64,000 nt of DNA from Azovibrio restrictus (GTDB lineage: Bacteria; Bacteroidota; Bacteroidia; Chitinophagales; Chitinophagaceae). A program made the position numbers and the translations under genes. The stretch spans positions 39,834-103,833 of the forward strand of contig JANLJF010000016.1 of assembly GCA_029255605.1 (NCBI GenBank), read 5' to 3'. The notes beneath the pieces were generated by a model. It was not told the origin of the DNA. It saw only the letters and a list, made by a program, of their open reading frames with translations, and ran no database searches. Positions 1 to 64,000 of this stretch are shown here, piece after piece (within the stretch, counting starts at the first letter, position 1; every line of letters starts with the position of its first letter).

Positions 1-1
1 C

Positions 2-871
2 GCTTCTCACACAATGCTATTGCGCAGTGCTAAGGTTGCTGTTAATAACCTGGGTTTTGCACAAAAACTTGGCAATAGCGGTGTTTTGGGTGTGAACATT
101 ATGGCTATGACCTTTGGTGAAATTCCGATAACTGAGTATAACAACCCTGAAACGACACTGGGTACTTATACACCTCAGTTCTTCAATTTCACACTGGGTT
201 ATGCAAAATCGTTTTCCCGCAGCATTCAGGCTGGTGTAGCTGCGACCTTCGTTTCTCAGCAAATATCAAACGTAAAGGCAAGTGGTGCAGCATTTGAGGC
301 TGGTATCCAATACGTAACAGGTAAGCGTGATAACTTCCACTTTGGTATCACCCTGCGCAATATTGGTACCAATATGCGTTTCAATGGTAATGGTTTCTCC
401 ATCAACTCTGAAGCACCTGAGAATGAGTCATATACCATGAATATGCAAACGCCATCTGAGAAATTTGAGCTGCCTACATACCTTAATTTTGGTATTGCTT
501 ACGATTTCTACCTGGATGAGAAAAGTGTAGCCCAGGCTACTGGTGAAGAGCAGGCTACTGAAGCTCCGAAACCTAAGCACAGGTTGACAGGTATGGCAAA
601 CTTCACTTCAAACTCATTTAATAACGATTACCTGGGTATTGCTGCTGAGTATGCTTTCAGGGAGATGTTCATGTTGCGTGCCGGTTACCGTTATGAAAAA
701 GGCATTGGCGGCGACCAGCCAACAACTATGTACACCGGCGTTAGTGCAGGTGCTACTGTTGCAACACGTATTGGCGAAAAAGGACCAATGCTGGCTGTAG
801 ATTACTCTTTCCGCCCAACACAACGCCCAAGCACCGGTGTGCATGTTTTCACACTGCGTTTTATGCGTTAA
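2..871 (+). CDS. PorV/PorQ-family outer-membrane protein (T9SS-associated), 5'-truncated by the window edge
   Basis: Reading frame is open upstream of the ATG at 14 (…ASHTMLLRSAK). Beta-barrel-like sequence with alternating aromatics and C-terminal 'VFTLRFMR'. Confidence 0.6.
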   Translation, partial: ASHTMLLRSAKVAVNNLGFAQKLGNSGVLGVNIMAMTFGEIPITEYNNPETTLGTYTPQFFNFTLGYAKSFSRSIQAGVAATFVSQQISNVKASGAAFEAGIQYVTGKRDNFHFGITLRNIGTNMRFNGNGFSINSEAPENESYTMNMQTPSEKFELPTYLNFGIAYDFYLDEKSVAQATGEEQATEAPKPKHRLTGMANFTSNSFNNDYLGIAAEYAFREMFMLRAGYRYEKGIGGDQPTTMYTGVSAGATVATRIGEKGPMLAVDYSFRPTQRPSTGVHVFTLRFMR

Positions 872-901
872 AAGGGAAAAATCCTTATTTTTGTTTCAAT
901 G

Positions 902-940
902 CAACGCTTCTGCACACACAGGAGCGTTGTATTTTTATTT
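902..940 (+). terminator. Hairpin (CAACGCT…AGCGTTG) followed by a T-rich tract; terminator or greA 5'UTR hairpin
   Basis: Inverted repeat seen directly. A TATTTTTG (TAnnTTTG-type) box lies just upstream, so it may instead be in the greA leader. Confidence 0.5.
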
Positions 941-969
941 ACTGTTCTAAACCATAAAAATTAGTGGTT

Positions 970-1443
970 ATGTCTGGAGTAAACTATGTAACGAAAGAGA
1001 CACTGGAGCAAATGAGAGATGAGCTTACAGTACTGAAAACAAGTGGCAGGGCCGAAATAGCAAGGCAAATTGCAGAGGCACGTGAAAAAGGCGACTTAAA
1101 GGAAAATGCAGAGTATGATGCAGCCAAAGAGGCACAGGGTTACCATGAGGCTAAAATAGCACAATTGGAGTCGGCCATAGCTACTTCAAGAGTGATTGAT
1201 GCAAAAGACCTGGATATTAGTAAGGTATCCATATTGAGCAAGGTAAAGCTGACTAATATGGGTACTAAGAAAGTAGTGGAATACCAGCTGGTGTCTGAGC
1301 AGGAAGCCGACCTGAAGGCTGGTAAGATATCTATCACATCACCCATAGGTAAGGGATTGCTAGGTAAAAAAATAGGTGAAGTAGCAGAAATATCTGTACC
1401 TAGCGGTATGCTTAAATTCAAGATAGAGAACATATCTATATAG
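970..1443 (+). CDS. greA: Transcription elongation factor GreA
   Basis: Protein MSGVNYVTKETLEQMRDELTVLKTSGRAEIARQIAEAREKGDLKENAEYDAAKEAQ is a canonical GreA N-terminus. The ATG at 970 is preferred over the upstream GTG at 964. Confidence 0.95.
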   Translation: MSGVNYVTKETLEQMRDELTVLKTSGRAEIARQIAEAREKGDLKENAEYDAAKEAQGYHEAKIAQLESAIATSRVIDAKDLDISKVSILSKVKLTNMGTKKVVEYQLVSEQEADLKAGKISITSPIGKGLLGKKIGEVAEISVPSGMLKFKIENISI

Positions 1444-1446
1444 TTT

Positions 1447-1839
1447 ATGGCAAGCATTTTCACAAAAATCATCGAAGGCGAGATACCATCGTATAAAATA
1501 GCTGAGAACGATAAATTCTATGCTTTTTTAGATATAGCGCCTATGGCTAAAGGCCATGTGCTGATAGTACCCAAGGTGGAAACCGATAAATTCTTTGATG
1601 TGGCCGATGACTATCTGCAAGAGTGGTTGCTGTTTGCAAAACCTATTGCAAAGGCAATAGAAAAGGCTTTTGACTGCAATAGATGTGGCATGAGTGTAGT
1701 AGGGCTGGAAGTGCCGCATGCGCATATGCATCTTATACCCATCCATTCAGCAGATGACCTGAACTTTACAAGGCCTAAACTGAAACTATCTGAAGCTGAG
1801 TTTCAGGTAGTGCAGCAACAGATAACAGACAATATGTAA
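1447..1839 (+). CDS. HIT family protein (histidine triad nucleotide hydrolase)
   Basis: SIFTKIIEGEIPSYKIAE N-terminus and HAHMHLIP histidine triad. Confidence 0.93.
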   Translation: MASIFTKIIEGEIPSYKIAENDKFYAFLDIAPMAKGHVLIVPKVETDKFFDVADDYLQEWLLFAKPIAKAIEKAFDCNRCGMSVVGLEVPHAHMHLIPIHSADDLNFTRPKLKLSEAEFQVVQQQITDNM

Positions 1840-1866
1840 AAAGACGGCAAACGCCGTTTTTTTCTT
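1838..1866. terminator. Bidirectional hairpin terminator (ACGGC-AAAC-GCCGT with A/T flanks)
   Basis: Stem-loop between convergent genes. Confidence 0.7.
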
Positions 1867-1867
1867 T

Positions 1868-2164
1868 TTAGGGTACTACTACTTTCTGAGTCACGCTCCA
1901 TGCTTGCGGCTTATCCGCAAACAGAGCTTTTGTTCTGGCCCAGGTATCTTTAAACAGTTCTGAAAACCGGTAATGGTCTAAATGCTGCTCGCTTTGCCAA
2001 TGGCTGTAAGTAAGAAATACATTGGCATCGTGTGCATCCTGCCACAGCTCTAAATGCGTGCAGCCTTCAAAATGGCGTATCAGGTGCTTACGCTCCTCAA
2101 ACAATGCCTGGAAAGCCTCTACATGCTGTGGCTCAAATGTCATCCTTACAATACGTACAATCAT
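1868..2164 (-). CDS. Antibiotic biosynthesis monooxygenase (ABM) domain protein
   Basis: MIVRIVRMTFEPQHVEAFQALFEERKHLIRHFEGCTHLELWQDAHDANVFLTYSHWQSEQHLDHYR: ABM-fold pattern. ATGA overlap with the upstream gene. Confidence 0.8.
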   Translation of the reverse strand: MIVRIVRMTFEPQHVEAFQALFEERKHLIRHFEGCTHLELWQDAHDANVFLTYSHWQSEQHLDHYRFSELFKDTWARTKALFADKPQAWSVTQKVVVP

Positions 2165-2955
2165 TCAAAGATTATTTTAATGGCATTATACATCAGGTGC
2201 TGCTCTTTACTGAGCCTCAGCCCTAGCAGGCTGGCTGCCTTGCCCTGGTTGATGGCTATTTCAAGATAACCTGTGCTATTGAAACGGCACAGCATTTCAT
2301 CGCGCGGTACATCGCTGTAATGGTTACTTATTTTGCTAATAGATTCCCGCAGGAACAGCATACGGAATGGCCTGCCGTGGCTATAAGCTTCAAACTGCTC
2401 GTGCGTAATGTTGATGACCACATTCTCATACCTGTCTATATGTATCACATGGCATTCTACGGTGTTGCCTGTAAGGCGCGGCTGCCAGTGCACCAGTGCA
2501 TTGCTCATATCACAAGGCACCAGCTCCATATCTTTAGCATTGTGGCCATTCCCCAGTTTGTTTATCATATCTGCCGCTGCTTTCATCCAGTCTTTCATGG
2601 TATAATTGGCAGGCAATGCGGGGCATAGCCATGTGGAGTAGTAGGCACCGCTGAAAGCCAGCGAAAGCACACCATTATCGGGCGCCAGGAAATAGTGCCC
2701 GTCTTTCTGGCAAAGCAATAGCTTAGGTGCTGCATCATAAAATACATTGCACAGTACTACGTGAAAGCTGCCTGCAGGAAAATTTCTGTATGCTGAATTG
2801 AGTAGATAGGCCGCCTGTTGCAAATGATATGGCTCTACCTGGTGCGAAACATCGACAATAGGCAACCGGCTTGCATGCTGCATCAGGATGCCCTTTGCAG
2901 CTGCCACAGAGGCATCCTGCAAACCGAAATCTGACAGCAGAGTGATACAAGCCAT
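2161..2955 (-). CDS. S-adenosyl-L-methionine hydroxide adenosyltransferase family protein (DUF62)
   Basis: Starts MACITLLSDFGLQDASVAAAKGILMQ…IVDVSHQVEPYHLQQAAYLL and contains LAPDNGVLSL. The internal ATG at 2955 is favoured over the 3168 ORF start. Confidence 0.88.
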   Translation of the reverse strand: MACITLLSDFGLQDASVAAAKGILMQHASRLPIVDVSHQVEPYHLQQAAYLLNSAYRNFPAGSFHVVLCNVFYDAAPKLLLCQKDGHYFLAPDNGVLSLAFSGAYYSTWLCPALPANYTMKDWMKAAADMINKLGNGHNAKDMELVPCDMSNALVHWQPRLTGNTVECHVIHIDRYENVVINITHEQFEAYSHGRPFRMLFLRESISKISNHYSDVPRDEMLCRFNSTGYLEIAINQGKAASLLGLRLSKEQHLMYNAIKIIFE

Positions 2956-3097
2956 AAAAGTAGATAGCAAAAGTAAACCGCTAAAACGGCAATGCAAAGC
3001 CGGATTGCCATTATAGGTGCATAATAGAAAATATTTAGTCCATATTTGCGTTATTAATTCTACTACTAACTTTACTGAGAAGTATATAAACTGCCCG

Positions 3098-4525
3098 ATG
3101 CGTAATAAAGGTTTTATAGTTGCCACCCTGTTTGTGATGCTGATAGCTGTACTGGGTACAGGCTGCAAGAAGGAAAAACTGCTGACAGCTGGTGGCCAGC
3201 TGCGTTACTCTACCGATACCCTTACTTTCGATACCGTGTTTACAGCACAAGGGAGTTTCACTACACAGGTAAAACTGTATAATCCCCAAAATCAGAAAGT
3301 AAATATCAGCACCATCAGGTTGGAGCAGGGTAATCAATCACAGTTTCATCTAAACGTAAATGGCATTAGTGGCAATAATGTTACAAACATAGAGCTGGCG
3401 GCTAATGATAGCATGTACATTTTTGCTACTGTAAATGTAGACCCTACTAATATAAACACGCCTTTTGTAGTAGAAGATAAAGTAATAGCTACCATGAACG
3501 GTAAGGATTATGAGCTACCATTGCTGGCATACGGGCAGAATGCTTATTATTTAATAGACAGCCTGATAGAAACATCGCAAACCTGGCTTACAGATAAGCC
3601 TTATGTTATTATACACAGCGCACAGGTAAAGGAGAATACTACACTGACGATACCGGCAGGTTGCCGCATCTACATGCATGCCGATTCGCGCCTGTATGTA
3701 GATGGTACATTGATAGTGAATGGTACAAAAAAAGATAGTGTAATATTTCAAGGCGACAGGCTGGACAGGAAATATTTCGGCAATGAAGGTTACCCCGGTG
3801 AGTGGGGTGGTCTGTACTTCTCGCCCAAAAGCCGTAAAAGTGTTCTGAACTACGCGATATTAAGGAACTGCGGCAGCACTACCGGCCTGGGGCTTGCCGC
3901 CGCCATCTGGGCTACGCCCGATAGTGTGAATGATAATGATTTTCAATTGCGCATGTATAGCACCATCATTGAAAACTCGATAGGCTATGGTATAGTAGGC
4001 TTTGGTAGTACCATATACGGGCAGAATTGCCTGATACATAATTGCGGTGCACAGGGGTTGGCTACTTTTGAAGGTGGACAATATTATTTCGATAATTGTA
4101 ATTTTGTTACATACGGTAATAAGAAATTGAGCCATATAGATAACCCGACCGTAGCGCTTATCAACTACAGGGATATTGATGATTATAACTATGTAGCGGG
4201 GCCGTTAGATGCACAACTCCGCAACTGCGTTATCTGGGGTTCTCTGGAAAATGAATGCTTTATCAATAAAAAAGGGAATAGCACAGTAGATGTGAAGCTG
4301 ATAAACTGTGCTATCAAGAGTAAAGAAGCGATACCATCTTACGTTACCAATACCAACAGCATCATCAATACAGATCCATCCTTCAAAGATGCAAATGGTG
4401 GGGATTTCAAATTGAATGAAAACTCCCCCCTAAGAGATAAAGGTATAAACATCAGCGGACTGGATAGGGACCTGGACGACAAGCCGCGTACCGGTGTGCC
4501 GGATATTGGCTGTTATGAATATTAA
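3098..4525 (+). CDS. Lipoprotein with right-handed beta-helix/choice-of-anchor-like repeats
   Basis: Lipobox-like VLGTGCKKEK; repeated 'LINCAIKS'/'LRNCVIWG' coils; C-terminal DLDDKPRTGVPDIGCYEY. ATG at 3098 precedes the signal peptide. Confidence 0.75.
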   Translation: MRNKGFIVATLFVMLIAVLGTGCKKEKLLTAGGQLRYSTDTLTFDTVFTAQGSFTTQVKLYNPQNQKVNISTIRLEQGNQSQFHLNVNGISGNNVTNIELAANDSMYIFATVNVDPTNINTPFVVEDKVIATMNGKDYELPLLAYGQNAYYLIDSLIETSQTWLTDKPYVIIHSAQVKENTTLTIPAGCRIYMHADSRLYVDGTLIVNGTKKDSVIFQGDRLDRKYFGNEGYPGEWGGLYFSPKSRKSVLNYAILRNCGSTTGLGLAAAIWATPDSVNDNDFQLRMYSTIIENSIGYGIVGFGSTIYGQNCLIHNCGAQGLATFEGGQYYFDNCNFVTYGNKKLSHIDNPTVALINYRDIDDYNYVAGPLDAQLRNCVIWGSLENECFINKKGNSTVDVKLINCAIKSKEAIPSYVTNTNSIINTDPSFKDANGGDFKLNENSPLRDKGINISGLDRDLDDKPRTGVPDIGCYEY

Positions 4526-4562
4526 CAGGCAGCATTTATGCTTTGTTTTATATGCCTCATAC

Positions 4563-5099
4563 TCAGGCAGCATGGTGTTGTTGCACGTACTCCATAAAGC
4601 GCGGCATAGCCAGGTGGAACCAAGGCGTGAAGTCTTCCGGCTTTTCGTGCATCCAACGCTGTAAATCAGCAGCTGCTATAAACTTGTAGTCGTTCGCTTC
4701 TTCGGCATTCGGTTTCACATCACCATCGTAAGTGCCAAAGTATATATGGTCGTACTCGTTCTCTATCAGTTCATTGTTCACATCCGCTTTATAGCGTAGG
4801 GTGAAGATAGGCTCCAGGTCACAGTCAAATCCCATTTCTTCCTGCAGGCGTCTGTGTGCTGCATGCAGCGTGCTTTCGCGTGGTGCCGGGTGAGAGCAGC
4901 AGGTATTGCTCCACAAACCACCTGAATGGTATTTGCTGTAAGCCCGTTGTTGCAGTAGTATCTCGTTATTGCTGTTCAATATAAATACAGACAATGCACG
5001 GTGCAATGCACCTGCGCGGTGTGCCTGCAGTTTCTCCATTGTGCCCAGCCACTCATCCTGTTCATTCACCAGTATCACGTGGTTTTCTTTCGCCGCCAT
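4563..5099 (-). CDS. idi: Isopentenyl-diphosphate delta-isomerase, type I (Nudix)
   Basis: WSNTCCSHP…RRLQEEMGFDC and ENEYDHIYFG motifs. Confidence 0.95.
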   Translation of the reverse strand: MAAKENHVILVNEQDEWLGTMEKLQAHRAGALHRALSVFILNSNNEILLQQRAYSKYHSGGLWSNTCCSHPAPRESTLHAAHRRLQEEMGFDCDLEPIFTLRYKADVNNELIENEYDHIYFGTYDGDVKPNAEEANDYKFIAAADLQRWMHEKPEDFTPWFHLAMPRFMEYVQQHHAA

Positions 5100-5109
5100 A
5101 GGTGCAAAG

Positions 5110-5949
5110 TTATAGAAGGTTCAGCCTGTTATTGACACCTGCCGTAAATACGATGAACATTTTTTCATAATCGGGTACACGCACACGCTGTTCCAGCACC
5201 GATTGCGGTTGCATACGTTGTATTTTCCTGAACAATGCATAATAATACCGGTATGCGGTATAAACTCCCAAACGTGCTTTCCATGGCAGCTTACGTATCC
5301 CTGTGAGTGCGGCTTTAAAATCGGCTTCAATATCGTGTTCTATCTTCTTCTTGCTCTGTATGTCAAAGCGGTAAAAATCCAGCTCCGGAAAATAAGTACG
5401 GTTCAGGTTGTTGTAGTCCGACTGTATATCCCGTAGGAAATTTATCTTTTGAAAGGCTGCGCCTAGTTTCCGTGCGCCTTGTTGCAATTCATCATACTTC
5501 TTCATGTCCCCTTCGCAGAAAACACAGAGGCACATCAGCCCCACCACTTCTGCCGAACCATATACATATTCATCCAGCTCATGCACCGTGTTATAGTCCG
5601 TTTTGTGCAGGTCCAGCTTCATGCTGTGCAGGAAGGCGGTGATGAGTTCATAAGGTATGTTATATGTATGCACCACATGCTGAAAGCTATGCAGCACCGG
5701 GTTCAGGCTGATGCCACGCGATACCGCCAGCCAGGTATCACGTTCAAATTCATCCAGCAGTGTTGCCTTATCGTGCTCGTGAAAGGTATCTACTATTTCA
5801 TCTGCCAGCCTTACAAAGCCATAGATGTCATGTATCGGGCCTCGCAGGTCTTTATGCAACAGCTTAATGGCACTTGAAAAAGACGTGCTGTATTGCTGCG
5901 TTATTATCTTGCTGCAGGCATGGCTCACACTATGAAAAATGGACATCAT
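5110..5949 (-). CDS. crtB: Phytoene/squalene synthase family protein
   Basis: YGFVRLADEIVDTFHEHDK (DxxxD-type), YVYGSAEVVGLMCL, LGAAFQKINFLRDIQSDYNNLNRTYFP. Confidence 0.93.
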   Translation of the reverse strand: MMSIFHSVSHACSKIITQQYSTSFSSAIKLLHKDLRGPIHDIYGFVRLADEIVDTFHEHDKATLLDEFERDTWLAVSRGISLNPVLHSFQHVVHTYNIPYELITAFLHSMKLDLHKTDYNTVHELDEYVYGSAEVVGLMCLCVFCEGDMKKYDELQQGARKLGAAFQKINFLRDIQSDYNNLNRTYFPELDFYRFDIQSKKKIEHDIEADFKAALTGIRKLPWKARLGVYTAYRYYYALFRKIQRMQPQSVLEQRVRVPDYEKMFIVFTAGVNNRLNLL

Positions 5950-5953
5950 AAGC

Positions 5954-7432
5954 TCAGGCAGTTTTGAGTGTTTTCTTTTTAAGAATCTGTTTGGCTACTA
6001 TCTCTCCCGATATCAGTGCGGGCGGCACACCCGGTCCCGGTACAGTCAGTTGCCCGGTATAATACAGGTTGTGCAGTTTTTTATTGCGTATGGATGGTTT
6101 GAGCAATGCAGTTTGCCGCAGTGTATTGGCCAGGCCATAGGCATTACCCTTAAAGGCATTATAATCGGTTACAAAATCGTTGTGTGCATAGCTGCGTATG
6201 TAGGTAATATGCGGCTTTATATCAATGCCTGTACGCTGCGCTATACGTCGTATGGCTGTTTCAAAATACTGATTGCGTATGGCTTCAGTATCTTCCATGC
6301 CCGGCGCTATGGGTATTAGTATAAAGAGGTTTTCACATCCTTCGGGCGCTACGCTAACATCTGTTTTTGATGGGCAGCATACATACATCAGTGGCTCATC
6401 GGGCCATTGAGGCTTTGTGTACAGCGCTGCAGCGTGCGCATCGAAGGGCGCATCAAAAAACAGGTTGTGGTGTTGCAGGTTTTCTATTTTTCTATCGATA
6501 CCTACATAATACAGCAGGCACGATGGGGCCATCTCGCGTTTGTCCCAATAGCCATCGCTGTAGTTCCTGTATGCATCCGGCAATAGTTCTGCTTCTGCAT
6601 GGTGATAATCGCAGGCAAGGATGATGTTATCTGCATTCAGGTCTTGCCTGTCGGTAGATACAATGCCCGCTTCATGGCCCCATGCTTTAATGCCGGTGAC
6701 AGTTTCATTAAATTGAAACTGTACACCTAGTTCTGTTGCCAACTGATGCATGGCATTGGCTACCTGCACCATGCCACCCATAGGGTACCAAGTGCCCAGC
6801 TTCATGTCGGCATAGTTCATCATGCTGTATAATGCCGGTGTATTGCGTGGCAATGCACCGAGGAATAATATCGGGAACTCTACCAGTTGCTGCAGCTTGG
6901 GGTGCTTGAAATACCGGCGCACATGCTTGTGCATCGATGTCAGCATATCTATGCGCAACAGTGAGCGCATTACATCTGTACGCATAAACTCAGTAACGGA
7001 TAACCCCGGCTGGTATATAAAATGATTGAAGGCTGCGTCGTATTTATACGCTGCTTCATTCAGAAAGGCATCCAGCTTTTCAGCCGCGCCTGTTTCGTGT
7101 TGTTCAAACAGGTTACGCAGTTCCCGGTAGTCGCTGGGAATATCTGTCATACCATCTTCCCAGAATACGCGGTATGATGGTGATAGTCTTTCCAACTGAT
7201 AGTAGTCGGCAGGTGTTTTGCCAAACTGTGCAAAGAACCGTTCAAATACATCGGGCATCCAGTACCAGCTAGGACCCATATCGAAGGTGAAGCCATTTGC
7301 CGAAAATGCTCTTGCCCTGCCACCAGCTGTGCTGTGTTTTTCAACCACCGTCACTTGTACACCTTCTTTTGCAAGAAAGCATGCAGCCGACATGCCCGCA
7401 AACCCACTTCCTATGACGATAGCTTTTTTCAA
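5954..7432 (-). CDS. crtI: Phytoene desaturase (CrtI family)
   Basis: N-terminal GSGFAGMSAACFLAKEGVQVTVVEKHSTAGGRARAF FAD motif; C-terminal GLANTLRQTALLKPSIRNKKLHNLYYTGQLTVPGPGVPPALISGEIVA. Confidence 0.95.
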   Translation of the reverse strand: MKKAIVIGSGFAGMSAACFLAKEGVQVTVVEKHSTAGGRARAFSANGFTFDMGPSWYWMPDVFERFFAQFGKTPADYYQLERLSPSYRVFWEDGMTDIPSDYRELRNLFEQHETGAAEKLDAFLNEAAYKYDAAFNHFIYQPGLSVTEFMRTDVMRSLLRIDMLTSMHKHVRRYFKHPKLQQLVEFPILFLGALPRNTPALYSMMNYADMKLGTWYPMGGMVQVANAMHQLATELGVQFQFNETVTGIKAWGHEAGIVSTDRQDLNADNIILACDYHHAEAELLPDAYRNYSDGYWDKREMAPSCLLYYVGIDRKIENLQHHNLFFDAPFDAHAAALYTKPQWPDEPLMYVCCPSKTDVSVAPEGCENLFILIPIAPGMEDTEAIRNQYFETAIRRIAQRTGIDIKPHITYIRSYAHNDFVTDYNAFKGNAYGLANTLRQTALLKPSIRNKKLHNLYYTGQLTVPGPGVPPALISGEIVAKQILKKKTLKTA

Positions 7433-7450
7433 CGTGCGTGAAGTTATTGT

Positions 7451-7948
7451 TTATCGGTCCAGTTGAGACATTAATGTTTTCCGTGCAAAGTGTATCCGGC
7501 TCTTCACAGTACCAAGTGGCTCTTGCAGCAGGTCGGCTATCTCCTGGTATTTATAGCCTGTGTAGTGCAACTCAAAGCACAGGCGGAATATCTGCGGTAA
7601 CCCATCTATCGCTTTTTTCACCTCCCCAAGCCGCATATTATTCCAGCCTTCATTATATACTGCTTTTTGGGTGCTGTACATCAGGGCATCGGCAGGTACA
7701 TCGCCTGACACCTTGAAGAACTTTTTACTGCGCCGGTAGTTATTGATGAAAATATTGCGCATTATAGTGTAGAGCCATGCCTTCAAGTTGGTGCCAAACT
7801 GGTATTTCTCTTTGTTCATCAGGGCGCGCATCATGGTTTCCTGGAAGAGGTCCTGCGCATCTTCATGATCGCGTGTAAGCGTTATGGCATAAGGCTTCAG
7901 AAAGTCGCCGTGGCGCACTACCATGTTATTAAAGTCAGCAGCAGTCAT
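7451..7948 (-). CDS. ECF-type RNA polymerase sigma factor
   Basis: HEDAQDLFQETMMRAL (region 2), YKYQEIADLLQEPLGTVKSRIHFARKTL (region 4). Start taken at the ATG 7948. Confidence 0.92.
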   Translation of the reverse strand: MTAADFNNMVVRHGDFLKPYAITLTRDHEDAQDLFQETMMRALMNKEKYQFGTNLKAWLYTIMRNIFINNYRRSKKFFKVSGDVPADALMYSTQKAVYNEGWNNMRLGEVKKAIDGLPQIFRLCFELHYTGYKYQEIADLLQEPLGTVKSRIHFARKTLMSQLDR

Positions 7949-7956
7949 ACATTTTT

Positions 7957-7987
7957 TGTTTAACTGTTTATGGTGTAAAGTTAAACA
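7957..7987. promoter_or_regulatory. Candidate operator: perfect inverted repeat TGTTTAACT-N13-AGTTAAACA
   Basis: Arms 7957-7965 and 7979-7987 read directly; located 8-39 bp upstream of the sigma factor ATG. Confidence 0.55.
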
Positions 7988-8108
7988 CTCATACCATCTG
8001 CCAAAATAGTTTTTGTTTATAGTTACTGTGGTCTTTATTAAACAAGACGTGCGGGCATATGGTTTCTCAACCAGAATGGCCATTAGCGTATATATCAATA
8101 AGAAAGGA

Positions 8109-9008
8109 TTAACTAAGGCTCAGGATATAATTCTTAACCTGCTGCAAGGAATAAAAAGGTACTATGCGCGGGTGGCTCTGCAGCTTGGTATGCTTCAGCA
8201 TACTGCCCGATACGAGGATGGTAATACCGGGTAATGTTTCGGTCAGTTTCTTCAGATACTTATTGCTGTCAAATTCGGAAGCCACAGATGTAAGGTGGAT
8301 AAAAGCATAGTCCGGCTTTTTCATTTCTGCGGTCAGTTGCACATCTTTTACCGGCGAATTAGGGCCGAGATAGATGGGTTTCTTTCCATGCTTCAGCAAA
8401 AGATAGTGCACATACATCAGGCCTATGTCGTGTATCTCTCCTTCGGGCAGGAATAATAGTACAGACGGGCCGGCATCCGGATTTTTGGGTAGTTGTTCTA
8501 TAGCAAGGGCCAGTTTGCGATACACGATATTACTCATAATATGCTCCTGCGCCGGAAATATGCGGTCGGTCATCCACATGATCCCCACCTTTTCCAGGAA
8601 GGAAAACAGCAAGCGTTCCACAGCCATTTCTATACCGTTCTTTTTAATGTAGGCGGTTATCAGCGCTTCAAAGAGGTCGGTATCCAGGGTCAGCATCGTT
8701 TCCAGCATCTTGTTTACCTGTGCCTGCAGCTGGAATTCCTGGTCATTTATTTTATTGATTACATTATTGATCTCCTCCTCGCTCATTTCCTGTATGCGCG
8801 ATATCTTATAACCGTAATCATTAAGGAGGGCTATGCGCAGCGCATATTTCAGGTCGGTAGCATCATAATACCGGATATTGGTTGGGGTACGCTTAGGCTG
8901 CAATATGCCATAGCGTTGCTCCCATATGCGTATGGTATGTGCTTTGATGCCTGTCAGGTTTTCTATATCCCTGATGCTGAAACGGTTCATATCTGCTGTA
9001 ATACCCAC
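8109..9008 (-). CDS. MerR-family regulator with C-terminal cobalamin-binding domain (CarH/LitR-like)
   Basis: N-terminal RFSIRDIENLTGIKAHTIRIWEQRYGILQPKRT HTH; W-x9-EH (WMTDRIFPAQEH) and E/DxHxxG (EIHDIG) B12-binding motifs. Confidence 0.92.
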   Translation of the reverse strand: MGITADMNRFSIRDIENLTGIKAHTIRIWEQRYGILQPKRTPTNIRYYDATDLKYALRIALLNDYGYKISRIQEMSEEEINNVINKINDQEFQLQAQVNKMLETMLTLDTDLFEALITAYIKKNGIEMAVERLLFSFLEKVGIMWMTDRIFPAQEHIMSNIVYRKLALAIEQLPKNPDAGPSVLLFLPEGEIHDIGLMYVHYLLLKHGKKPIYLGPNSPVKDVQLTAEMKKPDYAFIHLTSVASEFDSNKYLKKLTETLPGITILVSGSMLKHTKLQSHPRIVPFYSLQQVKNYILSLS

Positions 9009-9026
9009 GGTAGTAGCATTTCAAGG

Positions 9027-9518
9027 TTAAACATTCAATGAAACTGAATTGTTTGGCACCTTACTGAAAAGCGATTCGATCTGCCGGTACCGGTAGTCAA
9101 ATATACCTTCTAATTGGCGTTTCAGGAAAAGGCGGTGCGCCAGGTCGCCAATAAAATACAATGGCAGGCGATAATGCACCAGGTCGGTCATCCACACGCC
9201 TTCCGCCGTTGCTTCAAAATAGTGCTGGTGATGCCACAGGCTGTAAGGCCCTATGCGTTGCTCATCCACAAATCTCTTATGGTGTTCTACATGGGTTATT
9301 TCTGTCATCCAGTACAATGGAATACCTAATATGGGCGATACCTTGTAGGTGATGATTTGCCCGGCATAGATGCCATGTTTTGAAGACCCGGATGTGATGC
9401 GGAAGTTCATATAAGACGGCGTAATGGCAGCCAGGTTATCGGGGCTGGAAAAGAAAGCCCACAATTCTTCCATACTGCTATGTATCAGTTGCTTTCGCTC
9501 TATTTTATATACGGCCAT
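9027..9518 (-). CDS. SRPBCC (START/polyketide-cyclase-like) family protein
   Basis: HSSMEELWAFFSSPDNLAAITPSYMNFRI…LVHYRLPLYFIGDLAHRLFLKRQLEGIFDYR. Confidence 0.85.
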   Translation of the reverse strand: MAVYKIERKQLIHSSMEELWAFFSSPDNLAAITPSYMNFRITSGSSKHGIYAGQIITYKVSPILGIPLYWMTEITHVEHHKRFVDEQRIGPYSLWHHQHYFEATAEGVWMTDLVHYRLPLYFIGDLAHRLFLKRQLEGIFDYRYRQIESLFSKVPNNSVSLNV

Positions 9519-9619
9519 GATAATGAAACAATTAAAGCACCATAATGTTTAATGCTACCATAGAGATATACAATAAGCATCGTGCCTGCAAAACAACGTA
9601 ACTTCGGTAAGAGGTTTTT

Positions 9620-10714
9620 ATGAAAGGGATATTATTTACGAAATTTGAGGAAGGGGATAAGCGTACACCATTTCAGAAGTTGCTGGATATTTTTATGGAG
9701 TTGCTGCAATATACCAACGGCGACCCTTCCGAAGCACTGGACTGGTTGACGCAACTGGATGCGCAGTACCATCTTACAGGTGATGATTACGGCATAGGCG
9801 ATTTTATAGAAGACCTGAAACAAAATGGTTACCTGAAAGAAACAGAAGAAACAGGTGCCTACAAGATAACTGCCAAGTCGGAACAAAGCATCCGCAAGCG
9901 CTCGCTCGATGAGATATTTGGCAAGCTGAAGAAAACCAAACAGGGCAACCACCATACTTTTAAAAGCGGGCAGGGCGATGAACTGAACCCCGAAACCCGC
10001 CCCTATGAATTTGGCGATGCGCTGGAAGCTATAGACTATACCGGCAGCCTCAAGAATTCATTTGTAAACCACGGCATAGATGGCTTCACAATGAAGCAGG
10101 ATGACCTTGAAATTCATGAGATGGATTTCAAGACACAAACCTCTACCGTGCTGATGATAGATATCTCTCACTCCATGATATTGTACGGCGAAGACCGTAT
10201 CACCCCTGCCAAGCGGGTGGCTATGGCATTGAGCGAGCTGATAACCACACGCTATCCTAAAGACACGCTGGATATTGTAGTATTTGGCAATGATGCCTGG
10301 CAGATAGAAATGAAAGACCTGCCTTACCTGCAGGTAGGGCCTTATCATACCAATACGGTAGCGGGACTGGAACTGGCAATGGATATACTACGCCGCCGCA
10401 AAAACCCCAATAAGCAGGTGTTTATGATAACGGATGGCAAGCCTACCTGCCTGAAAGTGGGCAACAAATATTACAAGAACAGCTTTGGTATAGATAGTAA
10501 GATACTGAACCGCACGCTGAACCTGGCGGGGCAAATGCGCAGGCTCAAGATACCTGTCATCACCTTTATGATAGCCAACGACCCTTACCTGCAATCGTTC
10601 GTACGCAACTTTACAGAGGTAAATAATGGCAAGGCGTTCTATTCCTCGCTCGATGGTTTGGGCCAGTTTATATTTGAAGATTACGAGCGCAATAAGCGCA
10701 AGCGCGTCAGGTAG
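9620..10714 (+). CDS. von Willebrand factor A (VWA) domain protein
   Basis: MIDAS DISHS (DxSxS) in TVLMIDISHSMILYGEDRITPAKRVAMAL and FMITDGKPT. Confidence 0.85.
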   Translation: MKGILFTKFEEGDKRTPFQKLLDIFMELLQYTNGDPSEALDWLTQLDAQYHLTGDDYGIGDFIEDLKQNGYLKETEETGAYKITAKSEQSIRKRSLDEIFGKLKKTKQGNHHTFKSGQGDELNPETRPYEFGDALEAIDYTGSLKNSFVNHGIDGFTMKQDDLEIHEMDFKTQTSTVLMIDISHSMILYGEDRITPAKRVAMALSELITTRYPKDTLDIVVFGNDAWQIEMKDLPYLQVGPYHTNTVAGLELAMDILRRRKNPNKQVFMITDGKPTCLKVGNKYYKNSFGIDSKILNRTLNLAGQMRRLKIPVITFMIANDPYLQSFVRNFTEVNNGKAFYSSLDGLGQFIFEDYERNKRKRVR

Positions 10715-10720
10715 CGGTTA

Positions 10721-11431
10721 TCAGCTTACCAGCGTACCCAGCGATTTGCCTTCAATCACACTTTGCAGGTTGCCCGGTGTGTTCATATCAAACACGATGA
10801 TGGGCAGGTTATTTTCCTGGCACAATGTGAAGGCGGTCATATCCATCACCTTCAGGCCTTGGCTGATAACCTCTGAAAAGGTAAGTTTTTCGAAGCGTTT
10901 AGCGGTTGGGTCTTTTTCAGGGTCGGCAGTATAGATGCCATCTACACGTGTACCTTTCAATATCACATCGGCATTTATTTCTATAGCTCTTAGTGAGCCG
11001 GCAGTATCTGTAGTGAAGTATGGATTACCCGTACCTGCGCCGAAGATAACTACACGGCCTTTTTCCAGGTGGCGGATGGCACGGCGGCGGATGTAAGGCT
11101 CTGCTACCTGCTCCATTTTTATAGCGCTTTGCAGGCGTGTTTTAACGCCTATCTTTTCCAGCGATGCCTGCAGTGCCATACCGTTGATAACGGTGGCCAG
11201 CATGCCCATATAGTCGCCCTGCGCACGCTCGATGCCGGTTTCAGCCTCGTTCATACCGCGATATATATTACCGCCGCCTATAACTACGGCTACCTGCACG
11301 CCCAGGTCGCTGATGGCCTTTATATCAATAGCATACTGCTCCAGCATTTTCGGATCGAGCCCATAGCTGCGGTCACCCATTAAAGATTCACCAGATAATT
11401 TCAGCAGCACTCTATTGTATTTAGGAAGCAT
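10721..11431 (-). CDS. pyrH: UMP kinase
   Basis: [15 protein letters not shown]…[11 protein letters not shown]…[16 protein letters not shown]…[20 protein letters not shown]. Confidence 0.97.
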
Positions 11432-11491
11432 TTTGGAAGGCTATAATTTGCTGCAAAGAAAGAAAATAAATTCCTAAAATGGTACATAGGT

Positions 11492-13291
11492 TTAATCCTT
11501 AAATGACCAGACTTCCATGTGTTTCACCAGCAACCATTTGTCGCTGCCGGGGTTCTTCAGGTAGATGTCCACTTTTCGGGCTTCGTCGTAGGCAATGCTT
11601 ACATCAAAGGAAAAATCTTTGGTCTCGTTATCATTCAGGAAGCGGTGTATGCGCAGCATCCGTGTGCGCAACACATTATTGTCTTTATCCAAAAACTGGG
11701 CGGTAAACTGCGGCATTTTCCATTGTGTCCACTCTTTACCGCCGGTGCTGATGGTGGCCTTTATCCTGAGCCAGTTGGCCGCATTTTTATCTACCGGCAA
11801 GCTGAACTTATTACTGAATTCCATACCGCTGCCGATGTAGAATGAGTCTTCAGGATGGATATCCGTATTGAAGTCGTGGGTGTAGATTAGCTTCAGGTTT
11901 TCAGGGGTGCCTGAAAAAAGCTCGTCTGTATCTTTCAGCTTTTCCACTTCATCCCTGTTCTCAATATGCCAGCGGCCTACCACGCGCCAGTAATAGGCAC
12001 GGCTCATGCCGTCAGAATCGTACAGCCCTGGTGCCGCATGGGCGTTCACCGTAAACCATACATTGACATAGCAGAACAGTATGATGAAAGGCGTGAGCAT
12101 CCACCTCAACACTTTACGTTCTGCCAGTTGCTGTAGCAGGTAGCCCAGCGGTAAGAACATAAAAGGATAGCTCTGTATCATAGCCCTGCCACCAGTGCCA
12201 CCATACCACCATATATCCCATGCAGATACAATATACAGGTTCAGCAGGCAGAAGGACAGGATGGCTACTTTGTTGCGCCCCCGCTTCAGGAAGGGGATAA
12301 TGCCTATCAAAGAAAAGAGCATGACAGGTGTATAGGTAAGCCAGCCGCTGCGTGCGCTCAATGTATAGTCGAACAGGTGCGGATGCAGCCATGAAAAGGT
12401 CTTGTCGCTGCCATAGCTGTATACCAGCCAGTGGCTACTGGCATATTTCCAGTATATGAGTTGTATGCTGCCGATGAGTATAACGCATACGACGGCTACC
12501 GTTAGTTTGGATAAGTGCGTTTTGAAAAACAGTATCTTCCCCTTGATAGCTGTAGCAGATATAGACTCCATATCCCATAGCAAGGGTATCAGCGCGCATA
12601 TCATTTCAGAAGGGCGGATGAGTATGGCAAGGCCGCATAATACACCTATGGCTATCGCATATTTATAATCAGGCTTCTTATAGAAGCGGATGACACACAG
12701 CAACAGCAGGGCATAGAGTGTAAACAACCAGGCATGCGTTTGTGCACCATCTATAGCCGAGTAGTTAAGATAGTTGCTACCAATGACCAGTATGAGCAGC
12801 AGAATGGCCGTTACCTTATCTGAAAAATAATGGAGCAGCACCCTTCTGTATAGCCACACGCCCAGCAGCGATATGAGCAGGCTGCCTACCTGCATGGCAA
12901 ACTGGTAGGGCTTTGAAAACCCATCGGCTGGGTAACCTAACGGTTCTGCAGAAAGATGTGCGATGGTAAATAACGGCAGGTACATGAACGCCATACCGCT
13001 GGAATAGGTCATTACGCAACTGCCATCTGCCGCACGGGTAAACTGCATGATCTCAGGAGTAGGCTCATACTTCTGTCGTATGCTATCTGCAAAGGATTGG
13101 TACTTGAGGTCTTTATAGATAAAGATAGAAGGCAGGTACCAGTAATAACCGCTTACATCCCAGCCTATAGCTGCTTCGCCCTGCCGCTTATCCCATTTGG
13201 GATAAAAGATGAAACAGCAATACAGCATTACAGTGGTGCAGAGCAAGTAAGCTATTTTCGATAGCATATAGATAGATAGGTTAGGCAACAT
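11492..13291 (-). CDS. Multi-pass membrane protein, glycosyltransferase-family-39-like
   Basis: Many hydrophobic segments, GLAILIRPSEMICALIPLLW, SGWLTYTPVMLFSLIG. Start moved to 13291 because the 13303 ATG lies within the gcvT terminator hairpin. Confidence 0.65.
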   Translation of the reverse strand: MLPNLSIYMLSKIAYLLCTTVMLYCCFIFYPKWDKRQGEAAIGWDVSGYYWYLPSIFIYKDLKYQSFADSIRQKYEPTPEIMQFTRAADGSCVMTYSSGMAFMYLPLFTIAHLSAEPLGYPADGFSKPYQFAMQVGSLLISLLGVWLYRRVLLHYFSDKVTAILLLILVIGSNYLNYSAIDGAQTHAWLFTLYALLLLCVIRFYKKPDYKYAIAIGVLCGLAILIRPSEMICALIPLLWDMESISATAIKGKILFFKTHLSKLTVAVVCVILIGSIQLIYWKYASSHWLVYSYGSDKTFSWLHPHLFDYTLSARSGWLTYTPVMLFSLIGIIPFLKRGRNKVAILSFCLLNLYIVSAWDIWWYGGTGGRAMIQSYPFMFLPLGYLLQQLAERKVLRWMLTPFIILFCYVNVWFTVNAHAAPGLYDSDGMSRAYYWRVVGRWHIENRDEVEKLKDTDELFSGTPENLKLIYTHDFNTDIHPEDSFYIGSGMEFSNKFSLPVDKNAANWLRIKATISTGGKEWTQWKMPQFTAQFLDKDNNVLRTRMLRIHRFLNDNETKDFSFDVSIAYDEARKVDIYLKNPGSDKWLLVKHMEVWSFKD

Positions 13292-13294
13292 GAA

Positions 13295-13322
13295 AATAGC
13301 CATTCAAATCTGAATGGCTATT
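13295..13322. terminator. Perfect 12-bp hairpin AATAGCCATTCA-AATC-TGAATGGCTATT
   Basis: Seen directly, between 11492-13291 and gcvT (both minus strand). Confidence 0.75.
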
Positions 13323-13349
13323 CATTTACTGTCTGTGCAGTGTCATTTT

Positions 13350-14435
13350 TTATGCGAAAGGCATTTTTACTACCTGTGCCTTCAGTGCTTTGTCGCGAAC
13401 GATAACAAACACATCCGAACCTTCGGCAGCAAAGTCTTTGCGCACATAGGCCATACCTATAGCCTTGCTCAGGCTTGGTGCCTGTGTGCCCGATGTGATG
13501 TAGCCTATCTCTTCGCCTTCTGCATCCTGTATTTTATAGCCATGGCGGGGAATGCCTTTGTCTATCATTTCGAGGCCTACCAGCTTGCGGGTTACGCCTT
13601 CTGCTTTTTGTTTTTCCAATATCTCCCTGGCTGTAAAGTCTTTAGTGAACTTAGTGATCCAACCCAGGCCGGCTTCCAGCGGGTTGGTAGTATCATCTAT
13701 ATCATTGCCATACAATGCAAAGCCCATTTCCAGGCGTAGGGTATCGCGGGCCGCCAGGCCTATTGGCTTCATGCCGCCTGCTGCACCGGCTTCAAATATT
13801 TTGTTCCAGATTGTTTCGGCATTGTTGTCTTTATCTTCAAAATATATTTCAACACCACCGGCACCGGTATAACCTGTAGCGCTTACTATTACGTTTTCGA
13901 TGCCTGCAAATGTGCCTTTTGTAAAGGTGTAATATTTCAGGTTGGTGATGTCCATATCCGTAAGCGGCTGCAGGTACTGCACTGCCTTAGGGCCCTGTAC
14001 GGCCAGCAGGCCTGTTTTGTCAGATATGTTGTGCATTTCCACACCATCTGTATTGTGCTTGCTTATCCAGTTCCAGTCTTTTTCTATATTCGATGCATTC
14101 ACCACCAGCATATAGCTTTCATTCTGTTTCAGGCAGTACACCAGCAGGTCATCTACGATACCACCATTCTCATTAGGCAGGCAAGAGTATTGAGCTTTAC
14201 CATCCGTCAGTTTGCTGGCATCGTTGCTGGTAACACGCTGTATCAGGTCCAGTGCTTTAGGGCCTTTCAGGATAAATTCGCCCATATGGCTTACATCAAA
14301 TACACCGGCATTGCTGCGCACCGTGTGGTGCTCTTCATTGATGCCGCTGTAAGAGATAGGCATGTTGTAGCCAGCGAACTCTGCCATTTTAGCGCCCAGC
14401 GCTATATGCTTTTGTGTGAATGGTGTATTTTTCAT
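13350..14435 (-). CDS. gcvT: Glycine cleavage system aminomethyltransferase (T protein)
   Basis: [65 protein letters not shown]. Confidence 0.97.
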
Positions 14436-14758
14436 TAACAGTTGGTTATGTATATGATTTTGCGGGCAAAGATAACAGTTTGTTGTGTTTTGTTGTGAAA
14501 TACTGATTTTTCCTGATTCTATATATCTGGTAAACTATAATTGTTCCGGATTGTTCCGGTTTTACGGGAATCAATTTTTCGGTTCCCGGTAGGTTTATAG
14601 ACTTTATTCATTTGCCTGAGGTTTCTGCCGGTGTGGTGTACGAAAACGTACCGTCTAAAACACTTAGCTTTACGAATATTGAGCTATTATTAACGTATGA
14701 ACGCTGAATAATACAATAGCAAATTTACAATAATATACTGAGTACATAAAATATACTT

Positions 14759-15376
14759 ATGCCTGCCGAAACAAGCCTGCCTGCGTATCATGAACATCTA
14801 TCGAAAGATAAAAAGCTGGCACCCCTTGTGGCCGCATTCCCCGACCTGCAACTGAAACGAAGAAAGAACATATGCCTGTATCTATGCGCGGCCATTATGA
14901 GCCAGCAGCTATCTACCAAGGTGGCCGATGTGATCTATAAACGCTTCCTGGCACTATATGACGACAAAGAGCCTACGCCCGAACAGATTGTGGCGACACC
15001 CCCTGCAACCTTGCGCGGCATAGGGCTTTCCAATGCAAAAGTGAGCTATGTGCAGAATGTAGCACAATATGCCATAGATAATGGCATGGATGATAAGAAG
15101 CTATATAAGATGAGCAATGAGGAAGTGATGGACTTCCTGCTGCCTATAAAAGGTGTGGGCAGGTGGACGGTGGAGATGCTACTGATGTTTGCCCTGGGTA
15201 GGGAGGACGTGTTTGCCATAGATGACCTGGGCATACAGCAGGGCATGATAAAGCTATATAAGCTGGATGCTACCGATAAAAAGAAACTGAAAGAAAAGAT
15301 GCTGAAAATATCGGCTAAATGGAGCCCCTACCGCACCTACGCCTGCATGATGCTGTGGCGCTGGAAGGATAATTAA
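14759..15376 (+). CDS. DNA-3-methyladenine glycosylase 2 family protein (HhH-GPD)
   Basis: AAIMSQQLSTKVADVIYKRF…LPIKGVGRWTVEMLLMFALGREDVFAIDDLGIQQG (HhH + catalytic Asp). Confidence 0.93.
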   Translation: MPAETSLPAYHEHLSKDKKLAPLVAAFPDLQLKRRKNICLYLCAAIMSQQLSTKVADVIYKRFLALYDDKEPTPEQIVATPPATLRGIGLSNAKVSYVQNVAQYAIDNGMDDKKLYKMSNEEVMDFLLPIKGVGRWTVEMLLMFALGREDVFAIDDLGIQQGMIKLYKLDATDKKKLKEKMLKISAKWSPYRTYACMMLWRWKDN

Positions 15377-15406
15377 GAAAGGCAGCCTAAGCTGCCTTTC
15401 TTAATT
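15371..15406. terminator. Bidirectional terminator: AATTAAGAAAGGCAGC-CTAA-GCTGCCTTTCTTAATT (16-bp perfect arms)
   Basis: Seen directly; overlaps the stop codon of the glycosylase gene. Confidence 0.9.
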
Positions 15407-15430
15407 ATGATAAAGTAATAATGCATGCTT

Positions 15431-16039
15431 TTATAGCTTGTTTACTTTAATAGTTTTAGTATTTACACCATCGGTATATTTTACCAGGTACAGCCCCGGT
15501 GCCATGCCGGAAAGATTAACATGGGCATAGCGGCCGAATGTATTGGTTTGCGCTACTACAGAGCCTAACAGCGAAGTGACGATGATATTTCCCCTGCCAT
15601 TGTATTGCTCGGGCAGTACGATGTTCAGCTTATCAGTAGTAGGATTAGGATATGCTGTTATGGTAAACTCAGGTTGTTTGGTAACCGTGTTGACACTAGA
15701 TGGATCGGGCGTAGCGAAAGATTCACATACCCAGGCGGACGTGCCCGAAGAACAAATGGCCCGCACACAAAAGTAATAAGTATGATTGGGGTCTAACCCT
15801 TGCAGCGATACTGCATTGCTGGTAGTGTAAGTGCCGGGTGTTTGCTGCGGATTAGGGGGTGTCAGTGATACAAAATATTCGTACTGGATAATATCAGAAA
15901 TAGCACTCCACGAAACGGTAGCAGATGTAGGTGCGGGTACTTTATTGAAGTTTGTTATCTCGCATTGTGCAAAGGCACTAAACGATGAAAAAATAAGAGC
16001 AATGACAGCAAGTGTGGTAGTGCGTAAAGAAAAGTTCAT
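15431..16039 (-). CDS. Secreted fibronectin type III protein with T9SS C-terminal sorting domain
   Basis: Signal peptide; FN3 (APTSATVSWSAISDIIQYEYFVS); FTITAYPNPTTDKLNIVLP…GLYLVKYTDGVNTKTIKVNKL. Confidence 0.88.
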   Translation of the reverse strand: MNFSLRTTTLAVIALIFSSFSAFAQCEITNFNKVPAPTSATVSWSAISDIIQYEYFVSLTPPNPQQTPGTYTTSNAVSLQGLDPNHTYYFCVRAICSSGTSAWVCESFATPDPSSVNTVTKQPEFTITAYPNPTTDKLNIVLPEQYNGRGNIIVTSLLGSVVAQTNTFGRYAHVNLSGMAPGLYLVKYTDGVNTKTIKVNKL

Positions 16040-16071
16040 AAGCTTAGGTTTTAGAACTCCTAATATACTAA

Positions 16072-16935
16072 TTATTTCTTATGAATCCTGCTTGTTTCCA
16101 TTTGCCCGTTATGCAGGTAGCGTAACAGGTAGAGCCCGGCGGGTAAATCGCTTATATCCATCTGTGTTTCTTCAGGCATATGGTTACCTGCCCATACCCT
16201 GCTGCCCATAGCGTTCACTACTTCCAGCATGCCGCCGGCATGGGTAAAGCTGAGATAGAGCGTATTGGTAGCGGGGTTTGGATATGCTTTGAAGAGGCCT
16301 CCGTTTTGCTGCACCTGCGCTATGCCTACGGAATAAGCACTGAAGAACATATGTACGGGCGACCATGGTGAGAAAACACCACTACCGCAATCGGTACGTA
16401 CAAAGACATGATACATCTGTGCCGGTAACAGGCTGCGGACAATCAATCCATTGGTATCAATAGGTGTACCGGCATCGGCAGCTGTGGGCACATCGGCAGA
16501 GGTATCTACGATGTATTGATAGTTGGCATTGGGTGCTACAGCGGTCCAGCTGATAACGGCCGTATCAGCACCTATATTGGTAACATTTATAGTGCCCGGC
16601 ATGCCGCAGGGCGTAGAAAAATTGAGGGAAACCCAGGGGGTGAATGTACTACCGCCACAATCGGTACGGTGCCATGCCGTGTGTGCAATGCCCGGGGTCA
16701 GTCCGCCAACGCCCACAGTAAGAGAGCCGGTAGAAGTACCTGTGGCAGGTTGCGGTGCAGTAGCAGGCAATACCGCATATTCATATACGCCCGCACCGGC
16801 ACTTCCCCATGCCAGGGTAACACTATCGGCATGGACATCCAATATAGAAGGAACGGCAGGGGTACACTGTGCGTGTGTACGAACAGTAGTGAAAACGGTA
16901 AGCAGGGTACAGGCAACAAGTATTTTTTTATTCAT
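16072..16935 (-). CDS. Secreted two-FN3 protein with T9SS C-terminal sorting domain
   Basis: FN3-like repeats; GGLFKAYPNPATNTLYLSF…DISDLPAGLYLLRYLHNGQMETSRIHKK. Confidence 0.88.
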   Translation of the reverse strand: MNKKILVACTLLTVFTTVRTHAQCTPAVPSILDVHADSVTLAWGSAGAGVYEYAVLPATAPQPATGTSTGSLTVGVGGLTPGIAHTAWHRTDCGGSTFTPWVSLNFSTPCGMPGTINVTNIGADTAVISWTAVAPNANYQYIVDTSADVPTAADAGTPIDTNGLIVRSLLPAQMYHVFVRTDCGSGVFSPWSPVHMFFSAYSVGIAQVQQNGGLFKAYPNPATNTLYLSFTHAGGMLEVVNAMGSRVWAGNHMPEETQMDISDLPAGLYLLRYLHNGQMETSRIHKK

Positions 16936-17060
16936 GCTATCGGCTTTGATACTAAGATAAGGTAAAGCGCAGATATAGTAATTTTCAATCGGTTATGAGT
17001 GGTAAAAGATTGATAATCGTGTTTTTCGGCTGTAAATGCTATTTTTATAACTAAGGCATT

Positions 17061-19286
17061 ATGAATCATCTACCACATTTAATACAGGATCTCGGGCTGG
17101 TGCTGATAGTTGCCGGTGTTACTACTTTGATTTTTAAATGGCTGAAACAGCCTGTAGTACTAGGCTATATATTGGCCGGGCTATTGGTGAGCCCTAATTT
17201 CCCTTTGTTCCCTACCATTACGGAACTGGCCAATATACGTGTATGGGCAGATATAGGGGTCATATTCCTGCTTTTTACGCTGGGGTTGGAGTTTAGTTTT
17301 AAAAAACTGCTACGTGTAGGGGGCGCATCATCTGTCACCGCCATCATTGAAGTATCGGCAATGCTGGGTATCGGCTTCCTGCTGGGTAAGCTGATGGGCT
17401 GGCCCGTGATGGATTGCATCTTCCTTGGTGGTATCCTTTCTGTGGCATCTACCACTATCATCCTGCGCTCGTTTGACGAGCTGGGCATGAAGGGCAAGAA
17501 ATTTGCAGAGCTGGTGTTTGGGGTATTGATAATAGAAGACCTGGTGGCCGTGGTATTGCTGGTATTGCTTTCTACCATTGCCGTAAGCCGGGAATTTGCC
17601 GGTACGGAAATGTTGCTTTCGGTACTGAAGCTGGCCTTCTTCCTCATATTATGGTTTGTGGCAGGTATCTTCTTTATACCATCGTTCCTGAGCAAAGTGC
17701 AAAAGCACCTGAATGATGAAACCATGCTGGTGCTGGCCATAGGCATGTGCCTGATGATGGTGATACTGGCATCGGTAGCCGGCTTTTCACCGGCACTGGG
17801 GGCTTTTATCATGGGTTCGATACTGGCAGAAACAACGCAGGCCGAACGTATAGAACATATCATAAAACCGGTGAAAGACCTGTTTGGTGCCGTATTCTTT
17901 GTATCGGTGGGCATGCTGATAGAGCCTAAGATACTGACAAGCTATGCGGGGCCTATACTTATTATAACCGTGGTATTTGTAATAGCCAAGGTGCTGCACG
18001 TAACGCTGGGGGCCGTGATATCGGGCCAGCCGCTGAAGCGGGCGATATATGCCGGTATGAGCATGGGGCAGATAGGTGAGTTTTCCTTCATCATTGCTAC
18101 ACTGGGGGTAACGCTGGGTGTTACCAGTAGCTTCCTGTATCCTATAGCGGTGGCTATATCTGCCATCACTACCTTCCTGACGCCATATATGATAAAGATG
18201 GCGGAGCCATTGTATGTGAAAGTGGAGAAGGTATTGCCGGTAAGGTGGCGTAAATCGCTGGAACGATACAGCTCGGGCGCGCAAGCCATCACTGCAGCCA
18301 GCGACTGGCGCAAAGTGCTGCAGTCGCTTATTATCATTGTTTCGGTTACCTCTTTAGTGATACCGGGTATTATTTTCCTGTTTGCGCGCTATGTATCGCC
18401 CTGGGTAGAGCATCATGTTTCTAGCGGAGTGCTGGGTGCCACCATAACGGCGCTAAGCTGCCTGCTGGTATTATCGCCTTTCCTATGGTTGCTGGTATTG
18501 AAGAAAACACAACCGCTGGCTTACAGCAACCTGTGGGGTAATAAACGGTACCGCGGGCCGCTGCTGCTGCTGCGCCTACTGCGTACAGGGCTTGCTGTTA
18601 TTTTCATCAGTATTATGATGCTGAGCTTCTTCCCCGTATATATGGCAATAGGTGGCGTACTGGTCTTGGTAGGGCTTGCTGCCATCTTCTCGAAAAGAAT
18701 ACATGCCTTTTATATAAAACTGGAAGACCGTTTCCTGCAAAACCTGAACAAACGGGAGCTGCATGAAGCAAAAGTGAACCTGCGCGAGCTGGCACCCTGG
18801 GATGCACACATTGCCCGCTATACCTTCCCTGCAGGGTCGGCATGCACGGGCAAGACACTGGAAGAACTGGGACTACGCGAGCAGCTGGGTATTAATATAG
18901 CCATGATAAGACGTGGCGATATTTACAGCATACCGGCACCGGGCAGGTACGAAAGGCTATACCCCGGCGATCAGCTATTTGTAATAGGTACGGATGAACA
19001 ATTGGAGCAATTCAAACAATATATAGAACCGAAAGAAGGCAGTGTGGCGCAGGTGATGGAAACGCACGATGTAGTACTGAAGCGCCTGAAAGTTAAAGAA
19101 AGCTCTGAATGGCTGGGTAAGACCATACGCGAAAGCGGCATACGTGAGCGCACCAACGGGCTGGTAGTAGGCATAGAGCGTGGTGGTAAGCGTATACTGA
19201 ACCCTGAATCGGTTATGACCTTTGAACAAGATGATAATATATGGCTGGTAGGCGATGCGGAACTGATAGCCAAGGTGGCATTGTAA
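17061..19286 (+). CDS. CPA2-family monovalent cation:proton antiporter with C-terminal TrkA-C (RCK_C) domains
   Basis: KQPVVLGYILAGLLVSP; ADIGVIFLLFTLGLEFS; two C-terminal GKTLEELGLREQLGINIAMIRRG / GKTIRESGIRERTNGLVVGIERGGK modules. Confidence 0.93.
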   Translation: MNHLPHLIQDLGLVLIVAGVTTLIFKWLKQPVVLGYILAGLLVSPNFPLFPTITELANIRVWADIGVIFLLFTLGLEFSFKKLLRVGGASSVTAIIEVSAMLGIGFLLGKLMGWPVMDCIFLGGILSVASTTIILRSFDELGMKGKKFAELVFGVLIIEDLVAVVLLVLLSTIAVSREFAGTEMLLSVLKLAFFLILWFVAGIFFIPSFLSKVQKHLNDETMLVLAIGMCLMMVILASVAGFSPALGAFIMGSILAETTQAERIEHIIKPVKDLFGAVFFVSVGMLIEPKILTSYAGPILIITVVFVIAKVLHVTLGAVISGQPLKRAIYAGMSMGQIGEFSFIIATLGVTLGVTSSFLYPIAVAISAITTFLTPYMIKMAEPLYVKVEKVLPVRWRKSLERYSSGAQAITAASDWRKVLQSLIIIVSVTSLVIPGIIFLFARYVSPWVEHHVSSGVLGATITALSCLLVLSPFLWLLVLKKTQPLAYSNLWGNKRYRGPLLLLRLLRTGLAVIFISIMMLSFFPVYMAIGGVLVLVGLAAIFSKRIHAFYIKLEDRFLQNLNKRELHEAKVNLRELAPWDAHIARYTFPAGSACTGKTLEELGLREQLGINIAMIRRGDIYSIPAPGRYERLYPGDQLFVIGTDEQLEQFKQYIEPKEGSVAQVMETHDVVLKRLKVKESSEWLGKTIRESGIRERTNGLVVGIERGGKRILNPESVMTFEQDDNIWLVGDAELIAKVAL

Positions 19287-19300
19287 AGACCTAGCACAAA

Positions 19301-19334
19301 AGAATAAGCCCCGGTATATACCGGGGCTTATTCT
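19301..19334. terminator. Bidirectional terminator AGAATAAGCCCCGGTATATACCGGGGCTTATTCT
   Basis: Perfect palindrome between convergent genes. Confidence 0.9.
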
Positions 19335-19355
19335 TTTGTATCAGTAAGCTAAAAA

Positions 19356-20972
19356 CTATTCAGCGTTTACCATCACTTTTGGTGCGGCAGCACGTATCTC
19401 ATCATTAGCCTGATCTGCATATTTTTCGAAGTTTTTAACGAACAGCTGAGCCAGTTCGTTAGCTTTCTTATCGTATGCTTCTTTATCAGTCCATGTATCA
19501 CGTGGGTTCAGTATCTCTGCAGGTACGCCTGGCACAGCCTGCGGAACCAGTACGCCAAATGTCGGGTGTGCTTCAAAGGCTACATTTTTCAGGTCGCCAT
19601 TCATAGCAGCTGTGATCATAGCGCGTGTATACTTCAGGCTCATACGGCTACCGGTACCATAAGCACCGCCGCTCCAGCCTGTGTTTATCAGCCATACGTT
19701 CACATCGCTGTGCTCTTCCAGTTTTTTACCCAGCAGTTCTGCATATTTGGTAGGGTGCAATGGCAGGAATACGCGGCCAAAGCAAGCAGAGAAAGTGGTT
19801 TGTGGTTCTGTAACACCCACCTCAGTACCGGCCACTTTTGCCGTGTAACCGCTGATGAAGTGGTACATAGCCTGGCCTTTGGTCAGCTTGCTGATAGGAG
19901 GCAGGATACCGAATGCATCACAAGTAAGGAAGAATATGTTTTTAGGATCGCCAGCGTAAGATGGTTCCTTAGCATTATCTATATGATAGATAGGGTAAGC
20001 AGCACGTGTATTTTCAGTGATGCTGCCATCTGCATAATCTACCGTTTTAGTGCCGGGGAAGAACTTGATGTTTTCCAGCAGCGCGTTTGGCTTAATAGCA
20101 TTGAAAATTTGTGGTTCTTTTTCGGCGCTCAGATCTATACATTTTGCATAGCAGCCACCTTCAAAGTTGAATACGGAACCATCTGCCCAGCCATGCTCAT
20201 CATCACCTATCAGTGCGCGGTGAGGATCTGCAGACAGGGTAGTTTTACCCGTACCTGAAAGACCGAAGAACAAGGCAACATCACCGTCTTTGCCTTCGTT
20301 GGCAGAGCAGTGCATGCTCAGTACTTTATGATCGTGCGGCAGTACAAAGTTCAGTACGCCGAAGATACCTTTCTTCATCTCGCCTGTATAAGCAGAACCG
20401 CCTATCAGGATGACTTTACGTGTAAAGTTTACGATAGTGAAGTTTCCCTGGCGTGTGCCGTCCACAGCAGGATCGGCCAGGAAGCTTGGTGCCTGCAGGA
20501 TGAGCCAATCAGGCGTTAATGTTTCAATTTCCTGTGCAGTAGGGCGCAGAAACAGGTCGTTGCAGAACAGGTTGGCCCATGGTGTTTCATTCACCACGCG
20601 GATGTTCAGGCGATATTTAGGATCGGCGCAGGCATATGCATCACGTATCCATACTTCTTTGCCACCCAGGTATGCTGCTACCTTATCATACAGTTTGTCG
20701 AAAGCCTCAGGAGAGAAAGGAATGTTCACATCGCCCCAATCTACACTGTGTTCCGTTATTGCATCTTTCACTGTGAATTTGTCTTTAGGAGAGCGGCCGG
20801 TGAATTTCCCGGTGTTAACGCAAAGAGCCCCTCTGTCGTTCAGTTCGCCTTGTCCCAGTTCTAAGGTTTTTTGTGTGAGCTCTTCGGGAGAGAGATTCCA
20901 GTGAGCTATGGCAACATTCAGGCCCATGTCGGCCAGATTAGCCGATGGGTTTTTCTTACCAAATTCCTGCAT
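19356..20972 (-). CDS. pckA: Phosphoenolpyruvate carboxykinase (ATP)
   Basis: FFGLSGTGKTTLSADPHRALIGDDEHGW kinase motif; GRSPKDKF. Confidence 0.97.
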   Translation of the reverse strand: MQEFGKKNPSANLADMGLNVAIAHWNLSPEELTQKTLELGQGELNDRGALCVNTGKFTGRSPKDKFTVKDAITEHSVDWGDVNIPFSPEAFDKLYDKVAAYLGGKEVWIRDAYACADPKYRLNIRVVNETPWANLFCNDLFLRPTAQEIETLTPDWLILQAPSFLADPAVDGTRQGNFTIVNFTRKVILIGGSAYTGEMKKGIFGVLNFVLPHDHKVLSMHCSANEGKDGDVALFFGLSGTGKTTLSADPHRALIGDDEHGWADGSVFNFEGGCYAKCIDLSAEKEPQIFNAIKPNALLENIKFFPGTKTVDYADGSITENTRAAYPIYHIDNAKEPSYAGDPKNIFFLTCDAFGILPPISKLTKGQAMYHFISGYTAKVAGTEVGVTEPQTTFSACFGRVFLPLHPTKYAELLGKKLEEHSDVNVWLINTGWSGGAYGTGSRMSLKYTRAMITAAMNGDLKNVAFEAHPTFGVLVPQAVPGVPAEILNPRDTWTDKEAYDKKANELAQLFVKNFEKYADQANDEIRAAAPKVMVNAE

Positions 20973-21196
20973 AAAATTTTCGTTTGTTACAAAAAGTTAG
21001 ACGGCAAAAGTACTACATAAAAGTTTTTTCGACTATTAATTTTCGCCAACGGTATAGTGTTTTTGAAAAATAAATGCAAACACCTGACGGGCATTTAATA
21101 TTTTAATAATATCACGTAGTATGGTAAAACTAATGCCATAAATCACAGAAAGGTCTCAAAAAAATAATATTTCCTTTTTTTTGAACTTTAAACAAG

Positions 21197-21204
21197 TATC
21201 TTTG
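21197..21204 (+). promoter_or_regulatory. Bacteroidetes-type -7 box TATCTTTG upstream of atpB
   Basis: Matches TAnnTTTG; 23 bp upstream of the atpB ATG. Confidence 0.55.
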
Positions 21205-21226
21205 CGCAAAATTTCAGGGCTGCGTA

Positions 21227-22405
21227 ATGAGTTTAAGACGTCTCTTTTCCTTTATAGTATTGACTTTCGCGCTGTTGAGCGCTCCTGTTTTTACATATGC
21301 ACAGCATGAAGAAAACCACGAATCTGCATCCGTTGCTGAGGGCGAAACCGCCCATGCAGCACATGGTGAAGAAAAAAAAGGTGGTTTTAATGCTTCTGAA
21401 GTAATATTCGGCCACATTGGCGATTCTCACTACTGGCACTTCTTTGATGTGAACGACCACCCGGTGAGCCTTTCTCTGCCGGTTATCATATACCATCCTG
21501 AAAAAGGACTGGAAGTATTTTCTGCTTCAAAATTTCACCATGGCCACGAAAGCTATAACGGCTACCACCTGGAGCATGGCATGAAAGAAAAGATCGTTTC
21601 TGAAGATGGTGCCAAAATCATCGACTTCTCTATAACTAAGAATGTGGTTTCCATGATCATATCGGTAGTACTGCTACTGGTGATCATGCTGAATGTAGCT
21701 AAGAAATACAAAAAGAACGGCACGATGGTAGCGCCTACCGGTTTCCAGAATGCACTGGAGCCTGTGCTGACATTTGTACGTGATGAAGTAGCTAAACCTA
21801 ACCTGGGCAAAAAATATATGCGCTACATGCCGCTGCTGCTTACGGTGTTCTTCTTTATATGGATAAACAACCTGCTGGGCTTGCTGCCGGGCGGTGCCAA
21901 CTTTACCGGTAACATAGCGGTAACAGCTTGCCTGGCTATCGTTTCTTTCCTGGTAATGATATTCAGCGGCAACAAGCATTTCTGGGGTCACCTTTTCAAC
22001 CCTCCGGGCGTACCGCTGGGTGTAAAATTCCTGCTGGTACCTATCGAAATCATTTCACTATTCATTAAACCAATAGCGCTGATGATACGTCTTTTTGCCA
22101 ATATACTGGCGGGGCACATCGTTATTTTGAGCGTTATATCAATGATATTTATATTTGCAGGCCTGAGTAAAGTGGCCGGCTGGGGTTTTGTACCCGTATC
22201 TATGGCATTTACCATCTTCATGTTCTTCCTGGAACTGCTGGTGGCTGCCATACAAGCCTTCATCTTTACCAACCTGACAGCGGTATTTATAGGACAGGCA
22301 GTAGAAGAGGGCCACGATCATGATCATGTACATGAAGAGTATCATGCACACAATCCTGAAACCGGCCAGGATTACAATGTAAGTAAACAAGAAATCATTG
22401 CTTAA
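21227..22405 (+). CDS. atpB: F0F1 ATP synthase subunit a
   Basis: MRYMPLLLTVFFFIWINNLLGLLPGGANFTGNIAVT…IKPIALMIRLFANILAGHIV. Confidence 0.95.
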   Translation: MSLRRLFSFIVLTFALLSAPVFTYAQHEENHESASVAEGETAHAAHGEEKKGGFNASEVIFGHIGDSHYWHFFDVNDHPVSLSLPVIIYHPEKGLEVFSASKFHHGHESYNGYHLEHGMKEKIVSEDGAKIIDFSITKNVVSMIISVVLLLVIMLNVAKKYKKNGTMVAPTGFQNALEPVLTFVRDEVAKPNLGKKYMRYMPLLLTVFFFIWINNLLGLLPGGANFTGNIAVTACLAIVSFLVMIFSGNKHFWGHLFNPPGVPLGVKFLLVPIEIISLFIKPIALMIRLFANILAGHIVILSVISMIFIFAGLSKVAGWGFVPVSMAFTIFMFFLELLVAAIQAFIFTNLTAVFIGQAVEEGHDHDHVHEEYHAHNPETGQDYNVSKQEIIA

Positions 22406-22417
22406 TTCGTTTTTTAA

Positions 22418-22687
<270 letters not shown>

Positions 22688-22839
22688 TTGTACCAAGAAA
22701 TTAACTGCACTCAACGCACAGGGCCGCGGGTGCAGTTATTTTTAAATTTTGATTAAAAGCTTGTTTTGATTTTCAAAGGTTTGCAAAACGAGCAGAAAAG
22801 AAACCCCAATAATAAAGAGCATACATAAATCAACATAAC

Positions 22840-23334
22840 ATGGATTTGTTAACCCCGGAACTCGGTTTGTTTGTATGGACGCTGCTGGCGTTCCTGATAG
22901 TTTTTGTTATCCTGCGCAAATTTGCCTGGAAACCAATACTGAAAGCACTGCACGAGCGTGAAACAGGTATAGCAGACTCGATAGCTGCTGCAGAGCGTGT
23001 GAAGAAAGAAATGGGCGCGATGCAGGCTGAAAATGAGCGCATCATGATGGAAGCCCGTGCAGAGCGTGCACAACTGCTGAAAGAAGCTAAAGAAACAAGG
23101 GATAGCATCATCAACAAAGCGAAAGAAGAGACAAAAGCTATCACCGATAAAATGGTAGCCGATGCACAGCAACAGATACAGCAACAAAAAATGGCTGCGC
23201 TTACAGAAGTGAAAAACGAAATAGGCAAGCTGGCTGTAGAAGTAGCTGAAAAAGTGATACGCAAGCAACTGTCTACGGCTGATAGCCAGAATGACTATGC
23301 TAAGATGCTGGCTGACGAAATCAGCATGAACTAA
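22840..23334 (+). CDS. atpF: F0F1 ATP synthase subunit b
   Basis: MDLLTPELGLFVWTLLAFLIVFVILRKFAWKPILKALHERE…. Confidence 0.95.
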   Translation: MDLLTPELGLFVWTLLAFLIVFVILRKFAWKPILKALHERETGIADSIAAAERVKKEMGAMQAENERIMMEARAERAQLLKEAKETRDSIINKAKEETKAITDKMVADAQQQIQQQKMAALTEVKNEIGKLAVEVAEKVIRKQLSTADSQNDYAKMLADEISMN

Positions 23335-23339
23335 ACAAA

Positions 23340-23442
23340 GCCCCTCCCAACCTCCCCCAAGGGGAGGCGGAAAGAGCTTGAAAAAAACAGTAACAATAAA
23401 AGATACTCCTCCCTCTCCTTTGGAGAGGGTTGGGGTGAGGCC
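23340..23442. repeat. Bacteroidetes-type G/C-run intergenic inverted repeat (CCCCTCCCAACCTCCCCCAAGGGGAGG…CCTCTCCTTTGGAGAGGGTTGGGGTGAGG)
   Basis: Two imperfectly complementary arms, each with its own inner hairpin, between atpF and atpH. Confidence 0.75.
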
Positions 23443-23450
23443 AATAAAAT

Positions 23451-24020
23451 ATGCAAAATCCTCGTCTCGCTTCACGTTATGCCAAATCGCTGCTGGATCT
23501 TGCTGTAGAGCAAAATACAGTAGATACTACCCTGCAGGACATACAACTGCTGGATAGCATCAGCCGCCAGAGCCGCGATTTTACGAACATGCTGCGCAGC
23601 CCGATCATAAAATCGGATAAAAAGAAGAGCATACTGGATGCTGTAGTGGGCGATAAACTGAACCCGCTGGCAAAAGCATTCATTACCCTGCTGGTAAATA
23701 AAGGCCGTGAGGCCAACTTGCCGGAGATAGCTACTGCCTTTATAACACAGTATAAAGAAATGAAGAACATCAAAACCGTGAAGCTGACAACAGCCACACC
23801 GGTGAGCGATGTAGTGAAAGAAGCGATCGTTAAAAAGATAACAGCTTCGCTGAACGGTGCACAGATAGAAGTGAAAGAAGAAGTGAACCCGGACATCATA
23901 GGTGGCTTTGTACTGCAAATGGATGATAAACTGATAGATGCCAGTGTGCGCCGTGACCTGAATGATGTAAGAGACCAGTTTACTAAAAATATCTACATCA
24001 GCCAGATATTTGGTAACTAA
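23451..24020 (+). CDS. atpH: F0F1 ATP synthase subunit delta
   Basis: NPRLASRYAKSLLDLAVEQN…VNPDIIGGFVLQMDDKLIDASVRRDL. Confidence 0.95.
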   Translation: MQNPRLASRYAKSLLDLAVEQNTVDTTLQDIQLLDSISRQSRDFTNMLRSPIIKSDKKKSILDAVVGDKLNPLAKAFITLLVNKGREANLPEIATAFITQYKEMKNIKTVKLTTATPVSDVVKEAIVKKITASLNGAQIEVKEEVNPDIIGGFVLQMDDKLIDASVRRDLNDVRDQFTKNIYISQIFGN

Positions 24021-24081
24021 GCTGAACTATGAAAACCAACAGAAATTTAGAAACTAGTATTTATTTATAAAATAGAAAGTC

Positions 24082-25662
24082 ATGGTTGAGATCAAACCGG
24101 ATGAAATATCGGCGATTTTGCGCCAGCAGTTAACCAACTTCAACGCTTCTGCTAACCTGGAAGAAGTAGGTACCGTATTGCAAGTAGGTGACGGTATTGC
24201 CCGCGTTTACGGCCTGAACAGCGTACGTCAGGGTGAACTGGTAGCTTTTGAAAACGGTGTAAAAGCGATAGCGCTGAACCTGGAAGAAGACAACGTGGGT
24301 GTGGTATTGATGGGTGAAAGCGGTGATATTAAAGAAGGTGCACAAGTGCGCCGTACCGGCCAGATCGCCTCTATCAAAGTAGGTGAAGGCATGGTAGGCC
24401 GTGTAGTAAATACACTGGGTGAGCCAATAGATGGTAAAGGCCCCCTGACCGGTGAACTGTATGAAATGCCACTGGAGCGTAAAGCGCCCGGCGTTATCTT
24501 CCGCGAGCCGGTAAAAGAACCCCTGCAAACAGGTTTGAAAGCGGTAGATGCGATGATACCCATCGGCCGTGGACAGCGTGAGCTGGTAATCGGTGACCGT
24601 CAGACAGGTAAAACTGCCATCTGCCTGGATACCATCATCAATCAAAAAGAATTTTACGAAGCAGGTAAACCTGTTTACTGTATATACGTAGCGATAGGCC
24701 AGAAGGCATCTACCATCGCCGGTGTGATGAAAACACTGGAAGAGAATGGTGCTATGGCATATACTACCATCGTAGCTGCACCTGCTGCCGACCCGGCTCC
24801 ACTGCAGTTCTACGCACCATTTGCCGGTGCGGCGATAGGTGAGTTCTTCCGTGATACGGGACGTCCTGCACTGGTAGTTTATGATGACCTGTCGAAACAA
24901 GCGGTGGCTTACCGTGAGGTATCCCTGCTGCTGCGTCGCCCTCCGGGCCGCGAGGCTTACCCCGGTGACGTATTCTACCTGCACAGCCGCCTGCTGGAGC
25001 GTGCAGCGAAAGTTATCAATAACGATGAGATCGCTAAGACGATGAATGACCTGCCGGATAGCATCAAACACCTGGTAAAAGGTGGTGGATCGCTGACAGC
25101 ATTGCCTATCATCGAAACACAAGCGGGTGACGTATCTGCATACATCCCAACGAACGTGATCTCTATCACCGACGGCCAGATATTCCTTGAGTCAAACCTG
25201 TTCCTGTCAGGCATCCGTCCTGCCATCAACGTAGGTATCTCGGTAAGCCGTGTGGGTGGTAGCGCACAGATCAAATCGATGAAGAAAGTAGCCGGTACCC
25301 TGAAGCTGGACCAGGCCCTGTATCGTGAGATGGAGGCGTTCTCTAAATTTGGTGGTGACCTGGATGCCGCTACGAAAGTAGTACTGGATAAAGGTAGCCG
25401 TAACGTGGAAATCCTGAAACAACCACAGTTTGCACCATATAGCGTTGAAAAACAGGTAGCCATCATCTACCTGGGTACCAACAACCTGATACGCGAAGTG
25501 CCTGTGAAAAATGTAAAGGCTTTTGAAGAAGCATTCATACGTGATATGGAGCTGAAAATGCCTGACCTGTTGGCTGAGTTCAAAAAAGGTAACCTGCCTG
25601 AAGACGGACTGGCTAAGATGGTAAAAATGGCACAAGACCTGATACCACAGTTCAAAAACTAA
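24082..25662 (+). CDS. atpA: F0F1 ATP synthase subunit alpha
   Basis: [41 protein letters not shown]. Confidence 0.98.
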
Positions 25663-25683
25663 GATTAGTAATACTACTGATAG

Positions 25684-25710
25684 AAAGCCCCGCTGCAAGC
25701 GGGGCTTTTT
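25684..25710 (+). terminator. Rho-independent terminator after atpA (AAAGCCCCGCTGCAAGCGGGGCTTTTT)
   Basis: GC stem plus T-run. Confidence 0.9.
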
Positions 25711-25835
25711 GTTTAGGACCCAATCCGGTATAAATTTTTCAGCCACTAAGAGGAGTAAGGTCACAATTAATTAAAGATGATTTTGCACGGGTGTTGACGG
25801 GATTGCATAATATCGCTGCTTAAACGTTTCCTGAT

Positions 25836-26276
25836 ATGGATAACATCATTATCCGCCATGCAGTAGCTGCCGATGGCACGTCTGTTTACAGGCTGCTTTC
25901 GCAACTGACTGAGCGTGTGAACAATGCTGTATTGTTTGATGAGCTGTTTGAGTCGGCAGTAGATTTTCCCAACACCATATACTTAGTGGCGGAAGACAAC
26001 GGCAATATCGTAGGATTCATCAGCTGTCATGGGCAGATACTGCTGCACCATATGGGCTGGGCATACGAGATACAGGAAATGTTTGTAGAAGAGGCTTATC
26101 GCAGTAAAGGTGTAGGCAAACGGTTGCTGAAACACTTGGAAAGCATGCTGGAAAACATAGACTATGATGTGATAGAGGTGACATCGAGCCACAAACGCGA
26201 AGGGGCACATGCATTTTACCAGGCCAATGGCTATGAGCATACGCACCGAAAGTTTACCAAGAAGAAAATGCGATAA
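25836..26276 (+). CDS. GNAT family N-acetyltransferase
   Basis: IIRHAVAADGTSVYRLLSQL…EMFVEEAYRSKGVGKRLLKHLE. Confidence 0.9.
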   Translation: MDNIIIRHAVAADGTSVYRLLSQLTERVNNAVLFDELFESAVDFPNTIYLVAEDNGNIVGFISCHGQILLHHMGWAYEIQEMFVEEAYRSKGVGKRLLKHLESMLENIDYDVIEVTSSHKREGAHAFYQANGYEHTHRKFTKKKMR

Positions 26277-26291
26277 GTATTCAGTCTTGAA

Positions 26292-26717
26292 CTATTGATA
26301 AGCCTTGATGTATTTCATCATTATTTGCCCGCGCGCTGCGCTTATCTGATAATAATCGTGAAATATGGTATCCGTATCGAAATGAAAACCGAGGATGTAT
26401 GTATATGCACTATCACCTTTGCGAAGCAGCGGTTTAAAATGTTCGCCGCCATGCGGTAACCTGATAGTACTGTTAGCGAGGTTGTTGCCCCAGATGGCTT
26501 CCACATCATACGTGCCATTGATACTGCTATCCGTAGCTATAACAGATACGGAAAACATATGGCCATTCAGTTTATCTTCAGCAATATCCATACTATCAGC
26601 AGCTACTATAGTGCCGGTAGCGGGAGCTTTGTGTTTAATCGCAGTTTCCGTATCTGTAGGTGCACTATTAGTGCAGGCACCGGCAAGTAGCAATAAAGGG
26701 AGCAGGTATTTTATCAT
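26292..26717 (-). CDS. Small lipoprotein, unknown function
   Basis: MIKYLLPLLLLAGACTNS lipobox. Confidence 0.6.
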   Translation of the reverse strand: MIKYLLPLLLLAGACTNSAPTDTETAIKHKAPATGTIVAADSMDIAEDKLNGHMFSVSVIATDSSINGTYDVEAIWGNNLANSTIRLPHGGEHFKPLLRKGDSAYTYILGFHFDTDTIFHDYYQISAARGQIMMKYIKAYQ

Positions 26718-26821
26718 GCGGCTGCAAAATACTACCTGCCTATTAAAATACCATGCAGATATACTGCCGTATGCCCGTAAACCCGTATTTTTAAGCGTTA
26801 TAAAAATCCCTTTATAGAAAA

Positions 26822-28912
26822 ATGAAAAAGTGGAAACTACCTGTTATGGCAATGATAGGAGCACAAGTGTTTGTTACCGCGTGTAGCAACGACGCAAGTA
26901 CAGGCAACAAAACACAAGCCGATAGTACGGCAACGCCTGTAGCAGCATACGATACCAATTTTAATGTAGAGGCAGAAGCATTTGCCGATATACAAGTGCT
27001 GCGCTACCAGGTGCCGGGCTGGGATGGCCTGAGCCTGCAGCAAAAGCAACTGTCTTACTACCTGTATGAAGCCGCGCTTTGTGGCCGTGATATCATTTAC
27101 GACCAGAAGAGTAAATACGGCATACTGTTGCGCAAAACACTGGAAGCTGTATACACTACCTACAATGGCAGCAAAGAAGGTGCAGACTGGAAGAAGTTTG
27201 AAGAATACTGTGGCCGTTTCTGGTTTAGCAGCGGCAACCACCATCACTATAGCAATGAGAAATTCCTGCCGGAATGCAAGTATGAATACTTTGCGGAACT
27301 GGTAAAGAACAGCGACCAATCGCTGCTGCCGAAAGAACAGGGCGAAACGGTAGAGGCATTCCTGACACGCATCAAACCGCTTATCTACGACCCGAAAGTA
27401 GAACCTAAAGTGGTAGACCTGCGCCCGAATGTTGACAACGTGGTGAACTCTTCCAACAACTTCTACGAAGGTGTAACACAGAAGGAAGTAGAAGCATTCT
27501 ATTCAAAGTTTGATACCAAAGGCAATGCACCATCGTGGGGCCTGAACAGCAAACTGATGAAAGAGAATGGCCAGATAGTTGAGAAGACATGGAAAGTGGG
27601 CGGCATGTACAGCGCATCTATCGAAAAAATAGTAGGCTGGCTGGAGAAAGCAGTAACCGTTGCTGAGAACGACCAGCAAAAGAAAGCGCTGCAACTGCTG
27701 ATACAATATTATCGTACAGGCGACCTGAAAACATTTGATGAGTACAGCATAGCATGGGCAAATGATGTAAACTCCCGCATAGATGTAGTGAATGGCTTTA
27801 TAGAAGTGTACCTGGACGCGATAGGCAAGAAAGGCAGCTTTGAAAGTGTAGTATCTATGAAAGATATGGAAGCTACCAAGCGCATTAAGGCGATAGCCGA
27901 CCAGGCGCAATGGTTTGAAGACAACTCTCCACTAATGCCCGAGCATAAGAAGAAAAGCGTAAAAGGGATTACGGCTAAAGCCATCACGGTGATAGTAGAA
28001 AGCGGTGATGCGGCACCAAGCACGCCGATAGGCGTGAACCTGCCGAATGCCGACTGGATACGCAAAGAGCATGGTTCAAAATCGGTATCGCTGAGCAACA
28101 TAATACACTCATACAATGTAGCCAGTGCCAAAGGTGGTGTGCTGGATGAATTTGCTGTGAATGATACGGTGAAAGCCCGTGCGCGTAAATACGGCAACCT
28201 GGCATCTGACCTGCATACAGATATGCACGAGTGTATAGGCCACGCATCAGGGCAAATAAACCCCGGAGTAGAAACAACGGATAAGACGCTGAAAAACTAT
28301 GCATCTTGCCTGGAAGAAGCACGTGCTGACCTGGTGGGCCTGTACTATGCTATAGACCCTAAACTGACGGAGATAGGTGTAGCTCCTAGCAAAGAAGTAG
28401 GTATGGCTGAATATGACAGCTATATGATGAATGGCCTGATGACCCAGCTGACACGCCTGAAACCGGGAGAGCAACTGGAAGAAGCACATATGCGCAACCG
28501 CGCACTGAATGCACGCTGGGCTTATGAAAAAGGTAAGAAAGACAATGTAGTAGAGTTTGTAAAGAAAGACGGTAAAACTTATGTACGCGTTAATGATTAC
28601 GAAAAACTGCGCGATCTGTTTGGCCAACTGCTGAAAGAGATACAACGCATAAAATCGGAAGGCGACTATGCTGCAGGTAAGGCATTGGTAGAAACATACG
28701 GCGTGAAAGTAGATCCTGTATTGCACAAAGAAGTGCTGGAGCGATATGCCAAGCTGAATGTGAAACCGTACCGTGGTTTTATACAGCCACGCCTGGTGCC
28801 TGTAATGGATGGCGACAAGATAACCGATGTGAAAGTAGAATACCCTGAAAGCTTTTACCAGCAAATGGTAGAGTATGCTAAGAAGTATAGCTACCTGCCG
28901 GTGAAGAACTAA
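26822..28912 (+). CDS. Dipeptidyl-peptidase III (M49 family), lipoprotein-like N-terminus
   Basis: HEXXGH zinc motif: DMHECIGHASGQI; downstream EEARADLVGLYY. Confidence 0.93.
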   Translation: MKKWKLPVMAMIGAQVFVTACSNDASTGNKTQADSTATPVAAYDTNFNVEAEAFADIQVLRYQVPGWDGLSLQQKQLSYYLYEAALCGRDIIYDQKSKYGILLRKTLEAVYTTYNGSKEGADWKKFEEYCGRFWFSSGNHHHYSNEKFLPECKYEYFAELVKNSDQSLLPKEQGETVEAFLTRIKPLIYDPKVEPKVVDLRPNVDNVVNSSNNFYEGVTQKEVEAFYSKFDTKGNAPSWGLNSKLMKENGQIVEKTWKVGGMYSASIEKIVGWLEKAVTVAENDQQKKALQLLIQYYRTGDLKTFDEYSIAWANDVNSRIDVVNGFIEVYLDAIGKKGSFESVVSMKDMEATKRIKAIADQAQWFEDNSPLMPEHKKKSVKGITAKAITVIVESGDAAPSTPIGVNLPNADWIRKEHGSKSVSLSNIIHSYNVASAKGGVLDEFAVNDTVKARARKYGNLASDLHTDMHECIGHASGQINPGVETTDKTLKNYASCLEEARADLVGLYYAIDPKLTEIGVAPSKEVGMAEYDSYMMNGLMTQLTRLKPGEQLEEAHMRNRALNARWAYEKGKKDNVVEFVKKDGKTYVRVNDYEKLRDLFGQLLKEIQRIKSEGDYAAGKALVETYGVKVDPVLHKEVLERYAKLNVKPYRGFIQPRLVPVMDGDKITDVKVEYPESFYQQMVEYAKKYSYLPVKN

Positions 28913-28930
28913 GCTTGTAGTATTTCAAAT

Positions 28931-28960
28931 AAAAAGCCCCGCAGTTTGCGGGGCTTTTTT
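28931..28960. terminator. Bidirectional terminator AAAAAGCCCCGCAGTTTGCGGGGCTTTTTT
   Basis: Seen directly between convergent genes. Confidence 0.9.
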
Positions 28961-28966
28961 GTGTGT

Positions 28967-30403
28967 TTAGAAACTTGTTACTTTACCTTTAACAATAGTG
29001 ATACCGTCATACATATTCTTGTTGTGTATTCTGAATATCACCGGCTTGTCCTGGAATCTTGCAGGCTGGGCAGATAGCTTATTGATCACGTTTATAATCT
29101 TTTTGTCAATCTGTTTTTTTGTATCCTCAGGTATTTTGGTAGCCGTATGGTAAGCATCGAAGCCGTTAAAGTCGTAGTACACAATCTTTCCGCTCTTGTC
29201 TAGTACAAAGTTGAATATTCCAAGATTATAATTATCGTCAGGCAACTTTATAAGATCTTCTTTTATTTCATTAATAACTGCCTGCTTAATACTACTGGAA
29301 GATAGCGTGCCTATGGTGTTAAAACCCGTTAATGCGTTCAGGCTGCCATTCTCATCAATTTCATACTCCTGGTATATTTTATCGCCGTTCATTGCAACAG
29401 GTATGGGCGACCGGCTTGTAATTTTCATTGTTTCTTCGCCGTTGGTTGGATCAAATACTACAGTAGTGTCGTCTGGGTATGACCGCATTGTAAATACGTT
29501 GCCTTTGAAAGTGACTTTATTTCCGTTTACAGTTCTTTTATCGTCAGAAAAGGCATTTTTAGAAAAGCACAATACACATACAAGCGTAATGGGTAGTGCC
29601 AATAGCATTTTGCTTTTAGATAAAGCAGAAGAGTTCCTGGTTAGCATAAGGATACGTTTTTTTATGGGTGAACGATTGAAGGAATGTGAAAGGGCAGGGG
29701 CTGTGCCAAGCATGGTTTGTTCTATAAGGAATTGTCCATAGGCTTTTGGGTCTTTATCAACCGCGGCATCTGCCTGGTATTCATGTACAGTCAGTAACCT
29801 GTTATAGTACACATATACCAAGGGGTGAAACCAGAATACCACTTTGGCTAGCTGCATAAACATTAAGTCAATAAAGTGCATGGCATGGCCATGTTGTTCT
29901 TCATGGTGCAGTATCATTTTTAATTGTTCTTCGCTATAGTCCTTCTTGCTGCTGATGAACACCATGCGGAAGGCAGAGAACGGGCTGTGCGCTTTGCCGG
30001 TTTCTACGATGCTCCATACGCCATCTTTCGATTTGTAGCCCCTTTGGTACATACGTACCAGTGTAGCTATTTCTTTAATCAGCAAAAACAAGCTGATAAC
30101 TACACCAGAAATGTATAGTATGATGAGCCATTGCTGCCAATCCATCGCTACAGGGTTATCTGCAGTGCTTATAATGTTGCTTTTTACAGTTGCGGCGCCT
30201 TCTACAACCGGCCGGCTGATGCCGGTACTGTAAACAATAGAATCACCACGCCATTCATACAACGGCATAAGGAAGCCAAGAGCAAAGGTGCCCAGCAGGT
30301 AAAACCTGTTGTAGCTGTGATATGATTCCCTGCTCAGAAAGGCATCGAAAGCGATAAGGCAAATGAGCCAGATGGCTGTAGTATTTAAAAGGTAGTATAG
30401 CAT
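28967..30403 (-). CDS. M56 family (BlaR1-like) membrane metallopeptidase
   Basis: ILHHEEQHGHAMHFIDLMFMQLAKVVFWFHPLVYVYYNRLLTVHEYQAD (HExxH). Confidence 0.92.
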   Translation of the reverse strand: MLYYLLNTTAIWLICLIAFDAFLSRESYHSYNRFYLLGTFALGFLMPLYEWRGDSIVYSTGISRPVVEGAATVKSNIISTADNPVAMDWQQWLIILYISGVVISLFLLIKEIATLVRMYQRGYKSKDGVWSIVETGKAHSPFSAFRMVFISSKKDYSEEQLKMILHHEEQHGHAMHFIDLMFMQLAKVVFWFHPLVYVYYNRLLTVHEYQADAAVDKDPKAYGQFLIEQTMLGTAPALSHSFNRSPIKKRILMLTRNSSALSKSKMLLALPITLVCVLCFSKNAFSDDKRTVNGNKVTFKGNVFTMRSYPDDTTVVFDPTNGEETMKITSRSPIPVAMNGDKIYQEYEIDENGSLNALTGFNTIGTLSSSSIKQAVINEIKEDLIKLPDDNYNLGIFNFVLDKSGKIVYYDFNGFDAYHTATKIPEDTKKQIDKKIINVINKLSAQPARFQDKPVIFRIHNKNMYDGITIVKGKVTSF

Positions 30404-30405
30404 AG

Positions 30406-30792
30406 CTATTTCTTTTTAGAAGGGTTATCTAATTTTTTGAGCATGTCATTTAGTTCTTTCAAGTTCAGGTCTTCGCTTTGTACCAGAAAGCTTACCAGTT
30501 TTTTGGGTGAGCCGCCAAAGTATTTTTCCATCAGGCTTTGTACGCCATGCTGTGCATACGCTTCTTTGGTAACGATGGGAAAATACTCATAGGTTTTGCC
30601 ATAAGCTTTATGATTTACAAAACCTTTCTTTTCCAGTATGCGCACTACAGATGAAACGGTGCTATGCGGTATATCCGGGTCGCCAAGGTGTTCTATAATG
30701 TCACGCACCAGGCATTTATCCAATTGCCAGATGATGTGCATTACTTCTTCTTCGGCTTTTGTAAGTGTCTGCAATGATTTATTACGTTTCAT
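30406..30792 (-). CDS. BlaI/MecI/CopY family transcriptional repressor
   Basis: LTKAEEEVMHIIWQLDKCLVRDIIEHLGDPDIPHSTVSSVVRILEKKGFVNHKAYGKTYEYFPIV. Confidence 0.94.
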   Translation of the reverse strand: MKRNKSLQTLTKAEEEVMHIIWQLDKCLVRDIIEHLGDPDIPHSTVSSVVRILEKKGFVNHKAYGKTYEYFPIVTKEAYAQHGVQSLMEKYFGGSPKKLVSFLVQSEDLNLKELNDMLKKLDNPSKKK

Positions 30793-30820
30793 AACGTAAA
30801 TATACGTTATGAAACGTAAT
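30781..30820. promoter_or_regulatory. 40-bp palindrome: ATTACGTTTCATAACGTA-AATA-TACGTTATGAAACGTAAT
   Basis: 18-bp perfect arms read directly; contains the start codon of the BlaI-like gene. Confidence 0.75.
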
Positions 30821-30845
30821 GTCCAAATTTTTTATTTGAATAATA

Positions 30846-30876
30846 AAAAAGCCGCTGCGATGTGCAGCGGCTTTTA
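30846..30876. terminator. Terminator hairpin AAAAGCCGCTGC-GATGT-GCAGCGGCTTTT downstream of lon
   Basis: Stem-loop with T/A flanks. Confidence 0.85.
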
Positions 30877-30893
30877 CTAAAAAATCGGTGAGC

Positions 30894-33317
30894 TTATTTC
30901 TTCATTAAAGCGAATTCCAATACTTCTGTCATGTTCCTTACGTAGTGAAACTTAACGCCTTTGATGTATTCTTTGTTTATCTCTTCTACATCTTTCTGGT
31001 TCTCCACACACAGTATCACATCTTTAATACCTGCGCGTTTGGCCGCCAGTATTTTTTCTTTAATACCGCCCACGGGCAATACTTGCCCGCGCAGTGTTAT
31101 TTCGCCGGTCATAGCCATGAATGGTTTTACCTTGCGGCCTGTAAAGGCAGATGCCAGTGCTGTAAGCATAGTGATGCCGGCACTGGGGCCATCTTTAGGC
31201 ACTGCACCTTCCGGCACATGTATGTGTATATTGTGCTCGTCAAATTTTTCAAGCGGTATATTGTATTCCGCAGCATGTGCTTTCAGGTAAGAAAGAGCCG
31301 TACTGGCACTTTCCTTCATCACCGTCCCCAGGTTGCCTGTTATGCTGAAGCCGCCTTTGCCCCTTGATAAAATGGTTTCTATAAACAGGATATCGCCACC
31401 TACATAAGTCCATGCCAGGCCTACCGCTACACCGGGAGGGTTTCCTTTTGTATAAATATCCTTGCTGAATTTAGGTTTGCCTAATACACGTTCTACCTGT
31501 TCGGCACTTACACTTGGAGCTACTTTTTCTTCCATAGCTACCTGCCTGGCTACAGAGCGCATCAGGGCCGCAAACACACGGTCCAGCTCACGCACGCCCG
31601 ATTCCCGCGTGTACTCCTGTATTATCTTGTTGATGACCTTGTCCGTAAAACGCAGGTTTACTTTTGTAAGGCCGTGCAGTTCTTTTTGCTTGGGTATCAG
31701 GTGGCGCTTAGCTATCTCCGTTTTTTCTTCCATGGAATAGCCCGTAAGCTGTATGATCTCCAGCCTGTCGCGCAGGGCGGGTTGTATATCGCCCAGGCTA
31801 TTGGCGGTGGCTATGAACAGGACTTTGGAAAGGTCGTATTCCAGCTCCAGGTAGTTATCGTAAAAGGTATTGTTTTGCTCGGGGTCCAGTATCTCCAGCA
31901 ATGCAGAGCTTGGGTCTCCACGAAAGTCCTTACCTATTTTATCAATCTCATCCAGTATGAAAACGGGGTTTGATGATTTTACTTTTCGCAAAGATTGTAT
32001 GATACGGCCGGGCATGGCACCGATGTATGTTTTACGATGGCCGCGCAGCTCGCTTTCATCGTGCAGGCCGCCAAGGCTCAGGCGCACATACTTACGGTTT
32101 ACTGCGCTGGCAATGCTGCGGCCCAGTGATGTTTTACCGATACCCGGAGGGCCTACGAAACATAGGATAGGAGATTTCAGGTCGCCCTTCAGTTTCAATA
32201 CAGCCAGGTATTCCAGTATGCGGTCTTTTATCTTGTGCATACCGTAGTGGTCCACATCCAGTATCTTCTGTGCTTTCTTCAGGTCGTAGCTATCTTCTGT
32301 AAAGCTATCCCACGGCAGGTCCAGCATCAGGTCCAGGTGATTGTATATCACCGAATAGTCGGGCGTAGAAGGGTGCATGCGCTGCAGCTTCTCTATGTTT
32401 TTTTGAAAAAGCTCCTGGGTAGGTGCCGGCCATTTAATGCCTTCGGCACGCTTTTGCAAATCCAGTATCTCACGCTCATTCGGGTCGCCACCCAGCTCTT
32501 CACGTATCGACTTCATCTGCTGTTGCAGGAAGTATTCGCGTTGCTGCTTATCTATATCAGCGCGTGTCTTGTTGGTTATTTCATTCTTCAGCTCCAACAA
32601 CTGCAGTTCTGCCTGCAGTAGTTGCAATAATCTTTCTGCACGCAGCTTCACATCATTCTCTTCCAGCAGTGCCTGCTTTTCGGTAAGCTTCGCCGTAAGG
32701 TTGGATGCCACAAAGTGTACCAGGAAAGACTGATGCTCTATATTACGCAGCACGATGCTGGTTTCATTCGGTACATTGGGCGATTGCTGTGCTATCTGTT
32801 CCGACTGGTCTTTGATGGAAGATACCAGCGCTTCAAACGCTGCATCGTTTTGCGGAAATACATCCTCCAGGTATTTTATCTGTGCTGTGTAGTATGGGTC
32901 TATCTGTGTGTACGCTTCTATTTTGAAGCGCATACGCCCCATGATGAAGATGGTCGTATTACCATCCGGCATCTTTATCTGTTTTACTATTTTGGCCAGG
33001 GTACCTACCTGGTATATATCTTCAGGCATAGGGTCATCGTTGCTGCCATCTTTCTGGGCAACAACGCCTATCCATTTGCCGTTCTTCTGTGCTTCTGTTA
33101 TAGCCTTTACCGACTTCTCGCGGGCAACGGTTATCGGCAATACCACATTGGGAAACAAAACCGTGTTGCGTAAAGCTATTACGGGTATTTCCAAGGGAAG
33201 ATTGTCTTTTTCCTGGTCATCCATTTCATCCTCTCCCAATGGAACGATAGGCATAAATTCTACTTCTTGCTCCGTTTGGTTCATTAGCATGTCTAACATT
33301 GACTTGGTTTGATTCAT
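30894..33317 (-). CDS. lon: Endopeptidase La (Lon protease)
   Basis: [15 protein letters not shown] Walker [19 protein letters not shown] catalytic Ser region. Confidence 0.98.
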
Positions 33318-33457
33318 CTGCGTACCTTATGACATTATTTCCGTTGCGGAAAGAAACGGATAGTAAAGATACAGCGTCAATACCTATGCCAAACCAAAAA
33401 AACTGTAATTTTTGCAGTGCATGGCCTTTATATATCTTTACATAAATATTTTAGATT

Positions 33458-34258
33458 ATGGCTTTTCGCTATTTATATGCAGGATTATTAACTGCAGGAT
33501 TATTTCTACAAACAACGGCCGTTTCAGCACAGGAAGACCAGAAAGAAAAGGAGGTAGCGGAAGCACCCGAAGGGATGGAAACAAAGCCATACAAGCCTTC
33601 TAAATTCTATATGAGCAGCGCGCTGGATGGTGCTATATTCTCTTCTGCGCTTGTTACCCGCCCGGGAAAAGATAATGAGCTTTCTACACTGAGGTTTACT
33701 TATATTTTCAACTTTGGAATAAATTTCAATTACGACTTTAATAAGTACATCGGCCTTTATACCGGCTTGGGTATCAAAAACATAGGATTCATTGATAAAA
33801 TTGGTGACAGCACTATAAAAAGAAGGGTATATACCATAGGTGCGCCGTTGGGTATTAAAATCGGCAACCTCAAAAAGCGCAAGTTTGGCTTTATAGGCGG
33901 CGGCGTAGATATACCATTCAACTATCGTGAAAAAGCTTTTATTAAACGTGGCGATAAAGAGAAATTCAATGAATGGTTTAGCGACCGTACCCCATTGGTG
34001 CTGCCTTATGTATTTGCAGGTGTGTCTATGGATCCGGGCATAACGCTGAAGCTGCAATACTACCCAACCAACTTTATGAATACTGATTTTACCGAAACCA
34101 CGCCATCGGGTATCACCTTTAAACCATATGCAGGCTATAAGATAAACCTGATATTGCTAAGCCTTGGTTTTGATATCCATTATACCCAAAAGGGGAAACC
34201 GAAATCTGTATTGGTAACAGATGTAAGGCCGGTAATCAGCGAAAAGGCTAAATCATAA
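33458..34258 (+). CDS. Outer-membrane beta-barrel-like protein, unknown function
   Basis: Signal peptide plus glycine/aromatic beta-strand pattern. Confidence 0.6.
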   Translation: MAFRYLYAGLLTAGLFLQTTAVSAQEDQKEKEVAEAPEGMETKPYKPSKFYMSSALDGAIFSSALVTRPGKDNELSTLRFTYIFNFGINFNYDFNKYIGLYTGLGIKNIGFIDKIGDSTIKRRVYTIGAPLGIKIGNLKKRKFGFIGGGVDIPFNYREKAFIKRGDKEKFNEWFSDRTPLVLPYVFAGVSMDPGITLKLQYYPTNFMNTDFTETTPSGITFKPYAGYKINLILLSLGFDIHYTQKGKPKSVLVTDVRPVISEKAKS

Positions 34259-34276
34259 GCCGGCAACTCATAGCAT

Positions 34277-34317
34277 AAAAAGGACGGGCGCATCTTGATG
34301 ATGCGCCCGTCCTTTTT
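34277..34317. terminator. Bidirectional terminator AAAAAGGACGGGCGCATC-TTGAT-GATGCGCCCGTCCTTTTT
   Basis: Seen directly. Confidence 0.92.
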
Positions 34318-34328
34318 GTATAAACTTC

Positions 34329-35471
34329 TTATTTCAATAAAGCGGCCAGCTGTGCTTCCAGGTCTTCGCCACGCAGGTCGCGTGCTATCACCTTTCCGTC
34401 AGGGTCCAGCAGGAAATTTGCAGGAATAGAATTTACGCCATAATTGCGGGCGGCTATCGATTCCCAGCCCTGCAGGTCGCTGATGTGCTGCCATGTAAGG
34501 CCATCTTTAGCAATCGCCTGCAGCCATTTGTCTTTATCACTGTCCAGCGATACGCCCAGTATCGTAAAGTTTTTGCCTTTGAATTTGTTGAACGCAGCAA
34601 CCACATTGGGGTTTTCGCGGCGGCAAGGGCCACACCACGAAGCCCAGAAATCAACCAGTACATATTTTCCTTTAAATGAAGAAAGGGATACCTCTTTGCC
34701 ATCTGGTGTAGGCAGGGTTATTTCAGGTGCACTTGTGCCAATAGCCGGTCCACCTTCCTGTGCCGGTTGGTTTATAGCACCCATCATGGCATTTATTTTG
34801 GCGGTAAAGGCTTTTGCCAGTTTAGCATCAGGGAAACGCTTGGGTAGATTGTTAGTGAACTGCTTTAAAAAATCCAATTCAGATTGGGGATTTAAAGACT
34901 GAACTGCAAACAGTGCATTAGGCAAAGAAGTAGTGGTATCTGCATACTGCTCTACATACTGGGTCAGTTGATAATTCATTTCACGCAGGTCATTTTCAGC
35001 TACGGTCATCAGGCTATCTTTCCCCTGTGCTTTCAGGCTGTCCATTACCAGTGCCATGGTATTGAAGTCGCGTACATGGCTGCGAAGTGTAAACAGAAAC
35101 TTATTGAGGCTGGCAGTAGGTGTAGAGCCGGTTATTTTGCTTTCCTCTACACGTGCCCAGTCGGCATTTATCTTCACATCACCTTTGTCTAACGACAGGA
35201 GGATTTGTTTGTTGGGGTCGGCTGAAAAGCTGATGCGGTATAAACCCGGTTCAGGGATATTGCCCGATAGCTCGAACTTGCCAGACTTATCGCTTTGCAT
35301 AGAATCTACCTGTATGATGGTATCAATGCCCAGTTCTGACAGATAAACCATCTGTTCCGGCATATTTTCAATCTGGCCTTCTATCGCAAAACTTGTTTTT
35401 TTCGATTCGCAGGCTGTAAATCCTGCAACTAATACTGTCAACAGCAGTATCCAAAAGCTTTTATTATACAT
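34329..35471 (-). CDS. DUF4369 + TlpA/thioredoxin-like disulfide reductase lipoprotein
   Basis: DFWASWCGPCRRENPNVVAAFNKFK; N-terminal FAIEGQIENMPEQMVYLSEL. Confidence 0.93.
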   Translation of the reverse strand: MYNKSFWILLLTVLVAGFTACESKKTSFAIEGQIENMPEQMVYLSELGIDTIIQVDSMQSDKSGKFELSGNIPEPGLYRISFSADPNKQILLSLDKGDVKINADWARVEESKITGSTPTASLNKFLFTLRSHVRDFNTMALVMDSLKAQGKDSLMTVAENDLREMNYQLTQYVEQYADTTTSLPNALFAVQSLNPQSELDFLKQFTNNLPKRFPDAKLAKAFTAKINAMMGAINQPAQEGGPAIGTSAPEITLPTPDGKEVSLSSFKGKYVLVDFWASWCGPCRRENPNVVAAFNKFKGKNFTILGVSLDSDKDKWLQAIAKDGLTWQHISDLQGWESIAARNYGVNSIPANFLLDPDGKVIARDLRGEDLEAQLAALLK

Positions 35472-35627
35472 TGATGATGTTTTTCCGCCTGCAAACCTAA
35501 ATAATTATTTGCGTAGATAGAGAATTGACATATAAGGGTTATTTTTAGGGTTATTACATATATATAACGGGTTAATGACAAAAGCCTGACATTAGGTTTG
35601 CTTTTGTGAAAGATATTTGCAGGACAA

Positions 35628-36656
35628 ATGAACAGATACATATACCTAAGCCTGATAGCAATCATATTCAGCCTGTTAGCTACCTCTTGCGAGAAGCCGG
35701 AACAGGCCGTAGTGCTACCTCCAAAAACAGGGTCGGCATATGCTACGGTAGAAATGGGGGAAGAATATACAGAGCAGGTGTTTTTTGATTTTGAGTCTGG
35801 CAATGTGGTTTATACCAGCAAGGTAAATAGCTGGGACCTGGCTTTTGAAACAGGCCCGCTGGGATATCATGTATTTCTTAACGGCGGCATGCAGAATATG
35901 GTGTACAATACACACCAGACAGATATAAAGGCCGTTAAAACACCGCCGAACATTAAATCTACAGATTACGGGCCTGATATGTGGTTTTTTGATGCCACTT
36001 CGGGTAGTGTGGATTCTACAGGCTTTGGGGACTGGAGGTCCGCTTCCTCATCTGCAATGTCGAAAAACGAAGTGTACATCATTACATCAGATCCGGCCCA
36101 TTTCCCCGATTCCTTTAAAAAAGTGCAGCTGGTAGGTGTTACAGATAAGGAATATATAATGCTGTATGGTGACCTGCGCAGCGAAAATGTGAGAGAGATA
36201 AAAATACCCAAAGACGATAATTATAACTTTAGCTACTTCTCATTTAAGAGCGAGGGCGTAGTATATCCCGATCCGCCTAAAAAAACATGGGACATTGTGT
36301 TTACAAGGTATAGATATATTTACTACGATCAGCCAGGCATGCCTTATTTTCCATATGTTGTAAGCGGTGCACTTATCAACCCGTATAATACTACAGCGGC
36401 AGTCGATAGTAGTATAGCGTATGAAAACCTGAAAATTGATAAAATACTATCCCTGCAATTCAAGGATAAGCGGGATATAATAGGTTTTAGCTGGAAACAG
36501 TATAGTATAGATAAGAGTCTTTACACAGTTAATCCTAAGCGCCTGTTTATCATCAAAAACCGCGATGGTGAATACTGGAAACTGCATTTCCTCGATTTCT
36601 ACAATAAGCAAGGCGTAAAAGGCAGCCCTTCATTTGAGTATGAAAGGATACAATAA
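35628..36656 (+). CDS. HmuY family lipoprotein
   Basis: LATSCEKPEQ lipobox; VNSWDLAFETGPLGYHVFLNGGMQNMVYNT. Confidence 0.75.
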   Translation: MNRYIYLSLIAIIFSLLATSCEKPEQAVVLPPKTGSAYATVEMGEEYTEQVFFDFESGNVVYTSKVNSWDLAFETGPLGYHVFLNGGMQNMVYNTHQTDIKAVKTPPNIKSTDYGPDMWFFDATSGSVDSTGFGDWRSASSSAMSKNEVYIITSDPAHFPDSFKKVQLVGVTDKEYIMLYGDLRSENVREIKIPKDDNYNFSYFSFKSEGVVYPDPPKKTWDIVFTRYRYIYYDQPGMPYFPYVVSGALINPYNTTAAVDSSIAYENLKIDKILSLQFKDKRDIIGFSWKQYSIDKSLYTVNPKRLFIIKNRDGEYWKLHFLDFYNKQGVKGSPSFEYERIQ

Positions 36657-36673
36657 ACATAAGATGTTTTATA

Positions 36674-36708
36674 ATAAAGAAGCCAATCATTTCGATTGGC
36701 TTCTTTAT
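36674..36708. terminator. Bidirectional terminator ATAAAGAAGCCAATC…GATTGGCTTCTTTAT
   Basis: Perfect inverted repeat between convergent genes. Confidence 0.9.
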
Positions 36709-36712
36709 TTAT

Positions 36713-37615
36713 CTATACTACGATAACATCTTCAGGTAGTACATCAAAAGTGGCCTGGGCCACCAGGTCGGCTTCTTTATCGCGGCGTATAAGCAGGCCT
36801 TTTTGTTTGACGGGGTTCCAGAGGCGTTTCATGCTTCGTATCTGTTGGGCAATACCTGCCAGGTTGCCATCGGCCACCAGTGCCACAATGGCCTTCATTT
36901 CCCTTCTTCTGTCACTGTTATCTATAGCTGCACCACGGTTGTAAACCAGCGATAGCAGCGCACCTTGTGCATCCGGTGGTAGCTTTTCAATGCCGGGGAA
37001 TGCCCTTCGGGTATCCCTGGCATAAGATGGCAAAGTGGTTTGGTAAAATACCTGCAGGGCCGCATCGTAAGGTATTTTTACTCGGCTGAGCCCCGGCAGC
37101 AGCGATTGGCAGCCAGCACCTTTTTTACCACAGGTAGCCAGCAGCAGGTTCAGTGCATCTACGGAAATATGGCTTTGCCAGGCAGCAGTAAAACTGTTGC
37201 GGGTGGCATAGCCGCAATCGTACCCTATACCGATGGTGATGCCGCTATCGCCTCCCGGCCATATAGGCGATTGATATTTTCGGTTATACATTTCTTTCGA
37301 TGTGATTTCTGAAGAAATGATAAGATCAAGCGATTTTACAGATACCGCCATGCTGGCACCCTGTGGTATGGCCGGCATACGGGTAGTAATCAGGGCTTCT
37401 ATGCGCGATACCGTAATGGGACCCACAATGCCATCATCGCCTATCCTCAGCGCACGCTGTATGTTTTTGATGTGTGTTGCAACATTATTGCTGGCTACAG
37501 TTATATTCAGCCTTATTTCAAGTGCCTGGCAGGTAGCCATATCTATAATGCCGGTTTCCGCAAGCGCCAGTTGTTTCTGAATGTTGCGGATACGTGTGAT
37601 GAGGTCTGCGGGCAT
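36713..37615 (-). CDS. Peptidoglycan-binding-like N-terminus + pesticin/T4-lysozyme-like domain protein
   Basis: IISSEITSKEMYNRKYQSPIWPGGDSGITIGIGYDCGY; two 'GxDGIVGPIT'-type PG-binding-like segments. Confidence 0.7.
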   Translation of the reverse strand: MPADLITRIRNIQKQLALAETGIIDMATCQALEIRLNITVASNNVATHIKNIQRALRIGDDGIVGPITVSRIEALITTRMPAIPQGASMAVSVKSLDLIISSEITSKEMYNRKYQSPIWPGGDSGITIGIGYDCGYATRNSFTAAWQSHISVDALNLLLATCGKKGAGCQSLLPGLSRVKIPYDAALQVFYQTTLPSYARDTRRAFPGIEKLPPDAQGALLSLVYNRGAAIDNSDRRREMKAIVALVADGNLAGIAQQIRSMKRLWNPVKQKGLLIRRDKEADLVAQATFDVLPEDVIVV

Positions 37616-37735
37616 ATGTTTTCATTTTTATGGAAATTAAGTAAAAAAACATGTATGCGCTTATTAAATAAATAGAAAGGCATATGAAAATAAGCCCATA
37701 AATATTATTTTAGTTGCCCCGCAAACAATAGAATT

Positions 37736-38680
37736 ATGAAAAAACTTGCCTTATTTATCTGCGCCCTCTCGCTGTCTGGTGTTGCAATAGCACAGGATAA
37801 ACAAATACTGAACTATAACGGCCACTGGTATATACCGGGCGATAATACACTGGATGAAGAAGCACTGCGCTTTCAGCAATTGCTGAAAGAAAAATCTTCG
37901 TTCGATACGCTGAGCAAAGGCATAGATAAATATGTAACCCGCGAACAATTTGCCCGGGTGCTGGAAGATCTGAACCAACTGGCAAAATCGGAAGCTATGC
38001 TGCCCGGCAATGGCGCGCTGATAACACAACTGGCCGACTATGCCGAAATGGTAAGGGCGCTGAAGTTTGTTTTGCAAAGCAACGATAACTACAGGCGCCA
38101 GGCAGCTACGGCTACCAACCGCATCATTACTGCCCGCCGCGATGGCTGGAGCAACGACCTGTATTCATATGTGATACGCGAGTCTTCTGCTACCCTTTTG
38201 AAATACCTGTATGCACAAAGCCCCACCGATAAAACACTGCAACTGGCATTAGGGGAACTGTCGCTGGACGAACGATACAAAAACTGCAGGTACGGCATAG
38301 CCGTAGATACCCGCATGATGGATGACCCCGATATGCAGATGTTTGTATGCGACCGTATGGAATATATACTGGGCGCCGATATTTACAGGTACCGCGAAAC
38401 CACACCGGGAGTAGTAACCAACTACGCAAAGCGTAAAAAAGAAAGTGCCGACCTGATGGGCTGGCTGCTGCAGCGCGCTACTACCGACAAATCGCAATTT
38501 GTAGTGCCGGTAAGTTACAGCCACAACCCCGGGAACAAACCGAACGAGGCGGCCATAGCACTGCAGAAAAATACAGACTGGTATGTATTCCTCTTCTATA
38601 AAGGTGTGCTGTATTATTCAGATGCACTGCCTAAGTGCGACCATAATGCAGGTATGATATCTATATTGTACAAACCTTAA
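37736..38680 (+). CDS. Secreted protein of unknown function
   Basis: Clear signal peptide MKKLALFICALSLSGVAIAQ; no family recognised. Confidence 0.65.
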   Translation: MKKLALFICALSLSGVAIAQDKQILNYNGHWYIPGDNTLDEEALRFQQLLKEKSSFDTLSKGIDKYVTREQFARVLEDLNQLAKSEAMLPGNGALITQLADYAEMVRALKFVLQSNDNYRRQAATATNRIITARRDGWSNDLYSYVIRESSATLLKYLYAQSPTDKTLQLALGELSLDERYKNCRYGIAVDTRMMDDPDMQMFVCDRMEYILGADIYRYRETTPGVVTNYAKRKKESADLMGWLLQRATTDKSQFVVPVSYSHNPGNKPNEAAIALQKNTDWYVFLFYKGVLYYSDALPKCDHNAGMISILYKP

Positions 38681-39642
38681 TGAAGAACATGAAATATCTA
38701 TTAACGGTGCTTACTCTTTGGGTAAGCACTATTGCTTATGGGCAAGATACGATAAAGCATTTTATCACGTTGGGCGATGAGCGTAAGTGTAAGCCTTATG
38801 ATGGGTATTATTATCGTGTGGCTTTTAAAGAGAGTGATTGGTGGCGTGTGAAGGATTACTACTGTACTACACGCAGCTTATACAGAGACGGCGTTTATAA
38901 ACATAAAAATGATAAGGATAGCTTTTATTCAGAACAAGGCATGTTTTTCTATTATCATCCTAATAAGATGATTATGAAAAAGGTGCGTTTTATTAATGGG
39001 CTAAAGGAAGGCTTGGCAAAAGAGTATCATAGATCCGGTGGATTGGCCGATTCTGCTTTTTATAAAAAGGGGCTCTTATATAAAGCACATTATGCATGGG
39101 ATAGTGCAGGCAATATCAAAATTAAAACTCACCTTGATGATGAAGGCATAGGTGAGCGCTGGGAATACCATCCCGATGGCAAAGTAGCAGGTTATGGTAA
39201 AATTGTTACAGGATATAAACAAGATAGCATTTGGACATATTATCATGACAATGGGCAGATAAGTAGCATTGAACAATACAAAGATGACTCCCTGCTCAGT
39301 ATTCATTGTTTTAATGCAGATGGGACACCCTCTAAAGACTCATGTTACCCTGAACAAATGCCGGAGCCACCTTATAATGTGAATACTTTTTTAGGTCAAA
39401 ACATACATTATCCGGATTTTGCACGCGAGCATAGAATTGACGGCAGGGTAAGTGTAGAGTTTATAGTGGATATAGATGGTACTATAAAAGATGTTAAAGC
39501 AATTGGTGGGCCGGGTGGAGGATTAAGAGAAGAATCTGTACGAATTGTATCTTTGTTGCCTCCCTGGAAGCCAGGTAAAAGCCATAATCGGCTGGCCAGG
39601 GTATATTACACTTTACCCGTATCCTATAGGTTGGAATATTAG
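38680..39642 (+). CDS. YwqK/MORN-like repeat protein with TonB C-terminal-like domain
   Basis: Repeated 'YHPNKMIMKKVRFINGLKEGLAKEYHRSGG…YHDNGQISSIEQYKDD'; C-terminal YPDFAREHRIDGRVSVEFIVDIDGTIKDVK. TAATG overlap with the previous gene. Confidence 0.8.
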   Translation: MKNMKYLLTVLTLWVSTIAYGQDTIKHFITLGDERKCKPYDGYYYRVAFKESDWWRVKDYYCTTRSLYRDGVYKHKNDKDSFYSEQGMFFYYHPNKMIMKKVRFINGLKEGLAKEYHRSGGLADSAFYKKGLLYKAHYAWDSAGNIKIKTHLDDEGIGERWEYHPDGKVAGYGKIVTGYKQDSIWTYYHDNGQISSIEQYKDDSLLSIHCFNADGTPSKDSCYPEQMPEPPYNVNTFLGQNIHYPDFAREHRIDGRVSVEFIVDIDGTIKDVKAIGGPGGGLREESVRIVSLLPPWKPGKSHNRLARVYYTLPVSYRLEY

Positions 39643-39658
39643 AATAAGTAAAAACGCT

Positions 39659-40633
39659 ATGAATAAAATTGTTCTATTCTTTTCACTACTGATAATATTA
39701 TTATCAGGTAATGCATTTGCGGGTAAAAATGATACGCTGCAATACCCGCTCGATTATTGGTTTAAAAAGTGTGAACCGCACCAGGCACACTATATAAGGG
39801 TAGCTTTTAAAGAAGGCGACTGGTGGCATGTGCAGGATATTTATGCGCAAACGGGCACGCTTTACAAAGATGGCCTGTATTCAGACGACAGTATGACGGT
39901 AGGCGGGGGGATGATATTCTTTTATCACCCTAATGGGAAACTGGAGAAAAAAGCCCGCCATATAAAGGGTAAGCTGGAAGGGCTGGTAAAAGTATATGAT
40001 ACGGCCGGCCACCTGGTCGATTCCGGTATATATAGTAAAGGCATACCTAAAAAGGCACACTACAAGTGGAACAATGAAGGTAAGCTGGTATTCAAAGGTG
40101 AGTATGATGAAGAAGGCTATGGTGTAGGTCAAGAGTGGGAATACTTTGAAGATGGCAAAACAGCGGCTTGGGGTATAACTGGTGTTGAGGGTAAACGGGA
40201 TAGTATTTGGACTTATTATAATCATGCGGGCGGCATAACTGCCTTAGATATGTATGATAAAGGCTCTAGAATAGGTCGTATATGCTATGATGAGAAAGGG
40301 GAACAGTATAATGGAACATGTGAAGATACACCTCCGCAGCCTATAGAAAAGTCAAAAGACTTAGGTAGAAAAATAAATGCTGCTTTTAGAGATTATATTG
40401 AATTTAACGCCATTGACCCACGGACATTAACCTTTAAAAAAGGTACAGTGATGATTGTACTGATAACGGTAAAAGAAGACGGATCGGTTGAACGTATTAA
40501 TATTGCTCACGGAATTGACCCGAAATTTGACAGATATTTTGCAACTGAATTGAAAGATGCCAAATTTATTCCGGCCAAAGCAGGCAATCGTAATGTGAAG
40601 CAAACGCAGGAATTCCCAATACCATTTGGATAA
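39659..40633 (+). CDS. Paralogous YwqK/MORN-like repeat protein with degenerate TonB-C-like domain
   Basis: Same architecture as the upstream gene; start at MNKIVLFFSLLIILLSGNAFAG rather than 39545. Confidence 0.78.
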   Translation: MNKIVLFFSLLIILLSGNAFAGKNDTLQYPLDYWFKKCEPHQAHYIRVAFKEGDWWHVQDIYAQTGTLYKDGLYSDDSMTVGGGMIFFYHPNGKLEKKARHIKGKLEGLVKVYDTAGHLVDSGIYSKGIPKKAHYKWNNEGKLVFKGEYDEEGYGVGQEWEYFEDGKTAAWGITGVEGKRDSIWTYYNHAGGITALDMYDKGSRIGRICYDEKGEQYNGTCEDTPPQPIEKSKDLGRKINAAFRDYIEFNAIDPRTLTFKKGTVMIVLITVKEDGSVERINIAHGIDPKFDRYFATELKDAKFIPAKAGNRNVKQTQEFPIPFG

Positions 40634-40666
40634 AAGTTATTCTCAGGTGTGTTTTATACATTTCCT

Positions 40667-40697
40667 TTTGCTTTTTGGCAGCTTACCCTTACCTTTG
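40667..40697 (+). promoter_or_regulatory. Bacteroidetes-type promoter upstream of atpD: TTTG (40667-40670) -N19- TACCTTTG (40690-40697)
   Basis: Matches -33 TTTG / -7 TAnnTTTG with 19-bp spacing. Confidence 0.65.
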
Positions 40698-40767
40698 CGC
40701 CAAAATTGGGGGAGGTATAAGAATTTCCTCCAATAAATGACTTTAGGAACTTATTCTTTTTATATAA

Positions 40768-42282
<1,515 letters not shown>

Positions 42283-42284
42283 TT

Positions 42285-42360
42285 TGATAATTCGATAATT
42301 TGACGATTAGTCAATGATCAGGTCATTATCGAATTGCCGAATTGCCAAATTTTCAAATTA
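42285..42360. repeat. AATT-rich imperfect palindromic intergenic repeat between atpD and atpC
   Basis: AATTTGATAATTCGATAATTTGACGATTA … TTATCGAATTGCCGAATTGCCAAATTTTCAAATTA. Confidence 0.55.
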
Positions 42361-42365
42361 GAACA

Positions 42366-42620
42366 ATGCAGTTAGACATTTTAACACCCGAGCATAAAAT
42401 ATACAGTGGCAATGTTTACGGTATTCAGTTACCGGGCATCGAAGGCTCTTTCGAGATACTCGAAAACCACGCCCCTATCATTGCTACACTGGGCAAGGGC
42501 AAAATGAAGATCATAAAAGACAAGAACACTACCGAGTTGTATGAAATATCAGGCGGCTTTGTAGAAATGCTGAACAATAAAGCCAGCGTACTGATAGAAA
42601 GTGCAAAAGCTATAGATTAG
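42366..42620 (+). CDS. atpC: F0F1 ATP synthase subunit epsilon
   Basis: MQLDILTPEHKIYSGNVYGIQLPGIEGSFEILENHAPIIATLGKG. Confidence 0.95.
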   Translation: MQLDILTPEHKIYSGNVYGIQLPGIEGSFEILENHAPIIATLGKGKMKIIKDKNTTELYEISGGFVEMLNNKASVLIESAKAID

Positions 42621-42648
42621 GCAGGTTCCTTCTCTTAAAATGAATATC

Positions 42649-42675
42649 ACACGGGCTTCAATATGAAGCCCGTGT
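42649..42675 (+). terminator. Terminator hairpin ACACGGGCTTCA-ATA-TGAAGCCCGTGT after atpC
   Basis: 12-bp perfect stem followed by a T-rich stretch. Confidence 0.85.
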
Positions 42676-42698
42676 TTGTTTATACAGGTTCGGCCGTA

Positions 42699-43961
42699 AT
42701 GGCTATATTTGAGAACCAGATTATTACATCCGCATTGAACTTACCATTATTCATAGCCCGCAGGTATATGCTGCGCCAGAAAGGCAGGTTTTCGTCTTTC
42801 ATCATCAAGCTGGCCATAGCCGCTACGGGCATCAGTGTGGCTACCATGCTGCTGGCAGTGGCGGTGGTAACGGGTTTTAAATATGAAGTGCGCGAAAAGC
42901 TCTTCAGCTTCTGGGGGCATATACAGATAGAGCCTTATTCTGTTACCGGTAGTGTGCTGACACCCGAACCAATAAGAATGGACAAGCTGCTGGAAGGGCA
43001 GGTAAGCACCACGCCGCATGTGCAGCAAATGCTGCCATTTGCCGTGCGCCCTGCCATCCTCAATGCCCATCAAACTACAGAAGGCATACAGCTGAAGGGC
43101 GTAGACAAAAAATATACCCTGCCTGCCAATGTAGAAGTAAAGGGTAAATACATCAACTATGCCGATAGCGATTATGCCAAAGAGATCATGCTATCGGCCA
43201 CTACGGCCAATAGGATGCTGCTAAATGTAGGCGACGATCTGCATGTTTATTTCCTCGAGCCCGGCGCTACCATGCCTCGCATCCGTAAGCTAAAGGTGTC
43301 AGGCATTTATCATACCGGTATGGAGGAGATAGACAAGAGCTACGCCTTGTGCGACCTCCGTTTGCTGCAGCGCATCAACAACTGGCAGCCCGATGAAATA
43401 AGCGGCTATCAGATAGTAATAGATAATGAACAGTTGGCCGATACGCTTGCCAACCAGCTATTTCATAGCTATGTAAAGCCACCGCTTACTACCTATACTA
43501 TGATGGATATCTTCCCCAATATCTTTTCCTGGCTGGATATGCAGGACGTAAGCACGGGGGTTATCATCACCATTATGGCCGTGGTAGCTATCATCAACCT
43601 GGCCGTGGCCCTGCTGATACTGATAGTAGAACAGGTACGCATGATAGGCGTACTGAAGGCGCAGGGCATGGCCCATTCTGCCATTCAAAAGATATTCCTG
43701 TACCACACAGGTGTGATAGCAGGTGCGGGTATACTGGCCGGTAATATACTGGCGCTGGGCATCTATATACTGCAAAAGAAAACCGGCTTTATAAAGCTGA
43801 CGGAAGCAACCTATGCCATGAAGTATGTGCCGCTGAGGCTATATTGGTGGCATGTGGCGGTGATAGATGTAGCTACGCTGCTGCTGTGCATACTTTGTAT
43901 GTGGCTGCCATCGTTGTATATTCGTCGCATACAGCCTGCAAGGGTGCTGCAATTCAAATAA
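42699..43961 (+). CDS. ABC transporter permease (LolC/LolE/FtsX-like)
   Basis: LPLFIARRYMLRQKGRFSSFIIKLAIAATGISVATMLLAVAVVTGFKYEVREKL; start moved off the terminator. Confidence 0.88.
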   Translation: MAIFENQIITSALNLPLFIARRYMLRQKGRFSSFIIKLAIAATGISVATMLLAVAVVTGFKYEVREKLFSFWGHIQIEPYSVTGSVLTPEPIRMDKLLEGQVSTTPHVQQMLPFAVRPAILNAHQTTEGIQLKGVDKKYTLPANVEVKGKYINYADSDYAKEIMLSATTANRMLLNVGDDLHVYFLEPGATMPRIRKLKVSGIYHTGMEEIDKSYALCDLRLLQRINNWQPDEISGYQIVIDNEQLADTLANQLFHSYVKPPLTTYTMMDIFPNIFSWLDMQDVSTGVIITIMAVVAIINLAVALLILIVEQVRMIGVLKAQGMAHSAIQKIFLYHTGVIAGAGILAGNILALGIYILQKKTGFIKLTEATYAMKYVPLRLYWWHVAVIDVATLLLCILCMWLPSLYIRRIQPARVLQFK

Positions 43962-43964
43962 GCT

Positions 43965-44906
43965 TTGAGCAATAAAGAACAATACCGAAACATCTGTGCG
44001 CAGAAACCCGGCCTGCCGGTATTCCTGCAGCATTGGTGGCTGGATACTGTAAGCGAAAACTGGAATGTTGCTATAGCGATGAAGGGCGATGTGGTAACAG
44101 GTGTTTGGCCATATACTACGGAGCAAAAAATGGGCGTATCGTTGATACGCACACCCAAACTGACCCCATACATAGGCCCGCACGTGTTCTTTCCTACCGA
44201 TCTGAAGGAGGTGAACCGCGATGGTTTTGAGCATGAAACTATCAGCGAACTGGTAAAGCAACTACCCGCTGCTAAAGTATGGCACTTGGCCACACAACCG
44301 GGGCTGAAGCAAGCAGGATTGTTTAAAAATGAGGGGTTGCAAGTATCGGTACAGCAAACGTTTCTTATTGATTTGCAGCAGGAAGAAGCAACCCTTTTTG
44401 CCAACCTGAAAGAAAGCCTGCGCCGAAATATCAGGTCGGCAAATGCAGAGCTGGAAATTGTAAATGATACCACGCAGCTCCATACCTTATTTGAGTACCA
44501 GAAGCATACACTGAGCCGTAAAGATGTATCGCAGGCATATGGTTATGCCGATATGAAGCGGTTGATGGATCCGGCGATTACCAATAACAGAGCCGCATTA
44601 TGGCTGGCTAAAAAGCAGGATGATATCCAAGCCATGGTGTGGAATGTATGGGACGCGGAGCGTAGCTACTACTTTATGGGTGCTCAAAAGCTGGGTAACG
44701 ACAACTATAAAGCCATGCCTGCTTTGCTATGGCATTGTATAAAAGAAGCTAAAGCACGGGGCAATACCTGCTTCGACCTGGAAGGCAGTATGGACCCCGG
44801 CGTAGAACGCTTCTTCCGCGGCTTTGGTGGCAGGCGGGAGTTATATCTTGTATTGAAGAAACAGGACTCGTTACTCTGGAAGTTGAAAGAATTTATTAAG
44901 TCATAA
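43965..44906 (+). CDS. GNAT/FemAB-like acyltransferase, probable TTG start
   Basis: LFANLKESLRRNIRSANAELEIVNDTTQLHTLFEYQKHT…CIKEAKARGNTCFDLEGSMDPGVERFFRGFGG. Confidence 0.78.
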   Translation: MSNKEQYRNICAQKPGLPVFLQHWWLDTVSENWNVAIAMKGDVVTGVWPYTTEQKMGVSLIRTPKLTPYIGPHVFFPTDLKEVNRDGFEHETISELVKQLPAAKVWHLATQPGLKQAGLFKNEGLQVSVQQTFLIDLQQEEATLFANLKESLRRNIRSANAELEIVNDTTQLHTLFEYQKHTLSRKDVSQAYGYADMKRLMDPAITNNRAALWLAKKQDDIQAMVWNVWDAERSYYFMGAQKLGNDNYKAMPALLWHCIKEAKARGNTCFDLEGSMDPGVERFFRGFGGRRELYLVLKKQDSLLWKLKEFIKS

Positions 44907-44938
44907 ACCGTAAGTAAGCCCTTAAGCCTTAACTTTTA

Positions 44939-44973
44939 GACTTATGACTAAAGACTAAAGACTTAAGACTAAC
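44939..44973. repeat. Heptamer tandem repeat GACTTAT-GACTAAA-GACTAAA-GACTTAA-GACTAAC
   Basis: Five consecutive 7-bp GACTWAN units read directly. Confidence 0.8.
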
Positions 44974-45705
44974 CTAATCCAATTCATATTCCAGCCTTAC
45001 CGTAATAGTAGCCGTTTTGTTCTTACTGGCCGTATTAAATGCACCGCCGTAAGAATAATCCTCATTGCTATACTGGCCTGTTATCTGGAACACACCCATG
45101 CTGGCCTTGCGCAGGTTGCCCAGTTTGCTATTGGCATTATTGGCAATAGTAGTAGCGCGATTGTAGGCATCAGCAGCCGCCTTGGCCAGCAGGTTTATCT
45201 TCAGGTCCGATAGTTTGGTGTAATAATACAGCGGCTCCTGCGAGCTTAGCTCGATGCCCGATTGCAATAACTCTGTTATCTCGCGCGATAGCTTTTCTAC
45301 CTTTTCCAGGCTCTTCGATTCTATTTTCACCGTTTGTCGCAGCTGGTAGCCGTTAAAGGTCGCACCCATCTGCCTGCCGTTCTGGTCGTAATTGTAGCTG
45401 AACTGTTTATCTATAACGATGGACGAGAACACAATCTCATTGGCTGGTATCTGGCGTTTGGTTAAATAGTCACGCACCGCCTGTTCATCATTTTTCAGGC
45501 TGGCATAGGCATCTTTCAGGTCCATAGAGGTGCGCGTAAAGGTGCCCGACCATACAATAAGGTCAGCCGTAAAGTTATGTTCCGAGCTGCCCAGTACATT
45601 CACTGTATTGCGTGTTTTGAATTTGTAATTGTAGGAACGGCCTATAATAAATACGCCGGCTACAATGGCCAGTGCTATGACTATGACGGCAACAGTATTT
45701 TTCAT
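44974..45705 (-). CDS. SIMPL domain (DUF541) protein
   Basis: VNVLGSSEHNFTADLIVWSGTFTRTSMDLKDAYASLKNDEQAVRDYL…LLAKAAADAYNRATTIANNANSKLGNL. Confidence 0.88.
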   Translation of the reverse strand: MKNTVAVIVIALAIVAGVFIIGRSYNYKFKTRNTVNVLGSSEHNFTADLIVWSGTFTRTSMDLKDAYASLKNDEQAVRDYLTKRQIPANEIVFSSIVIDKQFSYNYDQNGRQMGATFNGYQLRQTVKIESKSLEKVEKLSREITELLQSGIELSSQEPLYYYTKLSDLKINLLAKAAADAYNRATTIANNANSKLGNLRKASMGVFQITGQYSNEDYSYGGAFNTASKNKTATITVRLEYELD

Positions 45706-45858
45706 CTGCAGTACAGTTTAATATGAAATTAAAAAAAATGGTTGATGAAAGCACATACTGCAGGTTATATTTAATTAATTATACGCTATAATTTTGTATA
45801 TTTGTTATGTACAGCATGCCTTGCATATTAGCCTGTAAGCTGTAAAGAAACCGCCAGG

Positions 45859-45968
45859 AATGCAACAAAACACAACAATTCACAACAAACCGTCCGTTCA
45901 AACGATTGATTCTCAATAGCAGCATTTCAAAACAACGGTTTTCACAACAAAACACAACAAAATGCAAC
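45859..45968. repeat. CAACAAAACACAACAA repeat pair (also present inverted at 14479-14500)
   Basis: 16-nt identical cores at 45863-45878 and 45945-45960. Confidence 0.75.
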
Positions 45969-46061
45969 AGCGGGCTACATTTTGTCAATAGCCACTGCCA
46001 AATGCCCGACATTTTGTCTAAAATAGCGGTGTGGCAAAATAATTGAGCTTACTTTTGCACG

Positions 46062-46694
46062 ATGTTTTTTAAAAAAAAGAAGTCTATGAGCGAAAACGCA
46101 CATGAAAAAGATGAATTATTGAATAAGAATGGCGACAACCTGTCAGAAAACATAGATGCAATGGAAGAGGAAATAGCCAGGGAGCTGAACGTAGACGACA
46201 GTGTTAGCGGCATGCAGCACCTGGATGACGAGCTGACTGAAGAAGGGGAAGAGGAAAAATTGAAAATGGAACTGGCAGAAGCTAAGGATAAATATGTGCG
46301 CCTGGTAGCAGAGTTTGATAACTTTCGCAAGCGCAATGCAAAAGAGCGCATAGAGCTGATACAAACAGCAGGTAAGGATGTGATACAATCGCTGCTGGAT
46401 GTGCTGGATGATAGCGAACGTGCGCAGAAACAATTGGAAACAACTACCGATATTGCCCAGATAAAAGAAGGCATCACATTGGTTTTTAATAAATTGCACC
46501 AGGTGCTGCAGCATCGTGGCCTGAAGGCTATGGAAAGTAAAAATCAGCCTTTTGACGCCGACCTGCACGAGGCGATAACTGAAATACCTGCCCCAAGCGA
46601 AGATATGGTGGGAAAGGTGATAGATGAGGTGCAGAAAGGATACTACCTGAACGATAAGCTGATAAGGCACGCAAAAGTAGTAGTGGGAAAATAA
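46062..46694 (+). CDS. grpE: Nucleotide exchange factor GrpE
   Basis: [45 protein letters not shown]…[23 protein letters not shown]. Alternative start ATG at 46086. Confidence 0.95.
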
Positions 46695-46749
46695 AAGGTG
46701 CAGTAGCAAGGCAGTCCTGCAGATGGCTGCCATTACTTTTAAAATAACT

Positions 46750-47925
46750 ATGGCAAAAAGAGATTATTACGAGGTATTAGGTGTTGCAAAGGGTGCGAGT
46801 GCCGATGAAATAAAGAAGGCATATCGCAAGATAGCCATGCAGCACCACCCCGACCGTAACCCTGGCGATAAAGCTGCTGAAGAAAAGTTTAAAGAAGCGG
46901 CAGAAGCTTATGATGTATTGAGCAACCCCGATAAAAAGGCACAGTACGACCGTTTTGGCCATGCCGGTATGGGTGGTGCTGCCGGCGGTGGCTATGGCGG
47001 CCCCGGTGGTATGCGCATGGAAGACATCTTCCAGAATTTTGGTGACATCTTTGGCGATGATATGTTCGGCTCCTTCTTTGGTGGGGGCGGTGGCGGGCGC
47101 GGCGGTGGCCGCAGGCAGGGTTCACGCGGTGCCAACCTGCGTGTGAAACTGAAAATGAACTTTGCAGAGATAGCCAACGGTGCCAATAAGAAGATAAAAG
47201 TGAAAAAGTATGTGCCCTGCAATACCTGTAGCGGCAGCGGTGCAAAGGATGCTAAGTCTGTACAAACCTGCGGTACCTGTAACGGTAGCGGCCAGGTAAG
47301 AAAGGTGACCAACACCTTCCTGGGGCAGATGCAGACGGTAACTACTTGCCCTACCTGTAATGGCGAAGGCACACAGATAACCGCTAAATGCGGCAGCTGT
47401 AAAGGCGAAGGCCGTGTATATGGAGAAGAAACCATTACTATGGATATACCGGCAGGTGTGCACGATGGCATGCAACTGAGCATGGGTGGTGCAGGCAATG
47501 CCGGTGAGCGTGGCGGCCCTCCGGGCGACCTGCTGATACTGATAGAAGAAGAAAAGCACGCACACCTGAGGCGTAATGACCTGGATGTGATTTACCAGTT
47601 GCACTTATCTTTCCCTGAGGTGGTGCTTGGCACGCAGGTAGAAGTGCCTACTATAGATGGTAAGGCTAAAATAAAGATACCCGCAGGCACACAAAGTGGT
47701 AAGATATTCAGGTTGAAAGGCAAAGGCTTCCCTGCATTCCAGTCTTACGAAAAGGGAGACCAACTGGTAGAAGTAAATGCCTGGTCGCCACAAAACCTGA
47801 CTGATGAAGAAAAGAATATGCTGGAGAAGTTGAAAAACTCCAAAAACTTCCAGCCGGGCCCTGAGGCAAAAGATATGAAGGAAGACCGCAGCTTCTTCGA
47901 TAAGATAAAAGACGCATTCAGTTAA
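46750..47925 (+). CDS. dnaJ: Chaperone DnaJ
   Basis: [40 protein letters not shown]; four CxxCxGxG-like zinc motifs. Confidence 0.97.
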
Positions 47926-47956
47926 ATAAAGGGGTTGAGTTATCAGCCCCTTTATT
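47925..47956 (+). terminator. Hairpin AATAAAGGGG(TTGA)…(TCAG)CCCCTTTATT after dnaJ
   Basis: Inverted repeat directly after the stop codon. Confidence 0.8.
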
Positions 47957-48036
47957 GTTAAGCTTATGTTGTTGTGGCTTAAAACCTATAGCAGGAAAAA
48001 CAACTATATTAATTTTAGCCCCACAACATATAATGG

Positions 48037-49134
48037 ATGATAAAACCGCTTACCTCATTGCGCTTTTTCTTCGCCTTCATGGTTTTTGTAAGTCACTTAT
48101 GGTTTATAAAGGACGATGGGGCAGTGGCTACCCAGTTATATGACCATATCTTTTCCGAAGGATACATCGGTGTGAGCTTCTTTTTCATACTGAGCGGTTT
48201 CATTCTCAGTTACAATTATAAAGACAAGCTATTAGAGCATCGTATCAGCAAAAAGTCCTTCTGGGTAGCGCGTTTCGCCCGTATTTATCCATTGCATTTT
48301 GTAACGCTGATGGTGGCAGTTCCTTTATCGTTCAGGCATGATATGCTGGAATGGACGGAACGTTTTGTACTGAACCTGTTTCTGCTGCAAAGCTTTGTGC
48401 CGTCACAGGACATCTATTTCTATTTTAACTCTGTATCGTGGAGCATTTCAGACGAGATGTTTTTCTACTTCATTTTCCCCTTCCTTATAATAGCCTATTA
48501 CAGGCCCAAAGTGTTTAATTACTGGCTGCCCTTATTATTGGTACTGATGATTCCTATAGGGGTATATTCCATGAAAAGCGGCTACCACCATAAGTTCTTT
48601 TATATAAACCCACTGCTAAGGGTAGCAGATTTTACCCTGGGCATTGTCTTGTATCACGTATATGAGCTGAGGAAGAAAATCGACTTTAAGACCACGGCAG
48701 CGGCAACAAGAGCAGAGCTATTGGCGGTATTACTGTTGCTGGCCTTTTTCCTGTTTCACGAGAATGTGCCGCAGGGCTTCCGCTATTCCTGCTATTATTG
48801 GATACCTATGATAGCTATTATTTATGTTTTCTCTTTTTCAAAGGGTGCTATATCAGCCATTTTATCAAATGATAAGCTGGTGTACCTGGGTGAAATCAGT
48901 TTTGGCTTCTATATGTGGCACATGCTGGTTATCAGGTATTTTAATTACATAGGTGCTAAAATACCGATGTTTACCCTCCATACCTCTACCCATATCCTAT
49001 CTGTCATAGCAGTTTTCTTTATAGCACTTGTAGTTAGCCATTATAGCTATAAATGGCTGGAGATACCGGCTAATAAGTACCTGAAAAAGCGGCTTGCGCC
49101 ACCGGTACAGCCTATGGAACCGGCAAGTAGCTGA
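48037..49134 (+). CDS. Acyltransferase family 3 (OafA/YrhL-like) membrane protein
   Basis: LTSLRFFFAFMVFVSHLWF…GYIGVSFFFILSGFILSYNYKDKL…ARIYPLHFVTLM. Confidence 0.93.
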   Translation: MIKPLTSLRFFFAFMVFVSHLWFIKDDGAVATQLYDHIFSEGYIGVSFFFILSGFILSYNYKDKLLEHRISKKSFWVARFARIYPLHFVTLMVAVPLSFRHDMLEWTERFVLNLFLLQSFVPSQDIYFYFNSVSWSISDEMFFYFIFPFLIIAYYRPKVFNYWLPLLLVLMIPIGVYSMKSGYHHKFFYINPLLRVADFTLGIVLYHVYELRKKIDFKTTAAATRAELLAVLLLLAFFLFHENVPQGFRYSCYYWIPMIAIIYVFSFSKGAISAILSNDKLVYLGEISFGFYMWHMLVIRYFNYIGAKIPMFTLHTSTHILSVIAVFFIALVVSHYSYKWLEIPANKYLKKRLAPPVQPMEPASS

Positions 49135-49181
49135 CATTAAACTTTTTTGAGTATTGATTTTTTTAATTTTTAGGAAACCCT

Positions 49182-49189
49182 TACCTTTG
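49182..49189 (+). promoter_or_regulatory. -7 box TACCTTTG upstream of rpsF
   Basis: Shares CCCTTACCTTTGC with the atpD promoter. Confidence 0.55.
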
Positions 49190-49289
49190 CAATCCCGAAA
49201 ACTGTTCGGCCACCTGGTGGAATACAATCAGGCGTCCAAGCGTTGCTGCCGGCAGTAGGGGATTATTAATTAACTTTTTTAAATTTTTT

Positions 49290-49649
49290 ATGGCAACACA
49301 AAACCTTCAAAGCTACGAGCTGATGGTTATCTTCACGCCGGTACTGGCAGAAGATGATTACAAAGCTGCTCAGAAGAAGTTTGCAGACTTCATCAAAGAA
49401 AATGGTGGCGAAATCGTTCACCAGGACGCATGGGGCCTTCGTTCACTGGCTTACCCCATTGCTAAAAAAACCACAGGTCTTTACTGGGTAGTAGAATACA
49501 AAGCTGCTACAGATGTAAATGCTAAAATGGAGATCCAGATGAACCGTGATGAAAACATCATGCGTCACATGATCACCCGCCTGGATAAATATGCAGTGGA
49601 ATACAATGGCCGCAAACGTAACAAGCTGAGCGAAGCTGCATCTGCTTAA
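49290..49649 (+). CDS. rpsF: 30S ribosomal protein S6
   Basis: YELMVIFTPVLAEDDYKAAQKKFADFIKENGGEIVHQDAWGLRSLAYPIAKKTTGLYW. Confidence 0.97.
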   Translation: MATQNLQSYELMVIFTPVLAEDDYKAAQKKFADFIKENGGEIVHQDAWGLRSLAYPIAKKTTGLYWVVEYKAATDVNAKMEIQMNRDENIMRHMITRLDKYAVEYNGRKRNKLSEAASA

Positions 49650-49669
49650 TCTTCTAAAAACAAGAAACA

Positions 49670-49936
49670 ATGGCAAAGCAAAACGATATTAAATTTTTAA
49701 CGTCTACCCGCGTAGAAAAGCGCCAGAAGAAATACTGCCGCTTTAAGAAAATGGGTATCAAGTATATTGATTACAAAGACGCGGAGTTCCTGAAAAAATT
49801 CGTTAACGACCAAGGTAAAATGCTGCCTCGCCGTATTACCGGCAACTCGCTGAAATTTCAGCGTAAAGTGGCACATGCTGTAAAAAAGGCACGCCAAATG
49901 GCCCTGTTGCCTTATGTTACTGACCTTTTAAAATAA
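49670..49936 (+). CDS. rpsR: 30S ribosomal protein S18
   Basis: [64 protein letters not shown]. Confidence 0.97.
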
Positions 49937-49946
49937 AAACAACCTC

Positions 49947-50393
49947 ATGCAAGTAATATTAATTAAAGACGTAGACAACCTGGGCAGCGCCCATGAGCTG
50001 GTAGAAGTAAGGCCGGGATATGCCCGCAACTACCTAATACCTCAAAAATATGCAATAGAAGCTAGCGGTAGCAACCTGAAAGTACTGGAAGAGCGCCGTA
50101 AGCAACTTGCTAAGCGTGAGGCAAAACTGATGGCTGAAATAGCTAAAGTAACAGAAGTACTGAAAGCATCTCCGGTGAAACTGGGTGCAAAAGTAGGTAC
50201 AAGCGGTAAAATCTTCGGCTCTGTTACCTCTATCCAACTGGCACGCGCTATCCGCGAGCAAAAAGGATACGAGATCGACCGCCGTCGCATCAGCATCATC
50301 GACGAGGTGAAAGAAGCAGGTACGCACAAAGCGCAGATCGACTTCGGTAAAGACAACGTTCTGGAACTGGAATTTGAAGTAGTAGGCGAATAA
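49947..50393 (+). CDS. rplI: 50S ribosomal protein L9
   Basis: MQVILIKDVDNLGSAHELVEVRPGYARNYLIPQKYAIEA. Confidence 0.97.
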   Translation: MQVILIKDVDNLGSAHELVEVRPGYARNYLIPQKYAIEASGSNLKVLEERRKQLAKREAKLMAEIAKVTEVLKASPVKLGAKVGTSGKIFGSVTSIQLARAIREQKGYEIDRRRISIIDEVKEAGTHKAQIDFGKDNVLELEFEVVGE

Positions 50394-50412
50394 TTCACTC
50401 GCTTTCAATATT

Positions 50413-50442
50413 AAAAAGGGATACCGAAAGGTGTCCCTTTTT
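50413..50442 (+). terminator. Terminator AAAAAGGGATACC-GAAA-GGTGTCCCTTTTT after rplI
   Basis: GNRA-loop hairpin with T-run. Confidence 0.9.
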
Positions 50443-50528
50443 TAATGCAAGCATATAGATGTATTCTAATGTAAGGTGGGTATAAACAATAATAGTACAT
50501 TCAATAGGTTTTGTACCTTTGCGGCGCT

Positions 50529-50873
50529 ATGCAAATAGAAGTACTGAAGTCGAAGATACATCACGTAAAGATTACGGAGGCGAACCTGAACTATATAGGA
50601 AGCATCACCATTGATGAAGACCTGATGGATGCGGCTAACCTGATAGAGAATGAAAAGGTGCAGGTGCTGAGTATGGATAACGGCGCGCGCCTGGAAACAT
50701 ACGTGATACGCGGTACACGTGGCAGCGGCATGATATGCATGAACGGCCCGGCTGCACACAAGATAGCCGTAGGGCACACGGTCATTGTTATCTCTTATGC
50801 CCATATGGACTTTGAAGAGGCAAAGAAATACCAGCCATCTGTCATTTTTCCCAAAGCTGGTAATAAGCTTTAA
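50529..50873 (+). CDS. panD: Aspartate 1-decarboxylase
   Basis: [38 protein letters not shown] (Gly-Ser processing site); [15 protein letters not shown]. Confidence 0.96.
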
Positions 50874-50890
50874 TCCGCTAACTTTATAAC

Positions 50891-51892
50891 ATGAATAAAA
50901 AGACCCTGCTCACGATATTGCAATATGTCGTTTTCCTGGGGCTGGGCATTGCCATCATATTCTATATGATGGGGCAACTGTCTGAACAAGACAAGGCAGA
51001 AATGATGGCTGCCATTAAGGGCGTGCGCCTATGGATGATGGTACCCATTGTTATAGTCGGGTTCCTGTCGCACTGGTTCAGGGCACTGAGGTGGAGGCTG
51101 ATACTGGAGCCGCTGGATATTAAGCCTACTACTATCAATACTTTCTTTTCTGTAATGATAGGCTATATAGCCAACCTGGCACTGCCACGCGCGGGCGAGG
51201 TAGCCAAGTGTACTGTGCTGGCACGCTATGAAAAAGTGCCGGCCGATAAAATGATAGGCACCATAGTGGCAGAGCGTGCATTTGATGTATTATGCCTGGG
51301 CCTTATCACGGCATTTGCATTTATAACACAAGCCGGCATCATTGGCGATTATGCGCAGGATGTATTTGGCAAGATAGCCGCAAAAACCAATGTTTTTATA
51401 TTTGTACTGGTGGCCCTTGTGTTGATGATAGTGGTATTGATAATGGTATACAGGCGCTTTAAAGAATCGAAAGTAGGCAGGTTTATCAAAGGGCTGGGCG
51501 ATGGTGTACGTTCGATACTACAACTGAAAAAGCGTGGCATGTTCCTGCTTTATACGGCTTTGATATGGGGCTGCTACTGGTTCCTGGTGATGCTGGGTTT
51601 CTGGAGCATGGAATCGACCGAGCACCTGGGTATGCTGGCAGCACTTGTGGTGCTTATATTTGGCAGTATAGGCATGATAACTACGCAGGGGGGCATTGGC
51701 GCCTATCCATACCTTGTTGGCAAGATATTATTGTTTTACGGTATTGATAAAGCCTACGGACAGGCATTTGGATGGGTATCGTGGACGGTACAGACCGGCA
51801 TCATTATTCTGTTAGGTGTGTTATCTTTAGTACTATTACCTGTATATAACAGAACTCCTCACAATGCACAAAACACAGTGGATAGAAAATAA
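50891..51892 (+). CDS. Lysylphosphatidylglycerol synthase TM-region/flippase-like membrane protein
   Basis: SHWFRALRWRLILEPLDIKPTTINTFFSVMIGYIANLALPRAGEVAKCTVLARYEKVPADKMIGTIVAERAFDVL. Confidence 0.9.
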   Translation: MNKKTLLTILQYVVFLGLGIAIIFYMMGQLSEQDKAEMMAAIKGVRLWMMVPIVIVGFLSHWFRALRWRLILEPLDIKPTTINTFFSVMIGYIANLALPRAGEVAKCTVLARYEKVPADKMIGTIVAERAFDVLCLGLITAFAFITQAGIIGDYAQDVFGKIAAKTNVFIFVLVALVLMIVVLIMVYRRFKESKVGRFIKGLGDGVRSILQLKKRGMFLLYTALIWGCYWFLVMLGFWSMESTEHLGMLAALVVLIFGSIGMITTQGGIGAYPYLVGKILLFYGIDKAYGQAFGWVSWTVQTGIIILLGVLSLVLLPVYNRTPHNAQNTVDRK

Positions 51893-52355
51893 GATATTGG
51901 ATGGCGTAGCACTGCAGCGCCATGTTAATATATGGCATTCCTTTGGCAAGAAGATCGTCTTCACCAATGGCTGTTATGATATACTGCATCGCGGGCACCT
52001 GGAGTTGCTGGCTAAAGCTGCCGATATGGGCAACATACTGATAGTAGGCGTCAATACCGACGCTTCTGTAAAAAGGCTGAAAGGGGATGACCGCCCCATT
52101 AATCACGAACAGGACAGGGCCTTTCAATTGGCATCATTATTATGTGTAGATGCCGTATGCCTGTTTGATGAAGACACCCCTGAAAACCTTATTAAAAGCA
52201 TCCACCCCGATGTGCTGGTGAAAGGCGGTGATTATACCATAGATACCATTGTAGGTGCGCAGCACGTATTATCCTATAATGGCAGCGTAGAGGTTATTCC
52301 CTTTGTAGAAGGGTATTCTACTACGTCACTGATATCCACTATTAAGAAATTGTAA
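51864..52355 (+). CDS. rfaE2: Adenylyltransferase/cytidyltransferase, RfaE2-like
   Basis: KIVFTNGCYDILHRGHLELLAKAADMGNILIVGVNTDASVKRLKGDDRPI; overlaps the previous CDS by 29 bp. Confidence 0.92.
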   Translation: MHKTQWIENKILDGVALQRHVNIWHSFGKKIVFTNGCYDILHRGHLELLAKAADMGNILIVGVNTDASVKRLKGDDRPINHEQDRAFQLASLLCVDAVCLFDEDTPENLIKSIHPDVLVKGGDYTIDTIVGAQHVLSYNGSVEVIPFVEGYSTTSLISTIKKL

Positions 52356-52385
52356 AATCTGCTTTTAGTAACTTCATAGGGCTGA

Positions 52386-54503
52386 ATGGCGATACGTAAG
52401 CATTTACTTTTGCGCAAGTCAAAAAAACATATCGTGAAGCCTACCAAGCAAACCATCGTAAGGGACATCAGCTGGCTGTCTTTCAATGCACGCGTATTGC
52501 AGGAAGCACAAGATACGTCCAACCATATCTACGACAGGTTGCGCTTCCTTGGCATCTTTTCCAACAACCTGGATGAGTTTTTCAGGGTGCGGGTAGCTAC
52601 GCTCAACAGGATGACCCGCCTGGGCAAAGTTGCACGTATACATCTTGAAAATAACCCTGATAAGATATTATCACAGATACAACAACAGGTTATAAGCCAG
52701 CAGGCTGAATTTGACAAGATATATGCAGACATCATTGATGAGCTGGAGAAAGACAAGATATTCATCAAGAATGAGAAGCAGCTTACTAAGGTGCAAAAGG
52801 AATTTGTTACTACCTATTTTGATGAAAAAGTACGGACACAGATCATACCGCTGATGATAGAAAGCATCCCGCAGATACCATTGCTGAGGGATAAATCGAT
52901 ATACCTGGCATGTGTGCTGGGCGATACGCACAACCCTATGCTGCAGCGTTATGCGTTGATAGAAATACCTACCAAGGTATTACCGAGGTTTGTGATACTG
53001 CCATCGGATGGCAAGAACAAAGACATCATACTGCTGGAAGATATTATCAGGTTCAGCCTGCCCAACCTTTTCGCTCCATTCGGCTTCAATCGCTTCCTGG
53101 GTTATATCATTAAGGTAACGCGCGATGCGGAGCTGGAAATGGATAATGATATAAACACCAACCTGATAGATGAACTGGAAAAAAGCCTGAAGAACCGTAA
53201 GCGCGGCCGTGCCACACGCTTTGTATTTGACAGGCAGATAGATGCTAATCTATTGGACTATCTTATAAAGAGGCTAAATCTTGCTAAGAAAGATAACCTG
53301 ATACCCGGGGGGCGCATACATAACTTTAAAGACTTTATGAATTTTCCGCAGCAGGTCTTTGCCGATCTGCTGCCAAGGCCACGTGCCTTTGTACACCCGT
53401 TGCTAAAGCAACCGGTGCGCATCATGGAAGTGCTGGATAAGAAAGATGTGATGCTGCATTTCCCTTATCACTCTTTTGATTCTGTAATAGACCTGCTACG
53501 CGAAGCAGCCATCGACCCATTTGTGCAAAGTATAAAGATCACCTGCTACCGCCTGGCCAAAGATTCGAAGGTGGTAAATGCATTGGTGAATGCGGTGCGC
53601 AATGGTAAGCAGGTGACCGTGGCACTGGAGCTGCGTGCCCGTTTTGATGAAGAAGCCAACCTGCAATGGAAAAGCAGGCTGGAAGAAGAAGGCGTGAAAG
53701 TAGTATTGGGCCTGCCGCATATGAAGGTGCATGCCAAAGTATGCGTCATTAAAAAGCGCGAATTCAATAAAACCAAGCAATATGGCTTTATATCTACCGG
53801 CAACTTTAATGAAGGTACTGCACAGTATTATGGTGATTATTGCCTGCTGACTACTAACAGGAATATACTGGCAGATATCAACCGTATCTTCAACTTCCTG
53901 GAAGCTGCGCATCCTAAAGTAGAAAGCCTGAAGGCTTGCAAAACATTGCCGGTAGCGCCGGTAAATATGCGCAAATTCTTTACAGACCTTATTAATAAAG
54001 AAATACGTGCTGCCAAGAAAAACAAGCCTGCATCTATCATATTAAAATCGAACAGCCTGGTAGATGGAGAACTTATCAATAAACTGTATGAAGCGGCAAG
54101 AGCAGGTGTAGAGCTGAAGTTGATAATACGCGGTAGCTGCTGTGCTTATACGGCGCATAAAACCTTTAAGAAAGATATCCAGGCTATCAGCATTATAGAT
54201 GAATACCTGGAGCATGCCCGCGTATTCGTTTTTCATAATGATGGCAAGCCCAAAGTTTTCATATCATCGGCCGACTGGATGGTGCGTAACCTGGACCATA
54301 GGATAGAGGCTGCGTGCCCTATTTATGATACCGAGATACAGAAAGAATTGATAGATATTTTGAACATTCAGCTTGCTGAAAATGTGAAAGGGCGTATTTT
54401 AGATAACGAACAGCGCAATGAATATGTTGTGCGTGAAAAAGGGGAACCGGAAGTGCGCTCGCAAGAGCAGATTTATGAATATTTGCACCATAAAAAGATA
54501 TAA
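52386..54503 (+). CDS. ppk1: Polyphosphate kinase 1
   Basis: DISWLSFNARVLQEAQDTSNHIYDRLRFLGIFSNNLDEFFRVRVATL; MKVHAKVCVIKKRE…YGFISTGNFNEGTA. Confidence 0.97.
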   Translation: MAIRKHLLLRKSKKHIVKPTKQTIVRDISWLSFNARVLQEAQDTSNHIYDRLRFLGIFSNNLDEFFRVRVATLNRMTRLGKVARIHLENNPDKILSQIQQQVISQQAEFDKIYADIIDELEKDKIFIKNEKQLTKVQKEFVTTYFDEKVRTQIIPLMIESIPQIPLLRDKSIYLACVLGDTHNPMLQRYALIEIPTKVLPRFVILPSDGKNKDIILLEDIIRFSLPNLFAPFGFNRFLGYIIKVTRDAELEMDNDINTNLIDELEKSLKNRKRGRATRFVFDRQIDANLLDYLIKRLNLAKKDNLIPGGRIHNFKDFMNFPQQVFADLLPRPRAFVHPLLKQPVRIMEVLDKKDVMLHFPYHSFDSVIDLLREAAIDPFVQSIKITCYRLAKDSKVVNALVNAVRNGKQVTVALELRARFDEEANLQWKSRLEEEGVKVVLGLPHMKVHAKVCVIKKREFNKTKQYGFISTGNFNEGTAQYYGDYCLLTTNRNILADINRIFNFLEAAHPKVESLKACKTLPVAPVNMRKFFTDLINKEIRAAKKNKPASIILKSNSLVDGELINKLYEAARAGVELKLIIRGSCCAYTAHKTFKKDIQAISIIDEYLEHARVFVFHNDGKPKVFISSADWMVRNLDHRIEAACPIYDTEIQKELIDILNIQLAENVKGRILDNEQRNEYVVREKGEPEVRSQEQIYEYLHHKKI

Positions 54504-54506
54504 CTA

Positions 54507-55394
54507 TTGATATTAGCTGCTATTGATATAGGATCGAATGCTGCGCGTTTATTGATAGCAGAAACCTCGGTTTATAAAGATGGAACTGTTGATTTTACCA
54601 AGCTGAACCTGGTGCGTATACCATTAAGGCTGGGTTTTGATGTGTTTGAAAATGGTGCGATAAGTGAGGGAAAGAAAACATTACTTATCAATACCATCAA
54701 AGCCTATAAGCTGCTGATGGATATATATAAAGTAGAAGCAGTGAAAGCCTGTGCCACATCGGCCATGCGCGATGCTGCCAATGGCCCGCAACTGCTGAAA
54801 GAGATATATGCCGAAACAGGCATCGAAATATCCATCATCAGCGGGCAGGAAGAAGCCAATGTGATATATGAAACGCATATTGCCGAAAACCTGACCAACA
54901 GCAAATCTTACATGTATGTGGATGTAGGTGGAGGTAGTACGGAGATTACCCTGTTTGCCGATAATCATATCATATTTAAAGAATCCTTCAATATAGGTAC
55001 CATACGCCTGCTGAATGATAGTGTGACGGATGAGCAGTGGGAGCATATGAAATGGTACATTAAAACCCACACAAAAGACTATCAACCTGTAGAAGCCATA
55101 GGTAGCGGTGGCAACATCAATAAGATATTCTCCATTTCTAAGCGGAAGGAAGGCAAACCACTGCCGCTGGACCTGCTGAAGGATTATTACAAAGAGCTAA
55201 GCTATAGCACGGTGGAAGAACGTAAGCACCTGTATAAGTTGCGTAGCGACCGTGCAGATGTGATAGTGCCTGCCTTGCAGATATATATAGCCGTGATGCG
55301 CTGGGCCAATGCCGATGAGATATATGTGCCAAAAATAGGCCTGGCAGATGGCTTGGTAAGAATTTTGTATAAGGATAGAAGTAGTAAAGGATAG
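54507..55394 (+). CDS. Ppx/GppA family exopolyphosphatase, TTG start
   Basis: ILAAIDIGSNAARLLIAE; SYMYVDVGGGSTEITLF; begins 3 bp after the ppk1 stop. Confidence 0.94.
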   Translation: MILAAIDIGSNAARLLIAETSVYKDGTVDFTKLNLVRIPLRLGFDVFENGAISEGKKTLLINTIKAYKLLMDIYKVEAVKACATSAMRDAANGPQLLKEIYAETGIEISIISGQEEANVIYETHIAENLTNSKSYMYVDVGGGSTEITLFADNHIIFKESFNIGTIRLLNDSVTDEQWEHMKWYIKTHTKDYQPVEAIGSGGNINKIFSISKRKEGKPLPLDLLKDYYKELSYSTVEERKHLYKLRSDRADVIVPALQIYIAVMRWANADEIYVPKIGLADGLVRILYKDRSSKG

Positions 55395-55406
55395 GTTTGC
55401 ATTCAA

Positions 55407-55436
55407 CGAAAAATGTTAATTTGTAGACATTTTTCG
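55407..55436. repeat. Perfect 10-bp inverted repeat CGAAAAATGT-N10-ACATTTTTCG downstream of ppx
   Basis: Seen directly; could be a weak terminator or a regulator site. Confidence 0.5.
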
Positions 55437-55507
55437 TCAGTGGCATCCTATTTGTGTAAAAAAATCAACAACAACAATATTTTTGCATTATAAAAAAACC
55501 GTAGAAA

Positions 55508-55945
55508 ATGAAAAAGCAAACTTTATTACTAATGGCCGGTGGTATACTGGCACTGGCTTCTTGTAATAACGAGCAAGCTGCTGATGCGGGCATGAACCAG
55601 GCACAGGTAGACTCTGCCGTAAATGCACGCGTAGAAGAAATAAGGGCAGAACTGATGGCCCAGAACGATTCGCTGATCAATGCACTGGCTACATGGAAAG
55701 CAGATTCTATTATAGCTGCTATGAAGGGTACGTCCGCTCCATCTGCATCATCTAAACCAAAGCCAGTAGCTAAGCCGTCTGCTACAGAAACTAAAAAGCC
55801 AACAGGTCCGGCTAGTGGAATAAAAGGACAGTCTGACCAAAATAAGAAAAGTGGCTTAGAAGGCATTAAAAGCCAGTCTGACCAAAATCAGAAAAGTGGC
55901 CTAAAAGGCATCAAAAGCCAATCCGACCAAAATCAACAAAAATAA
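55508..55945 (+). CDS. Small lipoprotein with C-terminal 15-aa tandem repeats (SG(L/I)xGIKSQSDQNQK)
   Basis: Lipobox LALASCNNEQ; three repeat units at the C-terminus. Confidence 0.75.
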   Translation: MKKQTLLLMAGGILALASCNNEQAADAGMNQAQVDSAVNARVEEIRAELMAQNDSLINALATWKADSIIAAMKGTSAPSASSKPKPVAKPSATETKKPTGPASGIKGQSDQNKKSGLEGIKSQSDQNQKSGLKGIKSQSDQNQQK

Positions 55946-55953
55946 ACAGTCAT

Positions 55954-55991
55954 AAAAGAAGAGAGCCACCATATGGTGGCTCTCTTCTTTT
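55954..55991. terminator. Perfect 38-bp palindromic bidirectional terminator AAAAGAAGAGAGCCACCAT|ATGGTGGCTCTCTTCTTTT
   Basis: Seen directly between convergent genes. Confidence 0.92.
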
Positions 55992-56006
55992 GGAATAATT
56001 AAAAGA

Positions 56007-56519
56007 TTATTGCTTAATCATGTTGTTGAACGTGAAAACCAGCGTCTGGCCACCTTCTGCGGCATTCAATGTCAATGTAGCTTTGCTGCCATCTACAGTG
56101 CCTGTACCAGTAAAGGTAGTGCCAGAGATGTTAACAGAGTTAACTGTAAAGGTAGTTGCGCTCTGTAATGTTACAGTCAATGCAGCTACTGAAGCATTCG
56201 TGTTTGTAAGCAGGTCCATACCCATTACTTTAGCGTCTGTGCCTGATGCATAGAATTTCAATGCCCAGTTTGTGTAAGTGTCGCCATCAGAGTCTACGCC
56301 ATTACCCCTGTAAGTGTTGTAATAAGAAGCACGTACTTCAGCTTGGCAAGTAGAACCTGAATACTGGAATGGGCAGCTACAAGTACCGTCTACGCAGGTA
56401 CCACCGTTGTTACATACCACATCTTTACACTCATCTTTGTTACAAGCTGTGTAAGTGATAGCGCTGAATGCGCCGATTGTCATTAATGCTGCAAATGCAA
56501 TGTTGCGGATTGATTTCAT
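56007..56519 (-). CDS. Lipoprotein with EGF-like domain
   Basis: CNKDECKDVVCNNGGTCVDGTCSCPFQYSGSTCQ. Confidence 0.75.
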   Translation of the reverse strand: MKSIRNIAFAALMTIGAFSAITYTACNKDECKDVVCNNGGTCVDGTCSCPFQYSGSTCQAEVRASYYNTYRGNGVDSDGDTYTNWALKFYASGTDAKVMGMDLLTNTNASVAALTVTLQSATTFTVNSVNISGTTFTGTGTVDGSKATLTLNAAEGGQTLVFTFNNMIKQ

Positions 56520-56664
56520 AGATAGCAAATTTTGTTTTTAACGAATAGACAAATATAATGCCAAAAATACGGTGCATCACTTACATATCAAAACTTAAAC
56601 AATAATATGTTTGCTACACAATGAATTACGTTGTGTGTGCGCTATCCGTTACTTTTGTTGTACC

Positions 56665-58155
56665 ATGGGCCGTAAGCTGCTTATTGTTTATATCATACTT
56701 AGCTTTAGTAGTATTTGTTCTACAAAGGCCGGCTACTTCTTTGCATATGATAATCAATGCCAGAAAGCATACAAGCATTATATGGCTTTGCAGTTTGAAG
56801 AAGGGGACGCGGCACTAAGGCAGGCGCTGATAAACAATCCGCGAAACCTGATGCCCACCTATATAGCCGATTATAAAGATTGTTTACTGCTGCTGTTTAA
56901 CGGAGATAAGAAAGATTTTGAACAACTGCATCATCACCTGGATCAAAGGCTGGAATTAATAGAACGTGGGGATAAAAATACCCCATGGTACCGGCTGTGT
57001 AAAGGTGGCCTGTATATGCATTGGGCATTTGTGCATTTGCGCATGGGCGATAATTTTAAGGCCGCTACCACTTTTCGTAAGTCGTTTATAATATTGAAAG
57101 AGAACCAAAGGCTGTACCCATCGTTTGAATACGATGATATATTCTTTGGCCTGGAGAATGCTGTGGTAGGTACCATACCCGATGATTATAAATGGATAGC
57201 ATCCTTCCTGGGTATGAAAGGCAATGTAAAAAAAGGTGTGGAGCAAATTGAGCGATTCCTGGACAGGCATACCCCGCAGGATGCTATGTATGCGGAAGCA
57301 CAGGTTTTTTATGCCTATTTAAAATTCTACCTGTTATCGCAGCAGGATGAAGCCTGGCAATATGTAAACAGTAATGGCTTTTCCATCAGCAATAATTTGC
57401 TGTTTGGCTTTGTGAGGGCCAATATAGCGCTTAACTACCGCAAGGCCGATGCCGCATTGCAAACACTAAAGTATATGCAGGGCCTGGATGACTACAAGCG
57501 CTTTCCCGTGCTGGATTACGAAGTAGGGGCGGCACTGCTGCATAAGCTGGACCCTGCTGCTATCGGTTACTTCAACAAGTTTTTATCGGCCTATCGCGGC
57601 AGGTTATTCATAAAAGATACCTGGCAAAAGAAGGCATATGCCTACTACCTGCACGGAGATGAGCAGCAGGCATTGCAATGCAAGGAGGCGATAAAAAAAT
57701 ATGGCACTACCGATGTAGATGCAGACAAGCAAGCGCAGCGTTTTGCCGAGCAAAATGCGTGGCCGCAGCCATTACTATTGCAAGCCCGACTACTGATAGA
57801 TGGGGGCTATTACCAGCAGGCGCTCACCAAACTATCGGGCAAAACAGAGGCTGAGATGGGTGGTATTACAGACAAAGCTGAATACAACTTTCGCCTGGGC
57901 AGGGCATATGATGAGCTTGGCAATGACAATAAGGCATTAGAATACTATAACAGAGCTATATCCCTGGGCAGGGAGCGAAAAGAGCATTTTGCTGCACGCT
58001 CATCGCTACAGGTAGGGTTCATATATGAAAAAAGAGGAAATGCTGCCCTGGCGCTGGCCAGTTATAAAGCATGCCTGGGCATGCCGGTTCAGGATTATAA
58101 GAATTCCATATTTCAACAGGCAAAAGCAGGCATCAACCGGCTTACAGTAAAATAA
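56665..58155 (+). CDS. Secreted/periplasmic TPR-repeat protein
   Basis: Signal peptide MGRKLLIVYIILSFSS; TPRs incl. AEYNFRLGRAYDELGNDNKALEYYNRAISLG. Confidence 0.82.
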   Translation: MGRKLLIVYIILSFSSICSTKAGYFFAYDNQCQKAYKHYMALQFEEGDAALRQALINNPRNLMPTYIADYKDCLLLLFNGDKKDFEQLHHHLDQRLELIERGDKNTPWYRLCKGGLYMHWAFVHLRMGDNFKAATTFRKSFIILKENQRLYPSFEYDDIFFGLENAVVGTIPDDYKWIASFLGMKGNVKKGVEQIERFLDRHTPQDAMYAEAQVFYAYLKFYLLSQQDEAWQYVNSNGFSISNNLLFGFVRANIALNYRKADAALQTLKYMQGLDDYKRFPVLDYEVGAALLHKLDPAAIGYFNKFLSAYRGRLFIKDTWQKKAYAYYLHGDEQQALQCKEAIKKYGTTDVDADKQAQRFAEQNAWPQPLLLQARLLIDGGYYQQALTKLSGKTEAEMGGITDKAEYNFRLGRAYDELGNDNKALEYYNRAISLGRERKEHFAARSSLQVGFIYEKRGNAALALASYKACLGMPVQDYKNSIFQQAKAGINRLTVK

Positions 58156-58258
58156 TAAGCAGAAAAACGCTTGTACCTGTTTCTAAATTGCCACTTTATC
58201 CTTAAATTTAACAATTACCACCAGCCACCAAATCCAATCCCCATTTTACGTATATAGG

Positions 58259-58323
58259 TTTTAACTGTTTTTTAATCGCCGCTTAAGGTTTTTTAATGGG
58301 CTTTTAACTGGTTTTTAATCGCA
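58259..58323. repeat. Three 21-22-bp iterons (TTTTAACTGTTTTTTAATCGC / CTTAAGGTTTTTTAATGGG / TTTTAACTGGTTTTTAATCGC)
   Basis: Outer units are 20/21 identical, with start positions 43 bp apart (58259, 58302). Confidence 0.7.
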
Positions 58324-58433
58324 CGAAACATGTATACAACATAGTTTTACTATTGCCGCCACTACCGCCTATGATTTTACATTGAACCATGTTGCTCTTT
58401 GTAATTTATTATGGTACCTAAAACAATTTGTAA

Positions 58434-61400
58434 ATGAAGCATTTTAACAAACTAAAGAAGGCATTATTAATTGTATGCCTTATGTTGTTCGGAGGTTTTT
58501 CTGCCTTTGCGCAACCGCTGAGTGGTACGTACACCATCGGGGGTACAACACCCAGCTACGCCAGCCTATCTGCTGCAATTACAGCCCTAAACAATAACGG
58601 TGTTTCGGGGCCGGTAACTTTCAACATCCGTTCTGGTTCTTATTCCGGTACCGGCTGGCAGGGCACTATCAATTCTATTACGGGTGCTAGTGCCAGCAAT
58701 ACGGTTACGTTCCAGCCTGAAAGTGGCCCGGGCACTGTTACTATTGCAACAGCAGGTACTTCTACAAGCAATAATTTCATTTTCAAACTGGATAATGCCA
58801 ATTATATAACAATTAAAGATCTTACTCTGAGTAACACTGGTACTACATATGGTACCGACGTGCAGTTTGCAGGTAGCGCATCTTATAATACGGTTGATAA
58901 TTGTACACTGACGGGTAATACAAGTACTTCTACCAGTATGTACAAGTCGCGTGTGTTTGCTTCCGGCAACACAGGTGGATATAATACGATATCTAATAAT
59001 ACCTTCCCGGCTGGTTGCTCATGGGGGGTTTATTATAGTAGTAGTTCTTCTACAAGGCCTACTAATAACGTTATCTCTGGCAATACTATAACACCATATT
59101 ATGGTTCTGTTTATGCGTATTATAATAACGATATTAAGATCAGGAACAACACAGTTAGTAAAACTACTACGGGTTCATACCAAGGTTTTAACCTAACATA
59201 CTGCGATAGTGCAGTAGAGATATCAGGGAACACTGTTACATTGACAGGTGTAGGCGGTACTACATATGGCATCTACCTTAATTATTGTAATGGGTCTGCA
59301 GGAAAGCGTCAAATAATTGCTAATAACACCTTCAGTAGTACTTCTACAAGTACCACATATGGTGTGTATATAAGCTATAGCTATTTTGATTCTTTATATG
59401 GCAACAGTTTTATACTGAATGGTACGAGCACAATGTATGCTGGTTATTTTAACTACTCAGGCGATTACATCATTCTCAATAACACTTTCAATGCTATTTC
59501 TTCCGCCAGCAGTGTTACGGGTGGCTTGTTTATATACATGCATTATAGTAAGGGTTTAACAAAGAATGGTATCATAGGAAATAATAAAATATATTCAAAA
59601 AATGTATCATCTACTTGCTACGGTTTATACTGTGTGTATCCTGATAATGTAAAGATTTATAATAACGCAATCATTACTACTAACACAGGTAGCAGTTGTT
59701 ATACAGTTTATTCTATGTATGCGTGGGGACCTGTACAGTTCCTTAACAATACTATCTATAACAATAGTAGCAGTACATCTACTGCTAACTATACTATGTA
59801 TACATATACATATGATTATTATGGCGGTACCTTCGAACTTTATAATAACATCATTGCAAAATCTAGTTCAAACGGTCGTTTCTTAGGTTGGGGTGCTCCA
59901 AACCTGGCTGATTGGTATAAATCTGATTACAATAATATTTACACACCGGCACCGGGTACTGCATGGAACTATAATCCATATAGCGGTGCTCTTACTACAG
60001 GTACTTTAAATACATGGAAGAGCAGCTTTGGCCTTGATAAAAATTCACTGTCTTACCCACCGGCGTTCATTAGCCCTTCTACGGGTGACTTAAGCCCAGA
60101 TGTAGCTAGCCCTGATGTATGGTCTATGCATGGCCGTGGTACACATATTACAGGTAATGATAAAGACATTAATGGTAATGCGAGGCCTATAGTACCTGGT
60201 TTGGGCGTTCCGGACTTAGGGGCTTATGAGTTTACACCCAATGCAGGTGTACTACCTCCATTATGCACTGTTACACCGGCAGCACCTGTTGCAGGCGGTA
60301 CCCAAGTTTACACTTTTGGATTAGATTCAGTTGCAAGCATCACTTGGGATGCTGCCGCAACCGTACCAGCAACTGCTCCTGATTGCAGGCAATATTCAGG
60401 CGTACAGCCACCATCTATTACAACGCTGAACCCTACTTACATGTATTTCTACACAGATATACAAAGTAGTACAAGCGCTGATTACAATGCTAATATTTAT
60501 TACAAAGATCCCTGGATAGGTACTATCGCATCGGATATGGTATTGCATCTTGCTAAAAAAGACGGTGCTAACCCGTGGGTAGGTTATCCTATTACTATCA
60601 GTGGTGCCAACACTGTGCGCAATTATATTTACAGCCCAACTACCCCTAAGTTGAATACTTATGGTTGGTATACCGGTATAGATGTAGCGGATAACGCGGG
60701 TGTTGATTCTATAGTTACACCTAAAGGTTTCTTCTGTGCAGGTACTTATCCTGTTACAGTACGTATTAAAAACAATGGTAACAATCCGCTTAACAGTGTA
60801 AAAATACACTGGCAGTTGAACGGTGGGCCTGTTACCACAATTAACTATACGACTACTATACCTGTTAATACCGGTGTGCCAAATAGTAATGCAGCTAATA
60901 TATTTTTAGCGAATGTTACTTTCAATACCGCTGCTAATGTTTTCAAAGTATGGACATCTGACCCGAATGGCGTGCTGGATGTGATACCTGCAGATGACAC
61001 GCTGAATATTTCTCTGCGCGCAGCACTGAATGGTACATACACTGTTGGTGGTACATCTCCCGACTTCGCAACAGTTCAGCAAGCAGTAGACGATCTGAAT
61101 GCCTTAGGCGTTTGCGGCCCTGTAGTATTTAATATACGTCCCGGTACTTACACAAATACAAAGGCACTAACGATCGGGAATTTTATAGGTAGCAGCGCTG
61201 CGAACAGAGTTGTATTCCAATCAGAAAACGGGAGTGCATCCAGTGTAGCTATCAACTGGGCGGGTGGTTCATCTACAGGAAATGCGCATGCTTTACGCTT
61301 TGCAGATGGATCTTATATCACTATCAAAAATGTAACTATCAATAGCACGGGCGCGAGCTATGCTTATACTTTAAGCTTTACAGGAAACTCGAGTTATGAT

Positions 61401-64000
61401 AGTATCGTAGGTTGCGTACTGAATGTACCAAATTCTACCAACTACTATCACCAGAATATATATGCCAGTGTTGGTTCCACCAATGATGGTATTGTTATCA
61501 TGAACAATGAAATTAATAACGGCTATTTTGGTATTTATTGGAATGGTAATTCCTCTGGCGGTACAAGGAACATAAATGTGTCGGGGAATACTTTCAATAA
61601 TTTCTACTATTACGGTACATATTTCTATTATGTTAGCGGTTGGAAGTACAACAATAATGTACTGAATGCAAGGAGTACTGCAGGTTATGGTATGACTATG
61701 TATAACTACCATACACCTACTGTGCCACAACCGTTTGAATGTAATGGCAATAAGATTCATGGTATAAACCCAAGCTATGGTGCGGCCCTGTACATTTACT
61801 ATCCTCATGGCTATTTGTCTAGTACGCTGGCCACAAAGTCTAAAATGACCAACAACGTTATAACAGTTGTTGGTAGCAGCTATTCTTATGCTGGTATCTA
61901 TATTTACTATCCATCAAATGCGGATTTTCTGAATAATAGTGTAAGCCATACTAATACAAATACGAGTGGCTATGCAGCATACATTTATGCAAGCTATTCT
62001 CCGTACAATAACAACAGTGTCAGGAATAATGCCTTTATAAATACAGGTGGCGGACCTGCATTGTATTACTATGCACCTTCAGGTACCGGTAATACAAGTG
62101 ATTACAACAATCTGTATGCAAGTGGCTCTATACTGGCCCAGATCAATGGTACAAACTATGCGAACTATCCAGCTATGAGAGCCGGCGTAGCATCACTGGG
62201 CTATGATCAGAATTCAATATCTTATAACGCCGGGTTTACGAATGCTAATACCGACTTGACACCCGATCCAACAAACCCTGCCTCTTGGTCTTTGAATGGT
62301 CGTGCACAACAGTCTACCGTTACCTCGACGGATATAAATGGTAACAATCGTCCTACAACACTGGCTGCTGGTGTTCCTGATATCGGTGCTTATGAATTTG
62401 AACCAACAGTAGCACCTCCTGCGGCCGTAGCTACACCTGCTACTGCAGCACCCGGTGTAACACAGGTATTTACTTTTGGCGGACAACCTGTTGCTACTGT
62501 AAAATGGAATACAGCATTGGCGCTTACAACTCCGCTTACTATACGTCAGTATAGCGGCCGTATCCCGCCGGCAAACTTTACTACAATAAGCGGTGGTACA
62601 CATCAGTATTTTTATACCGATTTTATACCATCAGCTATAGGTACTACTTATGATTTTGACCTGACATTAAACTATATGGATATCTGGATGGGTACTATCG
62701 CCAGCGAGTCTGGTTTGAAACTGGCTCACAAGCATGCATCCACTCCATGGATATCTTATAATGCTGCTAACAGTAGCACCAATGCTACAAGCAATACCAT
62801 ACAGGCAAATGGTGTTACCACCTTTGGTACATTTACCGGTATTCCTGATGGCGTTAACTTCAGTGCTTTACTGGTACCTGCTGGTGGTAAGTCTTATATC
62901 TGTACGGGCGATACAGTATTGCTGTTAGCCAGTCCGGTATCCGGTGGTTCTACTACCTATATTTATGAGTGGTTCAGGAATGGGGTATTAATACCCGGTG
63001 CTGCTACCAATACATACCCTGCTACTTTGGGTGGCGACTATACTGTAAAAATTACCGGTACCCAGTCTTCTACATCCATACCTGTAGGTGTAGTTGTAAC
63101 AGCTCCGCCAATGGCAACTGTTGGGGCAAGCGGTGCGCTTACTTATTGCAACGGCAGCCAACTGCAGTTATCAGCTTCAAGCCCTTCGGGCATTCTAAGC
63201 TATCAATGGCAGCTTAATGGTACGAATATACCGGGCGCTACCAGCCAAACTTACGATGTAACAACAGCCGGTACTTATAATCTGATAGTTACAAACATCG
63301 GTTGTTCAGATACATCGACTGCAACGATAGTAAATGCTGGTCCTATTAATGTGAACCTGGGGGCTGATATCACAGGTTGTGAAATCAAAAACCAACCTTA
63401 CATACTGGATGCCGGTTATCCTGGTGCTAAATATCTGTGGAGCACCGGCGATACGACCCAAACTATCCAGATATACAAAGGAAGTGGTACTTACAGTGTA
63501 TTTGTAGATGCAGGCCCAAGCTGTCAAGGTTCAGATGCAATTAATGTAACCATTAATCCGCTGCCAACAGCTACAGGTATCAGCTACATCCGTACAAATA
63601 ATACATACATATTTAACGTTGCAGGTGCACAAAATGTAACGAAAGTATTATGGATATTTAGCGATGGTACTACACACACTGCCAATACCGTAACTAAAAC
63701 TTACGATGGCAACCTGGTAGCTAAACTGGTTATCTACAATGATTGTGGTACAGATACGCTGCAAAGTGTGCAATGGGCAACCAACGTAACCACTACAGAA
63801 AATGTTGAACTGGAAGCCAGCTTGTATCCAAACCCTGCCAGCGAGCAAACATTGCTTAGTGTTGCGGGTGCTAAAATTGAGGATGTAACGATCCTGAATA
63901 ACCTTGGACAAGTGGTTTATCGCACTGTGTTGACCGAAAAGGCCGGCAAAGTAGAGCTTCCTGTAAGCAGTTTTGCAAGTGGCCGTTACATAGTACGTGC
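58434..64000 (+). CDS. Giant secreted T9SS-type surface protein with two right-handed beta-helix modules (3'-truncated by the window end)
   Basis: Own translation from ATG 58434: MKHFNKLKKALLIVCLMLFGGFSAFAQPLSGTYTIGGTTPSYASLSAAITALNNNGVSGPVTFNIRSGSY…; second copy LNGTYTVGGTSPDFATVQQAVDDLNALGVCGPVVFNIRPGTY; T9SS CTD LEASLYPNPASEQTLLSV. No in-frame stop noticed; the ORF track lists none in this frame here. Confidence 0.9.
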   Translation, partial: MKHFNKLKKALLIVCLMLFGGFSAFAQPLSGTYTIGGTTPSYASLSAAITALNNNGVSGPVTFNIRSGSYSGTGWQGTINSITGASASNTVTFQPESGPGTVTIATAGTSTSNNFIFKLDNANYITIKDLTLSNTGTTYGTDVQFAGSASYNTVDNCTLTGNTSTSTSMYKSRVFASGNTGGYNTISNNTFPAGCSWGVYYSSSSSTRPTNNVISGNTITPYYGSVYAYYNNDIKIRNNTVSKTTTGSYQGFNLTYCDSAVEISGNTVTLTGVGGTTYGIYLNYCNGSAGKRQIIANNTFSSTSTSTTYGVYISYSYFDSLYGNSFILNGTSTMYAGYFNYSGDYIILNNTFNAISSASSVTGGLFIYMHYSKGLTKNGIIGNNKIYSKNVSSTCYGLYCVYPDNVKIYNNAIITTNTGSSCYTVYSMYAWGPVQFLNNTIYNNSSSTSTANYTMYTYTYDYYGGTFELYNNIIAKSSSNGRFLGWGAPNLADWYKSDYNNIYTPAPGTAWNYNPYSGALTTGTLNTWKSSFGLDKNSLSYPPAFISPSTGDLSPDVASPDVWSMHGRGTHITGNDKDINGNARPIVPGLGVPDLGAYEFTPNAGVLPPLCTVTPAAPVAGGTQVYTFGLDSVASITWDAAATVPATAPDCRQYSGVQPPSITTLNPTYMYFYTDIQSSTSADYNANIYYKDPWIGTIASDMVLHLAKKDGANPWVGYPITISGANTVRNYIYSPTTPKLNTYGWYTGIDVADNAGVDSIVTPKGFFCAGTYPVTVRIKNNGNNPLNSVKIHWQLNGGPVTTINYTTTIPVNTGVPNSNAANIFLANVTFNTAANVFKVWTSDPNGVLDVIPADDTLNISLRAALNGTYTVGGTSPDFATVQQAVDDLNALGVCGPVVFNIRPGTYTNTKALTIGNFIGSSAANRVVFQSENGSASSVAINWAGGSSTGNAHALRFADGSYITIKNVTINSTGASYAYTLSFTGNSSYDSIVGCVLNVPNSTNYYHQNIYASVGSTNDGIVIMNNEINNGYFGIYWNGNSSGGTRNINVSGNTFNNFYYYGTYFYYVSGWKYNNNVLNARSTAGYGMTMYNYHTPTVPQPFECNGNKIHGINPSYGAALYIYYPHGYLSSTLATKSKMTNNVITVVGSSYSYAGIYIYYPSNADFLNNSVSHTNTNTSGYAAYIYASYSPYNNNSVRNNAFINTGGGPALYYYAPSGTGNTSDYNNLYASGSILAQINGTNYANYPAMRAGVASLGYDQNSISYNAGFTNANTDLTPDPTNPASWSLNGRAQQSTVTSTDINGNNRPTTLAAGVPDIGAYEFEPTVAPPAAVATPATAAPGVTQVFTFGGQPVATVKWNTALALTTPLTIRQYSGRIPPANFTTISGGTHQYFYTDFIPSAIGTTYDFDLTLNYMDIWMGTIASESGLKLAHKHASTPWISYNAANSSTNATSNTIQANGVTTFGTFTGIPDGVNFSALLVPAGGKSYICTGDTVLLLASPVSGGSTTYIYEWFRNGVLIPGAATNTYPATLGGDYTVKITGTQSSTSIPVGVVVTAPPMATVGASGALTYCNGSQLQLSASSPSGILSYQWQLNGTNIPGATSQTYDVTTAGTYNLIVTNIGCSDTSTATIVNAGPINVNLGADITGCEIKNQPYILDAGYPGAKYLWSTGDTTQTIQIYKGSGTYSVFVDAGPSCQGSDAINVTINPLPTATGISYIRTNNTYIFNVAGAQNVTKVLWIFSDGTTHTANTVTKTYDGNLVAKLVIYNDCGTDTLQSVQWATNVTTTENVELEASLYPNPASEQTLLSVAGAKIEDVTILNNLGQVVYRTVLTEKAGKVELPVSSFASGRYIVR

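Follow-up and report, generated by a model that had tools for sequence, protein, structure and literature searches.

A candidate B12-dependent light switch with a predicted sigma-factor feedback loop in a carotenoid gene island of Chitinophagaceae

Results

A predicted photoreceptor-sigma factor circuit

By analyzing a 64,000-nucleotide stretch of contig JANLJF010000016.1 (hereafter, the window) alongside related genomes, we identified a six-gene island whose organization points to a light-responsive B12-dependent repressor of an ECF sigma factor and carotenoid genes, with a feedback loop running through the sigma factor; taken as a whole, we consider this explanation probable. In the dark, a CarH-like protein carrying adenosylcobalamin (AdoCbl) would occupy two operator-like repeats, O1 and O2, and block the housekeeping promoter of sigma-crtI-crtB-idi. 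In light, photolysis of the Co-C bond would free the repressor, and a single promoter would serve the sigma factor and carotenoid genes alike. The sigma factor would then read leaderless AAAC-N16-TGTTW promoters in front of a photolyase gene and the SRPBCC-carH unit and, in relatives, may also transcribe ispH and crtZ. The photoreceptor, consumed by light, would in this way be resupplied by the sigma factor that it silences, which would be useful because AdoCbl photolysis in CarH is irreversible (PMC8156234).

The island comprises two predicted transcription units

The island consists of the following genes, which a first-pass annotation of the sequence had already placed in these six minus-strand positions and families, an assignment borne out by open reading frame checks, Pfam and NCBIfam searches, and structure matches:

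9027..9518, minus strand: SRPBCC (START/Bet v 1-like) protein, 163 aa, heading the SRPBCC-carH unit
8109..8990, minus strand: CarH/LitR-like regulator with MerR and cobalamin-binding domains, 293 aa (Pfam, match to CarH_Tt, motifs)
7451..7948, minus strand: ECF sigma factor, 165 aa (Sigma70_r2 and Sigma70_r4_2)
5954..7432, minus strand: crtI-type phytoene desaturase (NCBIfam NF058655, 740 bits, cut-off 640)
5110..5949, minus strand: crtB-type phytoene synthase (PF00494, SQS_PSY, 169.6 bits)
4563..5099, minus strand: idi, type-1 isopentenyl diphosphate isomerase (TIGR02150 and NF002995, both above cut-off)

The regulator scored 51 bits for MerR_1 and 30 bits for B12-binding_2, with a weak B12-binding domain (23.6 bits, under the cut-off of 32.1), and its best match among solved structures was Thermus CarH (E 4e-24). 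Its reading frame is also open from a GTG at 9008 (8109-9008), with homologues favouring the ATG at 8990. The SRPBCC protein had no Pfam match of its own; close orthologues pass PF03364, and an alignment-based structure model (pTM 0.73) matched START/Bet v 1-like folds. This model was used in place of a single-sequence one, which we discarded (pLDDT 41).

Homology places the start of the sigma gene at ATG 7948, versus the mechanically called TTG 8098, and thereby leaves a 160-bp regulatory gap between the regulator gene and the sigma gene. Downstream of sigma, the genes are separated by 18, 4 and 10 bp (sigma-crtI, crtI-crtB and crtB-idi, respectively), in agreement with the gaps of about 4-18 bp reported earlier. 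Judging from its layout, the island is two transcription units rather than one, SRPBCC-carH-like and ECF sigma-crtI-crtB-idi, split by the 160-bp gap and its repeats. The order regulator, sigma, crtI, crtB recurs in most of about 140 loci across Chitinophagales and Cytophagales, far beyond chance. As also previously noted, no anti-sigma gene adjoins sigma in the window, and none was found in the conserved gene order of relatives.

Several features of the surroundings were also recorded. A VWA-domain protein gene (9620-10714), divergent from the SRPBCC gene, is kept beside it in congeners and has a possible -7 box of its own (TAACTTC) inside the intergenic region that the two genes have in common. 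The region 1868-3168 carries two genes co-directional with the island, one SAM hydroxide adenosyltransferase-like and the other for an ABM monooxygenase, which overlap by 4 bp. In one relative (genome G134, L017:638-1411), a PF18916 lycopene cyclase gene takes the place of the SRPBCC gene immediately 5' of the carH-like gene.

Operator-like repeats cover a predicted housekeeping promoter

The 160-bp gap holds two operator-like repeats, 57 bp apart, and a predicted promoter:

8014..8044, no strand assigned: operator-like repeat O1, TGTTTA-N19-TAAACA, 31 bp, an inverted repeat within the 160-bp gap
7957..7987, no strand assigned: operator-like repeat O2, TGTTTA-N19-TAAACA, 31 bp, overlapping the -7 box
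7976..8006, minus strand: predicted Bacteroidota housekeeping promoter, with TTTTG (8002-8006), an 18-bp spacer and TAACTTTA (7976-7983)

O2 covers TAACTTTA, which lies near the Bacteroidota -7 consensus TAnnTTTG (PMC9723704). Across the 3.27-Mb genome (99% complete), the exact repeat pattern occurs at O1 and O2 only, and within the window none was found before the SRPBCC gene. A scan with the sigma-70 consensus returned fewer matches than shuffled sequence and was set aside as uninformative for this phylum.

Chitinophagales and Cytophagales yielded 117 gaps between carH-like and sigma genes, of which 106 were non-redundant. The exact repeat (spacer 17-20) precedes sigma in 99 of these 106 gaps, a repeat with at most one mismatch in 105/106, and two repeats are present in 79; in 92/105 relatives, the -7 box sits at a fixed place within the repeat. 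Before control genes, the exact repeat was found in 12/1871 cases, of which 11 were carH-like genes themselves. These relatives are non-independent samples, and Fisher values computed on such counts ignore kinship and are a guide only. None of eight sigma orthologues from genomes without a carH-like gene was preceded by the repeat. Where the carH-like gene lies elsewhere in the genome, the repeat still precedes sigma-crtI-crtB (genomes G063, G003, G236, G011, G047 and G136); in a further set of genera it is exact in Runella, Raineya and Lunatibacter, carries one mismatch in Arundinibacter, and is degenerate in Spirosoma. The repeat thus tracks the presence of the regulator, behaving as an operator should. 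Its half-site TTAAACA includes the TnnACA of the CarH site consensus, an 11-bp nAnnTnnACAn that occurs as direct repeats (PMC8156234), with the halves inverted here rather than tandem and set apart by a spacer of 18-19 bp. Collectively, these patterns suggest that the regulator would bind O1 and O2, and that direct repression of sigma and the crt genes by the photoreceptor is most likely, with no sigma-to-crt step needed.

A predicted ECF-type promoter precedes photolyase and the SRPBCC-carH unit

We also searched for a motif common to photolyase genes, learning it from these genes only (23 relatives carrying the module, with the matrix built on 17 photolyase genes). The resulting motif, (A/C)AACN(T/A)T-N12-(T/C)TGTT(A/T), lies mostly 7-9 bp 5' of the ATG and scored 334, compared with 211-232 for shuffled sequence. 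In the window it corresponds to:

9526..9550, minus strand: AAACATT-N12-TTGTTT, a predicted ECF-type promoter in leaderless geometry, 7 bp 5' of the SRPBCC ATG

This candidate promoter shares its element and spacing with the photolyase promoter of its own genome. A strict pattern matched 19 times in that genome versus 13 in the control, a count in itself barely above control; the matches 7-8 bp before a start codon are two, those of photolyase and SRPBCC-carH, and these alone stand out. In a congener (G171), the ECF-type pattern gave 39 matches versus 30 in the control, which we put down mostly to chance, photolyase excepted.

Among relatives, the photolyase matrix (at least 11 bits) found its element before 59/141 carH-like genes, 5/19 SRPBCC genes and 19/1617 unnamed genes, and before 0/126 sigma, 0/104 crtB, 0/87 idi and 1/152 crtI genes. 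A looser ECF-type pattern at fixed distance from the ATG was present before 62/123 carH-like genes lacking an SRPBCC gene in front and 0/18 of those following one, a comparison that is partly circular because the pattern was picked after viewing carH-like upstream regions, as the photolyase-only matrix was not. The first-pass annotation had supposed that sigma transcribes the crt genes; the looser pattern precedes 0/126 sigma, 0/152 crtI, 0/87 idi and 1/104 crtB genes, which speaks against that supposition. Its other carriers in relatives, named from sequence, are ispH (four genes), crtZ and a photolyase-related gene.

Across genomes, the ECF-type promoter precedes photolyase in 18 of 23 with both a carH-like gene and sigma, in none of five with sigma only, and in none of six with neither. 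It thus follows the carH-like gene and not sigma alone, and the island's sigma factor is a candidate reader of it. The most economical interpretation is that the ECF sigma factor does read it, and would thus probably drive photolyase together with the unit of its own repressor.

The putative sensor retains a light signature without His132

The first-pass annotation had proposed a B12-type light-sensing repressor, and the residues of the window protein support this reading. It contains the adenosyl-contacting motif Wx9EH (WMTDRIFPAQEH), and the W, E and H, together with ExH and GxxW, are invariant in 61/61 relatives. The light-response signature GxxW/EH/GxxH/GxxxP (PMC11796333) is complete here as GIMW, EH, GEIH and GPNSP. 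The classic motif D/ExHx2G/P-x41-SxT/V-x22-27-GG is found in altered form: ExHx2G is present, SG replaces GG, and HxT stands in place of SxT/V in the window protein and in about 120/141 relatives. The substitution of His for Ser in HxT may mean that the cobalamin tail is bound differently. Against the NCBIfam CarH equivalog, the window protein scored 101.5 bits (cut-off 400); with this cut-off and two features of the CarH description lacking, we rejected the equivalog label. The genome encodes MetH and an IcmF-type mutase, the latter an AdoCbl user, so AdoCbl is probably available to the cell.

The position of CarH His132 is Met in the window protein, and His occurs there in 2/61 and 0/79 relatives (2 of 140). 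In many CarH and class I LitR proteins, although not all, this His after the Trp is the upper ligand of the bis-His light state. TtCarH H132A was largely tetrameric in light according to one study, versus an earlier report of disassembly (PMC10442372). CtMerR (WP_157850694) is likewise a MerR-type AdoCbl photoreceptor without His132; with Arg at this position it retains AdoCbl binding, a response to green light and monomerisation (PMC11796333). It differs from the proteins studied here, which have Met, Leu, Val or Gln. By analogy, release from DNA in light is possible without His132, and the regulator would both bind AdoCbl and respond to light.

Carotenoid supply, product and crtB-less relatives

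The expectation that GGPP would be supplied from elsewhere held up, in that a genome search found two PF00348 polyprenyl synthase genes on other contigs (C144 and C126), either of which, by family, can provide it. The earlier annotation had left the end product as either dependent on a cyclase encoded elsewhere or acyclic. A search for the PF05834 lycopene cyclase family yielded none in this genome or in three congeners, and an acyclic carotenoid is the likely product so far as the PF05834 search reaches. NF058655, the family passed by CrtI, is named bifunctional phytoene desaturase/3,4-desaturase.

Five near-complete relatives (92-100%) possess the carH-like gene, sigma and the operator-like repeat with no crtB anywhere (loci L041, L042, L043, L044 and L056 of genomes G281, G200, G070, G288 and G287). 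Retention of the carH-like gene and sigma in these genomes implies that sigma has another job.

Discussion

Alternative explanations

In the linear cascade of photoreceptor to sigma to crt that the first-pass annotation envisaged, light would free the sigma gene only, and sigma would transcribe crt from a promoter of its own. The Streptomyces LitR-LitS-crtE pathway operates in this way (PMC12705666), and three relatives (G191, G030 and G237) have crtI-crtB elsewhere without a convincing operator-like repeat ahead of them. We nevertheless consider this arrangement improbable for the island: crtI begins only 18 bp past sigma, placing crt behind sigma in one predicted unit with one housekeeping-type promoter and two operator-like repeats, and ECF-type promoters before crtI, crtB and idi do not exceed chance. 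Moreover, in genome G293 crtI-crtB follows immediately on a second carH-like paralogue (L236:4739-7837), with exact repeats and without an intervening sigma gene. Equally little credence can be given to a repressor that answers B12 status, or redox or oxidative stress, instead of sensing light in the cell. The missing His132 and altered B12 motif could be read this way, as could the ability of Myxococcus CarA to act without B12 (PMC8156234); against it, Wx9EH, which is lost in the B12-independent CarA (PMC9304148), is invariant here, CtMerR still binds AdoCbl and responds to green light with Arg in place of His132 (PMC11796333), and the second promoter element was found on photolyase genes.

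A third alternative concerns the feedback step only and would leave the operator part of direct repression standing: AAAC-N16-TGTTW might be read by a different sigma factor or bound by the CarH-like protein acting as an activator. Its AAAC and GTTT halves form an imperfect inverted repeat, and photolyase is not preceded by it in the five genomes that have sigma and lack a carH-like gene. This reading appears unlikely, if with appreciable weight, given that the fixed 7-8 bp to the ATG fits a promoter starting at the A of the ATG, that no operator-like repeat lies in front of photolyase, and that ispH, crtZ and a photolyase-related gene are among the element's carriers. The AAAC and N16 also resemble ECF -35 elements and their spacing. 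For the feedback step we therefore retain the island's own sigma factor as the candidate reader.

Comparison with known systems

The predicted circuit recalls CarH of Thermus thermophilus and of Bacillus megaterium (class I LitR), with which it has in common a MerR domain plus cobalamin domains, Wx9EH and ExH and, as predicted, an operator over a housekeeping promoter and a carotenoid target (PMC8156234, PMC9304148). It differs from both in that its two repeats are inverted, where CarH has tandem 11-bp direct repeats; no His follows the Trp; the B12 motif has HxT and SG; and the target operon opens with an ECF sigma gene. LitR-LitS of Streptomyces coelicolor places a B12 light regulator over an ECF sigma gene adjoining carotenoid genes, as is predicted here; however, LitR is reported to switch on litS in light, with crtE transcribed by LitS (PMC12705666), whereas here crt lies on the predicted sigma transcript, and the ECF-type promoter is on photolyase and the photoreceptor's own unit. 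In Myxococcus xanthus, too, light-induced carotenoid synthesis involves both an ECF sigma factor and a CarH-type repressor (the CarQ/CarR/CarS-CarA and CarH system; PMC8156234, PMC9304148), but there CarQ is held by the anti-sigma factor CarR and answers singlet oxygen, and the island has no anti-sigma gene or CarS.

Implications

Light-induced pigmentation has been reported in Bacteroidota, Chryseobacterium lacus being one case (PMC7064467), with no regulator known, and in the open-access literature, to which our search was confined, we found no prior description of a B12 light switch or CarH in Bacteroidetes. As a tentative generalization, quite possible although not one we would yet favour, the module may represent a phylum-wide light switch of Bacteroidota, in which a consumable, non-bis-His B12 photoreceptor acts through inverted-repeat operators and a sigma factor makes leaderless messages for its own sensor and photolyase, as part of a general light-protection regulon that is crt-less in some species. 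For many cultured species, base-level predictions follow from the operator, promoter and feedback loop, and the consistent absence of His132 makes these regulators a natural set of proteins for DNA release without bis-His ligation. Species that have the switch and lack phytoene synthase would show that its control extends beyond pigments.
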